A program made the translations under genes and the position numbers. Positions 1-64,000 of a DNA stretch of 64,000 nt are shown here, one piece after another (position 1 is the first letter of the stretch; each line of letters begins with the position of its first letter). Source of the stretch: Chryseobacterium vrystaatense (GTDB lineage: Bacteria > Bacteroidota > Bacteroidia > Flavobacteriales > Weeksellaceae); the NCBI RefSeq assembly GCF_000737765.1, contig NZ_JPRI01000001.1, positions 682,001 to 746,000 of the forward strand. The letters are read 5' to 3'. A model generated the notes under the pieces. The model was given only the letters and a program-made list of their open reading frames with translations, searched no databases and was not told the origin of the DNA.

Positions 1-634
1 TTCCCCTTGAAAGACGCACAATGTCATTGAGATGGTGTGTACTTATTTTTATTTGATCAGCATAGAAACCGCTCTCTTTTTCTGTCGTATAGTGTTCTTC
101 TATCAGGCGGACCAATTCCTGAATCCGCTGCCTGTCGTTAATTAAAGGATCCTGTATATTAATCTGTTCTGTGATAATAATGCAGAAGGCTCTCAGATAG
201 GTTTTTAATAAGTCAATCCTTGATGCATTCTTATATTCCTCTTCCATCAGCGAAACAATAATACTGCAGGTTTCAGCGCTTTGAGGATCTAATGAAAAAG
301 GGCACGTCCCTCCTGTCAGGATCGTTTCTACATCACAAGCTTCCTTAAATATCTCCCGGCTTATGGCCAGCACATATCCTTTTTCACCCCTCAGCTTCAT
401 ATTGAAAACCTGTCCCGGTGCAATGATACAAATCTGGCTGTTTTTTAAGATATGGTTTTCAAAATCCAATTCCATCCTGCTGTTTTCGTTCACCTGCAGA
501 AACCAGATGATCTCAAAGAAGTTGTGCCGGTGAACATCATTGAAATTCTCCGGATGCCCCGTATCCAATGTCATCAGCTGGAATGGCTCTGAGGTCAGAT
601 GGTGGACAGGTATGTTTTTTTCCGACAGGTTCAT
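1..634 (-). CDS. AraC family transcriptional regulator, C-terminus off the window
   Basis: The minus-strand frame opens with ATG at 632-634 and stays open to the window edge, giving about 211 visible residues. The N-terminal part reads like an AraC-type cupin sensing domain: an H-R-H-x-F-x-E pattern near residue 35, followed by a beta-rich stretch. The last visible residues (YADQIKISTHHLNDIVR) match the start of the AraC helix-turn-helix, so most of the DNA-binding domain lies outside the window. Its effector is unknown. It begins 3 bases after the stop of the small membrane-anchored protein at 638-1084, so the two are probably cotranscribed. Family assignment is fairly firm; target genes cannot be inferred. 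Confidence 0.8.
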   Translation of the reverse strand, partial: MNLSEKNIPVHHLTSEPFQLMTLDTGHPENFNDVHRHNFFEIIWFLQVNENSRMELDFENHILKNSQICIIAPGQVFNMKLRGEKGYVLAISREIFKEACDVETILTGGTCPFSLDPQSAETCSIIVSLMEEEYKNASRIDLLKTYLRAFCIIITEQINIQDPLINDRQRIQELVRLIEEHYTTEKESGFYADQIKISTHHLNDIVRLSRG

Positions 635-637
635 TTA

Positions 638-1084
638 TTAGTGCTTATTAAATGTTGAATTTTCTCTAACAAAATTTACATCTGAAGGATTTGTAATTAT
701 GTAAACTTCTCCTTTATCTTCGGTATTTTTCCCTTTGTAATAAATAATTTGTTTGTCAGAAACTAATTGTACATGATCTCCAATCTGTCTTTCAATATAT
801 ATTGGAAGATAGATTTCAGCCTTTTTATGCCTTATTTGGTATGGATATATTCCGTGTTTCAATTTTTGAGAAAATTCTTCAACAGTAGACTGGAGCACAT
901 CGATGGTCAAAATACCAAAGCTGTGATTACCAGACCTTTTTATATCAGAGACCGTTCCTTCCAGAACCACACCATTGCTTAAAACTTTATTTTCTTCCGT
1001 GTACTCTTTTGCTCCCGTTTTCGTTATAAAAACGACAATTCCGATCAAAAGAATCAATAAAACGATCAATTTCACATATTTCAT
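638..1084 (-). CDS. Small membrane-anchored protein of unknown function
   Basis: A 148-residue protein that I do not recognise. Residues 5-22 form one strongly hydrophobic segment with a Lys before it. It is either an uncleaved signal anchor or a signal peptide, so the remaining 120 residues are probably periplasmic. The soluble part has alternating hydrophobic residues (VVLEGTVSDI, AEIYLPIYI) that suggest a small beta-fold. It lies 3 bases upstream of the AraC-type regulator and 95 bases after thiL, on the same strand. No cysteines or catalytic motif are visible. A function cannot be given. Confidence 0.6.
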   Translation of the reverse strand: MKYVKLIVLLILLIGIVVFITKTGAKEYTEENKVLSNGVVLEGTVSDIKRSGNHSFGILTIDVLQSTVEEFSQKLKHGIYPYQIRHKKAEIYLPIYIERQIGDHVQLVSDKQIIYYKGKNTEDKGEVYIITNPSDVNFVRENSTFNKH

Positions 1085-1179
1085 GTCTATTTTAAATTAA
1101 AGGTTACAACAACAGGTAAAATAAAAACCACAGCAAAAAAAGTGCTGCGGTTTTCTACAATATTCAAAATTAAATAAGT

Positions 1180-2244
1180 TTATCCATTTTGCTGGTTGTT
1201 CAGGAATGCGTCCCAACCCTGTGCAGTAAGCGGAACCAATTGATTGGAGCCTCTTGCCACCATATAATTGCCTTCTTCATTGTCTACAGCATGACCAATG
1301 ATTGTAAAATCAGGATGGTTTTTAATTTTATCAAAATCATTTGGAGAAATAGTGAACAGCAACTCATAGTCTTCCCCACCGCTCAAGGCGGTCATAACTG
1401 GGTTAAGGTTCATTTCATCCGCTGTAGAGATCGTAAGATTATCCATCGGGATCTTTTCTTCGTACAGCCTGAAACCTGTTTTTGACTGGTCAGAAAGATG
1501 CAGGATCTCAGAGGCTAAACCATCAGAAATATCAATCATTGAAGTTGGCTTGATATCTAATTCTTCCAGAATAGTTTTAACATCTGTTCTTGCTTCAGGC
1601 TTAAGCTGTCTTTCAAGGATATAATCGTAACCTTCCATTTCCGGCTGCATATTTGGATCAGCAAGGAAAACAGCATGTTCTCTTTCCAGGATCTGAAGTC
1701 CCATATAAGCGCCACCAAGATCCCCGCTTACAACCAAAAGATCATTTGGTTTTGCACCGCTTCTCTTTACTATATTTTCATCATCCTCTATTCCTACGGC
1801 CGTAATGCTCATAACCAGTCCTGAATTGGAACTCGTAGTATCTCCGCCTATCAGATCCACCTTATATCTTGCACATGCCGCCTGAATTCCAGAATAAATC
1901 TCTTCCAATGCTTCTACCGGAAAACGGCTGGACACAGCCAGAGAAACTAAAATCTGTGTAGGAACTGCGTTCATTGCAGCAATATCGCTCAGATTCACGA
2001 CTACAGCCTTGTATCCTAAATGCTTTAGAGGAACATAGCCTAAGTTAAAATGAACTCCTTCTGCAAGAACATCGGTGGTAAGAACTACTTTTTTATTTCC
2101 GGGATTAATAACGGCACCGTCATCTCCCACTCCAAGTTCCGAAGACTCATTGGTCAGCGGAAAATGTTCCGTCAAATGCTTTATAAGACCGAATTCTCCT
2201 AATTTGGAAATAGGGGTCAGTTCCTGTGATTTATCTTCAAACAT
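1180..2244 (-). CDS. thiL: Thiamine-monophosphate kinase ThiL
   Basis: ThiL phosphorylates thiamine monophosphate with ATP to the cofactor thiamine diphosphate, the last step of thiamine synthesis, in the cytoplasm. The 354-residue product has the family's full set of motifs: GVGDDGAV at 38-45, TTDVLAEGVHF at 56-66, the metal-binding GGDTTSS at 133-139, SGDLGGAY at 173-180, DISDGL at 238-243 and SGGEDYELLFT at 288-298. The length is usual for the family. It lies 73 bases downstream of the thioesterase on the same strand and may share its transcript. No TPP riboswitch was recognised in front of it. No other thiamine gene is near. Confidence 0.95.
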   Translation of the reverse strand: MFEDKSQELTPISKLGEFGLIKHLTEHFPLTNESSELGVGDDGAVINPGNKKVVLTTDVLAEGVHFNLGYVPLKHLGYKAVVVNLSDIAAMNAVPTQILVSLAVSSRFPVEALEEIYSGIQAACARYKVDLIGGDTTSSNSGLVMSITAVGIEDDENIVKRSGAKPNDLLVVSGDLGGAYMGLQILEREHAVFLADPNMQPEMEGYDYILERQLKPEARTDVKTILEELDIKPTSMIDISDGLASEILHLSDQSKTGFRLYEEKIPMDNLTISTADEMNLNPVMTALSGGEDYELLFTISPNDFDKIKNHPDFTIIGHAVDNEEGNYMVARGSNQLVPLTAQGWDAFLNNQQNG

Positions 2245-2317
2245 AAAATTTATTTTTAGTGAAATGTCTAATGCAACCTGTAATCATTACATTACACCTT
2301 GGGTTTTAAGCCTTTGA

Positions 2318-2812
2318 CTATTTAGTGAATTCTGCCGGATCCACATTATCAGGACGGAACGGAAGCTTTTTAAAATCTTCTCGGGTCATCACAATCGTTT
2401 CAGGGCTTTTGTATTTATTCATTGCTTCTACCACATCATCCGGAGGAGTTGTCATTTTTCTCAGCATCATATCGATCCATACTCCTGTAGCTTCTGCGGT
2501 AGCACAGTGCACTCCGTCGGGGGTGTAGAATTTATGGACAAATCTGTAGATAGAAGAATCTTCTGAACATCCATCGATTTCAAGGCTTACAATCACCGTC
2601 TGGTCTGCATAGATTTCTTTGAAGAAAGAATATCTTTCATTCATGATTACAGGACCGATTCCCCATCTGCTCAGCTGGGTAACTCCCATTTTTTCTTTGG
2701 TCATAAAGGCCATTCTGGATTGTGCACAGTACTGTACATATGATGAATTGGCTAAGTGCTTGTTCGCATCAAGATCACTCCAGCGTACTTCGAATTTATG
2801 GTAAAAAATCAT
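2318..2812 (-). CDS. Acyl-CoA thioesterase, 4HBT hot-dog fold
   Basis: A 164-residue single hot-dog domain. The N-terminal motif WSDLDANKHLANSSYVQY (res 11-28) is the 4-hydroxybenzoyl-CoA thioesterase signature, with the catalytic Asp and the H-x-N at their usual places. The family hydrolyses thioester bonds of acyl-CoA or acyl-ACP; the acyl chain used here cannot be read from the sequence. There is no signal peptide, so it is cytoplasmic. It is divergent from the FAD oxidoreductase at 3070 across 257 bases and lies upstream of thiL on the same strand. The class is firm, the substrate unknown. Confidence 0.85.
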   Translation of the reverse strand: MIFYHKFEVRWSDLDANKHLANSSYVQYCAQSRMAFMTKEKMGVTQLSRWGIGPVIMNERYSFFKEIYADQTVIVSLEIDGCSEDSSIYRFVHKFYTPDGVHCATAEATGVWIDMMLRKMTTPPDDVVEAMNKYKSPETIVMTREDFKKLPFRPDNVDPAEFTK

Positions 2813-3028
2813 TTAAATAAGTTTTAAATATGCTCTTATAAAGTTTTGTTTCTTTTCAGCCATAGAATAAAATCAAAAGTTTTCAGGAACTTAGGTGTTC
2901 TTTAAACTTTTCAATTAGCCTTAAGCATTGCAAAAGTTTTTATGCCTTTTGTGGTTGAAAATTTAAACTTTAAAGTTCAAAAATTATATTCTTCAAAATT
3001 ACTCAAATAAGATGGTTTATAAAAATTG

Positions 3029-3036
3029 TACTTTTG
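3029..3036 (+). promoter_or_regulatory. Probable -7 element of the 3070-6245 operon
   Basis: TACTTTTG fits the Bacteroidota -7 consensus TAnnTTTG and sits 33 bases before the ATG at 3070. No clear TTG -33 box was found at 17-23 bases upstream, so confidence is limited. The rest of the 257-base divergent gap shows no other feature. Confidence 0.4.
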
Positions 3037-3069
3037 AAAAAATAATCTTCAGCATAGGATTACAATTAC

Positions 3070-4272
3070 ATGAAACAGATCATTATTATCGGAGGTGGTG
3101 CAGCAGGCTTTTTCTGCGCATCAAATCTTGACGAAAAAAAATACAATATCACCATCCTGGAGCAGAACTCGGATGTACTTCAGAAGGTTAAAATTTCAGG
3201 GGGCGGCCGCTGCAATGTAACGCATGCCTGTTTTGATCCCAGAGAACTGGTTCAGTTTTACCCGCGAGGCAACAAAGAATTGCTAAGTGTCTTCACAAAA
3301 TTTCAGCCCGGCGATACCATGGACTGGTTTGACCAGCGCAATGTCCCTTTGAAAATAGAGAATGATAACCGGGTTTTTCCGGAAAGCAATTCTTCACAGA
3401 CCATTATCAATACCTTAATGAATGAAATTCAAAATAAAAAGGTAGAGGTTAAAACCAAATGCTCGGTAAAGGAAATTGAAAAACTTGAAGAAAAATATCT
3501 GGTCAAAACAAGTTTAGGTGACTTTGAGGCAGATTATATCGTTTATACAACAGGAAGTTCTCCTAAATCATTGAAGATTGTTGAAAATCTGGGTCATAAG
3601 ATCATCGATCTTGTTCCCTCCCTTTTTACATTTAATATAAAAGATGATTTGTTGAAGGATCTTCCCGGAACCAGTTTTGAAAATGCTGAGATTACCATAC
3701 CTGCCTTAAAAACAGAAGAAAGCGGACCTTTACTGATCACCCATTGGGGGCTTTCGGGACCTGCTGTTCTAAAGATTTCAGCATGGGAAGCATTAAGCCT
3801 GGCCAGATCAAAATATAATTTTGAAATTGAGGTCAACTTTATTTCAACTGCTATGGACGACGCTGAAGAAGCCTTTCAGAATTTCAGACAGGCCAATCCT
3901 AAGAAGACCATCGGACAGGCCAAGATCTTTGACATCACCAACAGATTCTGGCAGAAGATCGTAGAGGTCTCAATGGTTGATCTGAATAAACAGATCTCAA
4001 ATATTTCAGCTAAAGAAATGCAGAAGATTCTTGAAAATCTTTGCAGGAAGAAGCTTAAAGTTACCGGAAAATCTACTTTTAAGGATGAGTTTGTAACTGC
4101 CGGAGGTGTTGATTTAAAAGAAATTAACTTCAAAAACATGTCATCAAAGCTCCTACCCAATTTTCACATTGCCGGCGAAGTTCTGAACATCGATGCAGTA
4201 ACCGGCGGCTTCAATTTCCAGGCATGCTGGAGTGAGGGGTGGCTGATTTCACAACATTTAAACAATCTATAA
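3070..4272 (+). CDS. FAD-dependent oxidoreductase, HI0933/YhiN family
   Basis: A 400-residue flavoprotein. The Rossmann motif GGGAAG is at 8-13, the acidic end of the second strand is at E31, and the family's KISGGGRCNVTH follows at 41-52. Near the C-terminus TGGFNFQACWSEGWL closes the FAD site. This matches the HI0933-like (YhiN) NAD(P)/FAD oxidoreductases, whose physiological substrate is not settled. It is the first gene of a tightly packed set: the next start follows the stop by one base. The length agrees with the family. There is no signal peptide. Confidence 0.88.
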   Translation: MKQIIIIGGGAAGFFCASNLDEKKYNITILEQNSDVLQKVKISGGGRCNVTHACFDPRELVQFYPRGNKELLSVFTKFQPGDTMDWFDQRNVPLKIENDNRVFPESNSSQTIINTLMNEIQNKKVEVKTKCSVKEIEKLEEKYLVKTSLGDFEADYIVYTTGSSPKSLKIVENLGHKIIDLVPSLFTFNIKDDLLKDLPGTSFENAEITIPALKTEESGPLLITHWGLSGPAVLKISAWEALSLARSKYNFEIEVNFISTAMDDAEEAFQNFRQANPKKTIGQAKIFDITNRFWQKIVEVSMVDLNKQISNISAKEMQKILENLCRKKLKVTGKSTFKDEFVTAGGVDLKEINFKNMSSKLLPNFHIAGEVLNIDAVTGGFNFQACWSEGWLISQHLNNL

Positions 4273-4273
4273 A

Positions 4274-4687
4274 ATGAAAAAAATAACTTTCTTTTTTCTG
4301 GTTTTAGGCTCAGTGGTCCTTTTCTCACAGACCAAGGAACCCGCCAATGCATCTCCGAAAGAGCATTCCGAAGGGCAATCTGTACAAATGGTAGATAAAC
4401 AGGCAGATTATCCCGGAGGAATCGATGGATTTAGACAAACTGCTGCCAGAAAAGTAAGAGTAAGCCACATCAAAGGCGTGAGAGGAAAAGTGCAGGCGTA
4501 CGCAAAATTTTCGATCAACGTGAATGGTGAAATAGAAGATCTTACGGTCACAGGTGAAAATAAACAATTCAACAGAGAAGTTGAAATCGCTGTCAAATCA
4601 ATGAAAACAAAATGGACTCCCGGAGAATATAAAGGAACTCCTGTGAAGACAATGTTTACGCTGCCTTTTGTCGTTGATTTTGAATAA
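4274..4687 (+). CDS. Secreted TonB C-terminal-like protein
   Basis: A 137-residue protein with a signal peptide at about 1-19 (KKITFFFLVLGSVVLFSQ). The mature part has the flavobacterial TonB-CTD pattern: YPGGIDGFRQ near 57-66, a central AKFSINVNGEIEDLTV, and a closing W-x-P-G block with VKTMFTLPFVVDF. It lacks the N-terminal membrane anchor and Pro-rich spacer of a true TonB, so it probably does not transduce energy itself; that is inference. It lies 1 base after the FAD gene and 5 bases before the DUF2306 gene, so it is cotranscribed with them. A second such protein is at 8026. Confidence 0.7.
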   Translation: MKKITFFFLVLGSVVLFSQTKEPANASPKEHSEGQSVQMVDKQADYPGGIDGFRQTAARKVRVSHIKGVRGKVQAYAKFSINVNGEIEDLTVTGENKQFNREVEIAVKSMKTKWTPGEYKGTPVKTMFTLPFVVDFE

Positions 4688-4692
4688 GTAAA

Positions 4693-5331
4693 ATGCTTAC
4701 CGCCAAAAAACATATTCCCCTTTTATTAAAAACCCTTTTGATTTTAGGGTTTGGATATTTTTTTTGGCTGATGCTTAACATTACGCTGGAATATATTCCC
4801 TTTGATCCGAATGTAAGTTTTCTGATGATCAAACAGACGGAAGTTCAGGACAGACCGGAATATCTTCCTTTTTTTTACACGCACGTCTATACCAGTATTT
4901 TTGTGCTGTTTTCCGGATTTTTGGCTATTCTCAGAAAGGATTTCGGGATCAAAAACTTTCACAGGAATATTGGAAAAGTCTATATTTTTTTAATTCTTAT
5001 CCTGGCCGCTCCTTCCGGAATCTACATGGGATTCTTTGCCAATGGAGGTTTTTTTTCCAAGATGTCGTTCGTTATTTTAGGCTCTCTATGGTGGTTTAGC
5101 ACCTGTAAAGCCTATCTGTGTGCAAGGCAAAAACGATTTAAAGAACACAAACAGTGGATGTGGCGAAGTTTTGCTCTTACCTTATCTGCACTCACCTTAC
5201 GGATCTGGAAAGTAATTATTGTATATTTATTCCACCCAAATCCTATGGATGTCTATCAGATTATCGCATGGCTGGGATGGATTCCCAATATCCTTTTAAT
5301 AGAATATCTAATTGCAAAAAAACATATATGA
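4693..5331 (+). CDS. DUF2306 multi-pass membrane protein
   Basis: A 212-residue integral membrane protein with about six hydrophobic segments (near 14-34, 65-82, 95-115, 125-145, 155-175, 185-205). It shows the DUF2306 features: an H-x-H-x2-G-x-V-Y block (NFHRNIGKVYIF, res 90-101) and the KEHKQWMWRSFALT stretch (about 147-160) with conserved His and Arg. The function of the family is unknown. The stop codon overlaps the start of the next lipoprotein gene (ATGA), which implies translational coupling. Family assignment is by pattern recall. Confidence 0.72.
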   Translation: MLTAKKHIPLLLKTLLILGFGYFFWLMLNITLEYIPFDPNVSFLMIKQTEVQDRPEYLPFFYTHVYTSIFVLFSGFLAILRKDFGIKNFHRNIGKVYIFLILILAAPSGIYMGFFANGGFFSKMSFVILGSLWWFSTCKAYLCARQKRFKEHKQWMWRSFALTLSALTLRIWKVIIVYLFHPNPMDVYQIIAWLGWIPNILLIEYLIAKKHI

Positions 5332-6245
5332 AAATTTTAAATTACACCCTGGTCTCTTTGCTGGCTGTTTCTCTGCTAAGCTGTAAGAAAGATGGAAAAA
5401 TAGGCGAAAAAGGAAAAGATTCTGTGATCGCAAAAAAAGACTCTGCAGTCGTTCCTGAAATCCATAAAGAATATTATGGTATTTATATGGGGGATTTTGC
5501 AGGAAAAGAAATGATTACTTCTGAAGATGGCGAGCAATATGAGGATTTCGTTAATAAGAAAATTTCGCTGAAGATCAATAGAATAACCAACGACAGTGTT
5601 TACGGACAAAGTATCGTCAACGGAAATCAGCGTCCGTTCAGAGGTATTTTTAATGAAGGAACAAAATCTTTTGTACTGGATGAACCCGGCAACGACAAAA
5701 CAGACGGAAGGTTCGAAGTGAAATTAAGCGGAGACAGCATCACCGGAAAATGGAATGCTTTTAATAAAACCTCGGTTAAAGCTCCTTTAAAAACCATTAA
5801 ACTATCCAAGAAAGAGTTTGTCTACAATCCGAATTTTATGTTGGATGAAGATTCTGACCTCGTAGACTGGTCGAATCCGAAAAGTTTTGTTGAAAAATAC
5901 AAAGATGAAGAAACCGGGAAAACCGAAAGCTATACTACTTCAAAAAACAGAGCCGCATCCGATGCCATTTTTAAAATCAATGCCTCTAAACAAAAACTCG
6001 CAGAAAAGGATCTTAAAAACTTAAGAAAACTTGATCTTGAAATCATTAAAAATGCTGTTTTTGCAAGACATGGTTATTCATTCAAAAAGGAAACGTACCG
6101 GTATTTCTTTGAACAGACAGATTGGTATATTCCTGTTTCCAATAATGTGGACAAGGAACTTTCTCCAATGGAAAAAGATAATGTAGCGCTGCTTAACCGA
6201 TTCATTAAATATGCGGAAGATAAATACGACAGTTTCGGAAGATAA
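5328..6245 (+). CDS. YARHG-domain lipoprotein
   Basis: A 305-residue lipoprotein. I start it at the ATG at 5328, which overlaps the preceding stop as ATGA and gives a lipoprotein signal (VSLLSC, Cys 20). A longer in-frame opening at 5154 would run through the DUF2306 gene and is rejected. The C-terminal 70 residues carry the YARHG domain: LEIIKNAVFARHGYSFK, then YFFEQTDWYIP, then a helix ending LLNRF. The middle resembles a beta-rich region with SGDSITGKWNA. YARHG is an extracellular domain of unknown function. It is last in the operon and is followed by a terminator. Confidence 0.82.
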   Translation: MKILNYTLVSLLAVSLLSCKKDGKIGEKGKDSVIAKKDSAVVPEIHKEYYGIYMGDFAGKEMITSEDGEQYEDFVNKKISLKINRITNDSVYGQSIVNGNQRPFRGIFNEGTKSFVLDEPGNDKTDGRFEVKLSGDSITGKWNAFNKTSVKAPLKTIKLSKKEFVYNPNFMLDEDSDLVDWSNPKSFVEKYKDEETGKTESYTTSKNRAASDAIFKINASKQKLAEKDLKNLRKLDLEIIKNAVFARHGYSFKKETYRYFFEQTDWYIPVSNNVDKELSPMEKDNVALLNRFIKYAEDKYDSFGR

Positions 6246-6264
6246 AATACACTAATCAAAATAG

Positions 6265-6294
6265 AAAGCCTTCAATTTTTTGAAGGCTTTATTT
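6265..6294. terminator. Bidirectional hairpin terminator
   Basis: Perfect 11-bp arms AAAGCCTTCAA (6265-6275) and TTGAAGGCTTT (6280-6290) around a TTTT loop lie between the convergent YARHG and DUF2809 genes. The hairpin overlaps the stop codon of the minus-strand gene. Short T-rich flanks occur on the plus side. Confidence 0.7.
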
Positions 6295-6652
6295 GTACAA
6301 AAAGATAGAGCAACAGGCATCCCGCAGCATAGCACAAAATATCAATCCACGAGAAAGAATTTCCTATGACGATATACATAATGCTTCCCGGTTGGAAACC
6401 CAATTTTTCTGCAATCGTAAAGTATTGTGCAAATTCAACCAGGCATGAAAAAATTAAGATTCCAATGATCAGTTTTTCATCATTTATTTTGACAAAGCTT
6501 TTAACAAAAGTATACAGAAGCATCACAACTATTACATCTCCAAGATAAGCTCTTACGAAAAAGATATCGGACAGTTTCGTAGCAATTAAAACTTCGATCA
6601 GGAAAATGAACACGGTCAGAAGAAGGTATTTCAGGTTGAATTTTAATTTCAT
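6272..6652 (-). CDS. DUF2809 membrane protein
   Basis: A 126-residue protein with four predicted membrane helices (about 8-26, 38-50, 60-78, 98-120). The pattern RAYLGDVIVVMLLYTFVK (34-51), then SCLVEFAQYF, then a final GNSFSWIDILCYAAGCLL, matches the DUF2809 family of small VanZ-like membrane proteins. Function unknown. It stands alone, convergent with the YARHG operon. Upstream is about 160 bases of non-coding DNA before the thioredoxin-like gene. Confidence 0.75.
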   Translation of the reverse strand: MKLKFNLKYLLLTVFIFLIEVLIATKLSDIFFVRAYLGDVIVVMLLYTFVKSFVKINDEKLIIGILIFSCLVEFAQYFTIAEKLGFQPGSIMYIVIGNSFSWIDILCYAAGCLLLYLFVQIKPSKN

Positions 6653-6811
6653 TTCTATACTTATGTATTGGCTAAAGCCCTTTTGATGATTTTTTTAAAG
6701 CGGGCTAAAGACCACTCCTATTGAATTGAAAGGCAAAATTACGTTTTTATACCATAAAAAATCGGTATTCAAAGAATACCGATCTTATCATAAACTGCTG
6801 AAGCAAATATA

Positions 6812-7471
6812 TTATTTCTTTACTTTAATTGTGCATCCTATAGCTACGGTTTTTGTCATTTTTACAGGCTCACTTTTGATCAGGGCATTGACTGCATCCT
6901 GAACATAGTATTCTGATACATCATTGGGGTTCTCGTAGTTATTGTCTATAGCACCAATGTATTTTACGATATTCTTTCCGTTTTCTTTCTGCAGGACAAA
7001 CACATGAGGTGTTTTGGTCGCTCCGTAAAGCGGATACACTTTCTGTCCTTCATCCACCAGATAAGGAAAGGTAAATCCTTTCTGTTTTGCTCTTTCAATC
7101 ATCTGTTGGTAACCGTCTTCAGGCTGTACATTCGGATCATTTGGATTAACAGCAATCAAAGGATAGCCCTGGTTTTTGAATTTTTTATCCAGTTCGACGA
7201 TCCTGTCTTCATACTTTTTGGCGTATGGACAATGGTTGCAGGTAAAAACGACTATAAATCCTTTTGCTCTTTTATAATCACTTAGAGAAACCATCTTTCC
7301 ATCAATATTCTTCAGCTTAAAATCAGCGGCTTCATCTCCTACCTCGTACCCTTTTACTGAAGCAGAAGTATTTGTTTTTTGAGATCCTTCTTTCTCATGG
7401 TCTGTTGTTGTAAAGCTCAACAGGCCTATCCCGGCAATGAGTGCTGCCATTAAAATTTTCAGATGTTTCAT
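6812..7471 (-). CDS. Exported thioredoxin-fold (redoxin) protein
   Basis: A 219-residue protein with an N-terminal hydrophobic signal (res 4-20), so it is likely periplasmic. The AhpC/TSA-Redoxin fold is shown by VGDEAADFKLKNIDGKMVSLSDY (split between 44 and 66) and the active site TCNHCPYAKKYEDR, with the CxxC at C78 and C81. A cis-Pro region (ATKTPHVFVLQ) follows. This Cys-Asn-His-Cys-Pro-Tyr form is typical of thioredoxin-family peroxiredoxin-like proteins of unknown partner. It lies 7 bases downstream of a TlpA-like gene and is surely cotranscribed. Its redox partner is not identifiable here. Confidence 0.83.
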   Translation of the reverse strand: MKHLKILMAALIAGIGLLSFTTTDHEKEGSQKTNTSASVKGYEVGDEAADFKLKNIDGKMVSLSDYKRAKGFIVVFTCNHCPYAKKYEDRIVELDKKFKNQGYPLIAVNPNDPNVQPEDGYQQMIERAKQKGFTFPYLVDEGQKVYPLYGATKTPHVFVLQKENGKNIVKYIGAIDNNYENPNDVSEYYVQDAVNALIKSEPVKMTKTVAIGCTIKVKK

Positions 7472-7478
7472 ATCTATT

Positions 7479-7967
7479 TTATTGTAAATTGTTATTAATA
7501 GTTTTTTCCAGGTCTTCCTTGCTCATCTCTCCATCATTGAAATATACTTTTTGTCCGTTTTTATAAAAAATCGTTACGGGAATATTCCCATCCCAGTCTT
7601 TTTCAAATCGTGGGATCCAGGTATTCATTCTTTTGATGTCGTCCAGCAGGATCACTTCCGCGGTGAGGTTTTTATTTTTAATAAACTTTAAGACCCTTTC
7701 CTTATCCACAAGCCGGTCCAGCGAAACCAGGATCATTTTAAATTTTGGATTATCCCTGAACTTAATATTGATTTCCATAAAATGAGGAAGTTCTTTTACA
7801 CACGGCGCACAGGTCGTCGCCCAGAAATTAACGACTAAAAGCTTATCATTCTCTTTTTGGATCCGCTTTTCAATATCTTCGTATTTCATTGAAGACACCT
7901 CTGTCTGCTGAGCTTTGAAAGAAACAATGCATACCAATAAGGTGAATATATATAGTAAATTCTTCAT
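7479..7967 (-). CDS. TlpA-like periplasmic thioredoxin
   Basis: A 162-residue protein with a signal peptide (about 1-19, cleaved near FKA-QQ). The thioredoxin active site FWATTCAPCVKELPHF places the CxxC at C53 and C56, and the cis-Pro is in GNIPVTIFYKNG. TlpA/ResA-like proteins reduce disulfides in exported substrates such as apocytochromes; the substrate here is unknown. It is the first gene of a two-gene unit with the redoxin protein at 6812 and is divergent from the TonB-like gene at 8026. Confidence 0.85.
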   Translation of the reverse strand: MKNLLYIFTLLVCIVSFKAQQTEVSSMKYEDIEKRIQKENDKLLVVNFWATTCAPCVKELPHFMEINIKFRDNPKFKMILVSLDRLVDKERVLKFIKNKNLTAEVILLDDIKRMNTWIPRFEKDWDGNIPVTIFYKNGQKVYFNDGEMSKEDLEKTINNNLQ

Positions 7968-8004
7968 ACCCGAAATTACTAAAATAATATTCTAATCATT
8001 ATTA

Positions 8005-8012
8005 TATATTTG
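8005..8012 (+). promoter_or_regulatory. -7 element before the TonB-like gene at 8026
   Basis: TATATTTG is a perfect TAnnTTTG match 13 bases before the ATG, in the 58-base gap between divergent genes. No TTG is present at the usual distance upstream. Confidence 0.4.
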
Positions 8013-8025
8013 TCAAAAACTTAAA

Positions 8026-8526
8026 ATGAATAATTTTTTTCTTCTTTTCTTCCTCTATTTTGGTATTTTTACCAATGCCCAATCCAAATCTGATTCTGGT
8101 AATTACCCTCCAGCTCCGGGTTACAATAAGTCCTATCCCAGTCCGTACGACAAAAAAAAGACATCTGATCCTGTGGCACCGCCTGAAGCTATTGTCGGGA
8201 AAATGGATTTAAAAGATGTATTTACCCAGGCTGATCAGCCCGCCGAGTTCCCCGGAAGTTATAATGGGTTTCGAAAAAAAATTATTGAAAATTTTAACCG
8301 TAAAGGATATGACGGAACCGAAAAGCCCTTTTCTGCAATGATCTATTTAATTATAGATCAAAAAGGATTGATTTCGGACATTTATATAGCAGGTCCTGAA
8401 AGCCATTTTAATCAATCCTTAAAAGAAGCCATCAAAAAAATAGATACCCCTTGGAAACCTGCTGTACACGAACAAAAAGAAGTGAAATTTCTTATGCAAA
8501 TTCCCTTAAAGCTTTACTTTGATTAA
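8026..8526 (+). CDS. Secreted TonB C-terminal-like protein
   Basis: A 166-residue protein with a signal peptide (1-18, ending TNA). A Pro/Tyr/Lys-rich linker (about 25-52) is followed by a TonB-CTD-like domain: ADQPAEFPGSYNGFRKKI, then AMIYLIIDQKGLISDIYI, then TPWKPAVHEQK and KFLMQIPLKLYF. As with the protein at 4274, there is no membrane anchor like that of a working TonB. The family is often labelled energy transducer TonB, but a role in energy transfer is doubtful without an anchor. It stands alone and is followed by 193 bases leading into the peptide cassette. Confidence 0.68.
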   Translation: MNNFFLLFFLYFGIFTNAQSKSDSGNYPPAPGYNKSYPSPYDKKKTSDPVAPPEAIVGKMDLKDVFTQADQPAEFPGSYNGFRKKIIENFNRKGYDGTEKPFSAMIYLIIDQKGLISDIYIAGPESHFNQSLKEAIKKIDTPWKPAVHEQKEVKFLMQIPLKLYFD

Positions 8527-8667
8527 TCGTTGTTATCAATAAAACAGGGAGACTGTTTTTTTCGGCCTGTTTCATGCTTTTCCTTCTAACTTGCTTATCT
8601 GCTAATCGAAAACAGAAATTTATTTTCAAATCAACAATTTTAACAATATTTTATTAATCCCTAGTTA

Positions 8668-8696
8668 TTGATTTATTTAAAAATTATGTAAATTAG
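8668..8696 (+). promoter_or_regulatory. Promoter of GG-leader peptide 1
   Basis: TTG (8668-8670), an 18-base spacer and TAAATTAG (8689-8696), a near match to the flavobacterial -33/-7 promoter. The -7 box ends 23 bases before the ATG, exactly as at the second peptide, and the sequence between box and ATG is also similar. Confidence 0.65.
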
Positions 8697-8719
8697 CTCA
8701 TAATCAAATTAAAAATATC

Positions 8720-8878
8720 ATGAAAAAATCAAATCTTCAAAAAAGAAAACTGACTAAAAAAGAATTAAAAGAAATTAATGGTGGTCAAAATGGACCATGC
8801 TGGGAAGGATTTTGCAAAAGAGGAGACTTTGAAGAATGGCAATTAGGTCCTGGTGATAAAAATGGATACTGCTGTTAA
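8720..8878 (+). CDS. GG-leader bacteriocin-like peptide 1
   Basis: A 52-residue peptide missed by usual length cut-offs. Residues 1-22 are a double-glycine leader (KLTKKELKEINGG at 10-22). The 30-residue core has four Cys at core positions 5, 10, 29 and 30 and ends NGYCC. Leader and core layout are shared with the peptides at 9040 and 9232. GG leaders are normally cut by C39 peptidases on export; no such transporter or modifying enzyme is in this window. It has its own promoter and a hairpin terminator. An antibacterial role is inference; Chryseobacterium genomes carry many such 'bacteriocin-like' peptides. Confidence 0.75.
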   Translation: MKKSNLQKRKLTKKELKEINGGQNGPCWEGFCKRGDFEEWQLGPGDKNGYCC

Positions 8879-8903
8879 TCTGACAAAACATACGACAATA
8901 AAG

Positions 8904-8931
8904 AAATGACCGGTTTATCCGGTCATTTTTT
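8904..8931 (+). terminator. Terminator after peptide 1
   Basis: Perfect 10-bp arms AAATGACCGG (8904-8913) and CCGGTCATTT (8919-8928) with a 5-base loop, running into T residues. The stem differs by one base pair from the terminator after peptide 3, which suggests the peptide units arose by duplication. Confidence 0.75.
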
Positions 8932-8986
8932 GATAAAAGGTTATCTGTAATTTACAATTTTAACATTTATTTTTAATCACAACCTA

Positions 8987-9016
8987 TTGAATTAAAAGAA
9001 ATTAAATGTAAATTAG
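8987..9016 (+). promoter_or_regulatory. Promoter of GG-leader peptides 2 and 3
   Basis: TTG (8987-8989), a 19-base spacer and TAAATTAG (9009-9016). Box and flanks resemble the promoter at 8668, including a common TGTAAATTAGC stretch, and the distance to the ATG is the same 23 bases. Confidence 0.65.
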
Positions 9017-9039
9017 CGTACAATCAAAACAAAAATATT

Positions 9040-9204
9040 ATGAAAAAATCAAATTTTCAGCTTAAAAAGCTGACCAAAAAAGAGCTTAAGAAAATTAGTG
9101 GTGGAGCAAGACCAATTTGTCCACTGGTGGTAAGTTGCTTTGATCCTGCAACCGGGGATGAGTTATACGGAGTATATGGAATCCAGAATGGCCCGTGCTG
9201 CTAA
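9040..9204 (+). CDS. GG-leader bacteriocin-like peptide 2
   Basis: A 54-residue peptide. The 22-residue leader (KKLTKKELKKISGG at the end) is nearly the same as in peptides 1 and 3. The 32-residue core differs in sequence but keeps four Cys at core positions 5, 11, 31 and 32, ending NGPCC. It shares no core identity beyond this spacing, so it may have a different target. Peptide 3 begins 27 bases after its stop with no promoter or terminator between, so both are probably on one transcript. Confidence 0.75.
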   Translation: MKKSNFQLKKLTKKELKKISGGARPICPLVVSCFDPATGDELYGVYGIQNGPCC

Positions 9205-9231
9205 ATATTGATCACCATTAATCCAAAATCT

Positions 9232-9390
9232 ATGAAAAATTCAAACATCCAAAGTAGAAAGCTCACGAAAAAAGAGCTAAAGGAAATCAACGGAGGCGCT
9301 TCATGTGCTGAAGGTCTGTGTAAACTCAGAGGGGTACCCAGCCACTTCATGATTATCGGACCGAGAGGTAAAGACGGATACTGCTGTTAA
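9232..9390 (+). CDS. GG-leader bacteriocin-like peptide 3
   Basis: A 52-residue peptide starting at the ATG at 9232. A TTG at 9208 is in frame but would add eight residues before the conserved leader, so it is rejected. The leader ends RKLTKKELKEINGG at residue 22. The core has Cys at positions 3, 8, 29 and 30 and ends GKDGYCC, close to the end of peptide 1. A Gly-Pro pair at core 21-22 is also shared with peptide 1. No processing gene lies beside it; mutS follows on the other strand. Confidence 0.76.
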   Translation: MKNSNIQSRKLTKKELKEINGGASCAEGLCKLRGVPSHFMIIGPRGKDGYCC

Positions 9391-9412
9391 TGATCTCCCG
9401 TATACAAATATG

Positions 9413-9447
9413 AAATGACTGGAATTTGTCCAGTCATTTCTTTATTT
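9413..9447. terminator. Bidirectional terminator between peptide 3 and mutS
   Basis: Perfect 10-bp arms AAATGACTGG (9413-9422) and CCAGTCATTT (9430-9439), a 7-base loop and a following T-rich run. It lies between convergent genes and probably ends both transcripts. Confidence 0.72.
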
Positions 9448-9483
9448 TAGCATTGTTTTGATTCCTGGATCACCTTTCATTTC

Positions 9484-12072
9484 TTATCCTCCAATCATTT
9501 TTTTTATCGAATTCAGTTTCATTAACGCTTCGATAGGTGTCAAAGTATTGATGTCTATTTTAGTGAGTTCTTCACGGATATTTTCCAAAACAGGATCATC
9601 GAGCTGGAAAAAAGAAAGCTGCATATTTTGTTCTGTGACTCTCTTGATACTGTCAGAAGTATTATTGCTTTGTGAACGGCTTGCTTCGAGGGTTTTCAGG
9701 ATCTCATTGGCTCTGTTCACCACCTTTGCGGGCATTCCTGCCAGCTTAGCAACATGAATACCGAAACTGTGTTCACTGCCTCCCGGAACCAGCTTTCTCA
9801 GGAAGATGATATTTCCTTTGTTTTCCTGAATAGAAACGTGGAAATTTTTCACTCTTTCAAAATTTACAGTCATTTCATTTAACTCATGATAATGCGTTGC
9901 GAATAAGGTTTTTGCCTGTGTGGTATGCTGATGAAGATATTCCGCGATAGCCCAGGCAATGGATACCCCGTCATAGGTAGAGGTTCCACGTCCGATCTCA
10001 TCTAAAAGGATCAGACTACGTTCTGAGATATTATTCAGAATATTGGCCGCTTCATTCATTTCCACCATGAAAGTTGATTCTCCTGCAGAAATATTATCGG
10101 TCGCTCCTACCCTTGTAAATATTTTATCCAAAACCCCGATCTCAGCATGCTTTGCAGGCACAAAACTCCCGATCTGAGCCAAAAGACAAACGATCGCAGT
10201 CTGACGTAGGATCGCTGATTTACCGGCCATGTTCGGACCTGTAACCATGATGATCTGCTGCGAGTCCTTGTCCAAAAAGATATCGTTCGGAATATATTTT
10301 TCTCCTAAAGGAAGTGCATTTTCAATAATCGGATGCCTGGCTTCTTTGAGATCAATAGCATAGCCCTGATTCAGAACGGGTTTTGTATAACTCTCTGATA
10401 CTGCTAATTCTGAAAGTCCTGCTGCCACATCAATCTGTGCTATGATATTGGAGTTCCCCTGGATCTGATCCATGTACACCATTGTTTCAGCGCAAACATT
10501 CCTGTACAGTTCGTTTTCAAGGACGCCAATTTTTTCTTCGGCTCCAAGGATCTGACTTTCATATTCTTTCAGTTCTTCAGTGATATAACGTTCGGCATTC
10601 ACAAGTGTCTGCTTTCTTAGCCAGTCTCCCGGAACTTTATCTTTATGGGCATTCCTTACTTCGATATAATACCCGAAAACATTATTAAAATCTATTTTAA
10701 GGCTTGATATCCCTGTTCTTTCAATTTCTCTCTGACACATTTCGTCCAGAAATCCACGTCCTTTGCTTTGAAGATTTCTGAGCCTGTCGAGCTCTTCCGA
10801 TATGCTCGCCTTAATAATGTTTCCTTTTGAAATATTAACCGGAAGCTCTTCATTCAAATGATTCTGTAAAAACTTGATCAGCTCTTCCATATCAAACAGA
10901 GGTTCCAGCCAGGCCAGAACATCGGCATGTGGATGCAGCAAAGCTTTTATCTGATGAATATTGATCAGACTTTGGCGCAGGTAGCCCAGTTCTTTAGGGG
11001 ATATCTTTTCTGCAGCCAGTTTTCCCATCAATCGGTCAAGATCCGAAATGGACTTTAACAGCTGGCAGATTTCATATTTAAGAAGATCATTTTCATTAAG
11101 AAAATCAATCAGAGAAAGCCTTCTCATGATCTCATCTACAGATTTTAAGGGAAGAATAATCCTTCTTCTCAATAATCTTCCTCCCATAGGAGTAGATGTT
11201 TTATCGATAATATCCAGCAGTGATTTTCCCTGAGGATTGCTTGGATAGACTATTTCAAGGTTTCTCAGGGTAAAATTATCCATCATCAGATAATCTTCCT
11301 GCGGAATGATCTGAAGTTTCGTAATATGGGCAAGCAGATTATGATGGGTATCTTCTACCAGGTATGCGAAAATAGCTCCAGCTGCTGTAATCGCGAGCGG
11401 AAGATTTTCAATTCCAAAACCTTTTAAGGAATTAGTTTTAAAGTGGGAAGTCAGTTTCTCGTAGGCAAAATTATACTGAAAAGCCCAGTCTTCGAGCTTA
11501 AAGGCACTTTTGTTTTTAAGCTGTTCAGGCAACTGAACACTTCTCTGAAAGACGATTTCACTCGGATCAAAAGTATTGACGATGTGGAGGATCTTATCCA
11601 AATTCCCTTCACTCACCAAAAATTCTCCGGTAGAAACGTCTACCATGGCAATTCCATACTTTTCCTTTTCTTTATGGAGAGAAAGCAGGAAATTGTTCTT
11701 TTTTGAATTCAAAACCTGATCATTGAACGTAACTCCGGGTGTTACAAGCTCTGTAACTCCTCTTTTAACGATTCCTTTGACTGTTTTAGGATCTTCCAGC
11801 TGATCGCAGATAGCCACTCTCATTCCGGCTCTTACCAACTTTGGAAGGTAAGAATCTACTGAGTGATGTGGAAATCCCGCCAGCTCTATATGTCCGTCAC
11901 CATTAGCTCTTTTGGTAAGGACAATTCCTAAAATCTGAGATGTTCTCACGGCATCCTGCCCGAAAGTTTCATAAAAGTCTCCAACCCGGAACAAAAGCAG
12001 TGCATCAGGGTATTTTGCCTTAATGGTATTGTACTGCGTCATTAACGGGGTTTCCTTCTTCGTCTTTGCCAT
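9484..12072 (-). CDS. mutS: DNA mismatch repair protein MutS
   Basis: A full-length 862-residue MutS. It binds mispaired bases and small loops and starts methyl-independent mismatch repair with MutL. The mismatch-reading Phe-Tyr-Glu is at 33-35 in GDFYETF. The ATPase has Walker A GPNMAGKS at 612-619, the STFMVEM signature, Walker B LILLDEIGRGTS from 687, and FATHYHEL. Near the C-terminus QLSFF (818-822) fits a beta-clamp binding motif, followed by the usual last helix pair. A -7 box TAAATTTG (minus strand, 12089-12096) lies just upstream. No co-transcribed partner is apparent. Confidence 0.97.
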   Translation of the reverse strand: MAKTKKETPLMTQYNTIKAKYPDALLLFRVGDFYETFGQDAVRTSQILGIVLTKRANGDGHIELAGFPHHSVDSYLPKLVRAGMRVAICDQLEDPKTVKGIVKRGVTELVTPGVTFNDQVLNSKKNNFLLSLHKEKEKYGIAMVDVSTGEFLVSEGNLDKILHIVNTFDPSEIVFQRSVQLPEQLKNKSAFKLEDWAFQYNFAYEKLTSHFKTNSLKGFGIENLPLAITAAGAIFAYLVEDTHHNLLAHITKLQIIPQEDYLMMDNFTLRNLEIVYPSNPQGKSLLDIIDKTSTPMGGRLLRRRIILPLKSVDEIMRRLSLIDFLNENDLLKYEICQLLKSISDLDRLMGKLAAEKISPKELGYLRQSLINIHQIKALLHPHADVLAWLEPLFDMEELIKFLQNHLNEELPVNISKGNIIKASISEELDRLRNLQSKGRGFLDEMCQREIERTGISSLKIDFNNVFGYYIEVRNAHKDKVPGDWLRKQTLVNAERYITEELKEYESQILGAEEKIGVLENELYRNVCAETMVYMDQIQGNSNIIAQIDVAAGLSELAVSESYTKPVLNQGYAIDLKEARHPIIENALPLGEKYIPNDIFLDKDSQQIIMVTGPNMAGKSAILRQTAIVCLLAQIGSFVPAKHAEIGVLDKIFTRVGATDNISAGESTFMVEMNEAANILNNISERSLILLDEIGRGTSTYDGVSIAWAIAEYLHQHTTQAKTLFATHYHELNEMTVNFERVKNFHVSIQENKGNIIFLRKLVPGGSEHSFGIHVAKLAGMPAKVVNRANEILKTLEASRSQSNNTSDSIKRVTEQNMQLSFFQLDDPVLENIREELTKIDINTLTPIEALMKLNSIKKMIGG

Positions 12073-12088
12073 AATAAAAAATGAGCCC

Positions 12089-12096
12089 CAAATTTA
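12089..12096 (-). promoter_or_regulatory. -7 element of mutS
   Basis: The minus strand reads TAAATTTG, an exact TAnnTTTG match, 16 bases before the mutS ATG. No TTG -33 box at suitable spacing was seen. Confidence 0.42.
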
Positions 12097-12215
12097 ATTA
12101 AAATAAATTCAGGGTTTGAAATTGTGATGAAATTAATCTCGCTATGGAGATCAAAAATCACACTTATGTATTTCAGAACAAAATAATTATTGTATTTTTC
12201 AGTAAAATAAATACG

Positions 12216-12746
12216 ATGACTTATCCGGTTTTAGAAACTGAAAGACTTATTTTAAGACAGCTTACCTCTAATGATGCAGAAGATCTGTTTGAATATTTTT
12301 CGTTGGATGAAGTCATGGAATATTATGATTTGGAAACTTTCAGGACATTGGAAGATGCCCAAAAGATCATCCGCCATTTTAATACTGAATTCGAGAAAGG
12401 AAAGGGATTCCGATGGGCACTGGAATTAAAATCTGAAAAAAAAGTTATCGGCACATGCGGTTATCACAACTGGTTTCCGGACCATTCCCGTGCAGAAATC
12501 GGCTATGAGCTTAACCCTAAATTCTGGAGAAATTCTTATATGAAAGAAGCGATTCTCCCTATTCTTATCTATGGATTCGAAAGTATGAGGCTTCACCGTG
12601 TAGATGCCTTTATCGATCCCTCAAATATTTCTTCAGAAAAACTTTTGCAGTCTTTAAATTTTAAAGAGGAAGGAACCCTCCGCGACTACTTTTTTGAAAA
12701 AGGAAAATTTGTGGATGCCAAAATATTCGGACTGATCAATGAATAA
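12216..12746 (+). CDS. GNAT acetyltransferase, RimJ/RimL type
   Basis: A 176-residue protein from the ATG at 12216. An in-frame ATG at 12144 would add 24 residues that do not fit the family, so the later start is chosen. The opening VLETERLILRQLTSNDAEDL is typical of RimJ/RimL-like acetyltransferases. The acetyl-CoA site is around IGTCGYHNW and AEIGYELNPKFWRN, and the end has VDAFIDPSNISSEKLLQSLNF, the usual last motif. These enzymes acetylate protein N-termini, antibiotics or small amines; the substrate is unknown. It is convergent with the cupin gene, 6 bases apart. Confidence 0.85.
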   Translation: MTYPVLETERLILRQLTSNDAEDLFEYFSLDEVMEYYDLETFRTLEDAQKIIRHFNTEFEKGKGFRWALELKSEKKVIGTCGYHNWFPDHSRAEIGYELNPKFWRNSYMKEAILPILIYGFESMRLHRVDAFIDPSNISSEKLLQSLNFKEEGTLRDYFFEKGKFVDAKIFGLINE

Positions 12747-12752
12747 GAACAT

Positions 12753-13631
12753 TTATTTCACCGAACGTTTCTTCTTTTCAAAAGCTTCTGTCCCTTTTTC
12801 ATAAGCCCATTTCTGTTTGTAATTCACCCATTTAGCTTTAAATAGCTTACGAAGAATTTTGTCCGTATACCTCATGATAAAAACATGATAGAGCATATTG
12901 CCAAAAACCCCAGGTTTATTGGGCAGAGCTCTGAGTGACATAGAAAAACCCGGCTCCAGATACCTGTTGAAATGCCAGAACGCTCCAGGAATGAACAGCG
13001 CATCACCATGTTCCATGAAAATCTCATATCCTTTAGCATACTGCAAAGCTGGAAACTTTTCATAATCAGGATTTTCATAATCTATATCGTAAACGGTATG
13101 TACGGAGAGCGGCACCTTGTATAAAAAAGCAGATTGTTTCTGGTCAAATAGCAGAATCCTCTTTTTACCTTCGAAATGAATGTGAAGAAAATCTCCGAGA
13201 TCTACGTCATAATGCATCAGAACATGAGCATCACTTCCTCCGAAGAAAAGCGTTGGGAGTCTTTTAAAAAACTTAATTCCCAAATCAGGATAGGTGAAAT
13301 TTTTCAGCAATTCCGGAAGCCTGTCGGTGATGATGTAAAAGAAGATGCGCAAATCAGAAGGTCCGCTTTTTATCCTGTCGATATAATCCATCATTTTCAT
13401 ATGGGTAACCGGCGCATCTGAACTTTTTGAAGCATCAGAAGGTTTATTGTCATACAGCGGAACTTCCTGATCACCTGCTTTTTCACGGATATATTCCAGG
13501 TTCCACCGATCAAAAGCCTCCCACCTTGCTGCAAAATTTTTGATCAAAAGCGGCTTGTGTGTTTTGAAATAATTCTTCTGAAAATCTTCTTTACTGATAT
13601 CGCTGACTGTATCTACGTTTTCGAGGATCAT
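12753..13631 (-). CDS. JmjC/Cupin_8-like Fe(II)/2-oxoglutarate oxygenase
   Basis: A 292-residue cytoplasmic protein of the cupin-like Cupin_8 family. The N-terminal HKPLLIKNFAARWEAFDRW (25-43) is the family's opening. The metal triad is visible as H140-x-D142 (VLMHYDVD) and H220 (GAFWHFN). Lys residues in GKKRILLF (155-162) sit where 2-oxoglutarate is bound in relatives. Such enzymes hydroxylate proteins or small molecules; substrates in flavobacteria are unknown. All ligands are present, so an active oxygenase is likely. It is convergent with the GNAT gene and has no operon partner. Confidence 0.82.
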   Translation of the reverse strand: MILENVDTVSDISKEDFQKNYFKTHKPLLIKNFAARWEAFDRWNLEYIREKAGDQEVPLYDNKPSDASKSSDAPVTHMKMMDYIDRIKSGPSDLRIFFYIITDRLPELLKNFTYPDLGIKFFKRLPTLFFGGSDAHVLMHYDVDLGDFLHIHFEGKKRILLFDQKQSAFLYKVPLSVHTVYDIDYENPDYEKFPALQYAKGYEIFMEHGDALFIPGAFWHFNRYLEPGFSMSLRALPNKPGVFGNMLYHVFIMRYTDKILRKLFKAKWVNYKQKWAYEKGTEAFEKKKRSVK

Positions 13632-13850
13632 CTTATGATTTTATTATTTAGTGCGGAATAAAAATAGTGTTTTTTCAAAATCTGAGAAAATTAAAAATGC
13701 AGGCAGGAGATCATTTATTTCCGGCAGGTTGCTTTATCTTTTAAATAATCTGTATCCATTTGATCAATCAGTCCGGGAAAATTCGCCGAACGTTTTCATT
13801 TTTAAACTTATTTTAAGGTACCTGATCAGCGAGAGATAAAATGAAAAAAT

Positions 13851-13858
13851 TATATTTG
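13851..13858 (+). promoter_or_regulatory. -7 element of the bestrophin gene
   Basis: TATATTTG is an exact TAnnTTTG match 17 bases before the ATG at 13876. No -33 TTG was found at the usual distance. Confidence 0.42.
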
Positions 13859-13875
13859 TAAGACTAACCTGATTT

Positions 13876-14757
13876 ATGAGAGCCTACAACACAAAGCATT
13901 TCCTGAAGATCCTTTTCAGTATGCACAAAAGCGATACGATGAAGATCCTTTTTCCGACAATGATCCTTATAGGACTCTATTCATGGGGAATTCAGTATCT
14001 GGAAGTGGAATACCTCCACCTTACCACCAAATCAGGAATCAGTAATGTCGGAATGATCCATTCCCTGCTCGGCTTTGTCCTTTCTTTACTTCTCGTTTTT
14101 AGAACAAACACCGCCTACGACAGATGGTGGGAAGGCAGAAAACTTTGGGGAAAACTGGTGAATGACACTAGAAATTTTGCAGTGAAGATCAATGCTATTT
14201 TAGGCGATGACAGGCAAAACGCAGAACAGATCGCAAGGTATTTAAAATACTTCCCCCATTTTCTTGCTAAACATCTTTCTCAGGAATCAACCAGGCTGGC
14301 CTTGGATGAAGATTATTCTGAAATTGAAAAATCCCTGAAACATCATGGTCCCAGCGAAATTGTAATTTTGCTAACTTATAAGCTAACCCAGCTGAAAAAG
14401 GAGGGAAAGATTTCAGATATTGAAATGTTGTATCTGGATACTCAGTTATCGGGGTTTCTGGATGTCTGCGGGGGTTGCGAAAGAATTAAAAACACACCGA
14501 TTCCCTATTCTTATTCTTCGTTTATCAAGAAGTTTATTATTCTTTACGTTTTTGCTTTGCCGATTGCTTATGTCATCAACATCGGGCTCTTCATGATTCC
14601 CTTAACGGTTTTTGTTTATTACGTATTGATGAGTCTGGAAATGATCGCGGAAGAAATTGAAGATCCATTTAATAATGATGAAAATGATATCCCAATGGAA
14701 GCACTGGCACAGAATATTGAGAAGAACGTTCACCAGATTATGGGCTTGAAAAAGTAA
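13876..14757 (+). CDS. Bestrophin family anion channel
   Basis: A 293-residue membrane protein of the bacterial bestrophin (UPF0187) family, which forms pentameric anion or cation channels in the inner membrane. Evidence: the KSDTMKIL start of the first helix region (18-25), membrane segments near 26-40 and 60-76, and the conserved RTNTAYDRWWEGRKLWGKL (76-94). Later come NTPIPYSYSSFIKKF and two more helices, then the acidic EEIEDPFNNDENDIP belt near the end. The length is normal. It is a single gene with its own -7 box and a terminator. Ion selectivity cannot be told. Confidence 0.88.
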   Translation: MRAYNTKHFLKILFSMHKSDTMKILFPTMILIGLYSWGIQYLEVEYLHLTTKSGISNVGMIHSLLGFVLSLLLVFRTNTAYDRWWEGRKLWGKLVNDTRNFAVKINAILGDDRQNAEQIARYLKYFPHFLAKHLSQESTRLALDEDYSEIEKSLKHHGPSEIVILLTYKLTQLKKEGKISDIEMLYLDTQLSGFLDVCGGCERIKNTPIPYSYSSFIKKFIILYVFALPIAYVINIGLFMIPLTVFVYYVLMSLEMIAEEIEDPFNNDENDIPMEALAQNIEKNVHQIMGLKK

Positions 14758-14780
14758 AAATCAACCTTAAAGGTTGATTT
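14758..14780. terminator. Convergent hairpin terminator
   Basis: AAATCAACCTT (14758-14768) pairs with AAGGTTGATTT (14770-14780); in practice a 9-bp stem with a TTAAA loop. It lies between the bestrophin stop and the stop of the minus-strand secreted protein and overlaps the latter. Confidence 0.6.
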
Positions 14781-15366
14781 CTTTGATTTCTCCGTCTTGT
14801 TTTACTTCAACAAATTCACTTTCCCTGTTTGCAGCAGAATAACCATAGAAAAACGTCTGGTATATGGGCGAAGAATACAGATAACCTCCATATACATTGT
14901 AAGAATCTGTCCTTCCGGTCTGTTCCTGATAGCTGCCGGTTGCGGTAAAATTCACGATAGTTTCCAGGTAGTATTTTCCGGGTTTTAGTTTTTCAAACTT
15001 AAATCTTCCGTAATCATCTGTCAGCGCTTCAAGTTTATATTTAAAAGCATCTTCAGACATATATACGGTTGTTTTTTTATTTTCATATTTCCTTCTCATA
15101 CTGTAAAACTCTTCAAAATAAGGTGTTACAGGGAAAAGCATCACCACGGTTCCTTTTGGTGCATAGTGCCTGCCTCCAATAAGAGGTTTTATCCCGAATT
15201 TTCCTTTCTGTTTTGTGGAAGCTACTCCTTCGATGGTAGAATTTCCAAAGCTCAGCATCTCTCTGGCCAGTTTTTTATCAAAAAATGCCTGCGGGTAATA
15301 CGTATTCTGGGCCTGTGTTAATATAAAAGTGAATACCAACAGCAGTAAAGTGGATATTTTTTTCAT
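14767..15366 (-). CDS. Secreted protein with carboxypeptidase-regulatory-like fold
   Basis: A 199-residue protein with a signal peptide (1-19, ending TQA-Q). The middle contains YGRFKFEKLKPGKYYLETIVNF, split here at 113-135, the pattern of a carboxypeptidase regulatory-like or prealbumin-type beta-sandwich often seen in exported Bacteroidota proteins. The final third is Tyr/Ser-rich (NVYGGYLYSSPIYQTFFYGYS). No catalytic residues are seen. It is divergent from the MORN-repeat protein with a 55-base shared promoter region. Its function is unknown. Confidence 0.62.
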   Translation of the reverse strand: MKKISTLLLLVFTFILTQAQNTYYPQAFFDKKLAREMLSFGNSTIEGVASTKQKGKFGIKPLIGGRHYAPKGTVVMLFPVTPYFEEFYSMRRKYENKKTTVYMSEDAFKYKLEALTDDYGRFKFEKLKPGKYYLETIVNFTATGSYQEQTGRTDSYNVYGGYLYSSPIYQTFFYGYSAANRESEFVEVKQDGEIKEINL

Positions 15367-15381
15367 ACTATATTTTTATTT

Positions 15382-15407
15382 CAAATATAAGTATTTTGCT
15401 ATTTTTG
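15382..15407. promoter_or_regulatory. Divergent -7 elements
   Basis: TATATTTG on the minus strand (15382-15389) and TATTTTTG on the plus strand (15400-15407) face away from each other in the 55-base gap, each followed by GAAAT. They serve the secreted protein at 14767 and the MORN-repeat protein at 15422. Their place also excludes the longer plus-strand opening at 15329. Confidence 0.5.
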
Positions 15408-15421
15408 AAATAAAAAAATCT

Positions 15422-16042
15422 ATGAAATACATATTTATGCTAATAATTACCGCATCATCTTGGGCAATAGCACAAAAACCATGCGGATTCAAAGACGGAT
15501 TGCAGGAAGGATCCTGTAAAGCATTCTATGACAACGGGCAGGTAAAACAAATCCTTGAATGGAAAAAGGGAAAAGTTGAAGGTGATGCCGTTTATTATCA
15601 TGAAAACGGAAAACTTCAGGCTAAAGGAGAGTATAAAAAAGACTTTAAGGTAAAAGAATGGGTATATTATGACAAAAATGGTGTTCTTACCTCTAAAGAA
15701 AATTTCAGAAATGGAGACAAAAACATTTATGACAACAGCTTTACAGCTACTTTTTATACCCCTTCCGGTGTAGTTTCGGAAATTTCTAATTATAAATTTG
15801 CTAAATTACATGGGGAAAGTAAAGTCTTTTATGAAAACGGGAAGTCGGTGAAGCAGATCGGACTGTACGAAAACGGATTGGCAACCGGAAAATGGAAGTC
15901 ACTTTACCCGTCAGGAAAGGTACAGCGTGAAACAGAATTTGCCAACGATAAATGGAATGGAACGAGGGTTCATTACCGTGAAGACGGAAGCGTTGAAAAG
16001 ACGGAGGTATACCGAGACGGAAAATTAATCTCAACAAAATAA
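15422..16042 (+). CDS. Exported MORN-repeat (YwqK-like) protein
   Basis: A 206-residue protein from the ATG at 15422, with a signal peptide (about 1-17, ending WAIAQ). An upstream in-frame ATG at 15329 lies inside the divergent gene and is rejected. The mature part is a run of about seven 20-24 residue repeats of the type YDNGQVKQ-x-WKKGKVEGD, YHENGKLQAKGEYK, YYDKNGVLTSKENF, FYENGKSVKQIGLYENG, which is the MORN_2 repeat. Databases often call this a YwqK antitoxin; there is no toxin beside it, so I do not adopt that role. It ends 5 bases before the methyltransferase start. Confidence 0.75.
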   Translation: MKYIFMLIITASSWAIAQKPCGFKDGLQEGSCKAFYDNGQVKQILEWKKGKVEGDAVYYHENGKLQAKGEYKKDFKVKEWVYYDKNGVLTSKENFRNGDKNIYDNSFTATFYTPSGVVSEISNYKFAKLHGESKVFYENGKSVKQIGLYENGLATGKWKSLYPSGKVQRETEFANDKWNGTRVHYREDGSVEKTEVYRDGKLISTK

Positions 16043-16047
16043 AACAA

Positions 16048-16578
16048 TTGGTACAGAAATTAAAACTGGAAGAACTTAACAGAATAGATGTAGAAACATT
16101 CAAAAAGGTTGAGAAAATTCCATTGGTCATTATTTTAGACAATCTTAGAAGCATGCACAACGTGGGTGCCTCTTTCAGAACCGCAGATGCTTTTCTGATC
16201 GAAAAAATTATTCTTTGCGGGATTACCCCACAACCTCCGCACCGTGAAATTCACAAAGCTGCGTTGGGAGCTACTGAAAGCGTAGACTGGGGGCATGAAA
16301 GTGATATCAATACAGCAATCAGCGATTATAAAAGCCGTGGTTACGAGATCATAGGAATCGAGCAGACCACAGACAGTATGATGATTACAGATTTCAGCAT
16401 TGATAAGTCAAAAAAATATGCATTGATCTTAGGAAATGAAGTGGAAGGAATAAGCGATGAAGCTCTTCCTAATATCGATATATTTTTGGAGATTCCTCAG
16501 TTGGGAACCAAGCACTCTCTGAATGTAAGTGTATGCGGTGGAATTGTGATGTGGGAATTTGCAAAAGCCCTAAAATAA
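16048..16578 (+). CDS. SpoU/TrmH family RNA methyltransferase
   Basis: A 176-residue SPOUT methyltransferase which methylates a ribose 2'-OH in tRNA or rRNA with S-adenosylmethionine. Motif 1 is LDNLRSMHNVGASFR (30-44, with the Asn and Arg of the family), motif 2 LILGNEVEG (126-134) and motif 3 IPQLGTKHSLNVSVCGGI (149-166), which form the trefoil knot. There is no N-terminal RNA-binding domain, so it is the short form. The start is TTG at 16048; no ATG exists upstream of motif 1. Its RNA target is not known. It probably shares the transcript of the MORN protein. Confidence 0.88.
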   Translation: MVQKLKLEELNRIDVETFKKVEKIPLVIILDNLRSMHNVGASFRTADAFLIEKIILCGITPQPPHREIHKAALGATESVDWGHESDINTAISDYKSRGYEIIGIEQTTDSMMITDFSIDKSKKYALILGNEVEGISDEALPNIDIFLEIPQLGTKHSLNVSVCGGIVMWEFAKALK

Positions 16579-16580
16579 AA

Positions 16581-16614
16581 AAACTGCATATGTCCTTAAA
16601 AGACAGTGCAGTTT
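16581..16614. terminator. Hairpin after the RNA methyltransferase
   Basis: AAACTGCA (16581-16588) pairs with TGCAGTTT (16607-16614), with an inner TGTC/GACA stem. It starts 3 bases after the stop. No T-run follows on the plus strand, though A-runs precede it, so it would work best on the minus strand; it is possibly only an RNA 3' end. Confidence 0.4.
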
Positions 16615-16765
16615 GAAATAAATCTAATAAAAAGTAAAAATGAAAGGCGACAAAGATACCTTTTTTTTATTTACGAACAAACTTTAACATCATTTTTTTT
16701 ATTTTTCTCTAAAAAAAATGATGTTTTGAGAAAAAGTTTCATTTAATTTTTTATAAATTAGCACA

Positions 16766-17416
16766 ATGTTTATCAAGGATTATATCTCAAAAGACTTTCC
16801 GTGTTTTAGCCTTACTGACTCAATAGAATCAGCAAGGAACACATTAGAGGATTTCGGATATTCCCATATTTTCATTAAAAAGTCCCACCACTTCTACGGA
16901 GCCATCGCAGAAGATTTTCTGTATGAAGGCGAAGGGACACTGAAAGATCTTGAACATCAGATTGAGCGTTTTGCTATTCTGGAAGACAATAATATTATGG
17001 ACAGCATCCGTCTGTTCTATACCTTCAGTGCCAATGTAATCCCGGTGATCAACAAAAATGAAAAATATCTTGGGTATATTACCTGTGAAGATATTTTCCA
17101 GAATCTTTCCCGTTATCCCCTATTTTCAGAAAGCGGAGCTATCCTTACGATAGAAACACCGGCCAGAAAATACTCAATGACGGAGATCGCCAATATTGTG
17201 GAAAGCAACAACTCGAAATTCTACGGAGGGTTTATCACCTTTATGTCCGATGAAGTAATTCATGTGACCATAAAGATCAGTAACGAAAATCTTTCCTCGA
17301 TAGACGCTACTTTTGACCGGTACGATTACAGAATTGTTGAAAAATACTATTCTGATGAAAAATCAGACCTCTTTAAGGACCGGTTCGGATTTTTCCAAAA
17401 ATTCATAGAAATATAA
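16766..17416 (+). CDS. CBS-domain protein linked to nadK
   Basis: A 216-residue cytoplasmic protein. Two CBS motifs are visible: residues 15-60 (FSLTDSIESARNTLEDFGYSH) and 75-115 (NIMDSIRLFYTFSANVIPVI, then YLGYITCEDIF). CBS pairs bind adenine nucleotides in many proteins. The C-terminal 90 residues look like an ACT-type fold (YGGFITFMSD, HVTIKIS). It ends 1 base before nadK, so the two are translated together, and regulation of NAD kinase by this sensor is an inference. A TAAATTAG -7-like box ends only 4 bases before the ATG, so the message may be almost leaderless. Confidence 0.75.
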   Translation: MFIKDYISKDFPCFSLTDSIESARNTLEDFGYSHIFIKKSHHFYGAIAEDFLYEGEGTLKDLEHQIERFAILEDNNIMDSIRLFYTFSANVIPVINKNEKYLGYITCEDIFQNLSRYPLFSESGAILTIETPARKYSMTEIANIVESNNSKFYGGFITFMSDEVIHVTIKISNENLSSIDATFDRYDYRIVEKYYSDEKSDLFKDRFGFFQKFIEI

Positions 17417-17417
17417 T

Positions 17418-18284
17418 ATGAAGGCAGCCATATATTCTCAGAAAAAAGACCTCGATACTTTTTTATATTTAAGTAAGTTTATTTCAGAACTTGAAACCAG
17501 AGGCGTAAAATCTGTTCTGTACGATGAAATGGCTGAAGCGCTTCAGTTCTCAAAAATATTTGAAACATTCAACAACAAGCAGGATCTTCTCGATAAGGAA
17601 GTAGATCTTTTCTTTACTTTTGGAGGAGATGGAACAATTGTGAATTCTCTGACCTTTATCGAAGATCTGGAGATTCCTATTGTGGGGGTCAACACAGGAC
17701 GATTAGGATTTTTAGCAAGCTTTACGAAAGAAGAAGCTTTCAAAGAACTGGATGCTATTTTAAAAGGTGATGTGAAAACAAGCCGACGTGCAGTTATTGA
17801 AATAGTTTCTCCAAGATCCGATGACTTTTTTCCGTATGCACTGAATGATGTTACGGTATCCAGAAAAGAAACCACATCAATGATTACGGTAGACTCTTAC
17901 ATCAATGATGAGTTTTTAAATGTATTCTGGGGAGATGGCGTTATCGTTTCCACTCCTACAGGATCTACAGCGTACTCACTAAGCTGTGGAGGACCTATCA
18001 TTTCACCTAACAACGAAAATTTTGTCATTACACCTATTGCGCCACACAATCTGAATGTACGACCGTTAGTCGTGAATGACAGGGTAGAAATCAAATTTAA
18101 AGTGGAAAGCAGGGTACCTCAGTATTCTCTTTCACTGGATTCAAGATTGATCCATATAGAAACAGACAAAGAAATTATCATCAAAAAGGCAGATTTCCAG
18201 ATCCTTCTGGTACAGCCCAACCATTTAAGTTTCTACGAAACGATTCGTCAGAAGCTCCTTTGGGGCAGGGACAAAAGAAATTAG
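17418..18284 (+). CDS. nadK: NAD kinase
   Basis: A 288-residue NAD kinase that makes NADP from NAD and ATP. It has the hallmark GGDG at 69-72 (TFGGDGTIVNSL), NTGRLGFLASF (92-102), the ALNDVTVSR region that binds the nicotinamide riboside, and the glycine-rich STPTGSTAYSLSCGGPI. The length is normal. The start is one base after the CBS-protein stop. The strong coupling with a CBS protein is the main point of interest; fbaA follows after 71 bases. Confidence 0.95.
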   Translation: MKAAIYSQKKDLDTFLYLSKFISELETRGVKSVLYDEMAEALQFSKIFETFNNKQDLLDKEVDLFFTFGGDGTIVNSLTFIEDLEIPIVGVNTGRLGFLASFTKEEAFKELDAILKGDVKTSRRAVIEIVSPRSDDFFPYALNDVTVSRKETTSMITVDSYINDEFLNVFWGDGVIVSTPTGSTAYSLSCGGPIISPNNENFVITPIAPHNLNVRPLVVNDRVEIKFKVESRVPQYSLSLDSRLIHIETDKEIIIKKADFQILLVQPNHLSFYETIRQKLLWGRDKRN

Positions 18285-18355
18285 TAATTCCTCAAAAATG
18301 ATTACCTTTACAGGAATTTTAAAAAAGCCTAATAATTTAAAATAAAAAGTAAAAC

Positions 18356-19426
18356 ATGAGCAGAATTTTTCCGGCAGGAGTTGCCACAGGTCAATTAGTT
18401 ACTGATATTTTTCAGTACGCTAAAGAAAACAAATTTGCACTGCCTGCAGTAAACGTAATTGGTTCAAGCAATGTAAATGCTGTTATGGAAACCGCAGCGA
18501 AATTAAACTCTCCTGTAATCATCCAGTTTTCAAACGGTGGAGCAGCTTTCAACGCAGGAAAAGGATTAAGCAATGACGGTCAGAAAGCAGCAATTTTAGG
18601 ATCTATCGCTGGAGCAAAACATATTCATACTCTTGCAGAAGCTTACGGAGCAACTGTTATTTTACATACCGACCACTGTGCTAAGAAATTATTACCTTGG
18701 ATCGATGGATTATTGGATGCAAGTGAAGAGCACTACAAGCAGACAGGAAAATCTCTTTATTCTTCTCACATGCTAGACCTTTCTGAAGAGTCTTTGGAAG
18801 AGAATCTGGAAATTTCAGCTCAATATTTCGAAAGAATGGCTAAAATGCAGATGACTTTAGAGGTTGAAATCGGTGTTACAGGTGGAGAAGAAGATGGTGT
18901 GGACAATTCTGATGTGGATAATTCTAAATTATATACTCAACCGGAAGATATCGCGTATACGTATGAAAAATTAAAAGCGATTTCTGACAACTTTACCATT
19001 GCAGCAGCATTCGGTAATGTACACGGAGTTTACAAGCCAGGAAACGTGGTTCTTACCCCAAAAATCCTTGACAACTCACAGAAATATGTTCAGGAGAAAT
19101 TCGGAACAGCAGACAAACCTGTTAATTTCGTATTCCACGGTGGTTCAGGATCTTCTTTAGAAGAGATCAGAGAAGCCATCGACTACGGGGTTATCAAAAT
19201 GAATATCGACACTGACCTTCAGTTTGCTTATACGGAAGGCGTGAGAGATTATATGGTGAACAACATTGATTATTTAAGAGCACAAATCGGAAACCCTGAA
19301 GGAGCAGAAAAACCAAACAAGAAATTCTATGACCCAAGAGTTTGGGTGAGAAAAGGTGAAGAAACTTTCTCTACAAGACTGGTTAAAGCGTTTGAAGACT
19401 TAAATAACGTAAATACTTTAAAATAA
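18356..19426 (+). CDS. fbaA: Class II fructose-bisphosphate aldolase
   Basis: A 356-residue zinc-dependent aldolase that splits fructose 1,6-bisphosphate into dihydroxyacetone phosphate and glyceraldehyde 3-phosphate. The HTDHC motif at 104-108 has the catalytic Asp and a zinc His. Others are EVEIGVTGGEEDGVDNS (res 174 on), FGNVHGVY with a zinc His, and FHGGSGSS for phosphate binding. It matches the longer class IIA form of E. coli type. The gene has codons typical of high expression. It is followed by a long inverted repeat and the accD promoter. Confidence 0.95.
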   Translation: MSRIFPAGVATGQLVTDIFQYAKENKFALPAVNVIGSSNVNAVMETAAKLNSPVIIQFSNGGAAFNAGKGLSNDGQKAAILGSIAGAKHIHTLAEAYGATVILHTDHCAKKLLPWIDGLLDASEEHYKQTGKSLYSSHMLDLSEESLEENLEISAQYFERMAKMQMTLEVEIGVTGGEEDGVDNSDVDNSKLYTQPEDIAYTYEKLKAISDNFTIAAAFGNVHGVYKPGNVVLTPKILDNSQKYVQEKFGTADKPVNFVFHGGSGSSLEEIREAIDYGVIKMNIDTDLQFAYTEGVRDYMVNNIDYLRAQIGNPEGAEKPNKKFYDPRVWVRKGEETFSTRLVKAFEDLNNVNTLK

Positions 19427-19438
19427 GAACTGTACATT

Positions 19439-19487
19439 TGTATTAATGTAAAAAGTATTCATAACGGATATTGTTTACATTAATACA
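19439..19487. repeat. 14-bp perfect inverted repeat upstream of accD
   Basis: TGTATTAATGTAAA (19439-19452) and TTTACATTAATACA (19474-19487) are exact reverse complements around a 21-base loop. The right arm fills the spacer of the accD promoter. There is no T-run, so a simple terminator for fbaA is unlikely; an operator is possible. Confidence 0.6.
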
Positions 19488-19498
19488 TTTTACATTTA
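19471..19498 (+). promoter_or_regulatory. Promoter of accD
   Basis: TTG (19471-19473), a 17-base spacer and TACATTTA (19491-19498), 18 bases before the ATG at 19517. The spacer is occupied by one arm of the inverted repeat at 19439-19487. Confidence 0.55.
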
Positions 19499-19516
19499 TA
19501 CCCTAATACAAAGAAA

Positions 19517-20371
19517 ATGGCATTCGACTGGTTTAAAAGAAAAGCAAAAAACATTACCACCTCTACTGATGAAAAAAAGGATGTTCCCAAAGGCCTTTGG
19601 CATCAGACTCCATCAGGAAAAATAGTGGAGCATGATGAATTGAGAAGAAACAGCTACGTTTCTCCTGAAGACGGATTTCACGTAAGAATAGGAAGTGCAG
19701 AATTTTTTGAGATCCTTTTTGACGAAGGTAAGTTCACTGAACTGGATGCCAATGTGGAAAGTATTGATATCTTAAACTTCAAGGATACGAAACCTTACAA
19801 AGACCGTCTAAAAGAAGTAAGAGCAAAAACAAAACTTACAGACTCTATCAGAAATGCTGTAGGAACCGTAAAAGGAACTGAGATGGTAGTTTCATGTATG
19901 GATTTCGCTTTTATCGGTGGATCTTTAGGTTCTGTAATGGGTGAAAAAATCAGAAGAGCAGTGGATTACTGTATCGCCAACAAACTTCCGTACATGATTA
20001 TCTGTCAGTCCGGAGGAGCGAGAATGCAGGAGGCAACCTACTCTCTGATGCAGCTTGCAAAAGTACAGGCTAAGCTTGCTCAGCTTTCTGAAGCTGGACT
20101 TCTATATATCGCCTACCTTTGTGACCCTACATTTGGAGGAATTACAGCTTCTTTTGCGATGACCGCTGATATTATCATGGCTGAGCCAGGAGCATTAATC
20201 GGTTTTGCAGGTCCTAGAGTTATCCGTGAAACGATCGGAAGAGATCTTCCTGAAGGTTTCCAGACCTCTGAATTCCTACAGGAAAAAGGATTTGTAGATT
20301 TCATCGTAAAAAGAACTGAAATTAAAGATACCGTAGCCAAAACAGTAAATTTATTGGCTGTAAACGCTTAA
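19517..20371 (+). CDS. accD: Acetyl-CoA carboxylase carboxyltransferase beta subunit
   Basis: A 284-residue AccD which with AccA moves the carboxyl group from biotin to acetyl-CoA to make malonyl-CoA for fatty acid synthesis. The crotonase-like core is complete: [56 protein letters not shown] and [11 protein letters not shown]. The N-terminal region aligns with the zinc ribbon ([18 protein letters not shown]), but all four zinc Cys of the E. coli enzyme are replaced, so the metal site is lost. accA is not in the window. It has its own promoter. Confidence 0.94.
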
Positions 20372-20425
20372 GATTTGTAACAAACACTATACAGTCTCTC
20401 TCTAATTAGGGAGAGATTTTTATTT

Positions 20426-20935
20426 ATGAGGACTTTTAAGATATTTTTTAATACCATCCGAAGCATGAGCCTGAAAAAGATCATGCGTCTTTTATCACTG
20501 CTCCTTCCCCATCCTCTTTTTGCATTATTAAGTTTTCATGCAACGGTTCAGGCTTTTGCTATTGCACAGAAAAAATTTCCTAAAACAGCCTCCAATAACG
20601 GGATAGGAAATGCATTCCGACATGCACTGTGGTGCTGTTTCATCATGATGTACTGCTGCAAGGTTTCCTCACCGGAAAAAGCACTGAGCTTCTGCAAAAG
20701 AATTACGGATATGCATGAAGAACTGTTTCCTAACCAACCTCTGGAAACCAAAATGGATCTTCACAACAACAAAATTGGTATGGATTATTTCATGGAACTC
20801 CTTCCGGGCATTCACCGTCAGTTTTTTGAGAAAAGCTTTTTTATCGACAGCCTGGTCAAGAAAATGGATGATGCAAAGGTGTTAAAAAATCTGGATGATC
20901 ATTTTGAGGGACATCTCGTTTATCTGGAAGAGTAA
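20426..20935 (+). CDS. DUF6973-like protein
   Basis: A 169-residue protein with a hydrophobic N-terminal third (about 18-55). The core NAFRHALWCCFIMMYC (66-81) followed by KRITDMHEELFPNQP and KMDLHNNKIGMDYF matches the pattern I associate with DUF6973: two His/Asn-containing blocks that look like a metal-binding or hydrolase site. The function is unknown. It begins 54 bases after accD. Possible alternative start: ATG at 20465 (MSLKKIM), which would leave the motifs intact. Confidence 0.65.
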   Translation: MRTFKIFFNTIRSMSLKKIMRLLSLLLPHPLFALLSFHATVQAFAIAQKKFPKTASNNGIGNAFRHALWCCFIMMYCCKVSSPEKALSFCKRITDMHEELFPNQPLETKMDLHNNKIGMDYFMELLPGIHRQFFEKSFFIDSLVKKMDDAKVLKNLDDHFEGHLVYLEE

Positions 20936-21088
20936 TTTCTTTTATTCTCACTGTAAAATCATAAAATTCTTATTCAAAATAACATTTTAGACTGCTTAAT
21001 TGAGTTTAATATAATTCTGTATTGAAATATACATGAGATGAAAATCAACGATTTTCACAAACTTAAGGGTTTAAAAAACTTTGTCTCT

Positions 21089-21118
21089 TTGTGGTTTAAA
21101 GTTTTTTTGATAAGTTTA
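21089..21118 (+). promoter_or_regulatory. Promoter of the nucleoside-gate transporter
   Basis: TTG (21089-21091), a 19-base spacer and TAAGTTTA (21111-21118), 19 bases before the ATG at 21138. The remainder of the 202-base gap shows nothing else. Confidence 0.5.
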
Positions 21119-21137
21119 ACAATCTTAATTCAATTAA

Positions 21138-22541
21138 ATGGTCCTCAGCAGAATTTGGTCGGCTTTCATTATCATTGCCATTGCCATTGCCAGTATTAAA
21201 TACGTTTCGTCAGGCCACTACAAAACCATCTTCAATGATATGGTCGTAGGGAAAGGCGGTGACACGGTTCAGATCGCCTCACAGCCGATAAGCTCACTTA
21301 CTCCAATGGTAAGGGACAGTCTGATGAAAAACAATGATTTTGCAGACCGCAGAATCCATTACAAAACAGATTCTTTAAAACAGAATGTTAAAGTCTACAG
21401 AGTTCAGGAAGCGGACGGTGTGATCGGAACCTCTGAAACAGCTGTAAAAATATGCATTGGCCTGATTGGAATCATGACTCTTTTTATGGGATTCATGAGT
21501 ATTGCTGAGAAAGCAGGCGGGATTAATCTTTTAAGCCGTTTAATCCAACCATTCTTCTCAAAATTATTTCCTGACATTCCTAAAAACCACCCGGCTTTCG
21601 GACATATGCTGATGAATTTCAGTGCTAATCTATTAGGACTGGATAACGCAGCCACTCCGTTTGGTCTAAAAGCTATGGAAAGTCTTCAGACTTTAAACCC
21701 CAATAAAGATACCGCAAGCAATTCGCAGATCATGTTTCTGTGTCTTCATGCAGGGGGAATGACATTAATTCCTGTTTCTATTATTGCTTTGAGGGCTTCT
21801 GCCGGATCCAAAAATCCCACAGATATTTTTCTATACTGCATGATTGCCACTTTTGCGGCAACTTTAGCAGCGATGATCATTGTTTCCATTTATCAGAAAA
21901 TCAATTTATTAAAACCTGCTGTTCTTGCTTATGTAGGTGGAGTCTCGGTACTTATCGGCCTTCTTGTATGGTATTTGACAGGGCTGAACAAAACCGACCT
22001 GGATACTTTCAGCCAGGTTTTAAGTAATGGGTTGATTCTTTTCATCTTCCTTGCGATCGTTCTGGGAGCTGTTTATAAAAAAATCAATGTTTTTGATGCT
22101 TTTATCGAGGGTGCTAAGGAAGGATTTACAACCTGTGTTAAAATTATTCCCTATTTAGTAGGAATGCTGATTGCCATTTCTTTATTGAGAACTTCAGGTG
22201 TTTTTGATGTGGTTATTGATGGAATGAAATGGGTCGCCAATACTCTGGGAACAGATCCAAGATTTGTAGACGGCCTTCCAACTGCGTTAATCAAACCACT
22301 TTCCGGTTCCGGAGCCAGAGGAATGATGGTGGATACAATGGCTACATTCGGACCGGATAGTTTTCAGGGGAAATTAGCAGCCGTTCTTCAGGGAAGCTCA
22401 GATACGACGTTTTACGTCATTGCGGTTTACTTCGGAGCAGTAGCCGTCAAGAACACAAGATATACGGTAATTGCTATGCTTCTGGCGGATTTGGTGGGGG
22501 TTATTACCTCTATTGTGCTGGCGTATTTATTTTTCGCATAA
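21138..22541 (+). CDS. Nucleoside-recognition (Gate) membrane protein, SpmA-SpmB fusion
   Basis: A 467-residue membrane protein with about ten helices and two Gate domains. The N-terminal half contains IGIMTLFMGFMSIAEKAG and NFSANLLGLDNAATPFGLKAME, typical of SpmA; the C-terminal half has EGAKEGFTTCVKIIPYLVGM and KPLSGSGARGMMVDTM, typical of SpmB. A periplasmic loop of about 70 residues lies after the first helix. In spore formers SpmA and SpmB are separate; here they are one chain. This organism does not look like a spore former, so transport of a nucleoside-like or other small molecule is the likely role. The ligand is unknown. Confidence 0.85.
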   Translation: MVLSRIWSAFIIIAIAIASIKYVSSGHYKTIFNDMVVGKGGDTVQIASQPISSLTPMVRDSLMKNNDFADRRIHYKTDSLKQNVKVYRVQEADGVIGTSETAVKICIGLIGIMTLFMGFMSIAEKAGGINLLSRLIQPFFSKLFPDIPKNHPAFGHMLMNFSANLLGLDNAATPFGLKAMESLQTLNPNKDTASNSQIMFLCLHAGGMTLIPVSIIALRASAGSKNPTDIFLYCMIATFAATLAAMIIVSIYQKINLLKPAVLAYVGGVSVLIGLLVWYLTGLNKTDLDTFSQVLSNGLILFIFLAIVLGAVYKKINVFDAFIEGAKEGFTTCVKIIPYLVGMLIAISLLRTSGVFDVVIDGMKWVANTLGTDPRFVDGLPTALIKPLSGSGARGMMVDTMATFGPDSFQGKLAAVLQGSSDTTFYVIAVYFGAVAVKNTRYTVIAMLLADLVGVITSIVLAYLFFA

Positions 22542-22787
22542 TTTGTTGTCAAAGGAGATTTCATTGGATTTCTGATTTATTCTCAGGCACGTTGTGATGA
22601 AACTGTAAGCCAGTTATCAAAAATCGTAAAGGTCTATCCTGAGCAAGATGAAAAATTCCAGGAAAAACTAAATTAATATCAGCTTTTAGGAAGAAAAAAA
22701 ATAATTTATTAAAATATGTCCAATTAAACTGGCGCACCCAGGCTACAAAACAAGCAACAAGAAACCAGCAACTAAAAAAAGTCAACT

Positions 22788-23180
22788 ATGATCACAGATA
22801 AAGAATTCACATTAAGATTAATACGTCAGTTAACACAAGCATTGGAAAAACTGATCTTAGACAAACCTGAGGAAAGTCTGATGCAGAAAGAACTGGATTT
22901 TGATACTTTAATGAAAGATATTTTCAAGATAGATTTCACTGCTATTTCTTCAAAAACCAAAGAAGAGATCATTGCGATTGTCAGCGAAAGACAGGAAAGA
23001 GATCACAAAGATTATTATGAAATGCTGGGGAATCTTTTCTACTTCAAAGGGAAACAGGATGATAATAAGGACTTTTTAGACAAGTCAAAAACATTTTATG
23101 AACTTTATCTTCAGACCAGCGGAATTTTTGCCCTCCCGGTAATCAACAGAATTAATGAAATAAAAAAAGCACTTGAATAA
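22788..23180 (+). CDS. Uncharacterised helical protein, DUF6483-like
   Basis: A 130-residue, wholly helical, charged cytoplasmic protein. The beginning TLRLIRQLTQALEKLIL followed by an acidic region and a later TPR-like stretch (YYEMLGNLFYFKGKQ, KTFYELYLQTSG) resembles proteins labelled DUF6483, but I am not sure of that. No catalytic residues. It stands alone, 246 bases after the transporter, and is followed by a terminator. A minus-strand opening in the gap before it was judged not a gene. Confidence 0.6.
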   Translation: MITDKEFTLRLIRQLTQALEKLILDKPEESLMQKELDFDTLMKDIFKIDFTAISSKTKEEIIAIVSERQERDHKDYYEMLGNLFYFKGKQDDNKDFLDKSKTFYELYLQTSGIFALPVINRINEIKKALE

Positions 23181-23189
23181 AGTGCTTTT
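23165..23189. terminator. Convergent terminator before tonB
   Basis: AAAAGCACTT (23165-23174) and AAGTGCTTTT (23180-23189) form a perfect 10-bp stem with a 5-base loop and A/T runs on both sides. It serves the helical protein and the exbB-exbD-tonB operon. Confidence 0.7.
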
Positions 23190-23194
23190 GTATT

Positions 23195-24082
23195 TTAGAA
23201 TGTGATTTTATAACTTCCGGTTGAGGAGGTACTTGCTTTTTCAGCTTTTACATATTTCTTGACCCACGCTACCCCGGTAGAAGAGATACAGGGATCTGAT
23301 GTGCCTCCTGTCCTTCTGGCAGAAACAACATTTCCAGCTTTATCTACGGTATAAGCTATTGTAATAGTTCCACTTGCAGTACAGCTGTTGCTGGGCTGGG
23401 CTCCTCCTCTTCCCATCGTTCCCGGTATATATCCTATCAGTTTTCGGTCTATTCCTACTTTACTGTCTCCATTGCCGTCACCTCCTAAAGGATCTCCGGC
23501 ATTTCCTATACCTTCACCCGTTCCCTGGCTTCCTGCTTTGGTTCCTCTCCCTCTGATCAGGTTTCCGATGGCTGCTGTTCCCTTTCCGTCACCATTTCCG
23601 GTTTTAGAGTTCGCTGTAGTTGCACCCGTTTTTTTTGTATTTTTTGAAGCACTTGCACTTGTTGCGGTCTTCTTATCTGTTTTTTTAGATTCTTCTTTCT
23701 TAGGAACGCTAACTTTAGAATTGGTTCCGGTAATTACTTTTTCCTTTACCTCTGCTTTCTTTGGTTCTGCTGCCGGCTCAGGTTTTATCACCGTTTTCGT
23801 TTCCGGCACAGGAGTTTCAGCGGGTTCAGGAGTTACTTCTTCCGTAGCTGCAGCTAAACTTCCCGGTTGATCTGCGGGCTCTTCAATGCCATTTCCATTT
23901 CTGTTATCACCGAAATTAACCAGCATTGTCGTAATCACTTCATCCGGCTGCTTATCTATTTCAGGCTTTAATTTATATAGGAAAACAAAAAGCAGAATCC
24001 CGCACCAGATAAGAATAGAAAGTATTGCACTTTTTATCCTGTCCTTGTTTTGCTCGTTTTTGTCTACGGTGTAACTTTTCAT
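23195..24082 (-). CDS. tonB: Energy transducer TonB
   Basis: A 295-residue TonB-like protein. The cytoplasmic start (about 1-16) is followed by one membrane helix (17-38: ILSILIWCGILLFVFLY). Then comes a Pro/Glu/Lys/Thr-rich spacer to about 150, a Gly-rich stretch (GNGDGKGT, RGRGTKAGSQG), and a compact C-terminal domain with TITIAYTVDKAGNVVSARR and a pair of Cys that may form a disulfide. It would carry proton-motive energy from ExbB/ExbD to outer-membrane receptors. It is last in the exbB-exbD-tonB operon; ExbD ends 33 bases before its start. Confidence 0.85.
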   Translation of the reverse strand: MKSYTVDKNEQNKDRIKSAILSILIWCGILLFVFLYKLKPEIDKQPDEVITTMLVNFGDNRNGNGIEEPADQPGSLAAATEEVTPEPAETPVPETKTVIKPEPAAEPKKAEVKEKVITGTNSKVSVPKKEESKKTDKKTATSASASKNTKKTGATTANSKTGNGDGKGTAAIGNLIRGRGTKAGSQGTGEGIGNAGDPLGGDGNGDSKVGIDRKLIGYIPGTMGRGGAQPSNSCTASGTITIAYTVDKAGNVVSARRTGGTSDPCISSTGVAWVKKYVKAEKASTSSTGSYKITF

Positions 24083-24115
24083 TTTAAATGATTCTTTCCG
24101 GATGTTCCGGACAGG

Positions 24116-24514
24116 TTATTTATCTTTAACTGTTGCAATAGCAATATTAAATTTATTCTTTTCAGCGATTTCCATGGCAAAAACAACATCTTTATGCATG
24201 GTATTTTCATCGGCTCTGATGGTAAAAGATTTATTCGTCTGACCCGTTAATTTACTGACAATAACAGACTCCAACTGCTCTCTCGCCACTGGATTATCAT
24301 CTACAAAATAAGATCCGTCCGGTTTAATACTTACCGTCAGAGGGTTGGGAATATTATCTTCAACTGCTCCCGCTTTTGGTAACTTCACATCAATAGCGCT
24401 TTGATTGGCTGCTGATGAAGTGATCATAAAGAATATCAGCATAAGCAAGATAACATCGGTCATCGCTGCCAAACTGAATTCGGGATTCGCTTTATTTCTT
24501 CTCTGAATTTTCAT
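24116..24514 (-). CDS. exbD: Biopolymer transport protein ExbD/TolR
   Basis: A 132-residue ExbD/TolR-type protein. A short cytoplasmic N-terminus leads into one membrane helix holding the essential Asp at residue 20 (MTDVILLMLIFFM). The periplasmic domain has VDVKLPKAG-like (AIDVKLPKAGA), VSIKPDGSYFVDD and TIRADENTMHKDVV. With ExbB it forms the proton-driven motor that powers TonB. It sits between exbB (95 bases upstream) and tonB (33 bases downstream). Confidence 0.92.
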   Translation of the reverse strand: MKIQRRNKANPEFSLAAMTDVILLMLIFFMITSSAANQSAIDVKLPKAGAVEDNIPNPLTVSIKPDGSYFVDDNPVAREQLESVIVSKLTGQTNKSFTIRADENTMHKDVVFAMEIAEKNKFNIAIATVKDK

Positions 24515-24609
24515 CTGTTTCTTTTTACTTTTTTAATGGTCAGATGGAATCGCTTTATCTACTTCTGTCTGAAAGAAAATATCTTTGTAAGCGATTTCAT
24601 AAGAAAGAT

Positions 24610-25314
24610 TTATAAAGGTTTGTTGATAAGGTCTAAAAATTCTCCGGACATATTCTGTGCTTTCAGTACAAATCTGTCTATTCTTGTTAAAAGAATATTG
24701 TAGAAAAAGTTAGCAGGAATCGCCACAGCCAAACCTACTGCCGTCTGTCCTAATGCTGTATAAATACCCTCAGACAATGTTTTCGGCGAGAAAGAACCTG
24801 TAGCATGAGACAGATTGAAGAATGCAATGATCATCCCGATAACGGTCCCAAGAAGTCCCAGCATCGGAGCGATACTCGGTACTACAGCCAAGAGGTTAAG
24901 GTTTTTTTCCATATTGGCTACTTCTATCTGTGCCTGAGATTCCATAGCACTTACAATATCCGAAACAGGTCGCCCCAGTCTTGAAATTCCTTTTTCCAAA
25001 ATTCTTCCTTCCGGAGAGTTCTGTTTTTTAGCATAATCTGCTGCCGCTTCCATCTTTCCTTCTTTGATAAAATCTTCAATATTCTCCATGAAATTGGTAT
25101 CTGTTTTTGAAGTCAGCCTTTTGATAAAGAAAAAACGTTCAAAAAAAAGATACAGAGAAAATACACCCAAAGCCAAAACGATAAACATCACTATTTTAGC
25201 GAAAGCCCCACCATGGAACATAATTTTCCAAAATGAAAATTCTAAATCGTCTGTTGCCACTGCCGGAGCAGTAATCTGTGCAAATAAAATCTGAGTAAGT
25301 TCCGTTAACAGCAT
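24610..25314 (-). CDS. exbB: ExbB/TolQ/MotA family proton channel
   Basis: A 234-residue inner-membrane protein. The first helix (about 37-57) is followed by a cytoplasmic region with the family's FMENIEDFIKEGK and a long helix. Two further helices lie in LLGLLGTVIGMIIAFFNL (about 152-169) and ALGQTAVGLAVAIPANFFYN (187-206), the latter with the conserved Thr that lines the proton path. It is the first gene of the operon with exbD and tonB. A minus-strand -7 box lies 30 bases upstream. Confidence 0.92.
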   Translation of the reverse strand: MLLTELTQILFAQITAPAVATDDLEFSFWKIMFHGGAFAKIVMFIVLALGVFSLYLFFERFFFIKRLTSKTDTNFMENIEDFIKEGKMEAAADYAKKQNSPEGRILEKGISRLGRPVSDIVSAMESQAQIEVANMEKNLNLLAVVPSIAPMLGLLGTVIGMIIAFFNLSHATGSFSPKTLSEGIYTALGQTAVGLAVAIPANFFYNILLTRIDRFVLKAQNMSGEFLDLINKPL

Positions 25315-25343
25315 TAATGTGAATTTTTATAAAATTTTAACGA

Positions 25344-25351
25344 CAAATGTA
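25344..25351 (-). promoter_or_regulatory. -7 element of the exbB-exbD-tonB operon
   Basis: The minus strand reads TACATTTG, an exact TAnnTTTG match, 29 bases upstream of the exbB ATG. No TTG at the normal distance. Confidence 0.4.
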
Positions 25352-25484
25352 GTGGAATATTATGAATTGCTCTCTTAAAAAATGCTTAAAAACAACTTAA
25401 AGTTTGTTATGATTTAAAGACAGCAAATTTCTTTCCAAAAGAAATTTTGAAAAGAAATTCGATATAAAAAGGATGAAAAAGAGG

Positions 25485-25946
25485 CTATTCGTCGCCTACA
25501 TCGATGTCATCCTGCCCAAATTCGCATTTTAAACGGAATGGGATCGGCGTATCTGATCCCGTATAGAAATCGTCGATAGTACCCTTCCAAATGACCTGAA
25601 GCTCACCTTCTTCATTTTTCTCAAACAGGAGCTCATTATCATAGATAAAAGCATCCTCGTCGTCGAATAAATCCACTTCCGTGTAAGTTTCCTCTTCCGT
25701 ATCATTAATGTTAAACGCTTTCCCTTCTATTTCCTTCGATTCGATAGGAAAATCAAAAATTTCAAGTGAAAGCTGCGGAAAGTTGTACTGTAATGAATCA
25801 TCATCTACATGATCCAAACTGTCATCCGTTATAATTTCAACCTCTAATAAATGTTGCTGGTTGCTGTAGACCGCTTTACAATAAGTGTTTCTAATATTGT
25901 ATTTTAGGGTCTCCTCCGGATGGTAAATTTTTAAAATCCCTTTCAT
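25485..25946 (-). CDS. Acidic cytoplasmic protein of unknown function
   Basis: A 153-residue protein that I do not recognise. It is strongly acidic (DSLDHVDDDSL, EEETYTEVDLFDDEDAF, and an end in DDIDVGDE) and has no signal peptide or membrane helix. Alternating hydrophobic residues suggest a beta-rich fold. A -7-like TATCTTTG (minus strand 25995-26002) lies 48 bases upstream. It is followed by 170 non-coding bases before exbB on the same strand, so it may be read into the exb operon, but the -7 box before exbB argues for separate control. Confidence 0.6.
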   Translation of the reverse strand: MKGILKIYHPEETLKYNIRNTYCKAVYSNQQHLLEVEIITDDSLDHVDDDSLQYNFPQLSLEIFDFPIESKEIEGKAFNINDTEEETYTEVDLFDDEDAFIYDNELLFEKNEEGELQVIWKGTIDDFYTGSDTPIPFRLKCEFGQDDIDVGDE

Positions 25947-26087
25947 TATTTCTTAAAAAAGAGCTGTAATAATATGATTGTTAAACGTTACCGACAAAGA
26001 TAAAAAATTGATTCAAAGTTGAAAATATTTTGAAAATTATTTTTTTAAATCATTATGATTGATCATTCCGTATATGCCAATAATACT

Positions 26088-26095
26088 TACTTTTG
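26088..26095 (+). promoter_or_regulatory. -7 element that decides the DUF885 start
   Basis: TACTTTTG matches TAnnTTTG and ends 19 bases before the ATG at 26115. It lies inside the longer reading frame that opens at 26055, so the longer form is unlikely. Confidence 0.42.
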
Positions 26096-26114
26096 CTATA
26101 TAAAGATTCTGAAA

Positions 26115-27911
26115 ATGAAAAACATTTTATCAAAAGGTATTTTAGGGCTGGGACTGATTATCTGCCTTGCATCCTGCAAAAAATCCGATTCTCCACTGAC
26201 GAAGGTAACGCCTACGAATATGGATTCTATTGCGTCCAACTACTATGAGCAGTATCTTAAATTATATCCTTTACAGGCTACTTCCCAGGGAGATACAAGA
26301 TACAACGACCAACTTCCCATCAATATTGACAGGGACTTTATTTCCGGTGAGATTGCTTTTTATAATTCTGTGCAAAAACAGCTGGAAAGCGTTGATTATA
26401 AAGCTCTTTCCGATGATGAAAAAGTCGTTTATGATGTATTGGACTATACATTAAAAGATAAAATTGAAGCTTACGCATACCACCCCGAATATATTCCTTT
26501 TACCCAATTTGGAGGCCTTCCTCTGGAATTTCCGCTGTATGGAAGTGGAGAAGGAAGCCAGCCATTTAAAACTGAAAAAGATTACAGCGACTGGCTGAAA
26601 AGGATGGAAAAATTTCCGGAATGGATGAATGCAGCAGCCGATAATTTCCGTGAAGGAATCAACAATAAAGTGGTTCTTCCTAAAAAACTGGTTGTGAAAA
26701 TGATCCCACAAATGAAAGCAGAAGAGATGACCACTGCTGACATGCAAAAAAATATTTTCTACGGACCCATTAAAAATTTCCCAAAAAACTTTACACAAGC
26801 TCAAAAAGATAAATATTCTGCCCTGTATGCGGAAGCGATCACTAAGAAGATCATTCCTGCCTATGCAAAAATGGGACTATTTCTGGAGAAGGAATATCTT
26901 CCGAAAGCAAGAGATACGGATGGATACAACAGCCTTCCAAACGGAAATGAAATTTATAGATATTACGCTAAAAGCTGGACTACAACGAAGAAAACACCTG
27001 AGGAAATCAACAAAATAGGATTACAGCAGGTAGCGATGCTGCGTGCAGAAATGGAAAAAGTAAAACAACAGGTTGGTTTTTCCGGAACTCTCGAAGAGTT
27101 TATCAACTTTGTAAAAACAGACCCTAAGGCAATGCCTTACAAGACTTCAAAAGAGGTTCTGAATGGTTTTAACAGCATTTTGGCAAAGATCACTCCTAAA
27201 CTGAAAACCATGTTCAGCGTAACTCCGAAGACCAAGTTTGAGATCAGACAGACAGAGAAATTCAGAGAAGCCAGTGCCAGCGCAGAGTATATCCAGGGAA
27301 CTCCAGATGGAAAAAGACCGGGAATATTCTATATGCCGCTTCCTGATCCTTCCAAATTCAATGTCACTTCGGGGATGGAATCTCTTTTCCTTCACGAGGC
27401 TATACCGGGACACCATTATCAGGTTTCTCTTCAGCAGGAAAATACTAAACTTCCGAAGTTTATGAGATTCGGATGGTTCGGAGCATACGGCGAAGGCTGG
27501 GCACATTATTGTGAAACATTGGGACCCGAGTTTGGTCTTTATACAGATCCTTATCAGAAGATGGGTTATCTGAGTGATCAGATGCTGAGAGCAGTAAGAT
27601 TGGTCGTGGATACAGGAATCCATACCGGAACTATGAGCAGAGAAGAAGCCATCAAGTATTTCCTGAGCAACATTTCTTATGACGAAGCCAGTGCTACCGC
27701 AGAAGTAGAAAGATATATGGCGATGCCGGGACAGGCACTCGGCTACAAAATAGGTTCTTTAAGAATTCGTGAACTTAGAGAGCAGTACCAGAAACAGCTT
27801 GGGAAAAAATTTAATCTAGCCAGCTTCCATGATGAGATCTTAAGTCAGGGATGTCTTCCTCTTGATGTTCTGAACAGAAAGATGGAGCTTTGGGCGAATA
27901 AGCAGAAATAG
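26115..27911 (+). CDS. DUF885 lipoprotein, putative metallopeptidase
   Basis: A 598-residue lipoprotein: the signal is IICLASC with the lipidated Cys near residue 21. It belongs to DUF885, whose members resemble gluzincin-type peptidases. The conserved block LHEAIPGHHYQ puts H427, E428, H433 and H434 together, and a downstream GWAHYCETLGPEFGLY gives the usual Glu partner. The N-terminal domain (about 30-230) is helical with YYEQYLKLYPLQATSQGD. The family is found in the periplasm or on the cell surface; a peptidase role is plausible, substrates unknown. It is a single gene with its own terminator. Confidence 0.85.
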   Translation: MKNILSKGILGLGLIICLASCKKSDSPLTKVTPTNMDSIASNYYEQYLKLYPLQATSQGDTRYNDQLPINIDRDFISGEIAFYNSVQKQLESVDYKALSDDEKVVYDVLDYTLKDKIEAYAYHPEYIPFTQFGGLPLEFPLYGSGEGSQPFKTEKDYSDWLKRMEKFPEWMNAAADNFREGINNKVVLPKKLVVKMIPQMKAEEMTTADMQKNIFYGPIKNFPKNFTQAQKDKYSALYAEAITKKIIPAYAKMGLFLEKEYLPKARDTDGYNSLPNGNEIYRYYAKSWTTTKKTPEEINKIGLQQVAMLRAEMEKVKQQVGFSGTLEEFINFVKTDPKAMPYKTSKEVLNGFNSILAKITPKLKTMFSVTPKTKFEIRQTEKFREASASAEYIQGTPDGKRPGIFYMPLPDPSKFNVTSGMESLFLHEAIPGHHYQVSLQQENTKLPKFMRFGWFGAYGEGWAHYCETLGPEFGLYTDPYQKMGYLSDQMLRAVRLVVDTGIHTGTMSREEAIKYFLSNISYDEASATAEVERYMAMPGQALGYKIGSLRIRELREQYQKQLGKKFNLASFHDEILSQGCLPLDVLNRKMELWANKQK

Positions 27912-27937
27912 AATTAATTATAGAATCAAAGCAATAG

Positions 27938-27972
27938 AAATGGGACCATTAATTTAATGTCCCATTTTTTAT
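27938..27972 (+). terminator. Terminator after the DUF885 gene
   Basis: AAATGGGAC pairs with GTCCCATTT across a loop of about 13 bases (CATTAATTTAAT), followed by a T-run. It begins 27 bases after the stop codon. Confidence 0.65.
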
Positions 27973-28049
27973 TAATTTTAAAATTGACTCTGTGAAAGCT
28001 TCACAGGTTCAGTATGTGATAAACCTTAACTAATTTCAATCCATCAAAA

Positions 28050-28496
28050 ATGATCATAGAATCTCTAAGGTCTCTTTATACAAGAGATTTAACCAAATTA
28101 AAAGCAGAAATAGAGTCCTATCAAAACGAAAGCTCCATCTGGAAAACCGATAAAAACATTACCAACTCTGCAGGAAATCTATGTCTGCATCTGATCGGGA
28201 ATCTCAATACTTATTTTGGTGCAGAGCTGGGAAAAACAGGCTATATCAGAAACAGAGAGCTGGAATTTTCATTAAAAGATATCCCCAGAGCCGAACTTAT
28301 TGAAAAGGTTGTTGCAACCCAAAATATGGTAGATGATGTCCTTAGCCAATTAACCCCTGAAGATCTCGAAAAAGAATACCCTATTGTTGTATTTGAAGAT
28401 ACAATGACCACTGGCTTTTTTTTGATTCACCTGATCATGCATCTGGATTATCATCTTGGACAGATCAATTATCACAGAAGACTGCTGGATATTTAA
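28050..28496 (+). CDS. DinB-like (DUF1572) protein
   Basis: A 148-residue four-helix protein of the DinB/YfiT superfamily. It has the N-terminal RSLYTRDLTKLKAEI, a His in NLCLHLIGNLNTYFGAEL, and the last-helix pair HLIMHLDYHLGQINYHRR that gives two His at the usual metal-binding places. Three His (about res 49, 134, 138) are consistent with a metal site. Members act in thiol transfer or stress, but no reaction is assigned here. It lies alone between two unrelated genes. Confidence 0.78.
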   Translation: MIIESLRSLYTRDLTKLKAEIESYQNESSIWKTDKNITNSAGNLCLHLIGNLNTYFGAELGKTGYIRNRELEFSLKDIPRAELIEKVVATQNMVDDVLSQLTPEDLEKEYPIVVFEDTMTTGFFLIHLIMHLDYHLGQINYHRRLLDI

Positions 28497-28536
28497 CCCC
28501 CTTTTTTAATTAATTTCGGTAATCCATCATATCAAT

Positions 28537-29442
28537 ATGCTTCCAAAATTTTCGTTTATTCTCTTTTTTTTCTGTCTTGTGGGTTTACATTCCCAAAGCT
28601 TAAAAAGATCCAACGCAATCGATTCTTTACAAACCGCAGAGGATGTTCAGCAATTTATCGGCAGAAAAGAAATATCTCATTTTGTTTCTGTCACCGACAG
28701 GATTAAATATGGTTCCGATTGCAGCCATATCTCCGACAGTCTTAAGCTGACGCCCTGGGAAAAAGGCGATTTTGATGGAAACGGTCTAACAGATATCATT
28801 ATAACCGGCAATACACGAGAAGGTCCTGGTACAATTTGTATACTAGACAAAGGAAATGGTTTTGAAACCGAGAAAATAAGCAAGGGCGATTTATATGAAA
28901 TATGTGCTTTTGCCAATGTAAAAGGCAATAAAATAGAATATAAAAGCATTAAATTACATAAATATGGCCCAGACAATCAAGTAGAAACCACCCTTCTTGT
29001 TTATAAATTTGGGGAATTCATAGAGGAGAATATCCAACCTAAAAGACATCATATTTTAGAGATCGAATTTGAGGCCACCGGATGTTATGGAAGATGTCCC
29101 TCTTTTACATTTAAGATCGTTTCCAACCGGAATATCGAATGGAACGCTGGCCAATACAATAACATTGGTTTCCGGGATTATTCAGGTGTATATGAATCAA
29201 GGCTATCTGAAAATCAATTTAAAGAACTCATAGAAGTACTGAATTATACTGATTTTGAGAACCTGAATGAAGAGTACGACGTAGCCTATACAGATAGCAC
29301 GACAGGATATCTGAAAATAACTTATGATGATATGAAAGTCAAAACCATCAGAGATTATGGCATGATGGGAACAAGAGGTCTTCAAAAGTTCTATAGCCTA
29401 TTGTTCAATCTAAGAAGTTGCGTGATCTGGACGAAACAATAG
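28537..29442 (+). CDS. Secreted DUF6438 protein
   Basis: A 301-residue protein with a signal peptide (about 1-19). The first half contains an EF-like Asp repeat (KGDFDGNGLTDIIITGN, res 84-100) as in FG-GAP/VCBS-like repeats. The second half is the DUF6438 pattern: EFEATGCYGRCPSFTFKI, with two Cys, then YSGVYESRLSENQFKEL and YDDMKVKTIRDYG. No function is known. It follows the DinB gene by 40 bases on the same strand and may be cotranscribed. The gap after it to nth is 97 bases with no feature. Confidence 0.72.
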   Translation: MLPKFSFILFFFCLVGLHSQSLKRSNAIDSLQTAEDVQQFIGRKEISHFVSVTDRIKYGSDCSHISDSLKLTPWEKGDFDGNGLTDIIITGNTREGPGTICILDKGNGFETEKISKGDLYEICAFANVKGNKIEYKSIKLHKYGPDNQVETTLLVYKFGEFIEENIQPKRHHILEIEFEATGCYGRCPSFTFKIVSNRNIEWNAGQYNNIGFRDYSGVYESRLSENQFKELIEVLNYTDFENLNEEYDVAYTDSTTGYLKITYDDMKVKTIRDYGMMGTRGLQKFYSLLFNLRSCVIWTKQ

Positions 29443-29539
29443 TGTTTTTTATAAATTTGAATGTATAACGAGCCTATTTCTTGGGTACACAAAATCCACT
29501 CCCTCACCTTAGAAAAATGCTAATAGCTCAAATTCATCC

Positions 29540-30160
29540 TTATTTATCAAACATCATTTTCGTAAGAAAATCCTTCTCCCCTTTTCCTCTTGCCGGCGAA
29601 TATTCTCTTCCATAGAAAATAATCTGAAGGTGAAGTTTGTTCCACGACTCTTCCGGAAATATAGCCTTAGCATCTTTCTCCGTTTCTACTACGTTTTTTC
29701 CTGAAGTAAGTTTCCACTGCGTCATCAGTCTGTGGATGTGTGTATCCACCGGAAAAGCAGGAAATCCAAAGGCCTGGCTCATTACTACAGAAGCCGTTTT
29801 ATGCCCTACTCCAGGAAGGGCTTCCAGTTCTTCGTAGGTCTGAGGAACAATACCATTGTGTCTTTCCAGTAAAAGCTCGGCCATTCTTTTCAGATTTTTT
29901 GCTTTGGTATTGGACAATCCTATTTCTTTAATAAGTTCTTTAATTTCAAATTCTTCCAGCCTGGCCATCCTCTGTGGAGTTCCCGCCACCTCAAAAAGGT
30001 AAGGAGTTACCTGGTTCACTTTTTTGTCGGTCGTCTGTGCAGAAAGTGCTACAGCAACCATTAATGTATAAGGATCGGTGTGGTCTAAGGGAACAGGCGT
30101 GGTAGGGTATAATTTCTCCAGTTCTATCTGAACGAGCTCAGCTCTTTGCTTTTTTGTCAT
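29540..30160 (-). CDS. nth: Endonuclease III without the iron-sulfur cluster
   Basis: A 206-residue HhH-GPD DNA glycosylase/AP lyase that removes oxidised pyrimidines. The hairpin-helix motif is LEALPGVGHKTASVVM with the catalytic Lys at 121, and the catalytic Asp is at 139 in FPVDTHIHRL. The E. coli enzyme has a C-terminal four-Cys [4Fe-4S] loop; here that part reads IIFYGREYSPARGKGEKDF and the whole protein has no Cys. I think this form is general in flavobacteria. It is divergent from bcp. Confidence 0.92.
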   Translation of the reverse strand: MTKKQRAELVQIELEKLYPTTPVPLDHTDPYTLMVAVALSAQTTDKKVNQVTPYLFEVAGTPQRMARLEEFEIKELIKEIGLSNTKAKNLKRMAELLLERHNGIVPQTYEELEALPGVGHKTASVVMSQAFGFPAFPVDTHIHRLMTQWKLTSGKNVVETEKDAKAIFPEESWNKLHLQIIFYGREYSPARGKGEKDFLTKMMFDK

Positions 30161-30176
30161 TTAACCATTAAATTTG
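30146..30176 (+). promoter_or_regulatory. Promoter of bcp
   Basis: TTG (30146-30148), a 20-base spacer and TAAATTTG (30169-30176), an exact -7 match, 17 bases before the bcp ATG. The -33 box lies inside the 5' end of the divergent nth gene. Confidence 0.55.
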
Positions 30177-30193
30177 AACAAAAATAATTCATT

Positions 30194-30643
30194 ATGCTGA
30201 AAGTTGGAGATAAATTACCTGAATTTGAAGGAACAAATCAGGATGGTGAAACAGTAACCTCATCAAAACTGATTGGAAAGAAACTGGTCGTTTTCTTTTA
30301 TCCTCAGGCCAGTACGCCGACGTGTACCGTGGAGGCCTGCAATCTGAGCGACAATTACTCAAAGCTTAAAAAAGCGGGATTTCAATTGCTGGGCATCAGT
30401 GGTGACAGTGTAAAGAAGCAGAAGAATTTCCATAGTAAATTTGCTTTTCCCTATGATCTTATTGCCGATGAGAATCACGATGCTATCGAAAAATTCGGTG
30501 TCTGGCAGGAGAAGAAAACATTTGGAAAAACGTATATGGGGATCGTAAGAACGACATTCATTTTTGATGAAAACGGAATCTGTACAAGAGTGATCGAGAA
30601 AGTTACTTCTAAAACTGCTGCTGACCAGATTCTTGAAGGATAA
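30194..30643 (+). CDS. bcp: Thioredoxin-dependent peroxiredoxin Bcp
   Basis: A 149-residue peroxiredoxin of the Bcp/PrxQ class, which reduces hydrogen peroxide and organic peroxides with thioredoxin. The active site FFYPQASTPTCTVEACNLSDNY (split across 35-56) has peroxidatic C44 and resolving C49 as in atypical 2-Cys Bcp, and the conserved Pro-Thr pair before C44. The C-terminus with RTTFIFDENGICTRVIEKV is normal. It is a single gene with its own promoter inside nth. An inverted repeat lies in the gap to the convergent GNAT gene. Confidence 0.93.
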   Translation: MLKVGDKLPEFEGTNQDGETVTSSKLIGKKLVVFFYPQASTPTCTVEACNLSDNYSKLKKAGFQLLGISGDSVKKQKNFHSKFAFPYDLIADENHDAIEKFGVWQEKKTFGKTYMGIVRTTFIFDENGICTRVIEKVTSKTAADQILEG

Positions 30644-30656
30644 TTTAATTCTAAAT

Positions 30657-30731
30657 CTTAATCATCTTACTGCTGCAACGAGCTTTTAATGATTTAAAAA
30701 TCAAATTATTAAAACAATTAAGATGATTAAG
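30657..30731. repeat. 13-bp inverted repeat between bcp and the GNAT gene
   Basis: CTTAATCATCTTA (30657-30669) and TAAGATGATTAAG (30719-30731) are exact reverse complements, and the match extends to 17 bp with one mismatch. The 49-base loop contains a smaller ATGATTT/AAATCA hairpin. It lies in the gap between convergent genes; the role is not known. Confidence 0.5.
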
Positions 30732-30733
30732 GT

Positions 30734-31267
30734 TTATTCTGTTTCGTAGTACATCAGCTCTTCGTTATCGTCCGGAAGAGTGACATAGTTCCTGAATTGA
30801 AGTCCTAATTTTTCAATCAGTTTTTGGGAAGAATAATTATCTTTTGTTGTAATGGCGGAAATCTTCTTCAGCCCGAATAAGTCCATCCCAATAGATTTAA
30901 CCTGCAAGGCTGCCTCATATGCATATCCTTTCCCTTCAAATTCTTCCAGCAGAGAAAATCCAATATCGACCACATCAAGACCTTCACGTTCAAAGATTCC
31001 TACCGCCCCTATTTTCTCACCCTTATCTTTTGTAACCACCAGATAGTTTCCGAAACCAGATTTGTCAAACTGGGGAAGAAACCTGTTTTTGATATACTTT
31101 TCAGCGTCTGCAACGGTATTTATGCCACGGTTACCAATGTATTGAATGAACTTTGGTCTGTTGTAAAGATCAAAAATAAACTTACTGTCATCCACAGATA
31201 TACGCTGGATGATCAACCTTTCCGTTTCGTAAACGTTATTTTCTTTTGGTAGATTTTTTAGGCTCAT
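30734..31267 (-). CDS. GNAT family N-acetyltransferase
   Basis: A 177-residue acetyltransferase beginning ETERLIIQRISVDDSKFIFDLYNRPKF (split around 14-40), the RimJ/RimL-like form. The acetyl-CoA loop is around VVTKDKGEKIGAVGIFE and EEFEGKGYAYEAALQVK (113-129), and the last motif is ITTKDNYSSQKLIEKLGLQF. The substrate is unknown. Its start lies 32 bases inside the upstream gene at 31236, in a different frame. No later start would preserve the family's N-terminus, so the overlap is probably real. Confidence 0.83.
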   Translation of the reverse strand: MSLKNLPKENNVYETERLIIQRISVDDSKFIFDLYNRPKFIQYIGNRGINTVADAEKYIKNRFLPQFDKSGFGNYLVVTKDKGEKIGAVGIFEREGLDVVDIGFSLLEEFEGKGYAYEAALQVKSIGMDLFGLKKISAITTKDNYSSQKLIEKLGLQFRNYVTLPDDNEELMYYETE

Positions 31268-31898
31268 CTTTAGGTTCTTCTTTTTTCTGAATTTTTAAAA
31301 GCCTTGGATTGTTCGCGCACTTTTTATTGTAAAGTTCAATGTAAGTTCCGTTATCCTTTGCATTAGAAACAACTCCTGAAGACTTGTTTATGGTCACTGT
31401 GTAATGCGTTTTCTGATATGGACATTCTTTTGAAGTAAGCTTGCCCAGATCCAGATAGTAGTTTGAAGCATCTTCATAATAATTGCCTGCAATATCTTTA
31501 AACTCCTCATCTATCATATATCCTTCAGCTGTAAGAGCAATAGCAGCTTCTTCTGCATTGTCTATTTTTCCTACGAATTTCCGTAGCCCTTCAAGATCTG
31601 TTATATAATTCATTTTTCCAGCCGCAGAATAAGCAATGTAATAAAAGCTGTCATCGTTGGGGAACAAATTAAATCCGGAAAACTGCGGAGCATAGTCTTT
31701 CTTTCCACCTGAAGTTTTTATCTCCTGATCTTTCCCATAGCTGTTGTACATCAAAACCCATGAATCTATTTTATCATTCGGTATGATTTGCTGTAAAATG
31801 TTGGGGATACTGGAAAAATTTTTCTTGCTTTGGGAATGTCCAAAAAATCCCAAAAACATAAACAGAAAAACAGTTGATCGTATTGCAGTTTTTATCAT
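31236..31898 (-). CDS. Secreted protein of unknown function
   Basis: A 220-residue protein with a signal peptide (about 1-23). It is rich in Asn, Lys and Tyr, and ends with a basic tail (EEPKDEPKKSTKRK). Two Cys, in ECPYQKTH and KKCANN, could pair. I do not recognise a family. It overlaps the GNAT start by 32 bases and the two genes are likely translated from one message. The manC gene stops 34 bases upstream... the spacing to 31933 allows cotranscription on the minus strand. Confidence 0.6.
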   Translation of the reverse strand: MIKTAIRSTVFLFMFLGFFGHSQSKKNFSSIPNILQQIIPNDKIDSWVLMYNSYGKDQEIKTSGGKKDYAPQFSGFNLFPNDDSFYYIAYSAAGKMNYITDLEGLRKFVGKIDNAEEAAIALTAEGYMIDEEFKDIAGNYYEDASNYYLDLGKLTSKECPYQKTHYTVTINKSSGVVSNAKDNGTYIELYNKKCANNPRLLKIQKKEEPKDEPKKSTKRK

Positions 31899-31932
31899 AA
31901 TTCAAAAATCAGCAGAAAGATACCAATAATTT

Positions 31933-33015
31933 TTACATGAATTTATCTCCTTTCTTGAAACTTTTCAGGTCAAGAACGTAGTCTTTAATCAACTGATCAT
32001 TGTCTCTGGGGCAGATCAGAAGTGCTTTATCTGTGTCTACAACAATAAAATCTTCCAGACCGTCAATAATCACCGCTTTGTTATTATTCTTTAAACGAAT
32101 AATATTTCCTTTGGAATTATAGTTCAGAAAATGCTTTAGTTTAACAGCATTTCCATCTTTGTCTTTCTCGGTATTATCATATACAGAAGTCCATGTTCCA
32201 AGATCACTCCAGCCTAAATCTGAAGGGATTACATAAACATTTTTTGCTTTCTCAAGGATTCCGTTGTCAATGGAAATTTTCTGAACCTTTGGGTAAATGG
32301 TTTCAATACAGCTGTCTTCTTTTTCAGAATTATATTCACAAGCCATAAAATGCTGCATCATTTCGGGAAGATAGAGTTCAAATGCATGATGAATACTTTT
32401 CACATTCCAGATGAATATCCCTGCGTTCCACAGGAAGTCTCCACTCTCTAAAAAGCTCTGTGCAATCTCTAAAATAGGTTTTTCCGTAAAGGTTTTTACC
32501 TTAAAATAGTCTGAATTTTTCTTTTCTACAAACTGAATGTATCCATATCCGGTATCGGGTCTCGTAGGCGTAATTCCCAGAGTTACAAGATAATCATGTT
32601 TTGCGGCAAGGTCAAAAGCAAGTTCTACTTTTTCAAGGAATACATCTTCTTTTAAAATCAGATGGTCTGCCGGAAGTACGATCATCGTTGCATCAGGATT
32701 AATCTCAGCAATCTTGTTCGCCATGTACAGATTACATGCGGCAGTATTTTTCATCAGAGGTTCTCCCACGATATTTTCTTCAGGAATTTCCGGAAGCTGC
32801 TGATGGGAAAGCGCGACATATTCTTTATTCGTGATAACGAATATCTGTTCTTTAGGAATAATCCGGCTGATTCTGTCATACGTCTGCTGAATCATAGTAC
32901 GCCCGATTCCTAAAATATCCTGAAACTGTTTTGGAAATTTCTGTGTACTCATTGGCCAGAACCGGCTCCCGATTCCTCCCGCCATGATAACACAGTATCT
33001 ATCTGATTTTAACAT
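31933..33015 (-). CDS. manC: Mannose-1-phosphate guanylyltransferase
   Basis: A 360-residue nucleotidyltransferase that makes GDP-mannose from GTP and mannose 1-phosphate for polysaccharide synthesis. It has the nucleotide-binding start VIMAGGIGSRFWPMS (9-23) with the GGxGxR and the KFPKQF block, VLPADHLI (about 111-118), then TEKP, ESGDFLWNAGIFIW, and DLGWSDLGTW near the end. It lacks the fused phosphomannose isomerase domain found in the long bifunctional form. The start overlaps the SprT-like gene by 7 bases, so they are translationally coupled. Confidence 0.92.
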   Translation of the reverse strand: MLKSDRYCVIMAGGIGSRFWPMSTQKFPKQFQDILGIGRTMIQQTYDRISRIIPKEQIFVITNKEYVALSHQQLPEIPEENIVGEPLMKNTAACNLYMANKIAEINPDATMIVLPADHLILKEDVFLEKVELAFDLAAKHDYLVTLGITPTRPDTGYGYIQFVEKKNSDYFKVKTFTEKPILEIAQSFLESGDFLWNAGIFIWNVKSIHHAFELYLPEMMQHFMACEYNSEKEDSCIETIYPKVQKISIDNGILEKAKNVYVIPSDLGWSDLGTWTSVYDNTEKDKDGNAVKLKHFLNYNSKGNIIRLKNNNKAVIIDGLEDFIVVDTDKALLICPRDNDQLIKDYVLDLKSFKKGDKFM

Positions 33016-33608
33016 TCTTGCCTACATTTTTCAACCCTTGCCAAAGGCTTGAAAGAATACTTCCTTCCCGTAGCCAGGTTCTTACAAAGATAGTTTTTTT
33101 TAATCAGACCTTCTAATAAATACTTTTCGTTCCTGTATATAAAAAAATCTCCTTTTTGAAGTTCTTCAATAAAGTGCAGCCTATCATCTTGTTTTTCAGT
33201 ATGAAAATATCTTACAAGATCCGGGCTGGCCATAAAATTAGCTTTTGGAGATTTTGAAAATCTAACGATAATTGGCCTCAGGTCTTCATCGTAGACCTCC
33301 AGACTTTCTATAAGCATATTTCTAAACGTTTCTTTCCACTCAATTCCATGAGGTGATATTCTGCGTCCGTATTTTTCGAAAGCAATCAAATGGGCCAGCT
33401 CATGGGTCAAAACAAAGAAAAAAAGCGGCGGCGTCAATGTTGAATTGACTGTTATTTCATGGGAGTGATCAGGAAGTTTTCTGTAATCTCCCAATTTAGA
33501 ATTTCTGCTGCGCGTCACTTTTATATGAATAAAGTGATCTGCAAACCAAATCCTTAAGTATTTAAGTGTATTTTGAGGTAAATATTTTTCTAATGACTGG
33601 ATAGACAT
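33009..33608 (-). CDS. SprT-like zinc metalloprotease
   Basis: A 199-residue protein with the SprT-like zinc motif HELAHL (69-74) and a third ligand at about H87 (PHGIEWKETF). Some relatives act on DNA-protein crosslinks; the bacterial short members have no assigned role. The C-terminal part has YLCKNLATGRKYSF and CRQEC, perhaps remnants of a zinc ribbon. It is flanked by TolC (1 base) and manC (7-base overlap), so it is in the middle of a three-gene unit TolC-SprT-manC; no clear functional link is seen. Confidence 0.85.
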   Translation of the reverse strand: MSIQSLEKYLPQNTLKYLRIWFADHFIHIKVTRSRNSKLGDYRKLPDHSHEITVNSTLTPPLFFFVLTHELAHLIAFEKYGRRISPHGIEWKETFRNMLIESLEVYDEDLRPIIVRFSKSPKANFMASPDLVRYFHTEKQDDRLHFIEELQKGDFFIYRNEKYLLEGLIKKNYLCKNLATGRKYSFKPLARVEKCRQEC

Positions 33609-33609
33609 T

Positions 33610-34950
33610 TTACAAAGCTAATGGAATTCCCGCATAGAAGTTCAGTAATTTAAGACTGAAAAGATAATTGTATTTCGCCTGCGCTACTGATCCCTGTGCA
33701 TTTGCATAATTATTTCTGGCAACGTTAACATCATAAATCGTCGTTCTTCCGGCTGCATAACTTTTATCGGCAAACTCTAAAGCCAGTTTTGTGCTTTTCT
33801 CCGTTTCCACTGCAGAGAGGAAGGTTTCGTAATTGGCATCTACATCAAACTGTGCCTTCTGCACATTCTGTCTTACGGTCTGTTTCTGCTGCTCAAGGGT
33901 GATCTTGGCTACACTTTCATTGATTTTAGCCTGCTCTACCTGCAGCTTGGTTATTCCTTTATTGAAAATAGGAACATTAAGCGAAATACTGCCCTGCTGT
34001 CCAAAATTGTCTTTATACTGCTCGAAAAACTTTTTTTCTTTTACATAAATAAGTTCATTTCCTATATTATTCGTATTCAAAAGATTATTGTAAAAACTCC
34101 CTATTCCCACACTGGCTGTAAGGGTCGGCCAGAAAGCTGTTTTACTTACTTCTGTCTGTGCTAAGGCTGAATTGATTCTGCTTTCTGCCGCTTTTACCTG
34201 TGGCTGATTCTCAAATGCTGTAGTAAGAACTTCATCAACTGATTTTAACTGGGGTTCCAATTGGTCCGGCACCTCTACATATTCAACATCAAAATCCTTA
34301 TAGTCGGGAAGCTGTAAGAGCTGTGCCATGGCAAAAAGACTTCTGCCAACATTAATTTCAGCAGTTTTCTTATTTTGCTTCTCTCTTGCCAATGCTGCTT
34401 CTGCTTCAGCCAGAATAGTTTGAGCTGTTGTTCCAACCTGTGTGGTTATTTTTGCTCTGTCATACTGCTTCTGAGCATTTTCCACCGCGCTCTCTGAGAT
34501 CTTTACGATTTCTTTATTCAACAGCGTTGTAAGATACTGTTGTGCAATTTGCAGGGAAATATCATTTTTAATTGTTTCTACATCATATTGGCTGGCCTCT
34601 ACATCAAATTGGCTTTTTCTGATATTTTTTTCCAGTCTCCCATTGTTGTACAGTAAAATATCTGCTCCCAAATTAGCACTGTTGCTGAATCTGTCATTCC
34701 TCAAACTTCCTGTTCCAAATGAAGTCTGTCCAAAACTTACACTATTCGACATCGTTCCGGATACTGAGGGCAGATACTGATTTTTTGCCATTTTGAGGTT
34801 GGAATCCTGGATCTGTTTAGAGTATTGATTTTGGATAACCTGAAGATTATGCTCCACAGCATAGTCTACACATTCTCTTAAGGACCATTTCTTCTGAGCA
34901 CTTAGCCCCAGACAACTTAATCCAAAAACGATAATCCAAACTTTTTTCAT
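33610..34950 (-). CDS. TolC family outer-membrane efflux protein
   Basis: A 446-residue protein from the ATG at 34948-34950. The longer form starting at 34980 overlaps the promoter and is rejected. A signal peptide (1-18, ending LSA-Q) is followed by WSLRECVDYAVEHN, the usual opening of Bacteroidota TolC proteins, then alternating long coiled-coil helices and beta strands in two similar halves. It forms an outer-membrane channel, as trimer, for efflux or type I export. No inner-membrane pump or adaptor is beside it; the unit instead continues to a SprT-like protein. Confidence 0.88.
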   Translation of the reverse strand: MKKVWIIVFGLSCLGLSAQKKWSLRECVDYAVEHNLQVIQNQYSKQIQDSNLKMAKNQYLPSVSGTMSNSVSFGQTSFGTGSLRNDRFSNSANLGADILLYNNGRLEKNIRKSQFDVEASQYDVETIKNDISLQIAQQYLTTLLNKEIVKISESAVENAQKQYDRAKITTQVGTTAQTILAEAEAALAREKQNKKTAEINVGRSLFAMAQLLQLPDYKDFDVEYVEVPDQLEPQLKSVDEVLTTAFENQPQVKAAESRINSALAQTEVSKTAFWPTLTASVGIGSFYNNLLNTNNIGNELIYVKEKKFFEQYKDNFGQQGSISLNVPIFNKGITKLQVEQAKINESVAKITLEQQKQTVRQNVQKAQFDVDANYETFLSAVETEKSTKLALEFADKSYAAGRTTIYDVNVARNNYANAQGSVAQAKYNYLFSLKLLNFYAGIPLAL

Positions 34951-34977
34951 ATTAATAATTTTCAATATTAGACGAGC

Positions 34978-34985
34978 CAAATATA
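34978..34985 (-). promoter_or_regulatory. -7 element of the TolC gene
   Basis: The minus strand reads TATATTTG, an exact match, 27 bases before the ATG at 34950. It overlaps the alternative start at 34980, supporting the shorter protein. Confidence 0.45.
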
Positions 34986-35047
34986 AAAAAGTTACAGTTT
35001 TAATAATTAATATTTTATTTTAAAAAAACTTTTGTGAATTTTGCATC

Positions 35048-36292
35048 ATGACAAACGGACAATATCAGGAAGCTGTAGACTGGCTTTTCGTACAGGCTCC
35101 CAACTATCAGATAGACGGCCTTAAGGCTTATAAACCTGGGTTAGAAAATATTACAAAGTTGTGTGATTTTTTTGGAAATCCCCAGGAAAAAATAAAATGC
35201 ATCCATATCGGAGGTACTAACGGAAAAGGTTCTTCGAGTAATATGCTGGCTTCTGTTTTACAGGACGCCGGTTATAAAGTAGGTTTATACAACTCTCCGC
35301 ACCTCATCGATTTCACAGAACGCATCAAGGTAAACGGGAAAAACTGTAATAAAGAGTTTGTTTTTAATTTTATTAAAAAGCTTCAGACTCTTCCTGAAGA
35401 CATCCTCCCCTCCTTCTTTGAATTCACTACAATCATGGCATTTGAATATTTTTACCAGCAGGAGGTAGATTTTGCTATTATTGAAGTGGGACTTGGAGGA
35501 AGACTGGACTCAACGAATATCATTACCCCTTTGGTAGCCGCTATCACGAATGTACAATTGGACCACCAGAATATTTTAGGAGATACGATTGAAGAAATCG
35601 CTGCAGAAAAAGCAGGAATCATCAAGCACAATATTCCTATTGTTTTCGGAGGCGAAAATGATACCGTTAAAAAGATTGTCCAACAAAAGGCAGACAGCGA
35701 AAATGCCCCTTTCATAGATGCAACGCTTATACAATCCAACCTTGATTCTGATCTTAAAGGGAATTATCAGAAGAAAAACATCCGTATTGTCCTTGCCTTA
35801 ATCGAAGAATTAAAAAAAATAAACATTCCTGTTTCTGACGAAAATATTGAAAAGGGATTGCTGAATGTTCACCAAAACACAGGCTTTATCGGCCGATGGT
35901 TCGAGTTTTCCAAAGAACCTCTTACTATTTGCGATACCGGACACAATCAGGCAGGTTTAGAGTATGTATTTTCGCAGTTGAATTCTATTAACAAGCATAA
36001 ACATGTTATTTTAGGCTTTGTGAATGACAAAAAAATAGATGAAGTAATGGCTCTTCTTCCGGAAAATTCTGAATTTTATTTTGCAAAACCTTCCATCAAC
36101 AGGGGAAGACACCCGGAAGATTATGAAAATCTACTGCAGGAAGCAAAAATTTTTTATAAAATTTTCAATTCTGTACAGGAAGCGTATCTTTCTGCAAAAG
36201 AGCGCTGTACAAATGAAGAAATGATTTTTATCGGCGGAAGTAATTTTGTTGTTGGAGAATTTTTAGAAAAAAATTTGGAGATTTCTGAATAA
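35048..36292 (+). CDS. folC: Folylpolyglutamate/dihydrofolate synthase
   Basis: A 414-residue Mur-ligase-type enzyme that adds glutamate to dihydropteroate and folates. The P-loop GTNGKGSSS is at 56-64, SPHLIDFTERIKVNG gives the folate loop, and IIEVGLGGRLDSTNII holds the catalytic acidic cluster; ITNVQLDHQNILGDTIEEIAAEKAG is cut here into the family pieces near 174-196. The C-terminal ligase domain has DTGHNQAGLEYV. It is a single gene, and the promoter of the following tRNAs lies in its last codons. Confidence 0.94.
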   Translation: MTNGQYQEAVDWLFVQAPNYQIDGLKAYKPGLENITKLCDFFGNPQEKIKCIHIGGTNGKGSSSNMLASVLQDAGYKVGLYNSPHLIDFTERIKVNGKNCNKEFVFNFIKKLQTLPEDILPSFFEFTTIMAFEYFYQQEVDFAIIEVGLGGRLDSTNIITPLVAAITNVQLDHQNILGDTIEEIAAEKAGIIKHNIPIVFGGENDTVKKIVQQKADSENAPFIDATLIQSNLDSDLKGNYQKKNIRIVLALIEELKKINIPVSDENIEKGLLNVHQNTGFIGRWFEFSKEPLTICDTGHNQAGLEYVFSQLNSINKHKHVILGFVNDKKIDEVMALLPENSEFYFAKPSINRGRHPEDYENLLQEAKIFYKIFNSVQEAYLSAKERCTNEEMIFIGGSNFVVGEFLEKNLEISE

Positions 36293-36304
36293 GTCGTATA
36301 TTTG
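36275..36304 (+). promoter_or_regulatory. Promoter of the tRNA-Val pair
   Basis: TTG (36275-36277), a 19-base spacer and TATATTTG (36297-36304), an exact -7 match, 30 bases before the first tRNA. The -33 box is inside the end of folC. Confidence 0.65.
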
Positions 36305-36333
36305 CACCACTCTAAACGAGGAAACAAGTATAG

Positions 36334-36408
36334 GGGCTCTTAGCTCAGTTGGTTCAGAGCATCTGGTTTACACCCAGAGGGTCGGGGGTTCGAATCCCTC
36401 AGGGCCCA
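36334..36408 (+). tRNA. tRNA-Val (anticodon TAC)
   Basis: A 75-base cloverleaf. The acceptor arm GGGCTCT/AGGGCCC, D arm GCTC/GAGC, anticodon stem TCTGG/CCAGA with loop TTTACAC, and T arm GGGGG/CCCTC with TTCGAAT all pair. The anticodon TAC reads valine codons. The CCA end is not encoded. It is the first of two identical copies 35 bases apart under one promoter. Confidence 0.97.
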
Positions 36409-36443
36409 CACAAAGGTAACTGAAGCCTTTCAAAAAAAGTTCA

Positions 36444-36518
36444 GGGCTCTTAGCTCAGTTGGTTCAGAGCATCTGGTTTACACCCAGAGGGTCGGGGGTT
36501 CGAATCCCTCAGGGCCCA
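36444..36518 (+). tRNA. tRNA-Val (anticodon TAC), second copy
   Basis: Identical over all 75 bases to the copy at 36334, with the same anticodon TAC. A hairpin terminator follows at once, so the two tRNAs form a short transcription unit. CCA is not encoded. Confidence 0.97.
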
Positions 36519-36520
36519 CA

Positions 36521-36550
36521 AAATCTCTCAGGAAACTGGGAGATTTTTTT
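36521..36550 (+). terminator. Terminator of the tRNA-Val unit
   Basis: AAATCTCTCAG (36521-36531) pairs with CTGGGAGATTT (36536-36546) with a GAAA loop and one G-T pair, and is followed by a long T-run. Confidence 0.85.
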
Positions 36551-36577
36551 TATTTTACAGCATTAAGGGATATTCTT

Positions 36578-36585
36578 TACCTTTG
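36578..36585 (+). promoter_or_regulatory. -7 element of the glycosyltransferase at 36614
   Basis: TACCTTTG is an exact TAnnTTTG match, 28 bases before the TTG start codon. No -33 TTG at the normal distance. Confidence 0.4.
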
Positions 36586-36613
36586 CGGTCTCACACCATA
36601 AATACAGTGTTTT

Positions 36614-37729
36614 TTGAAGCAACTTCATTTAATATCGTTCAACTATCCCTACCCTCCTTCATACGGTGGTATTATTGATGTTTATTATAAGATCAAAGCA
36701 CTGTCTGATATCGGTATTAAAATCAATCTGCACTGTTTTACAGACACTATTCCTGAAACCGTGGACCCGGAGATTAAAAGCATAACAGAAAACGTTTTCT
36801 TTTATAAAAAAAAGAAAAATCCACTTCATTATTTTTCTACAGTTCCATTTGCTGCGGTCATAAGAAACTCTGACGAGCTATTTAAAAATCTAATGGCCAT
36901 ACAGGCTCCCATTTTGTTTGAAGGACTTCAGACCACTCCGATCATAAGCAGGCTTAAAAATAAAGGCTATAAGCTCTATCTGCGTTTCCATAATAATGAA
37001 GCCGAGTATTACAAAGGACTGTCCTCTTCAGAAAAAAATATTTTTAAAAAGATCATTTTCAAAGTTGAATCCTTAAAATACACCCATTATCAGAAAAAAC
37101 TTTTGAAAGAATTTGAAGGGGTATTCTGTCTTTCTGAGAAAGAATTTAATGAAGTACACTCCTATTCAAACAATGCCAGACTTATTCATATTTTCCACGG
37201 CAATGTATCTGTAAAATCTCTTGGCCAGAAAGGAGATTACTTTCTCTTTCATGGAGACTTAAGTATATCGGACAATAAAAAAGCGCTGGAAGAAACGATC
37301 AGTATGTTTAAGAAACTACCTCAGCATCAACTTGTGGTGGCATCTGACCGTGCCGGTGAGGACTTAAAAAAGAAAATCAACCAAATCGCAAATATCAGTC
37401 TTGTTCCCATTGAAACAACTGAAAATTTACATCACCTTTTTGAAAATGCTCATGCCAACATTCTTCTTTCCTATCAGAATTCCGGGACAAAGGTGAAGCT
37501 TTTTAACGCATTATATAACAGCAGGTTCGTTATTATCAATCAGAATATTACCGATGACAGCGCTTTAATGGGTTTATGCCATTTTGGTTCAAATTCAGAT
37601 GAAATACTTCAGCGGATCACTGAAACAGCAACAAGAAGCTACCATGAAAATGAAAGCAGAAAAGAAGTTCTGGAAAGGAATTATTCTGATTCGGCTAAAG
37701 CTGAAGAAATGGCTAAAGTAATTTTTTAA
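36614..37729 (+). CDS. Glycosyltransferase (GT4-like)
   Basis: A 371-residue glycosyltransferase. The start is TTG at 36614 (no earlier or near ATG gives the motif). The N-terminal LHLISFNYPYPPSYGGIIDVYYK (split around 4-26) is the start of a GT-B fold, and the C-terminal half has GDYFLFHGDLSISDNKKAL, then IETTENLHHLFENAHANILLSYQNSGTKVKLFNALYNS in pieces, with the sugar-nucleotide loop. The product and sugar are unknown. It is convergent with the GT9 gene; the two stops overlap by 4 bases. Confidence 0.82.
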   Translation: MKQLHLISFNYPYPPSYGGIIDVYYKIKALSDIGIKINLHCFTDTIPETVDPEIKSITENVFFYKKKKNPLHYFSTVPFAAVIRNSDELFKNLMAIQAPILFEGLQTTPIISRLKNKGYKLYLRFHNNEAEYYKGLSSSEKNIFKKIIFKVESLKYTHYQKKLLKEFEGVFCLSEKEFNEVHSYSNNARLIHIFHGNVSVKSLGQKGDYFLFHGDLSISDNKKALEETISMFKKLPQHQLVVASDRAGEDLKKKINQIANISLVPIETTENLHHLFENAHANILLSYQNSGTKVKLFNALYNSRFVIINQNITDDSALMGLCHFGSNSDEILQRITETATRSYHENESRKEVLERNYSDSAKAEEMAKVIF

Positions 37730-38697
37730 AGACTTACTGCCTTTACTATTTTCTGTACATTAAGCTCTTCAAGACAGGCCCAATCTCCACGATAGCATTC
37801 TTTGTCTCCGAAAACAGAACATGGTCTGCAGGTAAGATCCTTCACCTGAACAACATCCTCTTCTTTCTGTCCGAAACCTAAAAACCCGGCATAAGGGTGT
37901 GTTGCCCCCCATATAGACACACATCTGGTTCCCATAAGACTCGCAAGGTGCATATTGGCCGAATCCATAGATATCATCAATTCAAGTCCGGAGATCTTAT
38001 GAAGTTCTTCTGACAGGTTTAGTTTTCCTGAAAGGCTTTGGGTATTCGGAATTTCACTTTCCCACTTTTCAAGAGTCTCAGTTTCTTTTTTTCCGCCACC
38101 AAAGAAATATACTGTGTGCTTCTGAGCTAAAATTCTTGCCAGCTCATAGGATTTTTCCAAAGGAAGCATCTTCCCTTTGTGCTGTGCGAAAGGAGCCAGA
38201 CCTATTCCTGATTTTTCTCCCGGTGCAGGTCTCAGTTTATGGGAAAGTTCTACACTAAAGCCCATGGCACGGAAAACGTCAGCATACCTTTCTACGGTCT
38301 TTTTTAACTGTACTTTATTAAGATTCCATACATCGGTCAGTTCTTCCTTTTCTTCTTTTCCTTTGTTTATTTTAAAGACTTTAAAGCCTTTTCTTCTGTA
38401 GATCTTATCCAGAATCTTGGTTCGGATCACATCATGAAGATTGGCTATAAAATCTGGATTAAATTCTTTGATCAGCTCATTAGCCAGTCTTCTCAGGCCA
38501 AAAAAACCTTTGTACTCATCAAGATTAATCCCTTTAAAAGTAACGTTTGGAATATCGGTAAATAAGCTTTCGAAATTCTTTCTGGAAACCATAATAATTT
38601 CCACGTCAGGATTTTGCTCCAGAAACTCCCTGAAGACAGGTGCTGTCATCGCGACATCACCGAAAGCGGAAAAACGATATGCTAGAATTCTGGTCAC
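37726..38697 (-). CDS. Glycosyltransferase family 9 (heptosyltransferase-like)
   Basis: A 323-residue GT9-type protein. The beginning ILAYRFSAFGDVAMTAPVFREF (split at 4-25) and the C-terminal ISMDSANMHLASLMGTRCVSIWGATHP (cut at 240-266) are the family hallmarks, with GLAPFAQHKGKMLP in the nucleotide site. GT9 members transfer heptose or other sugars in lipopolysaccharide core synthesis. The final residues contain CRPCSVFGDKECYRGDWACLEEL, with four Cys that may bind a metal. SufE lies 2 bases upstream on the same strand. Confidence 0.86.
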   Translation of the reverse strand: MTRILAYRFSAFGDVAMTAPVFREFLEQNPDVEIIMVSRKNFESLFTDIPNVTFKGINLDEYKGFFGLRRLANELIKEFNPDFIANLHDVIRTKILDKIYRRKGFKVFKINKGKEEKEELTDVWNLNKVQLKKTVERYADVFRAMGFSVELSHKLRPAPGEKSGIGLAPFAQHKGKMLPLEKSYELARILAQKHTVYFFGGGKKETETLEKWESEIPNTQSLSGKLNLSEELHKISGLELMISMDSANMHLASLMGTRCVSIWGATHPYAGFLGFGQKEEDVVQVKDLTCRPCSVFGDKECYRGDWACLEELNVQKIVKAVSL

Positions 38698-38699
38698 GG

Positions 38700-39119
38700 C
38701 TAAGATTTTAGCTGATAGGCAACTGCGTAAAATTTAATCTGTTTGGTCATCGCCATTAATCCGTTTGCTCTGGACGGTGAGAGAAATTCCTGAAGTCCTA
38801 TCTCTGCAATAAATTCAAAATCAGAATCGAGGATCTCCTGTGTAGAATGACCGCTGTAAATACTTACCAACAGGGAAACAATTCCCTTAGGAAGAATTCC
38901 GTCTGAGTCAGCATCAAAAAAAAGCTTGCCTTCTTTGAATTCAGCATCGATCCAAACCTTACTCTGGCATCCTTTGATAAGATTATCATCGGTTTTTCTG
39001 TCTTCGGGCAGACCTTTTAGCTCTTTTCCAAGATCAATAATGTATTCGTATTTCTGTTCCCAGTCTTCAAGAAACGCAAATTCGTCAATTATTTCCTGCT
39101 GTTTTTCTTTAATGGTCAT
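38700..39119 (-). CDS. sufE: Cysteine desulfuration protein SufE
   Basis: A 139-residue SufE which takes sulfur from the cysteine desulfurase SufS and passes it to the iron-sulfur scaffold. The sulfur-accepting Cys is residue 51 in LIKGCQSKVWID, the same number as in E. coli SufE. The C-terminal half with GLQEFLSPSRANGLMAMTKQIK is characteristic. No other suf gene is in the window; it is packed among glycosyltransferases, 2 bases from GT9. The gene order is thus not functional. Confidence 0.92.
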   Translation of the reverse strand: MTIKEKQQEIIDEFAFLEDWEQKYEYIIDLGKELKGLPEDRKTDDNLIKGCQSKVWIDAEFKEGKLFFDADSDGILPKGIVSLLVSIYSGHSTQEILDSDFEFIAEIGLQEFLSPSRANGLMAMTKQIKFYAVAYQLKS

Positions 39120-39154
39120 TTTTTAACAATTATCTTTTGCAAAGATAACCAATT

Positions 39155-40261
39155 TTATAAAGATAATTTATGGGAGGCTTTTTCAAAAAGCTGTAAAATT
39201 TTCATTTCTTCATTTTCCCAGCAAAATACATCAGCAGCTTTATCGAGCTCATTGCGATAATTTTTCCTTCCCCTTTTAAGCACCTTGTTTATTGCTGTTT
39301 CAATAGTCTGAGGCTTGTGGTCAGTAATAATTTCGCCTATATCAAACTGATTTTTAATACGCTGCATTTCAGGGAAATTAATCATCACAAGGGGTACTCT
39401 TGATTGAATATAGTCACAAACTTTATTGGGAAGAGAGTAGAAATAGCTCACGCCATTATTCTCTTCAAGACTGAAGCCGGCATCTGCTGTTTTTGTTACT
39501 TCCCTAAGGTTTTCAGGCTTTAGTTTCCCTAAAAAAAACACTTTATCCTGTAGTCCTTCCTGAATGACCAGATTTTCATATGTTTTCTTAAGAGGTCCGT
39601 CTCCCGCGATTTTCAAAACTGCATTTTTGATGGAATGCATTGCTATGATCGCTTTATCAATTCCTCTGGACTGGTTTACCGCGCCCTGATAAAGTATTAC
39701 TTTAGGGTGGTTATCGGGAAATTCGGCCACGGACTGTATTTTCCTGGGTATATTTCTTACCACTACCGGATCCACTTTATATTTTTCGTGAAACCATTCC
39801 GCATAACTCTGACTTTCCGTCATCATGAATTCTACTTTGGGAAGTATATTTCCTTCGAGCAATCTCCAGAATTTCTGGGAAAATCTGTTTTGTACAGAAG
39901 GCATTTCTGTAAAAATTTCATGGCTGTCAAAAACCAGTGGAATATTCAGTTTTTTTGCGATCAGGTAATTGGGAAGCAGTGCATCAATATCATTGGCATG
40001 AAGGATTGTGTCTTTATCTGCTTTTTTCTTCAGCTGCTTATAAAGTTTCCAGTTGAACTCAAAATAAGCTGTTTTTAAACTTGTAGATTTTAATTCTATC
40101 CTGGAAAAAGGATAAGGTCTTTCCATTTTTTCATTTCCCCCCCAGTCATTTCCGATAAGTTCTATAGGATATCCATTGTCATAAAGAGTCTTACATACTT
40201 TCTCTATTCTTTGGTCTGTATACAGATTACTAAAAGCAGAAGTTATTATTTTCTTCTTCAT
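39155..40261 (-). CDS. Glycosyltransferase family 4
   Basis: A 368-residue GT-B glycosyltransferase. The start is the ATG at 40259-40261; it shares one base with the stop of the upstream YgjV-like gene (TAATG). The longer form from 40378 overlaps that gene and is rejected. The N-terminal domain contains DTILHANDIDALLPNYLIAKKL. The C-terminal domain has VILYQGAVNQSRGIDKAI, LKIAGDGPLKKTYENL, and SLEENNGVSYFYSLPNKVCDYIQSRVP (split), the nucleotide-sugar end. The sugar is unknown; an envelope polysaccharide role is likely. Confidence 0.87.
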   Translation of the reverse strand: MKKKIITSAFSNLYTDQRIEKVCKTLYDNGYPIELIGNDWGGNEKMERPYPFSRIELKSTSLKTAYFEFNWKLYKQLKKKADKDTILHANDIDALLPNYLIAKKLNIPLVFDSHEIFTEMPSVQNRFSQKFWRLLEGNILPKVEFMMTESQSYAEWFHEKYKVDPVVVRNIPRKIQSVAEFPDNHPKVILYQGAVNQSRGIDKAIIAMHSIKNAVLKIAGDGPLKKTYENLVIQEGLQDKVFFLGKLKPENLREVTKTADAGFSLEENNGVSYFYSLPNKVCDYIQSRVPLVMINFPEMQRIKNQFDIGEIITDHKPQTIETAINKVLKRGRKNYRNELDKAADVFCWENEEMKILQLFEKASHKLSL

Positions 40262-40485
40262 TATTTTTTTCCTCCAAATATTAAATGATAGATCTGAATA
40301 AAACAAATAAGTCCGTTTGGAATGATCACCGGCCACAGCATACCATTGAAAATACCATAAATGACAAAACAAAAGCATCCTATCATATTAACAATTCTAA
40401 TTTTTCTTACATCTTTCAGTATGAAACTCAATACAATGAAAATTGATGCAGAATATCCGATATAAGTAGTAAATTCGGGATTCAT
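40261..40485 (-). CDS. Small YgjV-like membrane protein
   Basis: A 74-residue protein with three membrane segments (about 6-22, 31-48, 52-70). The pattern GYSASIFIVLSFILKDVRKIR, then NMIGCFCFVIYGIFNG and a PVIIPNGLICFIQIYHL, resembles the bacterial inner membrane protein YgjV family and small PQ-loop-like proteins. It is often labelled wrongly as uroporphyrinogen decarboxylase; there is no basis for that. It is coupled to the GT4 gene through a TAATG overlap. Function unknown. Confidence 0.7.
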   Translation of the reverse strand: MNPEFTTYIGYSASIFIVLSFILKDVRKIRIVNMIGCFCFVIYGIFNGMLWPVIIPNGLICFIQIYHLIFGGKK

Positions 40486-40561
40486 GGGGAAATTTTAAAG
40501 GATAACAAACTTAATCATTTTCAATAAGATAATAAAATTTTTTCTGCCATAAAGTCATTAA

Positions 40562-40591
40562 TTGATTTTTGGTAAAATATTTGTAATTTAG
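40562..40591 (+). promoter_or_regulatory. Promoter of clpC
   Basis: TTG (40562-40564), a 19-base spacer and TAATTTAG (40584-40591). The start of transcription would be close to 40598, just before the palindrome at 40602-40619. Confidence 0.5.
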
Positions 40592-40601
40592 ATAATGAAT
40601 A

Positions 40602-40619
40602 AATGGCACTGTTGCCATT
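40602..40619. promoter_or_regulatory. Palindrome at the clpC transcription start
   Basis: AATGGCA (40602-40608) and TGCCATT (40613-40619) form perfect 7-bp arms around CTGT. It lies about 11 bases after the -7 box and 19 bases before the chosen start codon. It may be an operator or an RNA hairpin in the 5' leader. Confidence 0.4.
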
Positions 40620-40637
40620 ATTCTAATGAGATATATT

Positions 40638-43172
40638 ATGGATTATAAGTTTTCACAAGGTTTGAGCCAAGTGTTCAAACAAAGCAAAAGCGAAGCTAAA
40701 CGGCTGAAAAGTGAATTTCTTAATACAGAACATCTACTTTTAGGTATTATAAAAACGGAAAACTCTGCAAAAGAAATCCTTCAAAACCTTAATGCGGATT
40801 TAACACAAATCAGAAGAAAAATTGAAACTTTAAATACAGCAAGTCTTAATCCTATTTCTGAAGAGGTTACCAATATTTCTTTCACTAAGATGGCAGATCA
40901 TGCGATCAAACGTGCAGAGTTAGAATGCAGACAGTATAAAAGCAATGAAATTAATACCGTTCATCTGCTTTTAGGCATTCTTTATAAATATGAGGACCCT
41001 ACTTCAAATATTCTAGGAGCTTATGACATCGACTATGAAGGAGTTTCAAAAGAATACCAGACGATGCTTAAAAATTCCGGTCAGGCACCACAAATGAGTG
41101 CTTATGATGACGATGACGACAGAGAGGAATTTGAGCAGATGAGGAAGCCTTCAGGAAATTTAGGTTCTGCTAAAAGTAAAACTCCAACATTGGATAACTT
41201 TGGTAGAGACTTAACTTCTTTGGCAAGAGACGGAAAATTGGATCCTGTAATTGGTCGTGAAAAGGAAATTGAGAGGGTTTCTCAGATCCTATCACGAAGA
41301 AAGAAAAACAACCCTCTTCTTATTGGTGAACCGGGAGTTGGTAAATCTGCAATTGCAGAAGGACTGGCTTTAAGAATTCAACAGAAGAAAGTGTCAAGAG
41401 TTCTTTACGGGAAACGTGTTATTACTTTGGATCTGGCGAGTTTAGTGGCCGGAACAAAATACCGTGGTCAGTTTGAAGAAAGAATGAAAGCAATCATGAC
41501 TGAGCTTGAAAAGAACAGAGATGTCATCTTATTCATCGATGAGCTTCACACTATTGTAGGTGCAGGAAGTTCTACGGGAAGTCTTGATGCATCCAATATG
41601 TTCAAACCGGCTTTGGCAAGAGGTGAAATTCAATGTATTGGTGCTACAACTCTTGATGAGTACCGTCAGTATATTGAGAAAGATGGTGCTTTGGAAAGAA
41701 GATTCCAGAAAGTTATGGTAGAACCTACCAATATTGAGGAAACTATCCAGATCCTGAATCAGATTAAAGATAAATACGAAGAACATCATAATGTAGTGTA
41801 TACTCCGGAAGCGATTCTGGCTTGTGTCAATTTGACAGCAAGATATATTACAGACCGTTTCTTACCGGATAAAGCTATTGATGCATTGGATGAAGCTGGT
41901 TCACGTGTTTATATTAAAAACATGAAAGTTCCGACTGAAATCATTGATTTTGAAAAGAAAATCGAGGATATCAAAGAAATGAAGCAGAAAGCTGTAAAAG
42001 CTCAGGATTATCTTGAAGCAAGAAAGCTTAAAGATGAGGAAGAACGTCTCCAGATGGAATTGAATGCCGCTCAGGATAAATGGGACAAAGATGTAAAAGA
42101 GAAAAAAGAAACCGTAACAGAAGAAAATGTTGCTGAAGTGGTTTCTATGATGAGTGGTGTTCCTGTAACGAAAGTCGGTAAAAATGAGCTTGACAAACTA
42201 GCTCAGATGGATGACAAACTGAACGGAAAAGTGATAGGCCAGGAAGATGCTGTGAAAAAAGTTGTTAAGGCAATTCAGAGAAACAGAGCTGGTCTTAAAG
42301 ATCCAAACCGTCCAATCGGTACATTTATCTTCCTTGGAACAACAGGTGTTGGTAAAACTGAGCTTGCTAAAGTAATGGCAAGAGAGCTTTTCGAATCAGA
42401 TGAATCTCTGATCCGTATTGACATGAGTGAATACATGGAAAAATTTGCGGTTTCAAGATTGGTTGGAGCCCCTCCGGGATACGTTGGATACGAAGAAGGT
42501 GGACAATTGACTGAAGCTGTAAGAAGAAAACCTTATGCTGTGATTCTTCTGGATGAGATTGAAAAAGCTCACCCTGATGTATTCAATATTCTTTTACAGA
42601 TTCTGGACGAAGGTCATGTTACGGATAGTTTAGGACGAAAAATTGATTTTAGAAATACGATCATTATCCTTACTTCAAACATCGGAACGAGAGATCTAAA
42701 AGATTTCGGAGACGGTGTAGGATTCGGAACATCAGCTAAAAAGACAGGTTCTGATACAAGAGCAAGAAGCACGATTGAAAATGCCCTTAAGAAAGCATTT
42801 GCTCCGGAATTCTTAAACAGAATTGATGACATTGTAATCTTCAACTCTCTGGTACAGGATGATATCAAGAAAATTATTGATATTGAACTGAATAAGCTTT
42901 ATGGCAGACTTGAAAAATTAGGTTATAAAGTGGAGCTGACAGAAGAAGCAAAAGACTTTATATCTGAGAAAGGATGGGATAAAGATTTCGGTGCAAGACC
43001 ATTAAAACGCGCAATTCAGAAATATATTGAGGACTTATTGGCAGAAATGCTGGTCAACAAACAATTGAATGAAGGCGAAACTGTGGTTCTTGACGTTAAT
43101 GAAGCTAAAGACGCATTGACAGGAAAGACTTCAAAGCCGAAAAAGACGACTGAAAAGTCTTCTCAACCGTAA
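40638..43172 (+). CDS. clpC: ATP-dependent Clp protease ATPase subunit ClpC
   Basis: An 844-residue two-ring Hsp100 unfoldase. Two Clp_N repeats come first, then an acidic stretch (AYDDDDDREEFE). AAA1 has Walker A GEPGVGKS at 230-237 and Walker B with D301-E302. A short middle domain holds the UVR-like coiled coil (KKIEDIKEMKQKAVKAQ), unlike the longer ClpB one. AAA2 has Walker A GTTGVGKT at 567-574 and VILLDEIEKAH. The loop GVGFG (about res 694) fits the ClpP-binding tripeptide. It feeds proteins to ClpP; clpP is not here. An ATG at 40626 is a possible earlier start. Confidence 0.94.
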   Translation: MDYKFSQGLSQVFKQSKSEAKRLKSEFLNTEHLLLGIIKTENSAKEILQNLNADLTQIRRKIETLNTASLNPISEEVTNISFTKMADHAIKRAELECRQYKSNEINTVHLLLGILYKYEDPTSNILGAYDIDYEGVSKEYQTMLKNSGQAPQMSAYDDDDDREEFEQMRKPSGNLGSAKSKTPTLDNFGRDLTSLARDGKLDPVIGREKEIERVSQILSRRKKNNPLLIGEPGVGKSAIAEGLALRIQQKKVSRVLYGKRVITLDLASLVAGTKYRGQFEERMKAIMTELEKNRDVILFIDELHTIVGAGSSTGSLDASNMFKPALARGEIQCIGATTLDEYRQYIEKDGALERRFQKVMVEPTNIEETIQILNQIKDKYEEHHNVVYTPEAILACVNLTARYITDRFLPDKAIDALDEAGSRVYIKNMKVPTEIIDFEKKIEDIKEMKQKAVKAQDYLEARKLKDEEERLQMELNAAQDKWDKDVKEKKETVTEENVAEVVSMMSGVPVTKVGKNELDKLAQMDDKLNGKVIGQEDAVKKVVKAIQRNRAGLKDPNRPIGTFIFLGTTGVGKTELAKVMARELFESDESLIRIDMSEYMEKFAVSRLVGAPPGYVGYEEGGQLTEAVRRKPYAVILLDEIEKAHPDVFNILLQILDEGHVTDSLGRKIDFRNTIIILTSNIGTRDLKDFGDGVGFGTSAKKTGSDTRARSTIENALKKAFAPEFLNRIDDIVIFNSLVQDDIKKIIDIELNKLYGRLEKLGYKVELTEEAKDFISEKGWDKDFGARPLKRAIQKYIEDLLAEMLVNKQLNEGETVVLDVNEAKDALTGKTSKPKKTTEKSSQP

Positions 43173-43193
43173 GCAAATACTATCATCATAACG

Positions 43194-43224
43194 AAAAAGC
43201 ACCGGAAATTCCGGTGCTTTTTTA
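43194..43224. terminator. Terminator after clpC
   Basis: AAAAAGCACCGGAA (43194-43207) pairs with TTCCGGTGCTTTTT (43209-43222) to make a strong stem of about 11 bp after loop correction, followed by T-rich DNA. It lies between clpC and the convergent porin-like gene. Confidence 0.85.
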
Positions 43225-43283
43225 TTGTAAATATATTTTAACTAAAACCCATTCTATAATGGATTAGATCATATAGATCATCT

Positions 43284-43811
43284 CTAAAGCCCCACGACAA
43301 AGCCGATATTTGGGACAAGACCATTGGAGAATATACTTGAATTTTCTTTCCAAAGTACATTATACATCAAACCCAGCTGCATAAAAGAGTTCCCTCCTAT
43401 CCTCTGCATATATCCTCCACCAAGATATAAGGCCGTTTCCTGTTCGTTCACTTTATAATCATAGTATTTATCTTTATAATTGATAAAGTAATGCTGGAGA
43501 TTGGCTCCTACATAAAATGATCTTGCAAAATAGTAATTGGCAAAAGGTCCTACTCCAAACATGGTAGATTTATAATAATTAGAAGTCTGCCAGGAAACAC
43601 TTCCCACCACTCCGGCCTCAAGATCATCAGTAAGCCTGTATCCTACTCTGGGAGAAGCCTGAAGGTAAAATGCACTGTTGCTTCCAAATCCTAAACCAAT
43701 TCCTCCTCCAAAGGTCCATCGGTTGACTTCGGATGTAGGTGTTCCCGTGGTTATCTGAGAAAATACGGACAGTGAACATAGCATGGACAATACAAGAAAT
43801 GTTTTTTTCAT
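43284..43811 (-). CDS. Outer-membrane beta-barrel protein
   Basis: A 175-residue protein from the ATG at 43811. The frame opens seven residues earlier, but the signal peptide (KKTFLVLSMLCSLSVFSQ) starts here. The mature part is a run of amphipathic strands with Gly, Tyr and aromatic ends (FGGGIGLGFGS, VGYRLTDDLEAGVVGSVSWQ, FYVGANLQHYF, LYLGGGYMQRI, LGLMYNVLW, NIGFVVGL), as in OmpA/OmpW-like small barrels of about eight strands. Role unknown. It is downstream of the 43854 gene on the same strand by 42 bases. Confidence 0.75.
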   Translation of the reverse strand: MKKTFLVLSMLCSLSVFSQITTGTPTSEVNRWTFGGGIGLGFGSNSAFYLQASPRVGYRLTDDLEAGVVGSVSWQTSNYYKSTMFGVGPFANYYFARSFYVGANLQHYFINYKDKYYDYKVNEQETALYLGGGYMQRIGGNSFMQLGLMYNVLWKENSSIFSNGLVPNIGFVVGL

Positions 43812-43853
43812 AGTGATATCGTTTGGTGTCACAAATTACTAAAATTTAAACAA

Positions 43854-44684
43854 TCAGCTTTTCTTTTTATTTTTCATTTTAAACAGATACCAGCCTTCAC
43901 CAATTTCTCTGATGAAAAGCATTCCGCCCGGATCAATTGCTGTAACAGGATTCTTTCCTGCATAGAAATATCCCACCGCATTATTCTCCATATTGCAGAT
44001 CACAAATGCAAGGGTATTTCTGGTAAAAGGAAGGTATTCATTAATTTCAGAAATGGTAAGTTTCTGACAGTCATTTTCAAACCGCTGATTCTTTTCGGAA
44101 TTGGTGTAATCACTGTGTAAAGTCCTGAATTTTATAAATTCATTTTTCAGCGCATTGAATTGGTATTTAAACTTCGTAAAGTGTTCTATCAGTTCATCGT
44201 CAGAGCTGTTCCCCAGATCGTAGATGCTTTTGATATAATTAAACTGTGCTCTGCTGGTAAAGGGTTTCTGTTCTTCTTTACTTTTCAGTACTGCATCAAT
44301 CTGTTCTTCGGTAAGACCTTTTGTAAAAGCCACATAAGCAAATGTAATGTCGGGCAGTTTTTGAGCATCCAACATTTTCCATTCATTTTTAACCTTGACA
44401 AAGTATAAATAGAAATCATATTTGCCTTTGTTTTTATCCATGGCTGTTACATCAACCACTTTATAATTTTCTCCGCCATTAAATTCCCTGTATTCTAAAC
44501 GGTAATCTGTATTTTTTTCTCTTTCATATTTCAAGTCTATATCGCGGTTTTCAAAAATATATTGCTGGTATTTTTCTCTATGATCCCGGTTGGAGAGAAC
44601 CAGTTTTGAAATTTCCAAAGGTGTTTTCTGAGCAAAAACAGAGATGGATATACTACAAAGGATGGAAATTATTATATTTTTCAT
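43854..44684 (-). CDS. Secreted protein of unknown function
   Basis: A 276-residue protein with a signal peptide (about 1-18, ending VFA-Q). It contains a region like a periplasmic beta-sheet protein (YDFYLYFVKVKNEWKMLD, 90-107) and a helix-rich middle (res 126-190). The C-terminal tail is basic (FKMKNKKKS). I do not recognise a family and see no catalytic motif. It precedes the beta-barrel gene at 43284; the pair might be one unit, but no shared promoter was found. Confidence 0.55.
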   Translation of the reverse strand: MKNIIISILCSISISVFAQKTPLEISKLVLSNRDHREKYQQYIFENRDIDLKYEREKNTDYRLEYREFNGGENYKVVDVTAMDKNKGKYDFYLYFVKVKNEWKMLDAQKLPDITFAYVAFTKGLTEEQIDAVLKSKEEQKPFTSRAQFNYIKSIYDLGNSSDDELIEHFTKFKYQFNALKNEFIKFRTLHSDYTNSEKNQRFENDCQKLTISEINEYLPFTRNTLAFVICNMENNAVGYFYAGKNPVTAIDPGGMLFIREIGEGWYLFKMKNKKKS

Positions 44685-44754
44685 GGAAAGTTTCAGAAAC
44701 TATCGTTTTTATCAATGTTTAAAATTATGGTTTTTTTACGAATTTTTTTAATTG

Positions 44755-44762
44755 TATTTTTG
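44755..44762 (+). promoter_or_regulatory. -7 element of mnmA
   Basis: TATTTTTG is an exact TAnnTTTG match 50 bases before the ATG. The leader includes an AACTC/GAGTT inverted repeat near 44776-44794. No -33 TTG at the normal distance. Confidence 0.4.
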
Positions 44763-44812
44763 CCACGTCAAACTAAGAACTCCCGTTAAGAGTTTCGTAA
44801 AATTGAAATAAA

Positions 44813-46000
44813 ATGAAAGTAGTAGTAGGATTATCTGGAGGTGTAGATTCCAGTGTTACAGCGTATTTGTTGCAACAGCAAGGCCATGAAGTGGTCGCTT
44901 TGTTTATGAGAAACTGGAATGATGCTTCAGTAACGCTGGAGGATGAATGTCCATGGATTGAAGACAGTAATGATGCCCTGATGGTCGCTCAGAAATTAGG
45001 AATCCCTTTTCAGGTGATTGATATGAGTGAACTTTACAAAGAACGTATCGTAGATTATATGTTTGATGAATATCAGAAAGGAAGAACTCCCAACCCTGAT
45101 GTTTTATGCAACAGAGAAGTAAAGTTTGATGTTTTTATGAAGACCGCGATGTCTTTAGGTGCAGATAAAGTGGCAACCGGACATTATGCCCAGGTTAATT
45201 CCACTTTTGACGAAAACGGTAAGGAAATATTCCATCTTTTAGCAGGAAAGGATAATAATAAAGACCAATCTTATTTTCTGTGTCAGCTGAGTCAGGATCA
45301 GCTGTCTAAAGCGCTTTTCCCTATTGGAGAGCTGACTAAACCGGAGGTGAGAGAAATTGCCAAAGAGATTGGACTTGTGACTGCCGACAAAAAAGATTCT
45401 CAGGGATTATGTTTTATCGGAAAAGTAAGCCTTCCTCAGTTTTTGCAACAGCAACTGGTTCCTAAAGAAGGAGAAATTGTAGAAATTTTTAAAGATTCCC
45501 CATTATTTTCTGGAGAAAAACCGGAATTTTCTTCAAAGGAGGAAGAGCTGGAGTTTTTATCTCAGAAGATCAACTATAAAAAAGCTGACGGAAAAGTAAT
45601 TGGTAAACACCAGGGTGCTCAGTTTTTCACAATCGGACAAAGTAAAGGACTTGGTATCGGCGGTCATAAAGAAAGCTGTTTTATCATCTCCAGAGACATG
45701 GAAAACAATATCATTTTTGTGGGCGAAGGACATAGTTCACCAGGGCTTCACAAAAAAGCTTTAAAGATTGACAATGCAGAATTGCATTGGGTACGTGAAG
45801 ATATGAAGCTGGAAAAAGGAAGTTCTATGGAGGTAATGGCCAGATTCAGATACAGACAGACATTACAGAAAGCTGTTCTTTATCAGTTTGAGAATGCTTC
45901 TTATCTTGAATTTGAAGAACCTCAGTCGGCTATTGCTGAAGGTCAGTTTGCTGCATGGTATATCGGTGAAGAGCTGATTGGAAGCGGGGTTATTTCATAA
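44813..46000 (+). CDS. mnmA: tRNA 2-thiouridine(34) synthase MnmA
   Basis: A 395-residue thiouridylase that makes the 2-thio group of the wobble uridine in tRNA for Lys, Glu and Gln. The PP-loop SGGVDSS is at 8-14. The catalytic Cys pair is in [12 protein letters not shown] (C102) and DSQGLCFIG (about C201). Further motifs are [10 protein letters not shown] and [10 protein letters not shown], then the C-terminal barrel. All key residues are present. It is a single gene with its own -7 box and a 48-base leader. Confidence 0.96.
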
Positions 46001-46081
46001 AGTATAATTTTTTTGATTTTTTTTTGTAACGAATTTAAAGTTGTTAGACTTACTCAGTAAATAACAATAAAAAATATCACT

Positions 46082-46288
46082 ATGAAAACGACTTCAAAAA
46101 TCCAATATGCTTTTGCCAACTTCATTTTAATTCCTGTTGTAAGTGCTGTATTTGGCTACAATCTTTACCAAGTTATTGCACATCAGGAAACGTCCAATGT
46201 TGCAGCCACACTTTTACTTGCGGTCTTTACCTCAGTACTGGTCCGCAAATACGGAAGCAAACCTGTCAATGAAAAACAAAAAAATTAA
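46082..46288 (+). CDS. Small two-helix membrane protein
   Basis: A 68-residue protein with two hydrophobic segments (about 12-30 and 39-53) separated by a short polar turn, and a basic, polar C-terminus. I do not recognise it. It has good spacing from mnmA (81 bases) and a terminator follows, so it is probably expressed. Function cannot be given. Confidence 0.55.
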   Translation: MKTTSKIQYAFANFILIPVVSAVFGYNLYQVIAHQETSNVAATLLLAVFTSVLVRKYGSKPVNEKQKN

Positions 46289-46312
46289 ATCATTTTAGTT
46301 GATATCTATACA

Positions 46313-46346
46313 ATCCCGAAGCATTTCTGTTTCGGGGTTCTTTTTT
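46313..46346. terminator. Convergent terminator
   Basis: AATCCCGAA pairs with TTCGGGGTT (one T-G pair) with a 9-base loop GCATTTCTG... followed by a TTCTTTTTT run. It lies between the convergent small membrane protein genes. Confidence 0.65.
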
Positions 46347-46356
46347 ATGTATTATT

Positions 46357-46710
46357 TTACTGCTTCATCTTTTGCTTGAACTCCATTGATATAAAAATCA
46401 TATCAATAAGAATTTCGGCTGCCAGAATACTGAACAAAATCCCCACTGGGCGGTCCAGACTTAATCCTCTGAATAATTTGATGGCCCCAAGGATGAAAAT
46501 AATAACCATAAAGTAAAAAGAAGTTCCGGACAGGTTTTCTCTGAAAAATCTTAAACAGAAAACAGAGAGATAAAATCCAATGGTCAGGCTAATATAGAAT
46601 TTTAAAAACTCCGGGCCCCTTACGATAATGGGATTGAGTGTATGACAAAATATTTCAAGTCCCAGAAAGCTTACCATGACCGGTATGGAATGAATGATGA
46701 TCTTTTTCAT
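46357..46710 (-). CDS. Small four-helix membrane protein
   Basis: A 117-residue integral membrane protein with four hydrophobic segments (about 7-22, 32-53, 65-80, 92-108). No known family is recognised. It lies 11 bases after the gene with the Gly/Cys tail, on the same strand, so the two are almost certainly cotranscribed. The two may work together in the membrane; this is inference. Confidence 0.58.
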   Translation of the reverse strand: MKKIIIHSIPVMVSFLGLEIFCHTLNPIIVRGPEFLKFYISLTIGFYLSVFCLRFFRENLSGTSFYFMVIIFILGAIKLFRGLSLDRPVGILFSILAAEILIDMIFISMEFKQKMKQ

Positions 46711-46721
46711 AATACTTTATT

Positions 46722-47480
46722 TTAACCACCACATCCTCCTCCACAACCTCCACAACCCCCGCCGCAGCCACTTCCACAACCTCCGCCTCCTCCATCCCCG
46801 CCGCTGCAGCTTGAACCACCTCCATCGCTGCTTCCGCCTATGCTGCCATCATCTTTCTTTTTAGCGTCGGTATTTTCGATGTTAACCTGAAATGCGCCGA
46901 CAATATGAAAGAAAATGAAAAAGCCTATGATTGGTAATGCGATTAATGTTAATGATCCTAAAACTTCTCCCAGACAGGATGACAGCATAAGAAGAGCAGC
47001 CAATAAAGGAATGATTTTTAACCTTTTAAGCCAAATTTTCTTACGCTCTGTCTTCTCTCTCTCATACCAAATATCTGTTGGGGCTTCCTGCTGAAAGATC
47101 TCCTGATAACTTTTCAAGGTATCTGAAAACCAGTTCCGGTGTTTGCTGTTTTCTTTAGATCCTCCTTTTGACGGATGATGATGAAGTTTTCTTTTTAAAA
47201 TATTCGGACAGAAATCTTCCCAGTAACTCTGGGTGTAAATCAGGTGCATGTGCCATACTTTATCTACCGTTTCACTTGGAGAAGCGCCATTAGGAAGAAT
47301 ACAGCAGAGGTAAACAAATTTTTTATACTCCTGAATCGCTTTCTGAGTAAAATCCACAGTCCAGCGCTCTTCTTTCGCCAGCTTTTTCGAAAAAGGGAAA
47401 TCAGCATCAGAAGCATCCAGTGAAAAGTTTTGAATCCTGTTCCAAAGGGTTTCGTCTTTTAATAAGATTGTTGTTTCCAT
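46722..47480 (-). CDS. Membrane protein with GRDP-like domain and Gly/Cys-rich tail
   Basis: A 252-residue protein from the ATG at 47480 (an ATG at 47507 would add nine residues). Residues 40-95 contain VDKVWHMHLIYTQSYWEDFC, the glycine-rich-domain-like signature with paired His. Two membrane helices follow (about 157-171 and 174-196). The last 40 residues are almost only Gly, Ser and Cys, with Cys at 225, 235, 239, 243, 246 and 250. This resembles proteins of the TIGR04222 kind. The tail could bind metal or be cross-linked; its role is unknown. Confidence 0.68.
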   Translation of the reverse strand: METTILLKDETLWNRIQNFSLDASDADFPFSKKLAKEERWTVDFTQKAIQEYKKFVYLCCILPNGASPSETVDKVWHMHLIYTQSYWEDFCPNILKRKLHHHPSKGGSKENSKHRNWFSDTLKSYQEIFQQEAPTDIWYEREKTERKKIWLKRLKIIPLLAALLMLSSCLGEVLGSLTLIALPIIGFFIFFHIVGAFQVNIENTDAKKKDDGSIGGSSDGGGSSCSGGDGGGGGCGSGCGGGCGGCGGGCGG

Positions 47481-47624
47481 TGTGTTAACTTTTATTTTTC
47501 TACTCAAATATCATTTGATTGTAAAATATAAAAGTCTTTCATAAATCTTATTTGGTTGTATAAAAATCTTATATTAGTCTTATTAAAAAATGGCGATCTT
47601 TTCACTTATAACTAAAACAGACTA

Positions 47625-48521
47625 ATGAAAAAAGAAGATATACAGCATCTGGAGAAATTAATGAATTTCTTAAGCCTTCATTTTTTGAAGAAGAATAATT
47701 GGGAAGATGTTACAAAGACTGAATGGTCTTACATCGGAGCGGAAATCAACGACTTGATTATCAGCGATTATTCGGAAAAAAGAATAAGCAAAAAACCGGA
47801 TATTCTGGGTTCCAATTACCTGTATGAACATCTCATCATCAATAAACTAAGGAAATTCCAACACAACAGCAATGCTGTATTAAGCAGGCCCAACCTGGCA
47901 AAATTAAGCCAGATTGTCAAAGTTCTGGGGTATTCGAACTATATTGACTTTATTAATTCCAATACAGAATCATTTAATTTCAATGATCTTAGGATAGACA
48001 TGAACAATGTCAAGCAGAATACAGCGCTTTTAGACCGTTTAGCAGGCTGTTGGTATTCGTATAACAGAAATCTTCCGGAGAATCCTTTACAGGCAAAAGA
48101 CGAGCGTATATGGCGCTCTGCTATGGAGATCTACAAATCCGAAACTACCGGTGAATATTTCCTTGAGCGCAGCGGCGGCGATCATCATAAATATTTCGGC
48201 AAAGTGACGGCTTACTCCGATTACGTATTCATCATCATGAACAGTAATACCTTCATCCGTCAGAGACACTTTATCTCAAGGATAAAAGATATCAAGGAAA
48301 AGCTTAAAAATCCAGAATACAAGCTCCATGAGTTACATTTTATTAGTACATGTATCAGTTTTAATCAAGAGCCAATAGCTCTTTTCGAAATTTTCCAGAA
48401 AGCAGACCGTAAAACCTTTATTTCAGACTCTATCAGCTTTCCGATCGACAGTGATGAAATCCCTCCTTCTATCTTAAAACAGCTTGAAGATACTGAATCT
48501 AACAGAATAGATTACAGGTAA
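47625..48521 (+). CDS. Uncharacterised cytoplasmic protein
   Basis: A 298-residue protein with no signal peptide or membrane helix. The first 120 residues are helical (LEKLMNFLSLHFLKKNNWEDV, split; LIINKLRKFQ; LAKLSQIVKVLGYSNYIDF), which looks like an N-terminal DNA- or protein-binding helical region. Residues 130-290 look beta-rich with AGCWYSYNRNL and YFGKVTAYSDYVFIIM. I do not recognise it. It is a single gene divergent from the Gly/Cys gene over a 144-base gap. Codon use is like that of its neighbours. Confidence 0.6.
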   Translation: MKKEDIQHLEKLMNFLSLHFLKKNNWEDVTKTEWSYIGAEINDLIISDYSEKRISKKPDILGSNYLYEHLIINKLRKFQHNSNAVLSRPNLAKLSQIVKVLGYSNYIDFINSNTESFNFNDLRIDMNNVKQNTALLDRLAGCWYSYNRNLPENPLQAKDERIWRSAMEIYKSETTGEYFLERSGGDHHKYFGKVTAYSDYVFIIMNSNTFIRQRHFISRIKDIKEKLKNPEYKLHELHFISTCISFNQEPIALFEIFQKADRKTFISDSISFPIDSDEIPPSILKQLEDTESNRIDYR

Positions 48522-48656
48522 TAGAAGTGCAGGTTTGCAAGTTTTACAGTGGAAGAATTGTGTGTTCCGGATTCAGATTCTGCAGTTACCGGATAGCATT
48601 TCAAATATTTTACACTTCCAGCAAAGGTCCATCATATTCTTCTCCTTAATCTAAAA

Positions 48657-48681
48657 TCTGATGTCTGATGTCTGATGTCTG
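48657..48681. repeat. 7-bp tandem repeat TCTGATG
   Basis: Three exact copies of TCTGATG in a row (48657-48677) followed by a partial one (TCTG), in the gap between the orphan gene and the LytTR regulator. The rest of the 173-base gap shows nothing else. Confidence 0.6.
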
Positions 48682-48694
48682 AAATCTAATCAAC

Positions 48695-49438
48695 CTATCC
48701 CACCAGCCACTCTTTAAAATCTTTAACCCTGTCACGGCTGACTGTGATTTCCTCCTGAGGCTGAAATTGCATATCAACTTTGTAATAAGGCGACGTATGG
48801 ATGTTTTTTATAAAATCGGAATTAATGATAAACTGTCTGTTTACCCTGAAAAACTTTTTATCTTCCAGAATATCTTCAAGTTCGTCGAGTGTGAAGTCGG
48901 AAGGATAAACCCGTTCTTCCGTCTGTAGATAGACAATTTTGTTTTCACTGAAAAAGCAGCTTATCTCCTGAGTCTGAACAATTTTAAGATTATATCCAAT
49001 CTTGACCAGGACTCTGGAAAGGGTTGATTTTTCTTTTCTGATCAATTGCTTAATATCTTCAGAACCAGCCGTATTGTTGGAGGGAATAAATGATTTAAAC
49101 TTCTCTACCGCGCCTGAAAGGTCTTCTTCCAGAATAGGTTTTAAAAGATAATCAATGCTGTTCAGTTTAAATGCTTTCAGCGTGTACTGATCAAATGCTG
49201 TCGTATAAATGATGAACCCTTTTGTAGGCACCTTTTCAAAAATATCAAAAGAAAGCCCATCTCCAAGAACGATATCCGAAAAGATGAGCTGCGGATGCTC
49301 ATTTTCAGAAAACCAGACGACTCCTTCTTCTACCGATTCAATTTTAGCAACTACTTCTATTTCAGGAAAATTACTCAGCATTCTTTCTAATTTCCTTGAA
49401 GCAGGTTTTTCATCTTCAATAATGACAGTTTTAATCAT
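48695..49438 (-). CDS. LytTR response regulator
   Basis: A 247-residue two-domain regulator. The receiver domain has acidic IIEDEKPASRKLE (6-18), the phosphorylatable Asp at 55 (LIFSDIVLGDG), the Thr-Thr/Ser region in IYTTAFD and the KPI block. The C-terminal LytTR DNA-binding domain (about 145-247) has VKIGYNLKIVQTQEI and FFRVNRQFIINSDFIKNI. It is the last gene of a unit also holding a LytS-like kinase and 2TM proteins, so it is the likely partner of the kinase at 51177. Confidence 0.92.
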   Translation of the reverse strand: MIKTVIIEDEKPASRKLERMLSNFPEIEVVAKIESVEEGVVWFSENEHPQLIFSDIVLGDGLSFDIFEKVPTKGFIIYTTAFDQYTLKAFKLNSIDYLLKPILEEDLSGAVEKFKSFIPSNNTAGSEDIKQLIRKEKSTLSRVLVKIGYNLKIVQTQEISCFFSENKIVYLQTEERVYPSDFTLDELEDILEDKKFFRVNRQFIINSDFIKNIHTSPYYKVDMQFQPQEEITVSRDRVKDFKEWLVG

Positions 49439-49493
49439 TGAGCTACAGTTTTTAGTTTAAATCGGGAATAAAAGTAGATAAAAAATGAACAGT

Positions 49494-49769
49494 TTAAAAA
49501 TCTATATTCTTTTTGCTTTTCCTCATTTCTCTTTCAATAAGATCGTTTTCCCATTCTGCATCTAAAAGAAATAATTTTACAGCTTTAACAGTAAGAATAA
49601 TCCCCCAAATGACCAGGATAATTGATCCATCGAATAAAGAAAAATTAATTCTTCCGTTTTCAAATATATCGTCGAAAAATATGATTCCTGCCACTATCCC
49701 AAACCAGAGAAGGCTCTTATAAAATTTTTTCAGCTTAGTGACTCTCTCGTATGCAGTCTCGTAATTCAT
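49494..49769 (-). CDS. 2TM-domain protein
   Basis: A 91-residue protein from the ATG at 49767-49769; the longer frame from 49934 overlaps the next gene and lacks the family start. YETAYERVTKLKKFYKSLLW is the beginning of the 2TM domain, followed by two membrane helices (about 21-36 and 47-65) and an exit helix LLDAEWENDLIEREM. It is the most diverged of the four 2TM domains here. It lies 55 bases from the response regulator and 23 bases after the other 2TM gene. Function unknown. Confidence 0.75.
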   Translation of the reverse strand: MNYETAYERVTKLKKFYKSLLWFGIVAGIIFFDDIFENGRINFSLFDGSIILVIWGIILTVKAVKLFLLDAEWENDLIEREMRKSKKNIDF

Positions 49770-49792
49770 GGTTCTAAAATTTTTGTGATTAA

Positions 49793-50098
49793 TTATAAAG
49801 TTTTTATATTTCTGCTGTCTTCCTTCATCAATTCTCGAATCTTTTTTTCTTCCCATTCTTTTCCAATTCCGTAAACACTTACAGCATGGGCTACAATTCC
49901 TACTCCCCATCCCAACATTGGCCAGTAGAACCATAAATGATCTGGAGATGTAATCAGATTCAACACCAGTAAGAACGGAATAACCAGACAGTATGAGGTA
50001 AGGTTCCCGTAAAATCCTTTCAGTTCTTTTACCCGTCTGGCCGCTTTCTTATAAGCCCTTGTTTCTTTTGTTTGCTCTATAGTTTCCATAATTTTCAT
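49793..50098 (-). CDS. 2TM-domain protein
   Basis: A 101-residue 2TM protein. RVKELKGFYGNLTSYC leads into the first helix (about 35-52), a turn with PDHLWFYWPMLGWG, the second helix, and WEEKKIRELM at the end. This is nearly the sequence of the C-terminal domain of the kinase at 51177, so one was probably copied from the other. An ATG at 50087-50089 is an alternative start, removing three residues. A good minus-strand promoter lies just upstream at 50131-50158. Confidence 0.8.
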   Translation of the reverse strand: MKIMETIEQTKETRAYKKAARRVKELKGFYGNLTSYCLVIPFLLVLNLITSPDHLWFYWPMLGWGVGIVAHAVSVYGIGKEWEEKKIRELMKEDSRNIKTL

Positions 50099-50130
50099 TT
50101 TAAAAAGGTTTGTTTCTCTTTTTGCTGAAT

Positions 50131-50158
50131 CAAAGGTAGGTCAGAAATCAGGCGTCAA
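50131..50158 (-). promoter_or_regulatory. Internal promoter of the 2TM-regulator unit
   Basis: On the minus strand, TTG (50156-50158), a 17-base spacer and TACCTTTG (50131-50138), an exact -7 match, 33 bases before the 2TM start at 50098. It would drive both 2TM genes and the LytTR regulator apart from the kinase. Confidence 0.55.
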
Positions 50159-50257
50159 TCAACTTTATATGACCGAGTGGTAGAATATACTTCCTGAATC
50201 GTAAAAAAACCGTTTTATCTGTTGTTTTTATTTCTATACAAATCGTTAACATCAGCC

Positions 50258-50827
50258 TCAGTAGATAAACGGGATCAGTTTTTTTGTTTTTTTTACATAG
50301 TTCAGATACTCGTCTCCAAACTGTTCGACAAGAGCCTTTTCCTCAATTTTGATCCGGTATATGAATGCAAAAAATGGAGGAAGAAATGCCAGAATCAAAG
50401 AAAGCCAGTTATTGAGATAGAGACCTAAGCCTAAAGAAGTAAGCAGTGAAAATGCATATGAAGGATGTCTCAGGTATTTGTAGAAGCCTTCTTTTTTGAT
50501 TTTATGATTCTGTTTAATGGTCACATCTACTGTAAAATACTTTCCCAATGATCTGATGATTATAAACCTCAAAACAATTCCAGTCAAGATAAGAGCTTCC
50601 CCAACATACAAGATCCAGTTGTCTTGAGTGATCGGGAATCTGGTTAGATATGAAATTGATACTGAAGCTAAAATAGAAAATGGAATTGCCATCCACAAGA
50701 TATTCAGCGTAGATTTATCTTTATCTTTCCGGTCATCTTTACCTGACTTCAGCATGTTTTTATACAGGAACTCGGTCACAAACCATGCGGCCATTGAGAT
50801 AGAAAATAAAATTTGTAGAGGATGCAT
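50258..50827 (-). CDS. Isoprenylcysteine methyltransferase-like (ICMT) membrane protein
   Basis: A 189-residue membrane protein of the ICMT/PEMT-like methyltransferase family. It has several membrane helices (about 40-60, 70-90, 135-160), the conserved EGFYKYLRHPSYAFSLL (His-Pro, S-adenosylmethionine site), and the ending EEKALVEQFGDEYLNYVKKTKKLIPFI, typical of the C-terminal ICMT motif with Glu residues. The methyl acceptor is unknown: bacteria have no prenylated CaaX proteins in general. It lies inside the kinase/2TM cluster, 48 bases from the 2TM gene at 50876. Confidence 0.83.
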   Translation of the reverse strand: MHPLQILFSISMAAWFVTEFLYKNMLKSGKDDRKDKDKSTLNILWMAIPFSILASVSISYLTRFPITQDNWILYVGEALILTGIVLRFIIIRSLGKYFTVDVTIKQNHKIKKEGFYKYLRHPSYAFSLLTSLGLGLYLNNWLSLILAFLPPFFAFIYRIKIEEKALVEQFGDEYLNYVKKTKKLIPFIY

Positions 50828-50875
50828 ATGTTTAGGTTAATAGTAGAAATCAAAGCTTTTTTGATGCTCACTGTT

Positions 50876-51190
50876 TCAGAGATTTCTTTTTTTCTCTTTC
50901 TTTTCCATCAGTTTCCTGATTTGCTTTTCTTCCCAGTTCCTAACAAACCCAATATTGGGTACATAAACTGCTGCTGCATGAGCTACCAGCCCAATGCCCC
51001 AAAAGGTCGCTGTAAAGAAGTTTTTGAACTGGAAATAGCTCTCTCCCGGTTCTAAATGCCTGATATTATAAACAACAATCATAGCATTCACCGCGATATA
51101 CGCGAATAAGTGTCCGTAAAAACCTCTTAAGCGTTCAACCTGCCTTCTGGCCTGTTCATACCGGACATTATTTTCATCATAGATTTCCAT
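50876..51190 (-). CDS. 2TM-domain protein coupled to the kinase
   Basis: A 104-residue 2TM protein. RRQVERLRGFYGHLFAY precedes the first helix (about 26-44); the second helix contains FWGIGLVAHAAAVYV, and the end WEEKQIRKLMEKKEKK is basic. Its start lies 14 bases inside the histidine kinase gene, so translation is coupled and the protein is likely made in proportion to the kinase. The domain is the same kind as that fused to the kinase C-terminus. Confidence 0.8.
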   Translation of the reverse strand: MEIYDENNVRYEQARRQVERLRGFYGHLFAYIAVNAMIVVYNIRHLEPGESYFQFKNFFTATFWGIGLVAHAAAVYVPNIGFVRNWEEKQIRKLMEKKEKKRNL

Positions 51191-52508
51191 TATGTCTGTT
51201 TTTTTGTTTATCCATTATTTCCCGGATCTTCTTTTCTTTCCAGGATTCTCCAACCCCAAAGACCTGAAACGCATGTGATGCCACCCCAATTCCCCAGCCT
51301 AACATAGGAAAATAGAACCACAGGTTTTTCGGTGAAACAATCAGGTTTATGATGATCAAAAAAGGGATTATTGTACAATAGGAAATAAGATTTCCATAAA
51401 AGCCTTTCAATTCCTTCACCCGTTTCTTTGCCTTTTCATAAGATCCGTTTTCATCATCTGTTTTTACACTGATATTGTTTGGTTTATTAGACAGGATCGG
51501 AACTTTTACTTTAAAATAATCCTCCGACTTTTCAATGAAAACATTCTTCCTGGTAAGCAGGGCATACCGCTGAACAATATTCGCCAGTCCAATTCCTGCA
51601 CTCTCCTTCATCTGCTCCCGTGCCTGAAGATTATTTTCAATACAGAGAGTATCATTGTCTGAAAATATTTTGATGACTAAAGGTCTTGCAGAAGTAGCAA
51701 AATTGTGCTTGATACAGTTTTCAAGTAAGAGCTGCAGCGACAGTGGTACTACATATCTTCTGTAATCTTCTTTTTTAACATCAAAAATAAAATCGACACT
51801 ATCCTCAAACCTGGTTTTTAAAAGATCGCAGTATGTTTTTGCAAATTCTATTTCATCTTCTACCGTCACCAGTTCTTTATCCTTCTGTTCAAGTACATAC
51901 CGGTAAATCTTTGACATTGAAGCGGTAAACTTCTGTGCCTGATTGGGATTTTCATCGATCAGAGAACTCAAAACATTTAAAGAATTAAAAAGGAAATGTG
52001 GATCCAGCTGGTTTTTTAAGCTTTCAAACTGTGCATTGGCAGACTTTGCGATCAGCTTCTGTTCCACCACTTCTTTTCTGGAGTTTTTCTTCAGTTCTTC
52101 CATGAAGCTTTTGGCATGAAGGAACGCGGAAATAAGAAGTGCAATATTGATCATAAACCAATTGGTTGTTGCATACTCCTTGGAAAAGAAAGCTTCCGTT
52201 GAGGCAACTTTCTGAATCAGTACATAATTGACATAATTACAGAAATAGACCAGAATAAAATTACCGATAATGATAGAAATGATACTTAACGCTGTTCTTA
52301 TACGGGTTGTTTCAGACCATGGGAATTTTCTGTTAAGAAAATCATTGATGAACGCATTTCCAAATCCCAGAATAAAGGAATACATCGTGGAGATCATCAT
52401 CGTAATCAGAAAATTGTGGAAATTCTTCTCTTTTGTAAAAAATAAGAAGAAGAAGAGCGCAGTACCCAGCGATACCCAAAATAAAATGATAAATCCTTTA
52501 CGCTTCAT
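51177..52508 (-). CDS. LytS-like histidine kinase fused to a 2TM domain
   Basis: A 443-residue membrane kinase from the ATG at 52508; a longer frame opens inside the promoter (52553) and is rejected. Four membrane helices span about 5-140. The His_kinase core has QLDPHFLFNSLNVLSSL with the phospho-His at 171, then LEQKDKELVTVEDEI, and an ATP domain with LLENCIKHNF and GIGLANIVQRY. The last 80 residues are a 2TM domain (RVKELKGFYGNLISYC to WKEKKIREIM), so the chain ends with two more membrane helices. The likely partner is the LytTR regulator at 48695. The stimulus is unknown. Confidence 0.9.
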   Translation of the reverse strand: MKRKGFIILFWVSLGTALFFFLFFTKEKNFHNFLITMMISTMYSFILGFGNAFINDFLNRKFPWSETTRIRTALSIISIIIGNFILVYFCNYVNYVLIQKVASTEAFFSKEYATTNWFMINIALLISAFLHAKSFMEELKKNSRKEVVEQKLIAKSANAQFESLKNQLDPHFLFNSLNVLSSLIDENPNQAQKFTASMSKIYRYVLEQKDKELVTVEDEIEFAKTYCDLLKTRFEDSVDFIFDVKKEDYRRYVVPLSLQLLLENCIKHNFATSARPLVIKIFSDNDTLCIENNLQAREQMKESAGIGLANIVQRYALLTRKNVFIEKSEDYFKVKVPILSNKPNNISVKTDDENGSYEKAKKRVKELKGFYGNLISYCTIIPFLIIINLIVSPKNLWFYFPMLGWGIGVASHAFQVFGVGESWKEKKIREIMDKQKNRHNGNL

Positions 52509-52525
52509 GAGCTGTTTTTCTGGTT

Positions 52526-52553
52526 CAAAATTAGTCTTTAATAAAGGTATCAA
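52526..52553 (-). promoter_or_regulatory. Promoter of the kinase-2TM operon
   Basis: On the minus strand, TTG (52551-52553), a 17-base spacer and TAATTTTG (52526-52533), an exact -7 match, 17 bases before the kinase start. The -33 box is the same triplet as the rejected upstream start codon. Confidence 0.6.
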
Positions 52554-52593
52554 AAATTATTATTTACTGAAGGGCCGATTTTTCGTGCTGAAT

Positions 52594-52630
52594 GGAAGAA
52601 AAAAACCTTCCGTATAAGGAAGGTTTACTG
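52594..52630 (-). terminator. Terminator of the 52637 gene
   Basis: On the minus strand, AAACCTTCC and GGAAGGTTT form a perfect 9-bp stem with a TTATAC loop, followed by a run of T. It lies just before the kinase promoter and separates the two units. Confidence 0.8.
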
Positions 52631-52636
52631 TTGTTC

Positions 52637-53284
52637 TTATTTCGCCTGCATGCTGAGAAAATATTCTGCTTCTGTCTTGCCCCAGTTTGGATCCAATGCT
52701 GTTTTTGGTTTATAGGCATTAAATTTTGCCAAAGCATCTTTAAACAGTTCCATGCCCTTCGTTTTGCTTCCTCCATACTGCTCAGGAGTGAAATAGACAT
52801 CTTCTGCTTTGATAAGAGCAATTCTTGGATTGGATGGATCCAGCTTTTCTGCAATAGCAAGTTCTTCAGTCGCTTTCGCCCCATCAGTCATGTACCTTTG
52901 TGCAGGATTGACCATCATTCTTAAAGAGGCGGCCATTTTCCTCAACAAATGGATTTCTGCGTTGTCTGCACCTGCCAGATTCTGTGCCATAGCCAGGTAT
53001 TTGTCAGCCTGCGCAGCAGTCTCGTCCAGATCCATATTTCCGTTTCTCATCATCAGTCTTCCCTTTTGAATCTGTGAAAATGCTGCATAGTAAGGAGGAA
53101 GCCATTTTGAGCTTTCTTTACTTCCGATTCTCTGGAAATCATTCGCCAAAGTCTGAAATTCTTCCGCTGTTTTACACGTCTCGGTTTTCGCGATTTTTTC
53201 AGTCATTATTTTTTCATAATCTGCCTGTGCAAAAGCCGTTAAACTCATAAAAGCTAAAGCAAAACTTAATAGGTATTTTTTCAT
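52637..53284 (-). CDS. Exported TPR-like protein
   Basis: A 215-residue protein with a signal peptide (1-19, ending AFA-Q). The mature part is wholly helical in paired helices (AQADKYLAMAQNLAGADNAEI, split; ATEELAIAEKLDPSNPRIALIKAE; SKTKGMELFKDALAKFNAY), as in TPR-like repeats with DPSNPR turns. The family role in flavobacteria is unknown. It follows the TonB receptor by 82 bases on the same strand, so it may be a partner lipoprotein-like factor, although no lipobox is present. It has its own terminator. Confidence 0.68.
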   Translation of the reverse strand: MKKYLLSFALAFMSLTAFAQADYEKIMTEKIAKTETCKTAEEFQTLANDFQRIGSKESSKWLPPYYAAFSQIQKGRLMMRNGNMDLDETAAQADKYLAMAQNLAGADNAEIHLLRKMAASLRMMVNPAQRYMTDGAKATEELAIAEKLDPSNPRIALIKAEDVYFTPEQYGGSKTKGMELFKDALAKFNAYKPKTALDPNWGKTEAEYFLSMQAK

Positions 53285-53366
53285 TGTATCAATTTTTTTA
53301 TGTTAGTTAATGATATATCCGAAGTTATGTTTTTTCATGTAATTGTAATATCTCCCACTTTTAATT

Positions 53367-55610
53367 TTATAAATTATTATTGATTGCATCCTGCGTTTTG
53401 TCCACTCCAAAACTGATAAAGGCGCCTATGAATACAAAGGTATTAACCGGAGGAACGACTGAAGAACTTCTTGCCCCATCAAAAGAGAAATTGTAACCGT
53501 AGACATTTTTTGACCCCAACACATTGGAAACACTTAATACCAATACAGTAAAAGCTTTAGCATCTTTCTTTCCCAAATTCGGAAGGTAATTAAAACTGAT
53601 ATTAAGGGCATTGTAGTCTTTCAGCTTTCCTTCATTCCTGATGTAATTGATCACATTGCTGTTTTCTGTTTTCGTTGTGATGTCATAATAAGGACGTCCT
53701 TTGGCATAGGTGTATGATAAGTTAACTCCAAGTTTCCATTCCGGAATAAATCTTTTAGCCACGGCAGAAAGAGTGTGCGCAGAGGCGAAATTGGGTTTTA
53801 AACTCACTGGATAATTGATGAAGTCTCTCTGTGAGTCAAGAAAGGAGTAACTGAGCCAGTAATCAATGTTCTTGAAAGTCTTTTTATCTCTCCAGAAAAG
53901 TTCCAATCCTTTTGCGTAACCGTCTCCGTTATTGTTTAAAGCGGTCTGTACTTGCTGATTCTGCTCTTTGTCCGGTGTAATATTGAAAGTCTTGATTAGC
54001 TGATCATATTTTTTATAAAAGGCCTCAAAACGCAGACTCCTCCCTTCTGACGTTCTCTGAACCTGAAAAATATAATGCTGCGATTTCTGAAAATCCAGAT
54101 CTGCCGGTCCGTTGATGTATCTGCTTTCAGGATTCTGATAAAACAGTCCATATGCAAAGGAAGTTGTCCAGTCTTTTGCAAGACGGCAAGCCAGGGCAAA
54201 ACGTGGCGCGATATTGCTTTTGCCTAAAAAAGAAGAGCTTTCTGCCCTCACTCCTATCTTTGCCGACAAGGCATTACTGAATCCAAGATCTGTTTCTGCA
54301 AAAGCTGCGGATATCAGGTCTCTGTAATGCTTCTGTACTTCTGAAAAATTCAGCTTTTCATCCGTATTATTCAATTCAAAACCAGCTCGTACGGCACTGA
54401 TTTTATTAATTTTTCTTTCGAGGACTGCTTTGAAATTGATGTAATTTCCGTCGGTTAAAAGCTTTGATCTCCCTGATTCTATATCATTGGTTTCTGTGGA
54501 GAAATTAAGATCGGATCTGTTGTAGGAATAAGAAGTTCCGGCATTAAGAAGATATTTTCCAAATTTTTGTTTAAAAGACAGGTTATGATAGGTATTTCTT
54601 CCTTTCAGTCTTACCAGAGCAAAGTCGTATTCCGGTTCTAAGCTCTCTGTCCTTACACCCATTTTATTGGAATCATACATTCCGTAATATTTAAAAAAAC
54701 CACCGGATTTTGTTTTGATTCTAAAGTTAAAATCACCATTTAATCCCTGTGGAGCATCAATAAAATCAGTATTAAAGTTAAAAACCTTCTGCATCACACT
54801 CAAGAGTGAATAGCCTAAAGTTGCGCCAAAAGAATGGTTTTTATCTGCTCCCAGTTTCTGAAATCCTGCGCTTAAAAAGATGGGTGAAACCCCAAAGTCA
54901 AAGGAACTCTGATCTGGAAGATCTACACTTTCCAGCATCAGTGCCCCCGAAAGAGCCTGACCATATAAGGCAGAATAGCCTCCGCTTGAAAACACATTCC
55001 CTTTGAAAAGAGAGGTGTTGAAACGGTCCCTCCCTGCGATTCCCGGAACGGAATTGGAGAAATAATTGTTGATGAGACTGCCATCCATAAAGATTTTCGA
55101 TTCTGTTCCTGTTCCGCCCCTGATGAAAAGACCTTCCGTCTCCCCCACCTTCTGAACTCCGGGGAGGTAATTTAATGCAGAAGAAATCTGTCCGTCTGCT
55201 CCTGCTGTAGTATAGATGTCAATGGGTGTCAGAAGTGCTGTAGCTCTCTTTTTGTCACTTGCTTCTATAGAACCTGCTGAAACGACCACCGCATCAATCT
55301 CACTGATCTGTTCCTTAAGTTCTGCGTTGACTGAAAGATCTTGATTATCAATTACAATCGTCTTTTCTACATCCTGATATTTTGTATGCGTAAATGTGAG
55401 GATATGATTCCCCTTCTCCGAGGTCTCAAAAGAAAAGTTTCCCTGGGTGTCGGTGGTAGCACCATCATAGGTGTCTTTTAATGTAACATTAATTTCACTG
55501 ACACCTTTATTTTTAAAAGTGACTTTTCCTGAGATCCTGATCTGCGAATATCCTGCAATAAAGGACAGAAAGGCAATCATTAACAGCAGTTTTTTTACTT
55601 GTGTTTTCAT
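53367..55610 (-). CDS. TonB-dependent receptor with CarboxypepD-like domain
   Basis: A 747-residue outer-membrane receptor from the ATG at 55608-55610. The frame opens earlier (55643), but a -7 box lies between. A signal peptide (about 1-24) is followed by a CarboxypepD_reg-like domain (25-105: SGKVTFKNKGVSEINVTLKDT, split; GNFSFET). Next is the plug domain (115-230: ALLTPIDIYTTAGADGQISSAL, split; GLFIRGGTGTESKIFMDG) and a barrel. The ligand is unknown. The exbB-exbD-tonB system at 23-25 kb could power it. Confidence 0.92.
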   Translation of the reverse strand: MKTQVKKLLLMIAFLSFIAGYSQIRISGKVTFKNKGVSEINVTLKDTYDGATTDTQGNFSFETSEKGNHILTFTHTKYQDVEKTIVIDNQDLSVNAELKEQISEIDAVVVSAGSIEASDKKRATALLTPIDIYTTAGADGQISSALNYLPGVQKVGETEGLFIRGGTGTESKIFMDGSLINNYFSNSVPGIAGRDRFNTSLFKGNVFSSGGYSALYGQALSGALMLESVDLPDQSSFDFGVSPIFLSAGFQKLGADKNHSFGATLGYSLLSVMQKVFNFNTDFIDAPQGLNGDFNFRIKTKSGGFFKYYGMYDSNKMGVRTESLEPEYDFALVRLKGRNTYHNLSFKQKFGKYLLNAGTSYSYNRSDLNFSTETNDIESGRSKLLTDGNYINFKAVLERKINKISAVRAGFELNNTDEKLNFSEVQKHYRDLISAAFAETDLGFSNALSAKIGVRAESSSFLGKSNIAPRFALACRLAKDWTTSFAYGLFYQNPESRYINGPADLDFQKSQHYIFQVQRTSEGRSLRFEAFYKKYDQLIKTFNITPDKEQNQQVQTALNNNGDGYAKGLELFWRDKKTFKNIDYWLSYSFLDSQRDFINYPVSLKPNFASAHTLSAVAKRFIPEWKLGVNLSYTYAKGRPYYDITTKTENSNVINYIRNEGKLKDYNALNISFNYLPNLGKKDAKAFTVLVLSVSNVLGSKNVYGYNFSFDGARSSSVVPPVNTFVFIGAFISFGVDKTQDAINNNL

Positions 55611-55627
55611 GGGGTTAATTTTCGGAT

Positions 55628-55635
55628 CAAAAATA
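55628..55635 (-). promoter_or_regulatory. -7 element of the TonB receptor gene
   Basis: The minus strand reads TATTTTTG, an exact match, 17 bases before the ATG at 55610. It lies inside the longer frame from 55643, so it supports the shorter start. Confidence 0.45.
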
Positions 55636-55702
55636 ATACGCAAAATGCCTTTCTTTAAAATAAATTTTACTGAAAGGCATAGTTTGGCTGCTGAATGGGA
55701 AA

Positions 55703-56605
55703 TTAGTAAACCGGGATGCAGAAATCAACGATCATTTTACCCTCCGGATGTTCTTTAAAATTGGTATGATAAATTTCAAACGGGAATGCTTTTCTCATGG
55801 AATAATGATGTTCATTCATCCATAGAAAAAGGGATACCCAACACTTCTCAAAGTCATCAAGGGTCAATTCTCCGCTTCCCACAATACATTTACCCTTCTC
55901 AATCGTTTCTGAGAAAACCACTTCGTTCTGCTCCTTCAGTCTCTCATCCAGAAGCATACACGAATGGATTCTGACTTTATCTAAAGGGGTCACTTTGCAG
56001 CTGTCATGATACACGGAGATCATTTTGACATTGTCCCTGGGAAATAACTGCCTTTTCTTTGCCCATTCTATAAGCACATTAAAAGAAGGCTCCACATTGA
56101 TAATTCCTAAGCTCATGACAGAAGCCAGATTCATTTCCGGCAGTTCTTTTACTCCAACTTTTAAATTCATATCTGTCCAGTTTAACAGGTTGTCTATATG
56201 GCAAATGTACTGGCTGAAAACAGTATTCACTTGTCCATTCTTGCTGGCTTTCTGTAAAACCCTGTGGAAGAATTCAGGAGCAGAATTCCGAAAAGAAGAA
56301 GGGGCGATTCCGTAATGTTTTTTAAACGTTTTACTGAAAACAGAATGATTGGAAAATCCCAAGTCAAGATAAATTTCTTTTATTTCTATATCCTTTTTTA
56401 CAGACAGATAAAAGGCACTTTTTTCTATTTTCTTTCTGATGATATAATTCTGGAGTGTCTCTCCGGTAATGAGCTTAAATATCCTGTGGAAATGAAAAGA
56501 AGAATACATCCCGACTTCGGCAATTTTTTCCAAAGAAAGATCTTCATGAAGGTGGCTGTCAATATATTGTATCGCTTTGATGATCCTTTTTTTGTGTTCT
56601 TCCAT
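55703..56605 (-). CDS. AraC regulator with GyrI-like effector domain
   Basis: A 300-residue regulator. The two AraC helix-turn-helix motifs are at the N-terminus (about 8-105): IQYIDSHLHEDLSLEKIAEV and FHFHRIFKLITGETLQNYI, then LDLGFSNHSVFSKTFKKHYG. The C-terminal half (about 130-300) looks like a GyrI-like small-molecule binding domain, with MIVDFCIPVY at the end. Such regulators respond to drugs or amphipathic compounds. It is beside the TonB receptor, 92 bases upstream on the same strand, and may control it. A TACCTTTG -7 box (minus, 56625-56632) lies 19 bases before the ATG. Confidence 0.85.
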   Translation of the reverse strand: MEEHKKRIIKAIQYIDSHLHEDLSLEKIAEVGMYSSFHFHRIFKLITGETLQNYIIRKKIEKSAFYLSVKKDIEIKEIYLDLGFSNHSVFSKTFKKHYGIAPSSFRNSAPEFFHRVLQKASKNGQVNTVFSQYICHIDNLLNWTDMNLKVGVKELPEMNLASVMSLGIINVEPSFNVLIEWAKKRQLFPRDNVKMISVYHDSCKVTPLDKVRIHSCMLLDERLKEQNEVVFSETIEKGKCIVGSGELTLDDFEKCWVSLFLWMNEHHYSMRKAFPFEIYHTNFKEHPEGKMIVDFCIPVY

Positions 56606-56756
56606 TTCAAAAAGTGCTGATGAACAAAGGTATTAAGATACACTGAATTTCATTTGTCATATATTGCGGTTTTTGAAAAAAGGACTGAAATCATAAAGTG
56701 TTTCGGAAAATGTTTTATAAATTTAACGGTATAATCACTATAAAAATCATTTAAAA

Positions 56757-57260
56757 ATGAAAGTACAGACATTAGCATTATTGGCAGGCTGCGCATTTTT
56801 TGCCGCTTCGTGCTGCACAACGAAAACATACAGCGTCAACGCTAAAAGCGGAACACAGACGGGTGGAACAGCAAAGTTTACTCAAAAAGGAGAAGAGGTG
56901 GTCATGAAACTTGAAGTAACGAATCTTACTCCCGGTATCCATGCGGTACATATCCACGAAAAAGGCGACTGTTCTGCTGCCGACGGAACCTCTACCGGAG
57001 GACACTGGAACCCAGCTAAAGATGATCATGGAAAATGGGGTGCTGATCACTTCCATATGGGAGATATAGGAAATTTAACTGCTGACCAAAGTGGAAAAGC
57101 AGTCCTTACATTCAAGACCAATAAATGGTGTCTGGGATGTACAGATGAATCCAAGAATATCATTGGAAAAGGTCTTATCGTACATGCTGCTGCGGATGAT
57201 TTTCATACTCAGCCTACAGGAAATGCAGGCGGAAGAGTGGGATGTGTAGAAATTAAATAA
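56757..57260 (+). CDS. sodC: Copper/zinc superoxide dismutase, lipoprotein
   Basis: A 167-residue SodC that dismutates superoxide outside the cytoplasm. A lipoprotein signal ends FFAASC (C19). Metal ligands are H65 and H67 (HIHEKG), H83 (GGHW), H91, one of H98 or H100, D103 and H143, all in the usual order. The structural disulfide would be C72-C163. An extra CxxC (C125-C128, in KWCLGC) sits in a loop before the last ligand. It is divergent from the AraC gene and convergent with the protease. Confidence 0.93.
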   Translation: MKVQTLALLAGCAFFAASCCTTKTYSVNAKSGTQTGGTAKFTQKGEEVVMKLEVTNLTPGIHAVHIHEKGDCSAADGTSTGGHWNPAKDDHGKWGADHFHMGDIGNLTADQSGKAVLTFKTNKWCLGCTDESKNIIGKGLIVHAAADDFHTQPTGNAGGRVGCVEIK

Positions 57261-57275
57261 TTCTCAATTTTCAAT

Positions 57276-57315
57276 AAAAAAAGCCGCTGATCGTTGATCA
57301 GCGGCTTTTATTTTA
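57276..57315. terminator. Strong bidirectional terminator
   Basis: AAAAGCCGCTGATC (57279-57292) and GATCAGCGGCTTTT (57296-57309) form a perfect 14-bp stem with a 3-base loop, with A/T runs on both sides. It ends sodC and the protease gene. Confidence 0.92.
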
Positions 57316-59442
57316 TGATTTAGCTCCCATATCAGAAACAATGTTCATTGCTTCCTGCAGATATGGATCTTTTTTCAGATTCTTAATCCACATTTCAGAT
57401 TTTTTCTTGAAAGCTTCATCTTTTTTCTCTCTTTCAATTTCTTTTGGATACATCATGAATTTAAGACCATTCTCAAATTTGCTTAAAGCTTTGAATTTTT
57501 CGATCTGAGCTTTTCTCTGCTTCATCAGTTCATTAAACTTGTTAATGTTTAGCGTGATGTTTTCCTCCTTATCCAGTTTTTCTCTCCATTGAGCGGATTC
57601 AAGCAGAAGCTGATAGTTGCTGTTTTTAGCCATTCTATCGGCACTTGCTTTTTCAAGAGCCTGGATGTTGAAATAATTCAGTTTCTCAAATTTAGTTCCC
57701 GGAATTTTATCCCATGCTAAAGCATAATCGTCATATCGCTCTCCTACTTCAGCGTAGGTAAAGAAATCTTTCATCTGGATATCAGAAACAATTCCTTTTC
57801 TCTGTGTAGATTCTCCTGTAATTCTGTAGAACTTCTGAATCGTAAGTTTTAAAGATCCAAAATCATCTTCTGTATTTAAGAATCTGTTCAGATCTACAAA
57901 AGTCTGTACAGTACCTTTTCCAAAAGACTGTGGAGATCCGATGATCATCGCTCTTCCATAATCCTGCATAACACCGGCAAGGATCTCAGAAGCAGAAGCT
58001 GAAAGTTCGTTTTGCATGATCACCAAAGGTCCTGTCCATATTGGCGTTTCATTTTTATTCTTTAAAGTCTGGATTTTTCCGTTTCCGTCTTTCACCTGAA
58101 CATAAGGTCCGGCATCCATGAAAAGTCCCATAATATCACCTACTTCCGTCAATGATCCTCCTCCATTATTTCTGAGGTCAAGAACAATTCCTTCTATATT
58201 CTGCTCTTTTAATTTAATGATTTCATTCTTGATGTCATCAGAAGCATTTCTTCCTTTTGAATCTTCAAAATCAGCATTAAAACTTGGCAGGTTAATGAAT
58301 CCGTATTTTTTCCCATTTGGAGAGTTCACTACAATACTTCTTGCAAAGGTATCTTCGATCGCCACTTCTTCACGGATCATAGTAACATCTTTGGTTGTTC
58401 CGTCTTTTTTCTGAACGGTAAGTGTTACCGGTGTTCCTTTTTCTCCTCTGATCAGTCTTACTGCTTCATCAGAAAGCATCCCTACTACATTAACAGCGTC
58501 ATCCTTTGGTTTGGATTTTACTTTTAAGATCTTGTCACCTTCAGAAAGCTGCTTGGATTTCCATGCCGGTGCACCTATTGTTAAAGCTCCCAGGTAAAGA
58601 TTTCCTTTTTTCTCCTGGATGATCGCTCCAATACCTATTACTTTTCCAGTAAATTGAGTGTCAAAGTCTTCTTTGTCTTTTGGAGAATAATAATTGGTGT
58701 GTGGATCGAATACCTCTGTATATGCGTTCATGTACACGGTAAACCAATCCATTTTCTTTCTTTTTTTGAACCTCGTAAAAGTATCTTTTACCAGATCTTT
58801 TACTTCATCAGTTGCTTTTTTGATCTTCTGATCCTGATTAAGCGGCTGATATTTGATCGTATCTTTCAACTTATACTTCTGAACAGAGTCTTTTTTCTCT
58901 TTCTGAGCCTCTTCTTTGCTGTTCATAGATTCGATCTCTTGAAGAATATTGTATTTGATATACTTTTTCCACTCATTATACTGTTCCTGCTTGTTGGCAG
59001 GTACTTTTTTAAGCTTCGGCTCCAAAGTCAGAGCATCATCCTCTTCAAGGCTGATCGGCTTGCTAAAGATATCCTGAGTAATCTTATCGATCTCATCTAC
59101 ACGCTGATAAAGCCTGTCAATCGTCAGTTTATAAAATATTAAATCCCCCTGGCCGATATAGTCATCAAGCTTTGTTTCATGCTTTCCGAATTCATCCATA
59201 TCAGACTGTAGAAAATATCTTTTCGCAGGATCTACCAGTTCGAAATAATGTTTATAGACATCCTTTGAATAAGCATCATTGATGGCTTTTGGACTGTAAT
59301 GTAAATAAGAAAGAGTGTTCTTTACGCTCACCATAATCGTCTGCATCTTTTCATCGTCATTCTTTGGCGAGTTGAAACAAAACATTAGACTTGTCAATGG
59401 AATTAGGAGTAAAAATTTATTCAGTTTGAAATTTTTCCACAT
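57313..59442 (-). CDS. prc: Tail-specific protease (carboxy-terminal processing peptidase)
   Basis: A 709-residue periplasmic S41 protease. The N-terminal region (signal about 1-25) and a domain of about 200 residues precede the PDZ domain (TGKVIGIGAIIQEKKGNLYLGALTIGAPA, split; KVKSKP). The S41 core has LDLRNNGGGSL and the Ser-Lys pair at S483 (SASASEI) and K508 (SFGKGTVQ). The C-terminal DUF3340 (about 570-709) is coiled. It cuts proteins with hydrophobic C-termini in the envelope. The length matches the long E. coli Tsp form. Confidence 0.93.
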   Translation of the reverse strand: MWKNFKLNKFLLLIPLTSLMFCFNSPKNDDEKMQTIMVSVKNTLSYLHYSPKAINDAYSKDVYKHYFELVDPAKRYFLQSDMDEFGKHETKLDDYIGQGDLIFYKLTIDRLYQRVDEIDKITQDIFSKPISLEEDDALTLEPKLKKVPANKQEQYNEWKKYIKYNILQEIESMNSKEEAQKEKKDSVQKYKLKDTIKYQPLNQDQKIKKATDEVKDLVKDTFTRFKKRKKMDWFTVYMNAYTEVFDPHTNYYSPKDKEDFDTQFTGKVIGIGAIIQEKKGNLYLGALTIGAPAWKSKQLSEGDKILKVKSKPKDDAVNVVGMLSDEAVRLIRGEKGTPVTLTVQKKDGTTKDVTMIREEVAIEDTFARSIVVNSPNGKKYGFINLPSFNADFEDSKGRNASDDIKNEIIKLKEQNIEGIVLDLRNNGGGSLTEVGDIMGLFMDAGPYVQVKDGNGKIQTLKNKNETPIWTGPLVIMQNELSASASEILAGVMQDYGRAMIIGSPQSFGKGTVQTFVDLNRFLNTEDDFGSLKLTIQKFYRITGESTQRKGIVSDIQMKDFFTYAEVGERYDDYALAWDKIPGTKFEKLNYFNIQALEKASADRMAKNSNYQLLLESAQWREKLDKEENITLNINKFNELMKQRKAQIEKFKALSKFENGLKFMMYPKEIEREKKDEAFKKKSEMWIKNLKKDPYLQEAMNIVSDMGAKS

Positions 59443-60028
59443 AAACTGTCTTTATTTATTAATTTTTTTAAAATATATACTACAATTAGTAGCAGCAATT
59501 AATTCGCTGTTACAAACTATCAAATTTAATACCTTATTTACAATTATCGGATAGTTTTGAATGTTTTTTACTAAAAGCATGATTGAGTATCTTTTCACCT
59601 TTTCACAAAATCCAAATATCACCCTAATAATCAATCGATTAAATTATTTTTGATAAAAATAATTCTCTCTCCCTCAAAAGCTATTCTCACATTGTTAAAA
59701 TAACCCGACATCTGAAATATTCTCATTTTCACGATCATTGACATTTCTTATTTATCAACCGTTCCGTCATCATCATTCTTTGTCGAAAAGCCTGAATTAC
59801 TGAATAATTCTAGTATTCTTTTCAAACCATATTCATTTACTAACTGATTTTCAATAAATCTGTATGAGCCTATCAGGGTACTACTTATATTTATGGAATT
59901 GCCTTTATCTTAAAAAGTTTTTAGCTAAATTTGAAGAGTGGGAACTTCTTTTCTGTCAAAAATGATAAAATAAAAGTTTTCATATTAGCAATTTATGCTA
60001 ATTTACAATCTTAAATTAAACTGATTTT
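59443..60028. other. 586-base gene-free stretch
   Basis: No convincing gene on either strand. Noted: a minus-strand -7-like TAAATTTG (59521-59528) that may serve the protease, a plus-strand TAAATTTG (59926-59933) with TTG 24 bases upstream that may serve surE, and a perfect 7-bp inverted repeat ATTAGCA/TGCTAAT (59985-60003). Nothing else can be named. Confidence 0.5.
59985..60003. repeat. Palindrome ATTAGCA-N5-TGCTAAT before surE
   Basis: Perfect 7-bp arms, 26 bases before the surE ATG. It may be an operator; no regulator is known. Confidence 0.4.
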
Positions 60029-60799
60029 ATGGAAAGACCGCTTATTCTGGTTACTAATGATGATGGAATTACCGCACCTGGTATCAGAAATCTTATACAA
60101 TTTATGAACGAAATCGGAGACGTCATTGTCGTTGCCCCGAATTCTCCCCAAAGTGGAAAAGGCCACGCTATTACCATCAATTCTACCTTAAGTTACGAAG
60201 AAGTAAAGCTTGAAGGACCACAGACAGACTTTTCTTGTAGCGGAACGCCTGTTGACTGCGTAAAAATGGCTCTTGATAAAATTTTGACAAGAAGACCGGA
60301 TATCGTTGTTTCAGGAATCAACCATGGCGCGAATTCTTCGATTAATGTAATCTATTCCGGAACGATGTCTGCAGCGGTAGAAGCAGGAGTAGAAGGAATT
60401 CCTGCAATCGGATTTTCACTTATGGATTTCAGCTGGGAGGCTGACTTTTCGCAGGCAAAAGAATATATTCAGAATATCGTCAGAAGAACTCTTGAAAACC
60501 CAATGCCTAAAGGAATTGTACTAAACGTCAATATTCCGAAACTGACTGCCGGAGAAATCAAAGGAGTAAAGGTCTGCAAACAGGCGAATGCAAAATGGGA
60601 AGAAAGCTTTGACGAAAGAGTAAATCCCCACGGAAAAAAATACTATTGGTTAACCGGATATTTCAACAATATGGACGATTCTGAAGATGCTGATGAAACA
60701 GCATTAGCCAACGGATATATTTCAATTGTTCCTGTAAAGTTTGACCTTACGGCCTATGAATACATGAAGACGCTGGAGGAAGTAATGAATTTTGACTAA
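60029..60799 (+). CDS. surE: 5'-nucleotidase SurE
   Basis: A 256-residue acid phosphatase which removes phosphate from 5'- and 3'-nucleotides, linked to stationary survival. It has the metal-binding LVTNDDGITAPG with D11 and D12, NSPQSGKGHAIT, SGTPVDCVKMA, and SGINHGANSSINVIYSGTMSAAVEA in its consecutive pieces (97-121). The length is standard. The stop overlaps the start of the GNAT gene (TAATG), so they form one operon. No gene for its usual neighbour pcm is seen. Confidence 0.95.
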   Translation: MERPLILVTNDDGITAPGIRNLIQFMNEIGDVIVVAPNSPQSGKGHAITINSTLSYEEVKLEGPQTDFSCSGTPVDCVKMALDKILTRRPDIVVSGINHGANSSINVIYSGTMSAAVEAGVEGIPAIGFSLMDFSWEADFSQAKEYIQNIVRRTLENPMPKGIVLNVNIPKLTAGEIKGVKVCKQANAKWEESFDERVNPHGKKYYWLTGYFNNMDDSEDADETALANGYISIVPVKFDLTAYEYMKTLEEVMNFD

Positions 60800-61464
60800 T
60801 GTACGAAAAGCTAGACAATCCTGTTTATCATTCACTTAATGAATATCATAAAAAGTTCTGCTTCAATCTTGGGGACACGAAATTTTATAATCCTGAGGTA
60901 GCCTCTTTTGGTGGAGCAGCAGAGCTTTCCGGAGAAAAAGACATCGCAGAATATGCAAAAATATGTGATGATTTTCTGATTTTCGGAGCCCGTCCTGACC
61001 TGGGAAATCTAAAAACAGAACTTTCACAGCTTGTATGTGATCAGTATGTATTGGAGAACCCTGTTCCATTTGATCTTACAGAGGACATTACTGAACTAAA
61101 GGAGGAAAACTACGAAGAACTTTTGGCCTTTGTCATGAAATTCTATCCTTATTATTTTAAAGCAAGAACTCCTGAATTGGGCCGTTATTTTGGCATTTTT
61201 AAGGAAAATAAATTAGTTGCAGTCACTGGTGAAAGAATGCAGATGAATGATATGACGGAGGTAAGTGCTGTCATCACCCATACGGATTATCTGGGAAAAG
61301 GTTTAGCCAGGCAACTGGTAGCTTTTGTTTCCGGAAAGATCTTTGCAGATGGAAAGACGCCATTTCTGCATGTTGCAGAAACTAATACAGGAGCCAAAAA
61401 ACTTTATGAAAAGCTTGGCTTTATGCACAGAGGAACGATCAACTTATGGGGCGTGAAAAGATAA
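60799..61464 (+). CDS. GNAT acetyltransferase coupled to surE
   Basis: A 221-residue protein. The first 90 residues are not typical GNAT and contain a pattern like a small alpha/beta segment (FGGAAELSGEKDIAEYAK). The C-terminal GNAT domain has YFGIFKENKLVAVTGERM, then AVITHTDYLGKGLARQLV and LHVAETNTGAKKLYEKLGFMHRG, the standard acetyl-CoA motifs. It shares one base with the surE stop, so translation is coupled. The substrate is unknown. A terminator overlaps its stop. Confidence 0.85.
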   Translation: MYEKLDNPVYHSLNEYHKKFCFNLGDTKFYNPEVASFGGAAELSGEKDIAEYAKICDDFLIFGARPDLGNLKTELSQLVCDQYVLENPVPFDLTEDITELKEENYEELLAFVMKFYPYYFKARTPELGRYFGIFKENKLVAVTGERMQMNDMTEVSAVITHTDYLGKGLARQLVAFVSGKIFADGKTPFLHVAETNTGAKKLYEKLGFMHRGTINLWGVKR

Positions 61465-61482
61465 TTTTTCGCCCTTTTTTTT
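61449..61482 (+). terminator. Terminator of the surE-GNAT operon
   Basis: GGGCG (61449-61453) pairs with CGCCC (61470-61474), extended by a GAAAA/TTTTT stem with a bulge, followed by eight T. It overlaps the last codons and the stop of the GNAT gene. Confidence 0.65.
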
Positions 61483-61691
61483 AAGTATCTGTAGAATTCT
61501 TTTATATGATCTTATAACAGATTTCATAAATAAAAACTACTGATTCCTACCTTCAAAAATTTCTTTTTTCTACTTCACTATTCCTGACCTTAAACCAAAG
61601 TCTTCAGGTTAAAAAATCTATAAAACCATCCCTTTTCAATGTTCGCTTAAAAGTTTTCCCTACATTTATTCTTATTAATTTTTTCCAGATT

Positions 61692-62732
61692 ATGAGAATA
61701 GAATATGATATAAAGCTTGGATTCAAGGATGTAATGTTCCGCCCAAAACGCTCTACATTAAAATCCCGTTCAGAAGTTAACCTCGAAAGAGAATTTACAT
61801 TCAAGCATACTAAAAAGAAATGGAGAGGTGTTCCCCTGATCGCAGCTAATATGGATACGGTAGGAACTTTTGAAATGGCTGTAGAACTGGCCAAAGACAA
61901 AATTATAACGGCTGTACACAAGCATTATACGCCTGAGGAATGGAGTGAGTTTCTGGACAGCCAGCCTGAAAGCATTCACCAATATATTGCTTTAAGCACC
62001 GGTACCGGAAAAGCTGATGAAGAAAAACTAAGGCTGATCCTCGAAAAGCATCCGAAAATCGAATTTCTCTGCATAGATGTAGCTAACGGTTATTCTGAGC
62101 ATTTCGTTGGGTTTGTGAAGAAGGCAAGAGCTAATTTTCCAGACAAGATTATTATGGCGGGTAATGTGGTGACCGGAGAAATGGTAGAAGAACTTCTCCT
62201 GGTAGGCGCAGATATTATCAAAGTAGGTATCGGGCCTGGCTCGGTATGCACAACACGAGTGAAGACAGGCGTTGGTTATCCTCAACTTTCTGCCATCATA
62301 GAATGTTCCGATGCAGCCCACGGTCTTGGAGGTCATATCATTGCTGACGGAGGCTGTAAAGTTCCGGGAGATGTAGCAAAAGCTTTTGGAGGAGGTGCCG
62401 ATTTTGTGATGCTGGGTGGCATGTTTGCCGGCCATGATGAAAGTGGCGGCGAAATCATCGAAGAGAATGGTAAAAAATACCGTCTTTTTTATGGAATGAG
62501 TTCCAAAACTGCGATGGATAAACATTCCGGAGGAGTGGCAGAATACCGTGCTTCAGAAGGAAAAACCGTAAAAGCAGCCTATAAAGGTCCTGTTTCGGAA
62601 ACAGTAAAGGATATTTTGGGAGGCGTGCGTTCTACATGTACTTATGTAGGAGCTTCCCAGCTTAAAGAACTATCTAAAAGAACCACTTTTATCAGGGTTC
62701 AGGAGCAGGAGAATCAGATTTTTAAAGATTAA
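61692..62732 (+). CDS. guaC: GMP reductase
   Basis: A 346-residue GMP reductase that makes IMP from GMP with NADPH and releases ammonia, for purine balance. The catalytic Cys is at 186 in GPGSVCTTR, the same number as in E. coli. The barrel starts with [17 protein letters not shown] (7-23). Others are [37 protein letters not shown] (split) and [14 protein letters not shown]. It lacks the CBS pair of IMP dehydrogenase, which supports GMP reductase over guaB. It has a single-gene unit with a strong terminator after it; a -7-like TACATTTA lies at 61661-61668. Confidence 0.94.
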
Positions 62733-62761
62733 CCGATTTTCTTTAAATCTATTAAAAGATA

Positions 62762-62800
62762 AAAACGGGCTGTACATTATTTGTACAGCCCGTTTTATTT
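62762..62800. terminator. Strong bidirectional terminator
   Basis: AAAACGGGCTGTACA (62762-62776) and TGTACAGCCCGTTTT (62782-62796) are a perfect 15-bp stem with a 5-base loop, between convergent guaC and fabG. Confidence 0.93.
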
Positions 62801-62806
62801 TTATTA

Positions 62807-63553
62807 TTAAGTCAGCATTCCGCCGTCTACGTTAAGGGTTTGACCAGTGATGTAAGAAGCCATATCGCTTCCTAAGAATACACATGCATTTCCAACGTTT
62901 TCAGTCTGTCCCAGTCTTTTCAATGGGATTTGATCTCTCCACCCCTGAATAACTTTTTCGTCCAGTACTGAAGTCATTTCCGTTTCAATGAATCCCGGAG
63001 CCACTGCATTACATCTGATGTTTCTTGATCCCAATTCCAGGGCGATAGATTTTGTAAATCCAATCACTCCGGCTTTAGAAGCTGCATAATTGGATTGTCC
63101 TGCGTTTCCGCTAATCCCTACTACAGAAGTCATATTGATAATAGATCCTGATTTAGCTTTCATCATTGGTTTAATCACCGCTTTTGTAAGGTTAAATACT
63201 GAATCCAAATTGATTCTCATTACTTTATCCCAGTCCTCTTTAGACATTCTCAACAACAGATTATCTTTTGTGATTCCTGCGTTATTGATCAGAATATCAA
63301 TCTTTCCAAACTCTTCCATTACATCATCGATTAATTTTTGAGCTGCATCATAATCTGATGCGTCAGACTGATATCCTTTGATCTGGGTTACAGAACTTAA
63401 AGCTGCTTCTAATTCTTGAGCTTTTTCTACAGAGCCGGCATAAGTAAATGCTACTTTTGCACCCTGTTCAGCGTACATTTCAGCAATTTTCTTTCCGATT
63501 CCTCTTGTAGCTCCGGTAATTAGTGCTACCTTTCCTTCTAATAGTTTCATCAT
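62807..63553 (-). CDS. fabG: 3-oxoacyl-[ACP] reductase FabG
   Basis: A 248-residue short-chain reductase which reduces 3-oxoacyl-ACP with NADPH in fatty acid elongation. The cofactor loop TGATRGIG is at 13-20. The catalytic set N115, S143, Y156 and K160 is complete (NMTSVVGISG, SNYAASKAG). The end ITGQTLNVDGGML is standard. Two Met codons start the frame (63553 and 63550); the second gives the more usual beginning. It is a single gene; other fab genes are not in the window. A role in other ketoreduction is possible, but this sequence is close to the classical FabG. Confidence 0.94.
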   Translation of the reverse strand: MMKLLEGKVALITGATRGIGKKIAEMYAEQGAKVAFTYAGSVEKAQELEAALSSVTQIKGYQSDASDYDAAQKLIDDVMEEFGKIDILINNAGITKDNLLLRMSKEDWDKVMRINLDSVFNLTKAVIKPMMKAKSGSIINMTSVVGISGNAGQSNYAASKAGVIGFTKSIALELGSRNIRCNAVAPGFIETEMTSVLDEKVIQGWRDQIPLKRLGQTENVGNACVFLGSDMASYITGQTLNVDGGMLT

Positions 63554-63723
63554 ATCTCTTGATAATTATATTCTTAGTAAATTCTTCCGTCTTTGAAAAA
63601 ACGGCAATTTAGCATATTTAAATCTATACGAATTAAACAGTCCGCAAAGATATTATAAATTGTTATTCAATGCATTCCAAATCATCAAATTAGTGATTTT
63701 TTTTCACTGTTTTTTATCATATC

Positions 63724-64000
63724 TCAAAGGCGGCTGCCAATATTTTTAAATCTGGTAAAGTAAAGAATATCCGTTTTTTTGTCTTTATCCAGTTTCAAAA
63801 CCTCTTTCTGCCAGTAAAACTTATCATAAACTATATCCTTTAAAGGTTCGTTCTGAAAATTCACGACACCATACTTATCTTGCTTTTTCACCACAAATTC
63901 ATTCTCAGAATTTTCAAATGCAATGATATCGTCATAGATAAAAGGAATAATTTCCTTCCCTTTTTCATCAATTATTCCATATAAATTATTGTTTTTCTTA
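63724..64000 (-). CDS. WG-repeat protein, N-terminus off the window
   Basis: A minus-strand frame with stop at 63724-63726 is open to the window end, giving 91 visible C-terminal residues. It has two WG-type repeats: LYGIIDEKGKEIIPFIYDDI and KYGVVNFQNEPLKDIVYDK. These repeats occur in proteins of unknown function, often exported. Whether a signal peptide exists is not visible. The gap to fabG (170 bases) shows no other feature. Confidence 0.72.
   Translation of the reverse strand, partial: KKNNNLYGIIDEKGKEIIPFIYDDIIAFENSENEFVVKKQDKYGVVNFQNEPLKDIVYDKFYWQKEVLKLDKDKKTDILYFTRFKNIGSRL

Follow-up and report, generated by a model that had tools for sequence, protein, structure and literature searches.

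A tandem array of three small genes in Chryseobacterium vrystaatense encodes double-glycine (GG) leader peptides that end in a pair of cysteines, and it is one member of a family, termed here the CC family, that recurs at the same site in relatives of the genus. The array lies in a stretch of 64,000 nucleotides, referred to below as the window, and is more ordered than first described: it represents a conserved genus-wide family and is likely to have a partner system elsewhere in the genome. We consider it reasonably probable that the peptides are cut and exported by the C39-peptidase ABC transporter of an operon on contig C1, and oxidised in trans by a VKOR-thioredoxin fusion protein from the same operon that carries a leader-docking head. 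The initial annotation of the window had described GG-leader peptides with preserved cysteines and with maturation encoded elsewhere, which holds, and diversifying selection on their cores, which does not.

Organisation of the array and its site

The array, its putative signals and its downstream neighbour are as follows.

8689..8719, + strand: putative promoter box TAAATTAG (8689-8696) and 5' UTR of gene 1, from the TANNTTWG statistics
8720..8878, + strand: gene 1, GG-leader peptide of 52 aa, subtype C (C-x4-C-x18-CC), from the ORF list, sequence and subtype patterns
8904..8928, no strand assigned: terminator-like inverted repeat after gene 1, 10 pairs, reported by the repeat scan for the - strand alone
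9009..9039, + strand: putative promoter box TAAATTAG (9009-9016), identical to the gene 1 box, and 5' UTR of genes 2-3
9040..9204, + strand: gene 2, GG-leader peptide of 54 aa, subtype B (C-x5-C-x19-CC), from the ORF list, sequence and subtype patterns
9232..9390, + strand: gene 3, GG-leader peptide of 52 aa, subtype A (C-x4-C-x20-CC), 27 nt past gene 2
9412..9440, no strand assigned: terminator-like inverted repeat common to gene 3 and the convergent mutS, 12-pair stem, found on both strands
9484..12072, - strand: mutS, a convergent conserved neighbour that marks the site and stands outside the function, from relatives' loci

The ORF of gene 3 was listed from an upstream TTG, and the 52-aa form starts at the ATG at 9232. 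As had been described, all three peptides have a 22-residue leader ending in GG and a core with four cysteines that ends in CC. The leaders carry Leu at -12, Leu at -7 and Ile at -4 (3/3), and residues K10 L11 T12 K13 K14 E15 L16 K17, I19, G21 and G22 are invariant among them. That the three are real genes is borne out by the ORFs, which were recovered, exceed shuffled controls and recur in relatives. Scanning the window for GG-leader ORFs with at least two core cysteines returned these three and one unrelated Gly-rich ORF, while the mean over 30 first-order Markov shuffles of the same 64 kb was 0.37 such ORFs, and no CC-ending GG-leader ORF was present in a second set of 30. The Gly-rich ORF (46722-47507, - strand) has a Gly/Cys-rich C-terminal tail, GGGCGSGCGGGCGG, and is a chance match to the GG pattern.

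A Pfam search of the three peptides gave nothing above cut-off. The bacteriocin_sig model TIGR01847 scored above its cut-off of 15.7 for each of them (16.4, 19.7 and 16.7), and the YGNGVxC motif of class IIa (pediocin-like) bacteriocins (PMC6671954) is absent from the three sequences. A search of solved structures with the CC-family profile returned one chance match (E 0.37).

Genes 1 and 2 are separated by 161 nt, genes 2 and 3 by 27 nt, and gene 3 and mutS by 93 nt. The box TANNTTWG occurs at -50 to -15 of the first gene in 52/61 arrays, compared with 151/5000 random positions. Before internal genes it is found in 17/29 cases when the preceding gap is at least 60 nt and in 0/93 when it is shorter, and we infer that it is a promoter element. 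The + strand end of the inverted repeat after gene 1 runs into six T (8926-8931). Two boxes, together with inverted repeats past gene 1 and gene 3, suggest that the array probably makes two transcripts, such that gene 1 would have its own promoter and genes 2 and 3 (subtypes B and A) would form a conserved pair.

The site itself is fixed, with mutS downstream on the opposite strand in 59/60 relatives' loci. When approximately 2.6 kb at the mutS end was read on the array's own strand in 52 genomes, a GG-Cys ORF was seen in 15/15 genomes positive for the CC family and in 0/37 negative ones.

Conservation and selection within the CC family

A profile built from the three window peptides detected the family in 93/173 Chryseobacterium genomes (E 1e-8). 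With a wider profile (24 peptides, E 1e-6) it was found in 104/320 genomes of Weeksellaceae, all within one of 33 genera, although approximately ten of the 104 have one weak match each that may be to the leader only. The loci of the best-scoring 60 of the 93 positive genomes were then read. From the 185 ORFs caught, two were dropped before subtypes were counted (the unrelated L092:5024, and L126:1703, in which CC is followed by a four-residue tail), leaving 183 peptides, 180 from the 60 relatives and three from the window; one peptide with CC plus two residues was retained.

The initial annotation had proposed a profile search for the leader and the Cys pattern in flavobacterial genomes, and both are kept in the relatives: C-x(3-5)-C is present in 183/183 peptides and CC forms the end of 182/183. 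Conservation of the leader in this set is partly built in, because the pattern used to gather the relatives' peptides demanded hydrophobic residues at -12, -7 and -4 followed by GG, GA or GS. There are exactly four cysteines in 172/183 peptides and six in the remaining 11, which make up subtype F.

Hand-written patterns divide the 183 peptides into seven subtypes, A to G, of which A is present in 57/61 genomes and B in 58/61. The gene order in the window is C, B, A, and among the 60 relatives B directly precedes A 52 times, in 48 cases with a gap of 21-56 nt. Arrays contain up to six peptides, and genomes up to eight family matches. In L081, L084, L091 and other loci many leaders of subtypes B, C and E end in GA or GS, not GG; the last leader residue is relaxed in these subtypes.

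The widely differing cores had been taken as a sign of diversifying selection. Paralogs do differ, but within any one subtype the peptides are kept from genome to genome, with core dN/dS values between 0.092 and 0.382. For pairs with 0.1-0.6 synonymous differences per site, the core ratio (leader ratio in brackets) is 0.092 (0.215) for A, 0.169 (0.255) for B, 0.159 (0.154) for C, 0.113 (0.089) for D, 0.382 (0.246) for E, which pools several lineages, and 0.176 (0.129) and 0.141 (0.142) for F and G, where the core values come from 11 and 5 pairs. It can be seen that A and B cores evolve more slowly than their leaders, while the cores of C, D, E and F have a higher ratio than their leaders, by a margin that ranges from slight to clear. 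We conclude that a few old paralogs are under purifying selection, which is weakest in E.

This pattern bears on what the mature peptides do. By analogy with bacteroidetocins, our best guess is bacteriocin-like antagonism of relatives, with signalling in second place. The combination of a fixed site and strong purifying selection is unlike many bacteriocins and counts against a weapon role. The peptides, matured in the same way, might instead be signals sensed by kin or self-acting regulators, an alternative that we regard as possible but clearly the less probable. The low core dN/dS (0.092 in subtype A), the constant position at mutS and the near-ubiquity of A and B (57 and 58 of 61 genomes) all fit such a role, and an immunity gene would not fit into the gaps of 161, 27 and 93 nt that separate the peptides from one another and from mutS. 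On the other side, up to six peptides per array and eight family matches per genome exceed the need of a simple pheromone. The missing immunity gene is itself not evidence for signals, because bacteroidetocin regions are also without an obvious one (PMC6671954).

A putative export and oxidation operon on contig C1

The absence of a C39 peptidase from the 64 kb, from which maturation elsewhere had been postulated, was confirmed: none of the seven C39 matches in the genome (0/7) falls in the window. The genome search that had been suggested identified five C39 genes above the Pfam cut-off, all outside the window. Neither of the two VKOR matches in the genome (0/2) is in the window, and one of these genes is above the Pfam cut-off; the sole MNIO (DUF692) match is likewise outside. 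Four of the C39 genes have LanC-like, radical-SAM, lantibiotic-dehydratase or thioredoxin-like genes in their neighbourhood. The fifth belongs to an operon at approximately C1:18991-25115 of the same genome (G000), some 665 kb from the array, in which the gene for a VKOR-thioredoxin protein of 502 aa is followed by those for two GG-Cys peptides, the C39 ABC transporter, a further GG-Cys peptide and an HlyD-like adaptor. Its two central features are listed below.

C1:18991-20496: VKOR-thioredoxin fusion (Pfam VKOR 39.4 bits, Thioredoxin_4 36.3 bits)
G000, C1:21173-23368: C39-peptidase ABC transporter, with a C39 Pfam match

The leaders of the operon's peptides have L/V/I at -12, L at -7, I/L at -4 and GG, a layout common to the array. 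NCBIfam already has a Chryseobacterium leader model named 'bacteriocin-like protein' (NF047798, leader_Chryseo), which, like the present set, concerns GG leaders from Chryseobacterium whose cores are small and rich in Cys, among them those of the VKOR-operon peptides (38.1, 35.7 and 29.8 bits). The window peptides differ in falling below its cut-off (19, 18.5 and 19 against 23.5 bits) and in having a longer leader, since the model spans 18 leader positions only. The source genome contains at least 49 matches to this model (E <= 0.05). The 27 of 30 profile matches that lie outside the window were inspected by eye, and each proved to be a small ORF that has two or more cysteines and a leader of the GG or GA type.

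The operon is conserved in the genus. Among the source locus and those of 19 relatives picked for diversity, the transporter was present in 18/20 and at least one GG-Cys ORF in 18/20; in the two loci without the transporter (L160 and L162) the contig or stretch ends first, and in L162 the transporter lies just outside. In a class sample of 395 genomes the fusion was found at E 1e-20 in 14, of which 11 belong to other genera, and these 11 loci contain the transporter in nine cases, the adaptor in eight and a GG-Cys ORF in six. One locus from another genus (L281, G565:C4:133000-151000) has two VKOR fusions close together, 27% and 45% identical to that of the source genome, in a stretch that holds one C39 transporter.

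The fold of the fusion was predicted with AlphaFold. The full-length model is of middling confidence (mean pLDDT 72.1, pTM 0.43). In it, residues 135-282 match VKOR (4nv5_B; Z 14.7, rmsd 4.2, 132 aligned) and residues 336-501 match the DsbA-like ScsC (5idr_C; Z 14.0, rmsd 2.9, 159 aligned). The head, predicted alone, reached a pLDDT of 83.5, with two of five models much poorer. It resembles the PCAT1 peptidase (7n87; Z 11.6, rmsd 3.3, 114 aligned), a GG protease-leader complex (6mpz_B; Z 11.0, rmsd 3.0, 108 aligned) and a non-catalytic C39-like domain (3zua; Z 10.3, rmsd 3.1, 110 aligned), and Foldseek placed C39 on its top ranks (TM 0.72 by query length). The margin is modest, since the best of the other papain-like proteins (9l5u) reaches Z 9.8; the full-length coverage and the Foldseek ranks favour C39 over other papain-like folds. 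By sequence the head is not recognised as C39, with a Pfam match of only E 0.13 (14 bits) and a profile-profile probability of 0.6%. A C39-peptidase fold is thus a prediction from structural models.

No cysteine is present in the head (first 130 residues) in any of the aligned genus fusions (26/26 and 10/10), so that on the predicted fold the genus head is a dead C39 domain without a catalytic Cys; outside the genus, 6/12 heads have one or two cysteines at varying places. By contrast, C175, C187, C254, C257, C366 and C369, which form the VKOR CxxC, a loop Cys pair and the thioredoxin CxxC, are invariant in 26/26 fusions, and the VKOR and thioredoxin CxxC motifs are kept in 13/13 compared fusions, 12 of them from outside the genus.

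The LahT/PCAT C39 proteases and HlyB have the fold predicted for the fusion head, and the C39-like domain of HlyB is also non-catalytic (PMC6363468); they differ in that the head here is part of a disulfide-forming enzyme instead of an ABC transporter. In the LahT structure, the bound leader helix puts -4, -7 and -12 in a groove approximately 20 Å from the active site (PMC6363468), so that leader binding could persist in a C39 domain that has lost catalysis. The window leaders are hydrophobic at these same positions, which supports handling by C39 domains, and the models suggest that the dead head probably docks GG leaders without cutting them. The Synechococcus VKOR-thioredoxin protein (4nv2, 4nv5 and 3kp9; entry name VKORC1/thioredoxin domain protein) shares the VKOR domain, but its VKOR part alone was matched, whereas here a C39-like head stands in front and the C-terminal part is DsbA/ScsC-like.

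Across the 173 Chryseobacterium genomes, the fusion is present in 162 and GG leaders are present in 162. Both occur in 160 genomes, neither in nine, the fusion only in two (G138, and G030 with a weak fusion match of 6e-34) and leaders only in two (G069 with four, G004 with one), an association with a Fisher p of 9.6e-12, uncorrected for kinship; the top leader count per genome reads at least 49. All 93 CC-positive genomes carry the fusion. In the 11 fusion-negative genomes the C1 transporter is matched at E = 0 in G004 and at 1e-201 to 1e-227 in six, with none at 1e-150 in the other four. One genome that is 75% complete (G129) has the CC family and the fusion and gave no transporter match at 1e-150.

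Kinship was addressed with a mutS tree of 53 genes, from 52 chosen genomes, including all 11 fusion-negative ones, and the window. On this tree, made from one gene by a quick method that does not separate gain from loss, fusion presence needs nine changes, and starred branches force at least six of these. As 89/500 shuffles were as low, the fusion-negative label shows little more clustering than expected by chance and is scattered, not one clade. With G030 scored as without fusion and leaders counted as present at five or more, the leaders follow the fusion in an average of 3.8 of five independent pairs and never go the opposite way (median p 0.125 in a sign test that cannot reach 0.05 with five pairs). 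We conclude that the fusion and the genus GG leaders occur together, and that on the one-gene tree this holds across several distinct changes.

We infer the following route. The 22-residue leader would be recognised and cut after GG by the C1 C39-peptidase ABC transporter, which would export the peptide with the HlyD-like adaptor, and the four core cysteines would form two disulfides through the adjacent VKOR-thioredoxin protein. The Cys-less head probably docks the same leaders uncut, so that oxidation would be coupled to export, and the module would act in trans, its clients being dozens of GG-leader peptides with cysteines encoded at scattered places in the genome. The distance of the array from the module, the four other C39 genes in the genome, the NF047798 scores of the CC leaders below cut-off and the exceptional genomes G138, G030, G069, G004 and G129 count against this route.

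The other C39 genes raise the alternative that another C39 system, with lanthionine, radical-SAM or thioredoxin partners, processes the peptides and perhaps modifies their cysteines; all four genes are above cut-off and lie by such partners. We consider this improbable, since the leader of the precursors by the LanC-like locus is longer and of another kind, while the C1-operon leaders match the array layout. Moreover, 93/93 CC-positive genomes have the C1-type fusion, and the C1 transporter is missing or represented by a weaker homologue in 10/11 fusion-negative genomes, all of them CC-negative.

It is less probable still that the terminal CC and the two upstream cysteines bind copper or zinc and that the peptides serve metal handling. 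The constancy of C-x(3-5)-C (183/183) and of CC as the last two residues (182/183) would suit metal binding, and MNIO-modified bufferins chelate copper (PMC12452194). The sole MNIO gene is outside the window, though, and the peptides are without CPxCGxG, the C-terminal motif given for ChrH-class MNIO substrates in PMC12636315. A ChrA-type MNIO-modified product was also considered as a class for the three peptides and rejected on the same two counts.

Local oxidation by the two upstream thioredoxin-like genes (6812-7471 and 7479-7967), which resemble thiol-disulfide oxidoreductase models below cut-off and are upstream in 53 and 51 of 60 CC loci, is very improbable, because they also stand near mutS where the array is missing (18 and 19 of 37 genomes; with the array present the figure is 13 of 15 for either gene, an excess uncorrected for kinship) and so look like plain neighbours.

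Comparison with described systems

The closest described relatives are the bacteroidetocins, toxins active against Bacteroidota that were proposed as class IIf (PMC6671954). They too are Bacteroidota GG-leader peptides with four cysteines and a C39 ABC transporter, and their required number of cysteines (at least two, with four in the founding members; PMC6671954) is matched here by four in 172/183 peptides and six in 11. The differences lie in the leader (15-16 aa, compared with 22 aa in the window peptides), in the mature peptide (at least 42 aa, compared with 30-32 here) and in the genes, which sit together with those for a 5-TM protein, a C39 transporter and mostly a thiol oxidoreductase (PMC6671954), whereas precursor and machinery are far apart here. 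The proposed oxidase here is a VKOR-thioredoxin fusion with a predicted C39-like head. The window, with two thioredoxin-like genes upstream of the array, has no C39 or VKOR match, and the peptides are not filed as bacteroidetocins because leader length and linked genes do not agree.

By analogy, the window peptides probably work like bacteroidetocins up to secretion. Loss of the bacteroidetocin thiol oxidoreductase abolishes or weakens activity. A bacteroidetocin made by chemical synthesis nevertheless showed activity although its disulfides had not been formed deliberately (both PMC6671954), so that disulfides may not matter for activity. Literature searches among openly licensed PubMed Central papers listed none on this peptide set or on a VKOR-C39 fusion.

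More tentatively, as an idea that we hold to be quite possible without favouring it, one dead-C39-headed membrane oxidase and one C39 transporter may together serve dozens of unrelated Cys-rich cores genome-wide. In prochlorosins, one modifying system acts on many scattered precursors with a shared leader, and ProcM installs lanthionines; here disulfides made by a membrane oxidase are proposed in their place. If true, promiscuous lanthipeptide systems would have an equivalent based on disulfides, and the CC-ending array would be one of its clients, a strongly conserved one. Chryseobacterium genomes contain dozens of small Cys-rich GG peptides known only as 'bacteriocin-like', and their link to one conserved export-and-oxidation operon offers a testable route to the mature form; deleting a single gene should switch off all of them. 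It would also be unusual for disulfides to be steered to chosen substrates by a dead C39 domain on a VKOR protein.

Three further loci of the source genome contain related elements. L128 (G000:C7:198000-216000) is a lanthipeptide-type cluster in which a LanC-like protein and a C39 ABC transporter accompany four GG precursors that hardly differ from one another and have the core CSCCH-xSC. L131 (G000:C6:202000-220000), with a C39 ABC transporter, a ResA/TlpA-like protein and a 53-aa GG peptide, resembles a bacteroidetocin region. Another tandem array, in L132 (G000:C9:8000-22000), encodes four GG-Cys peptides with cores ending near C-A-x-x-E/Q-C-R-P.
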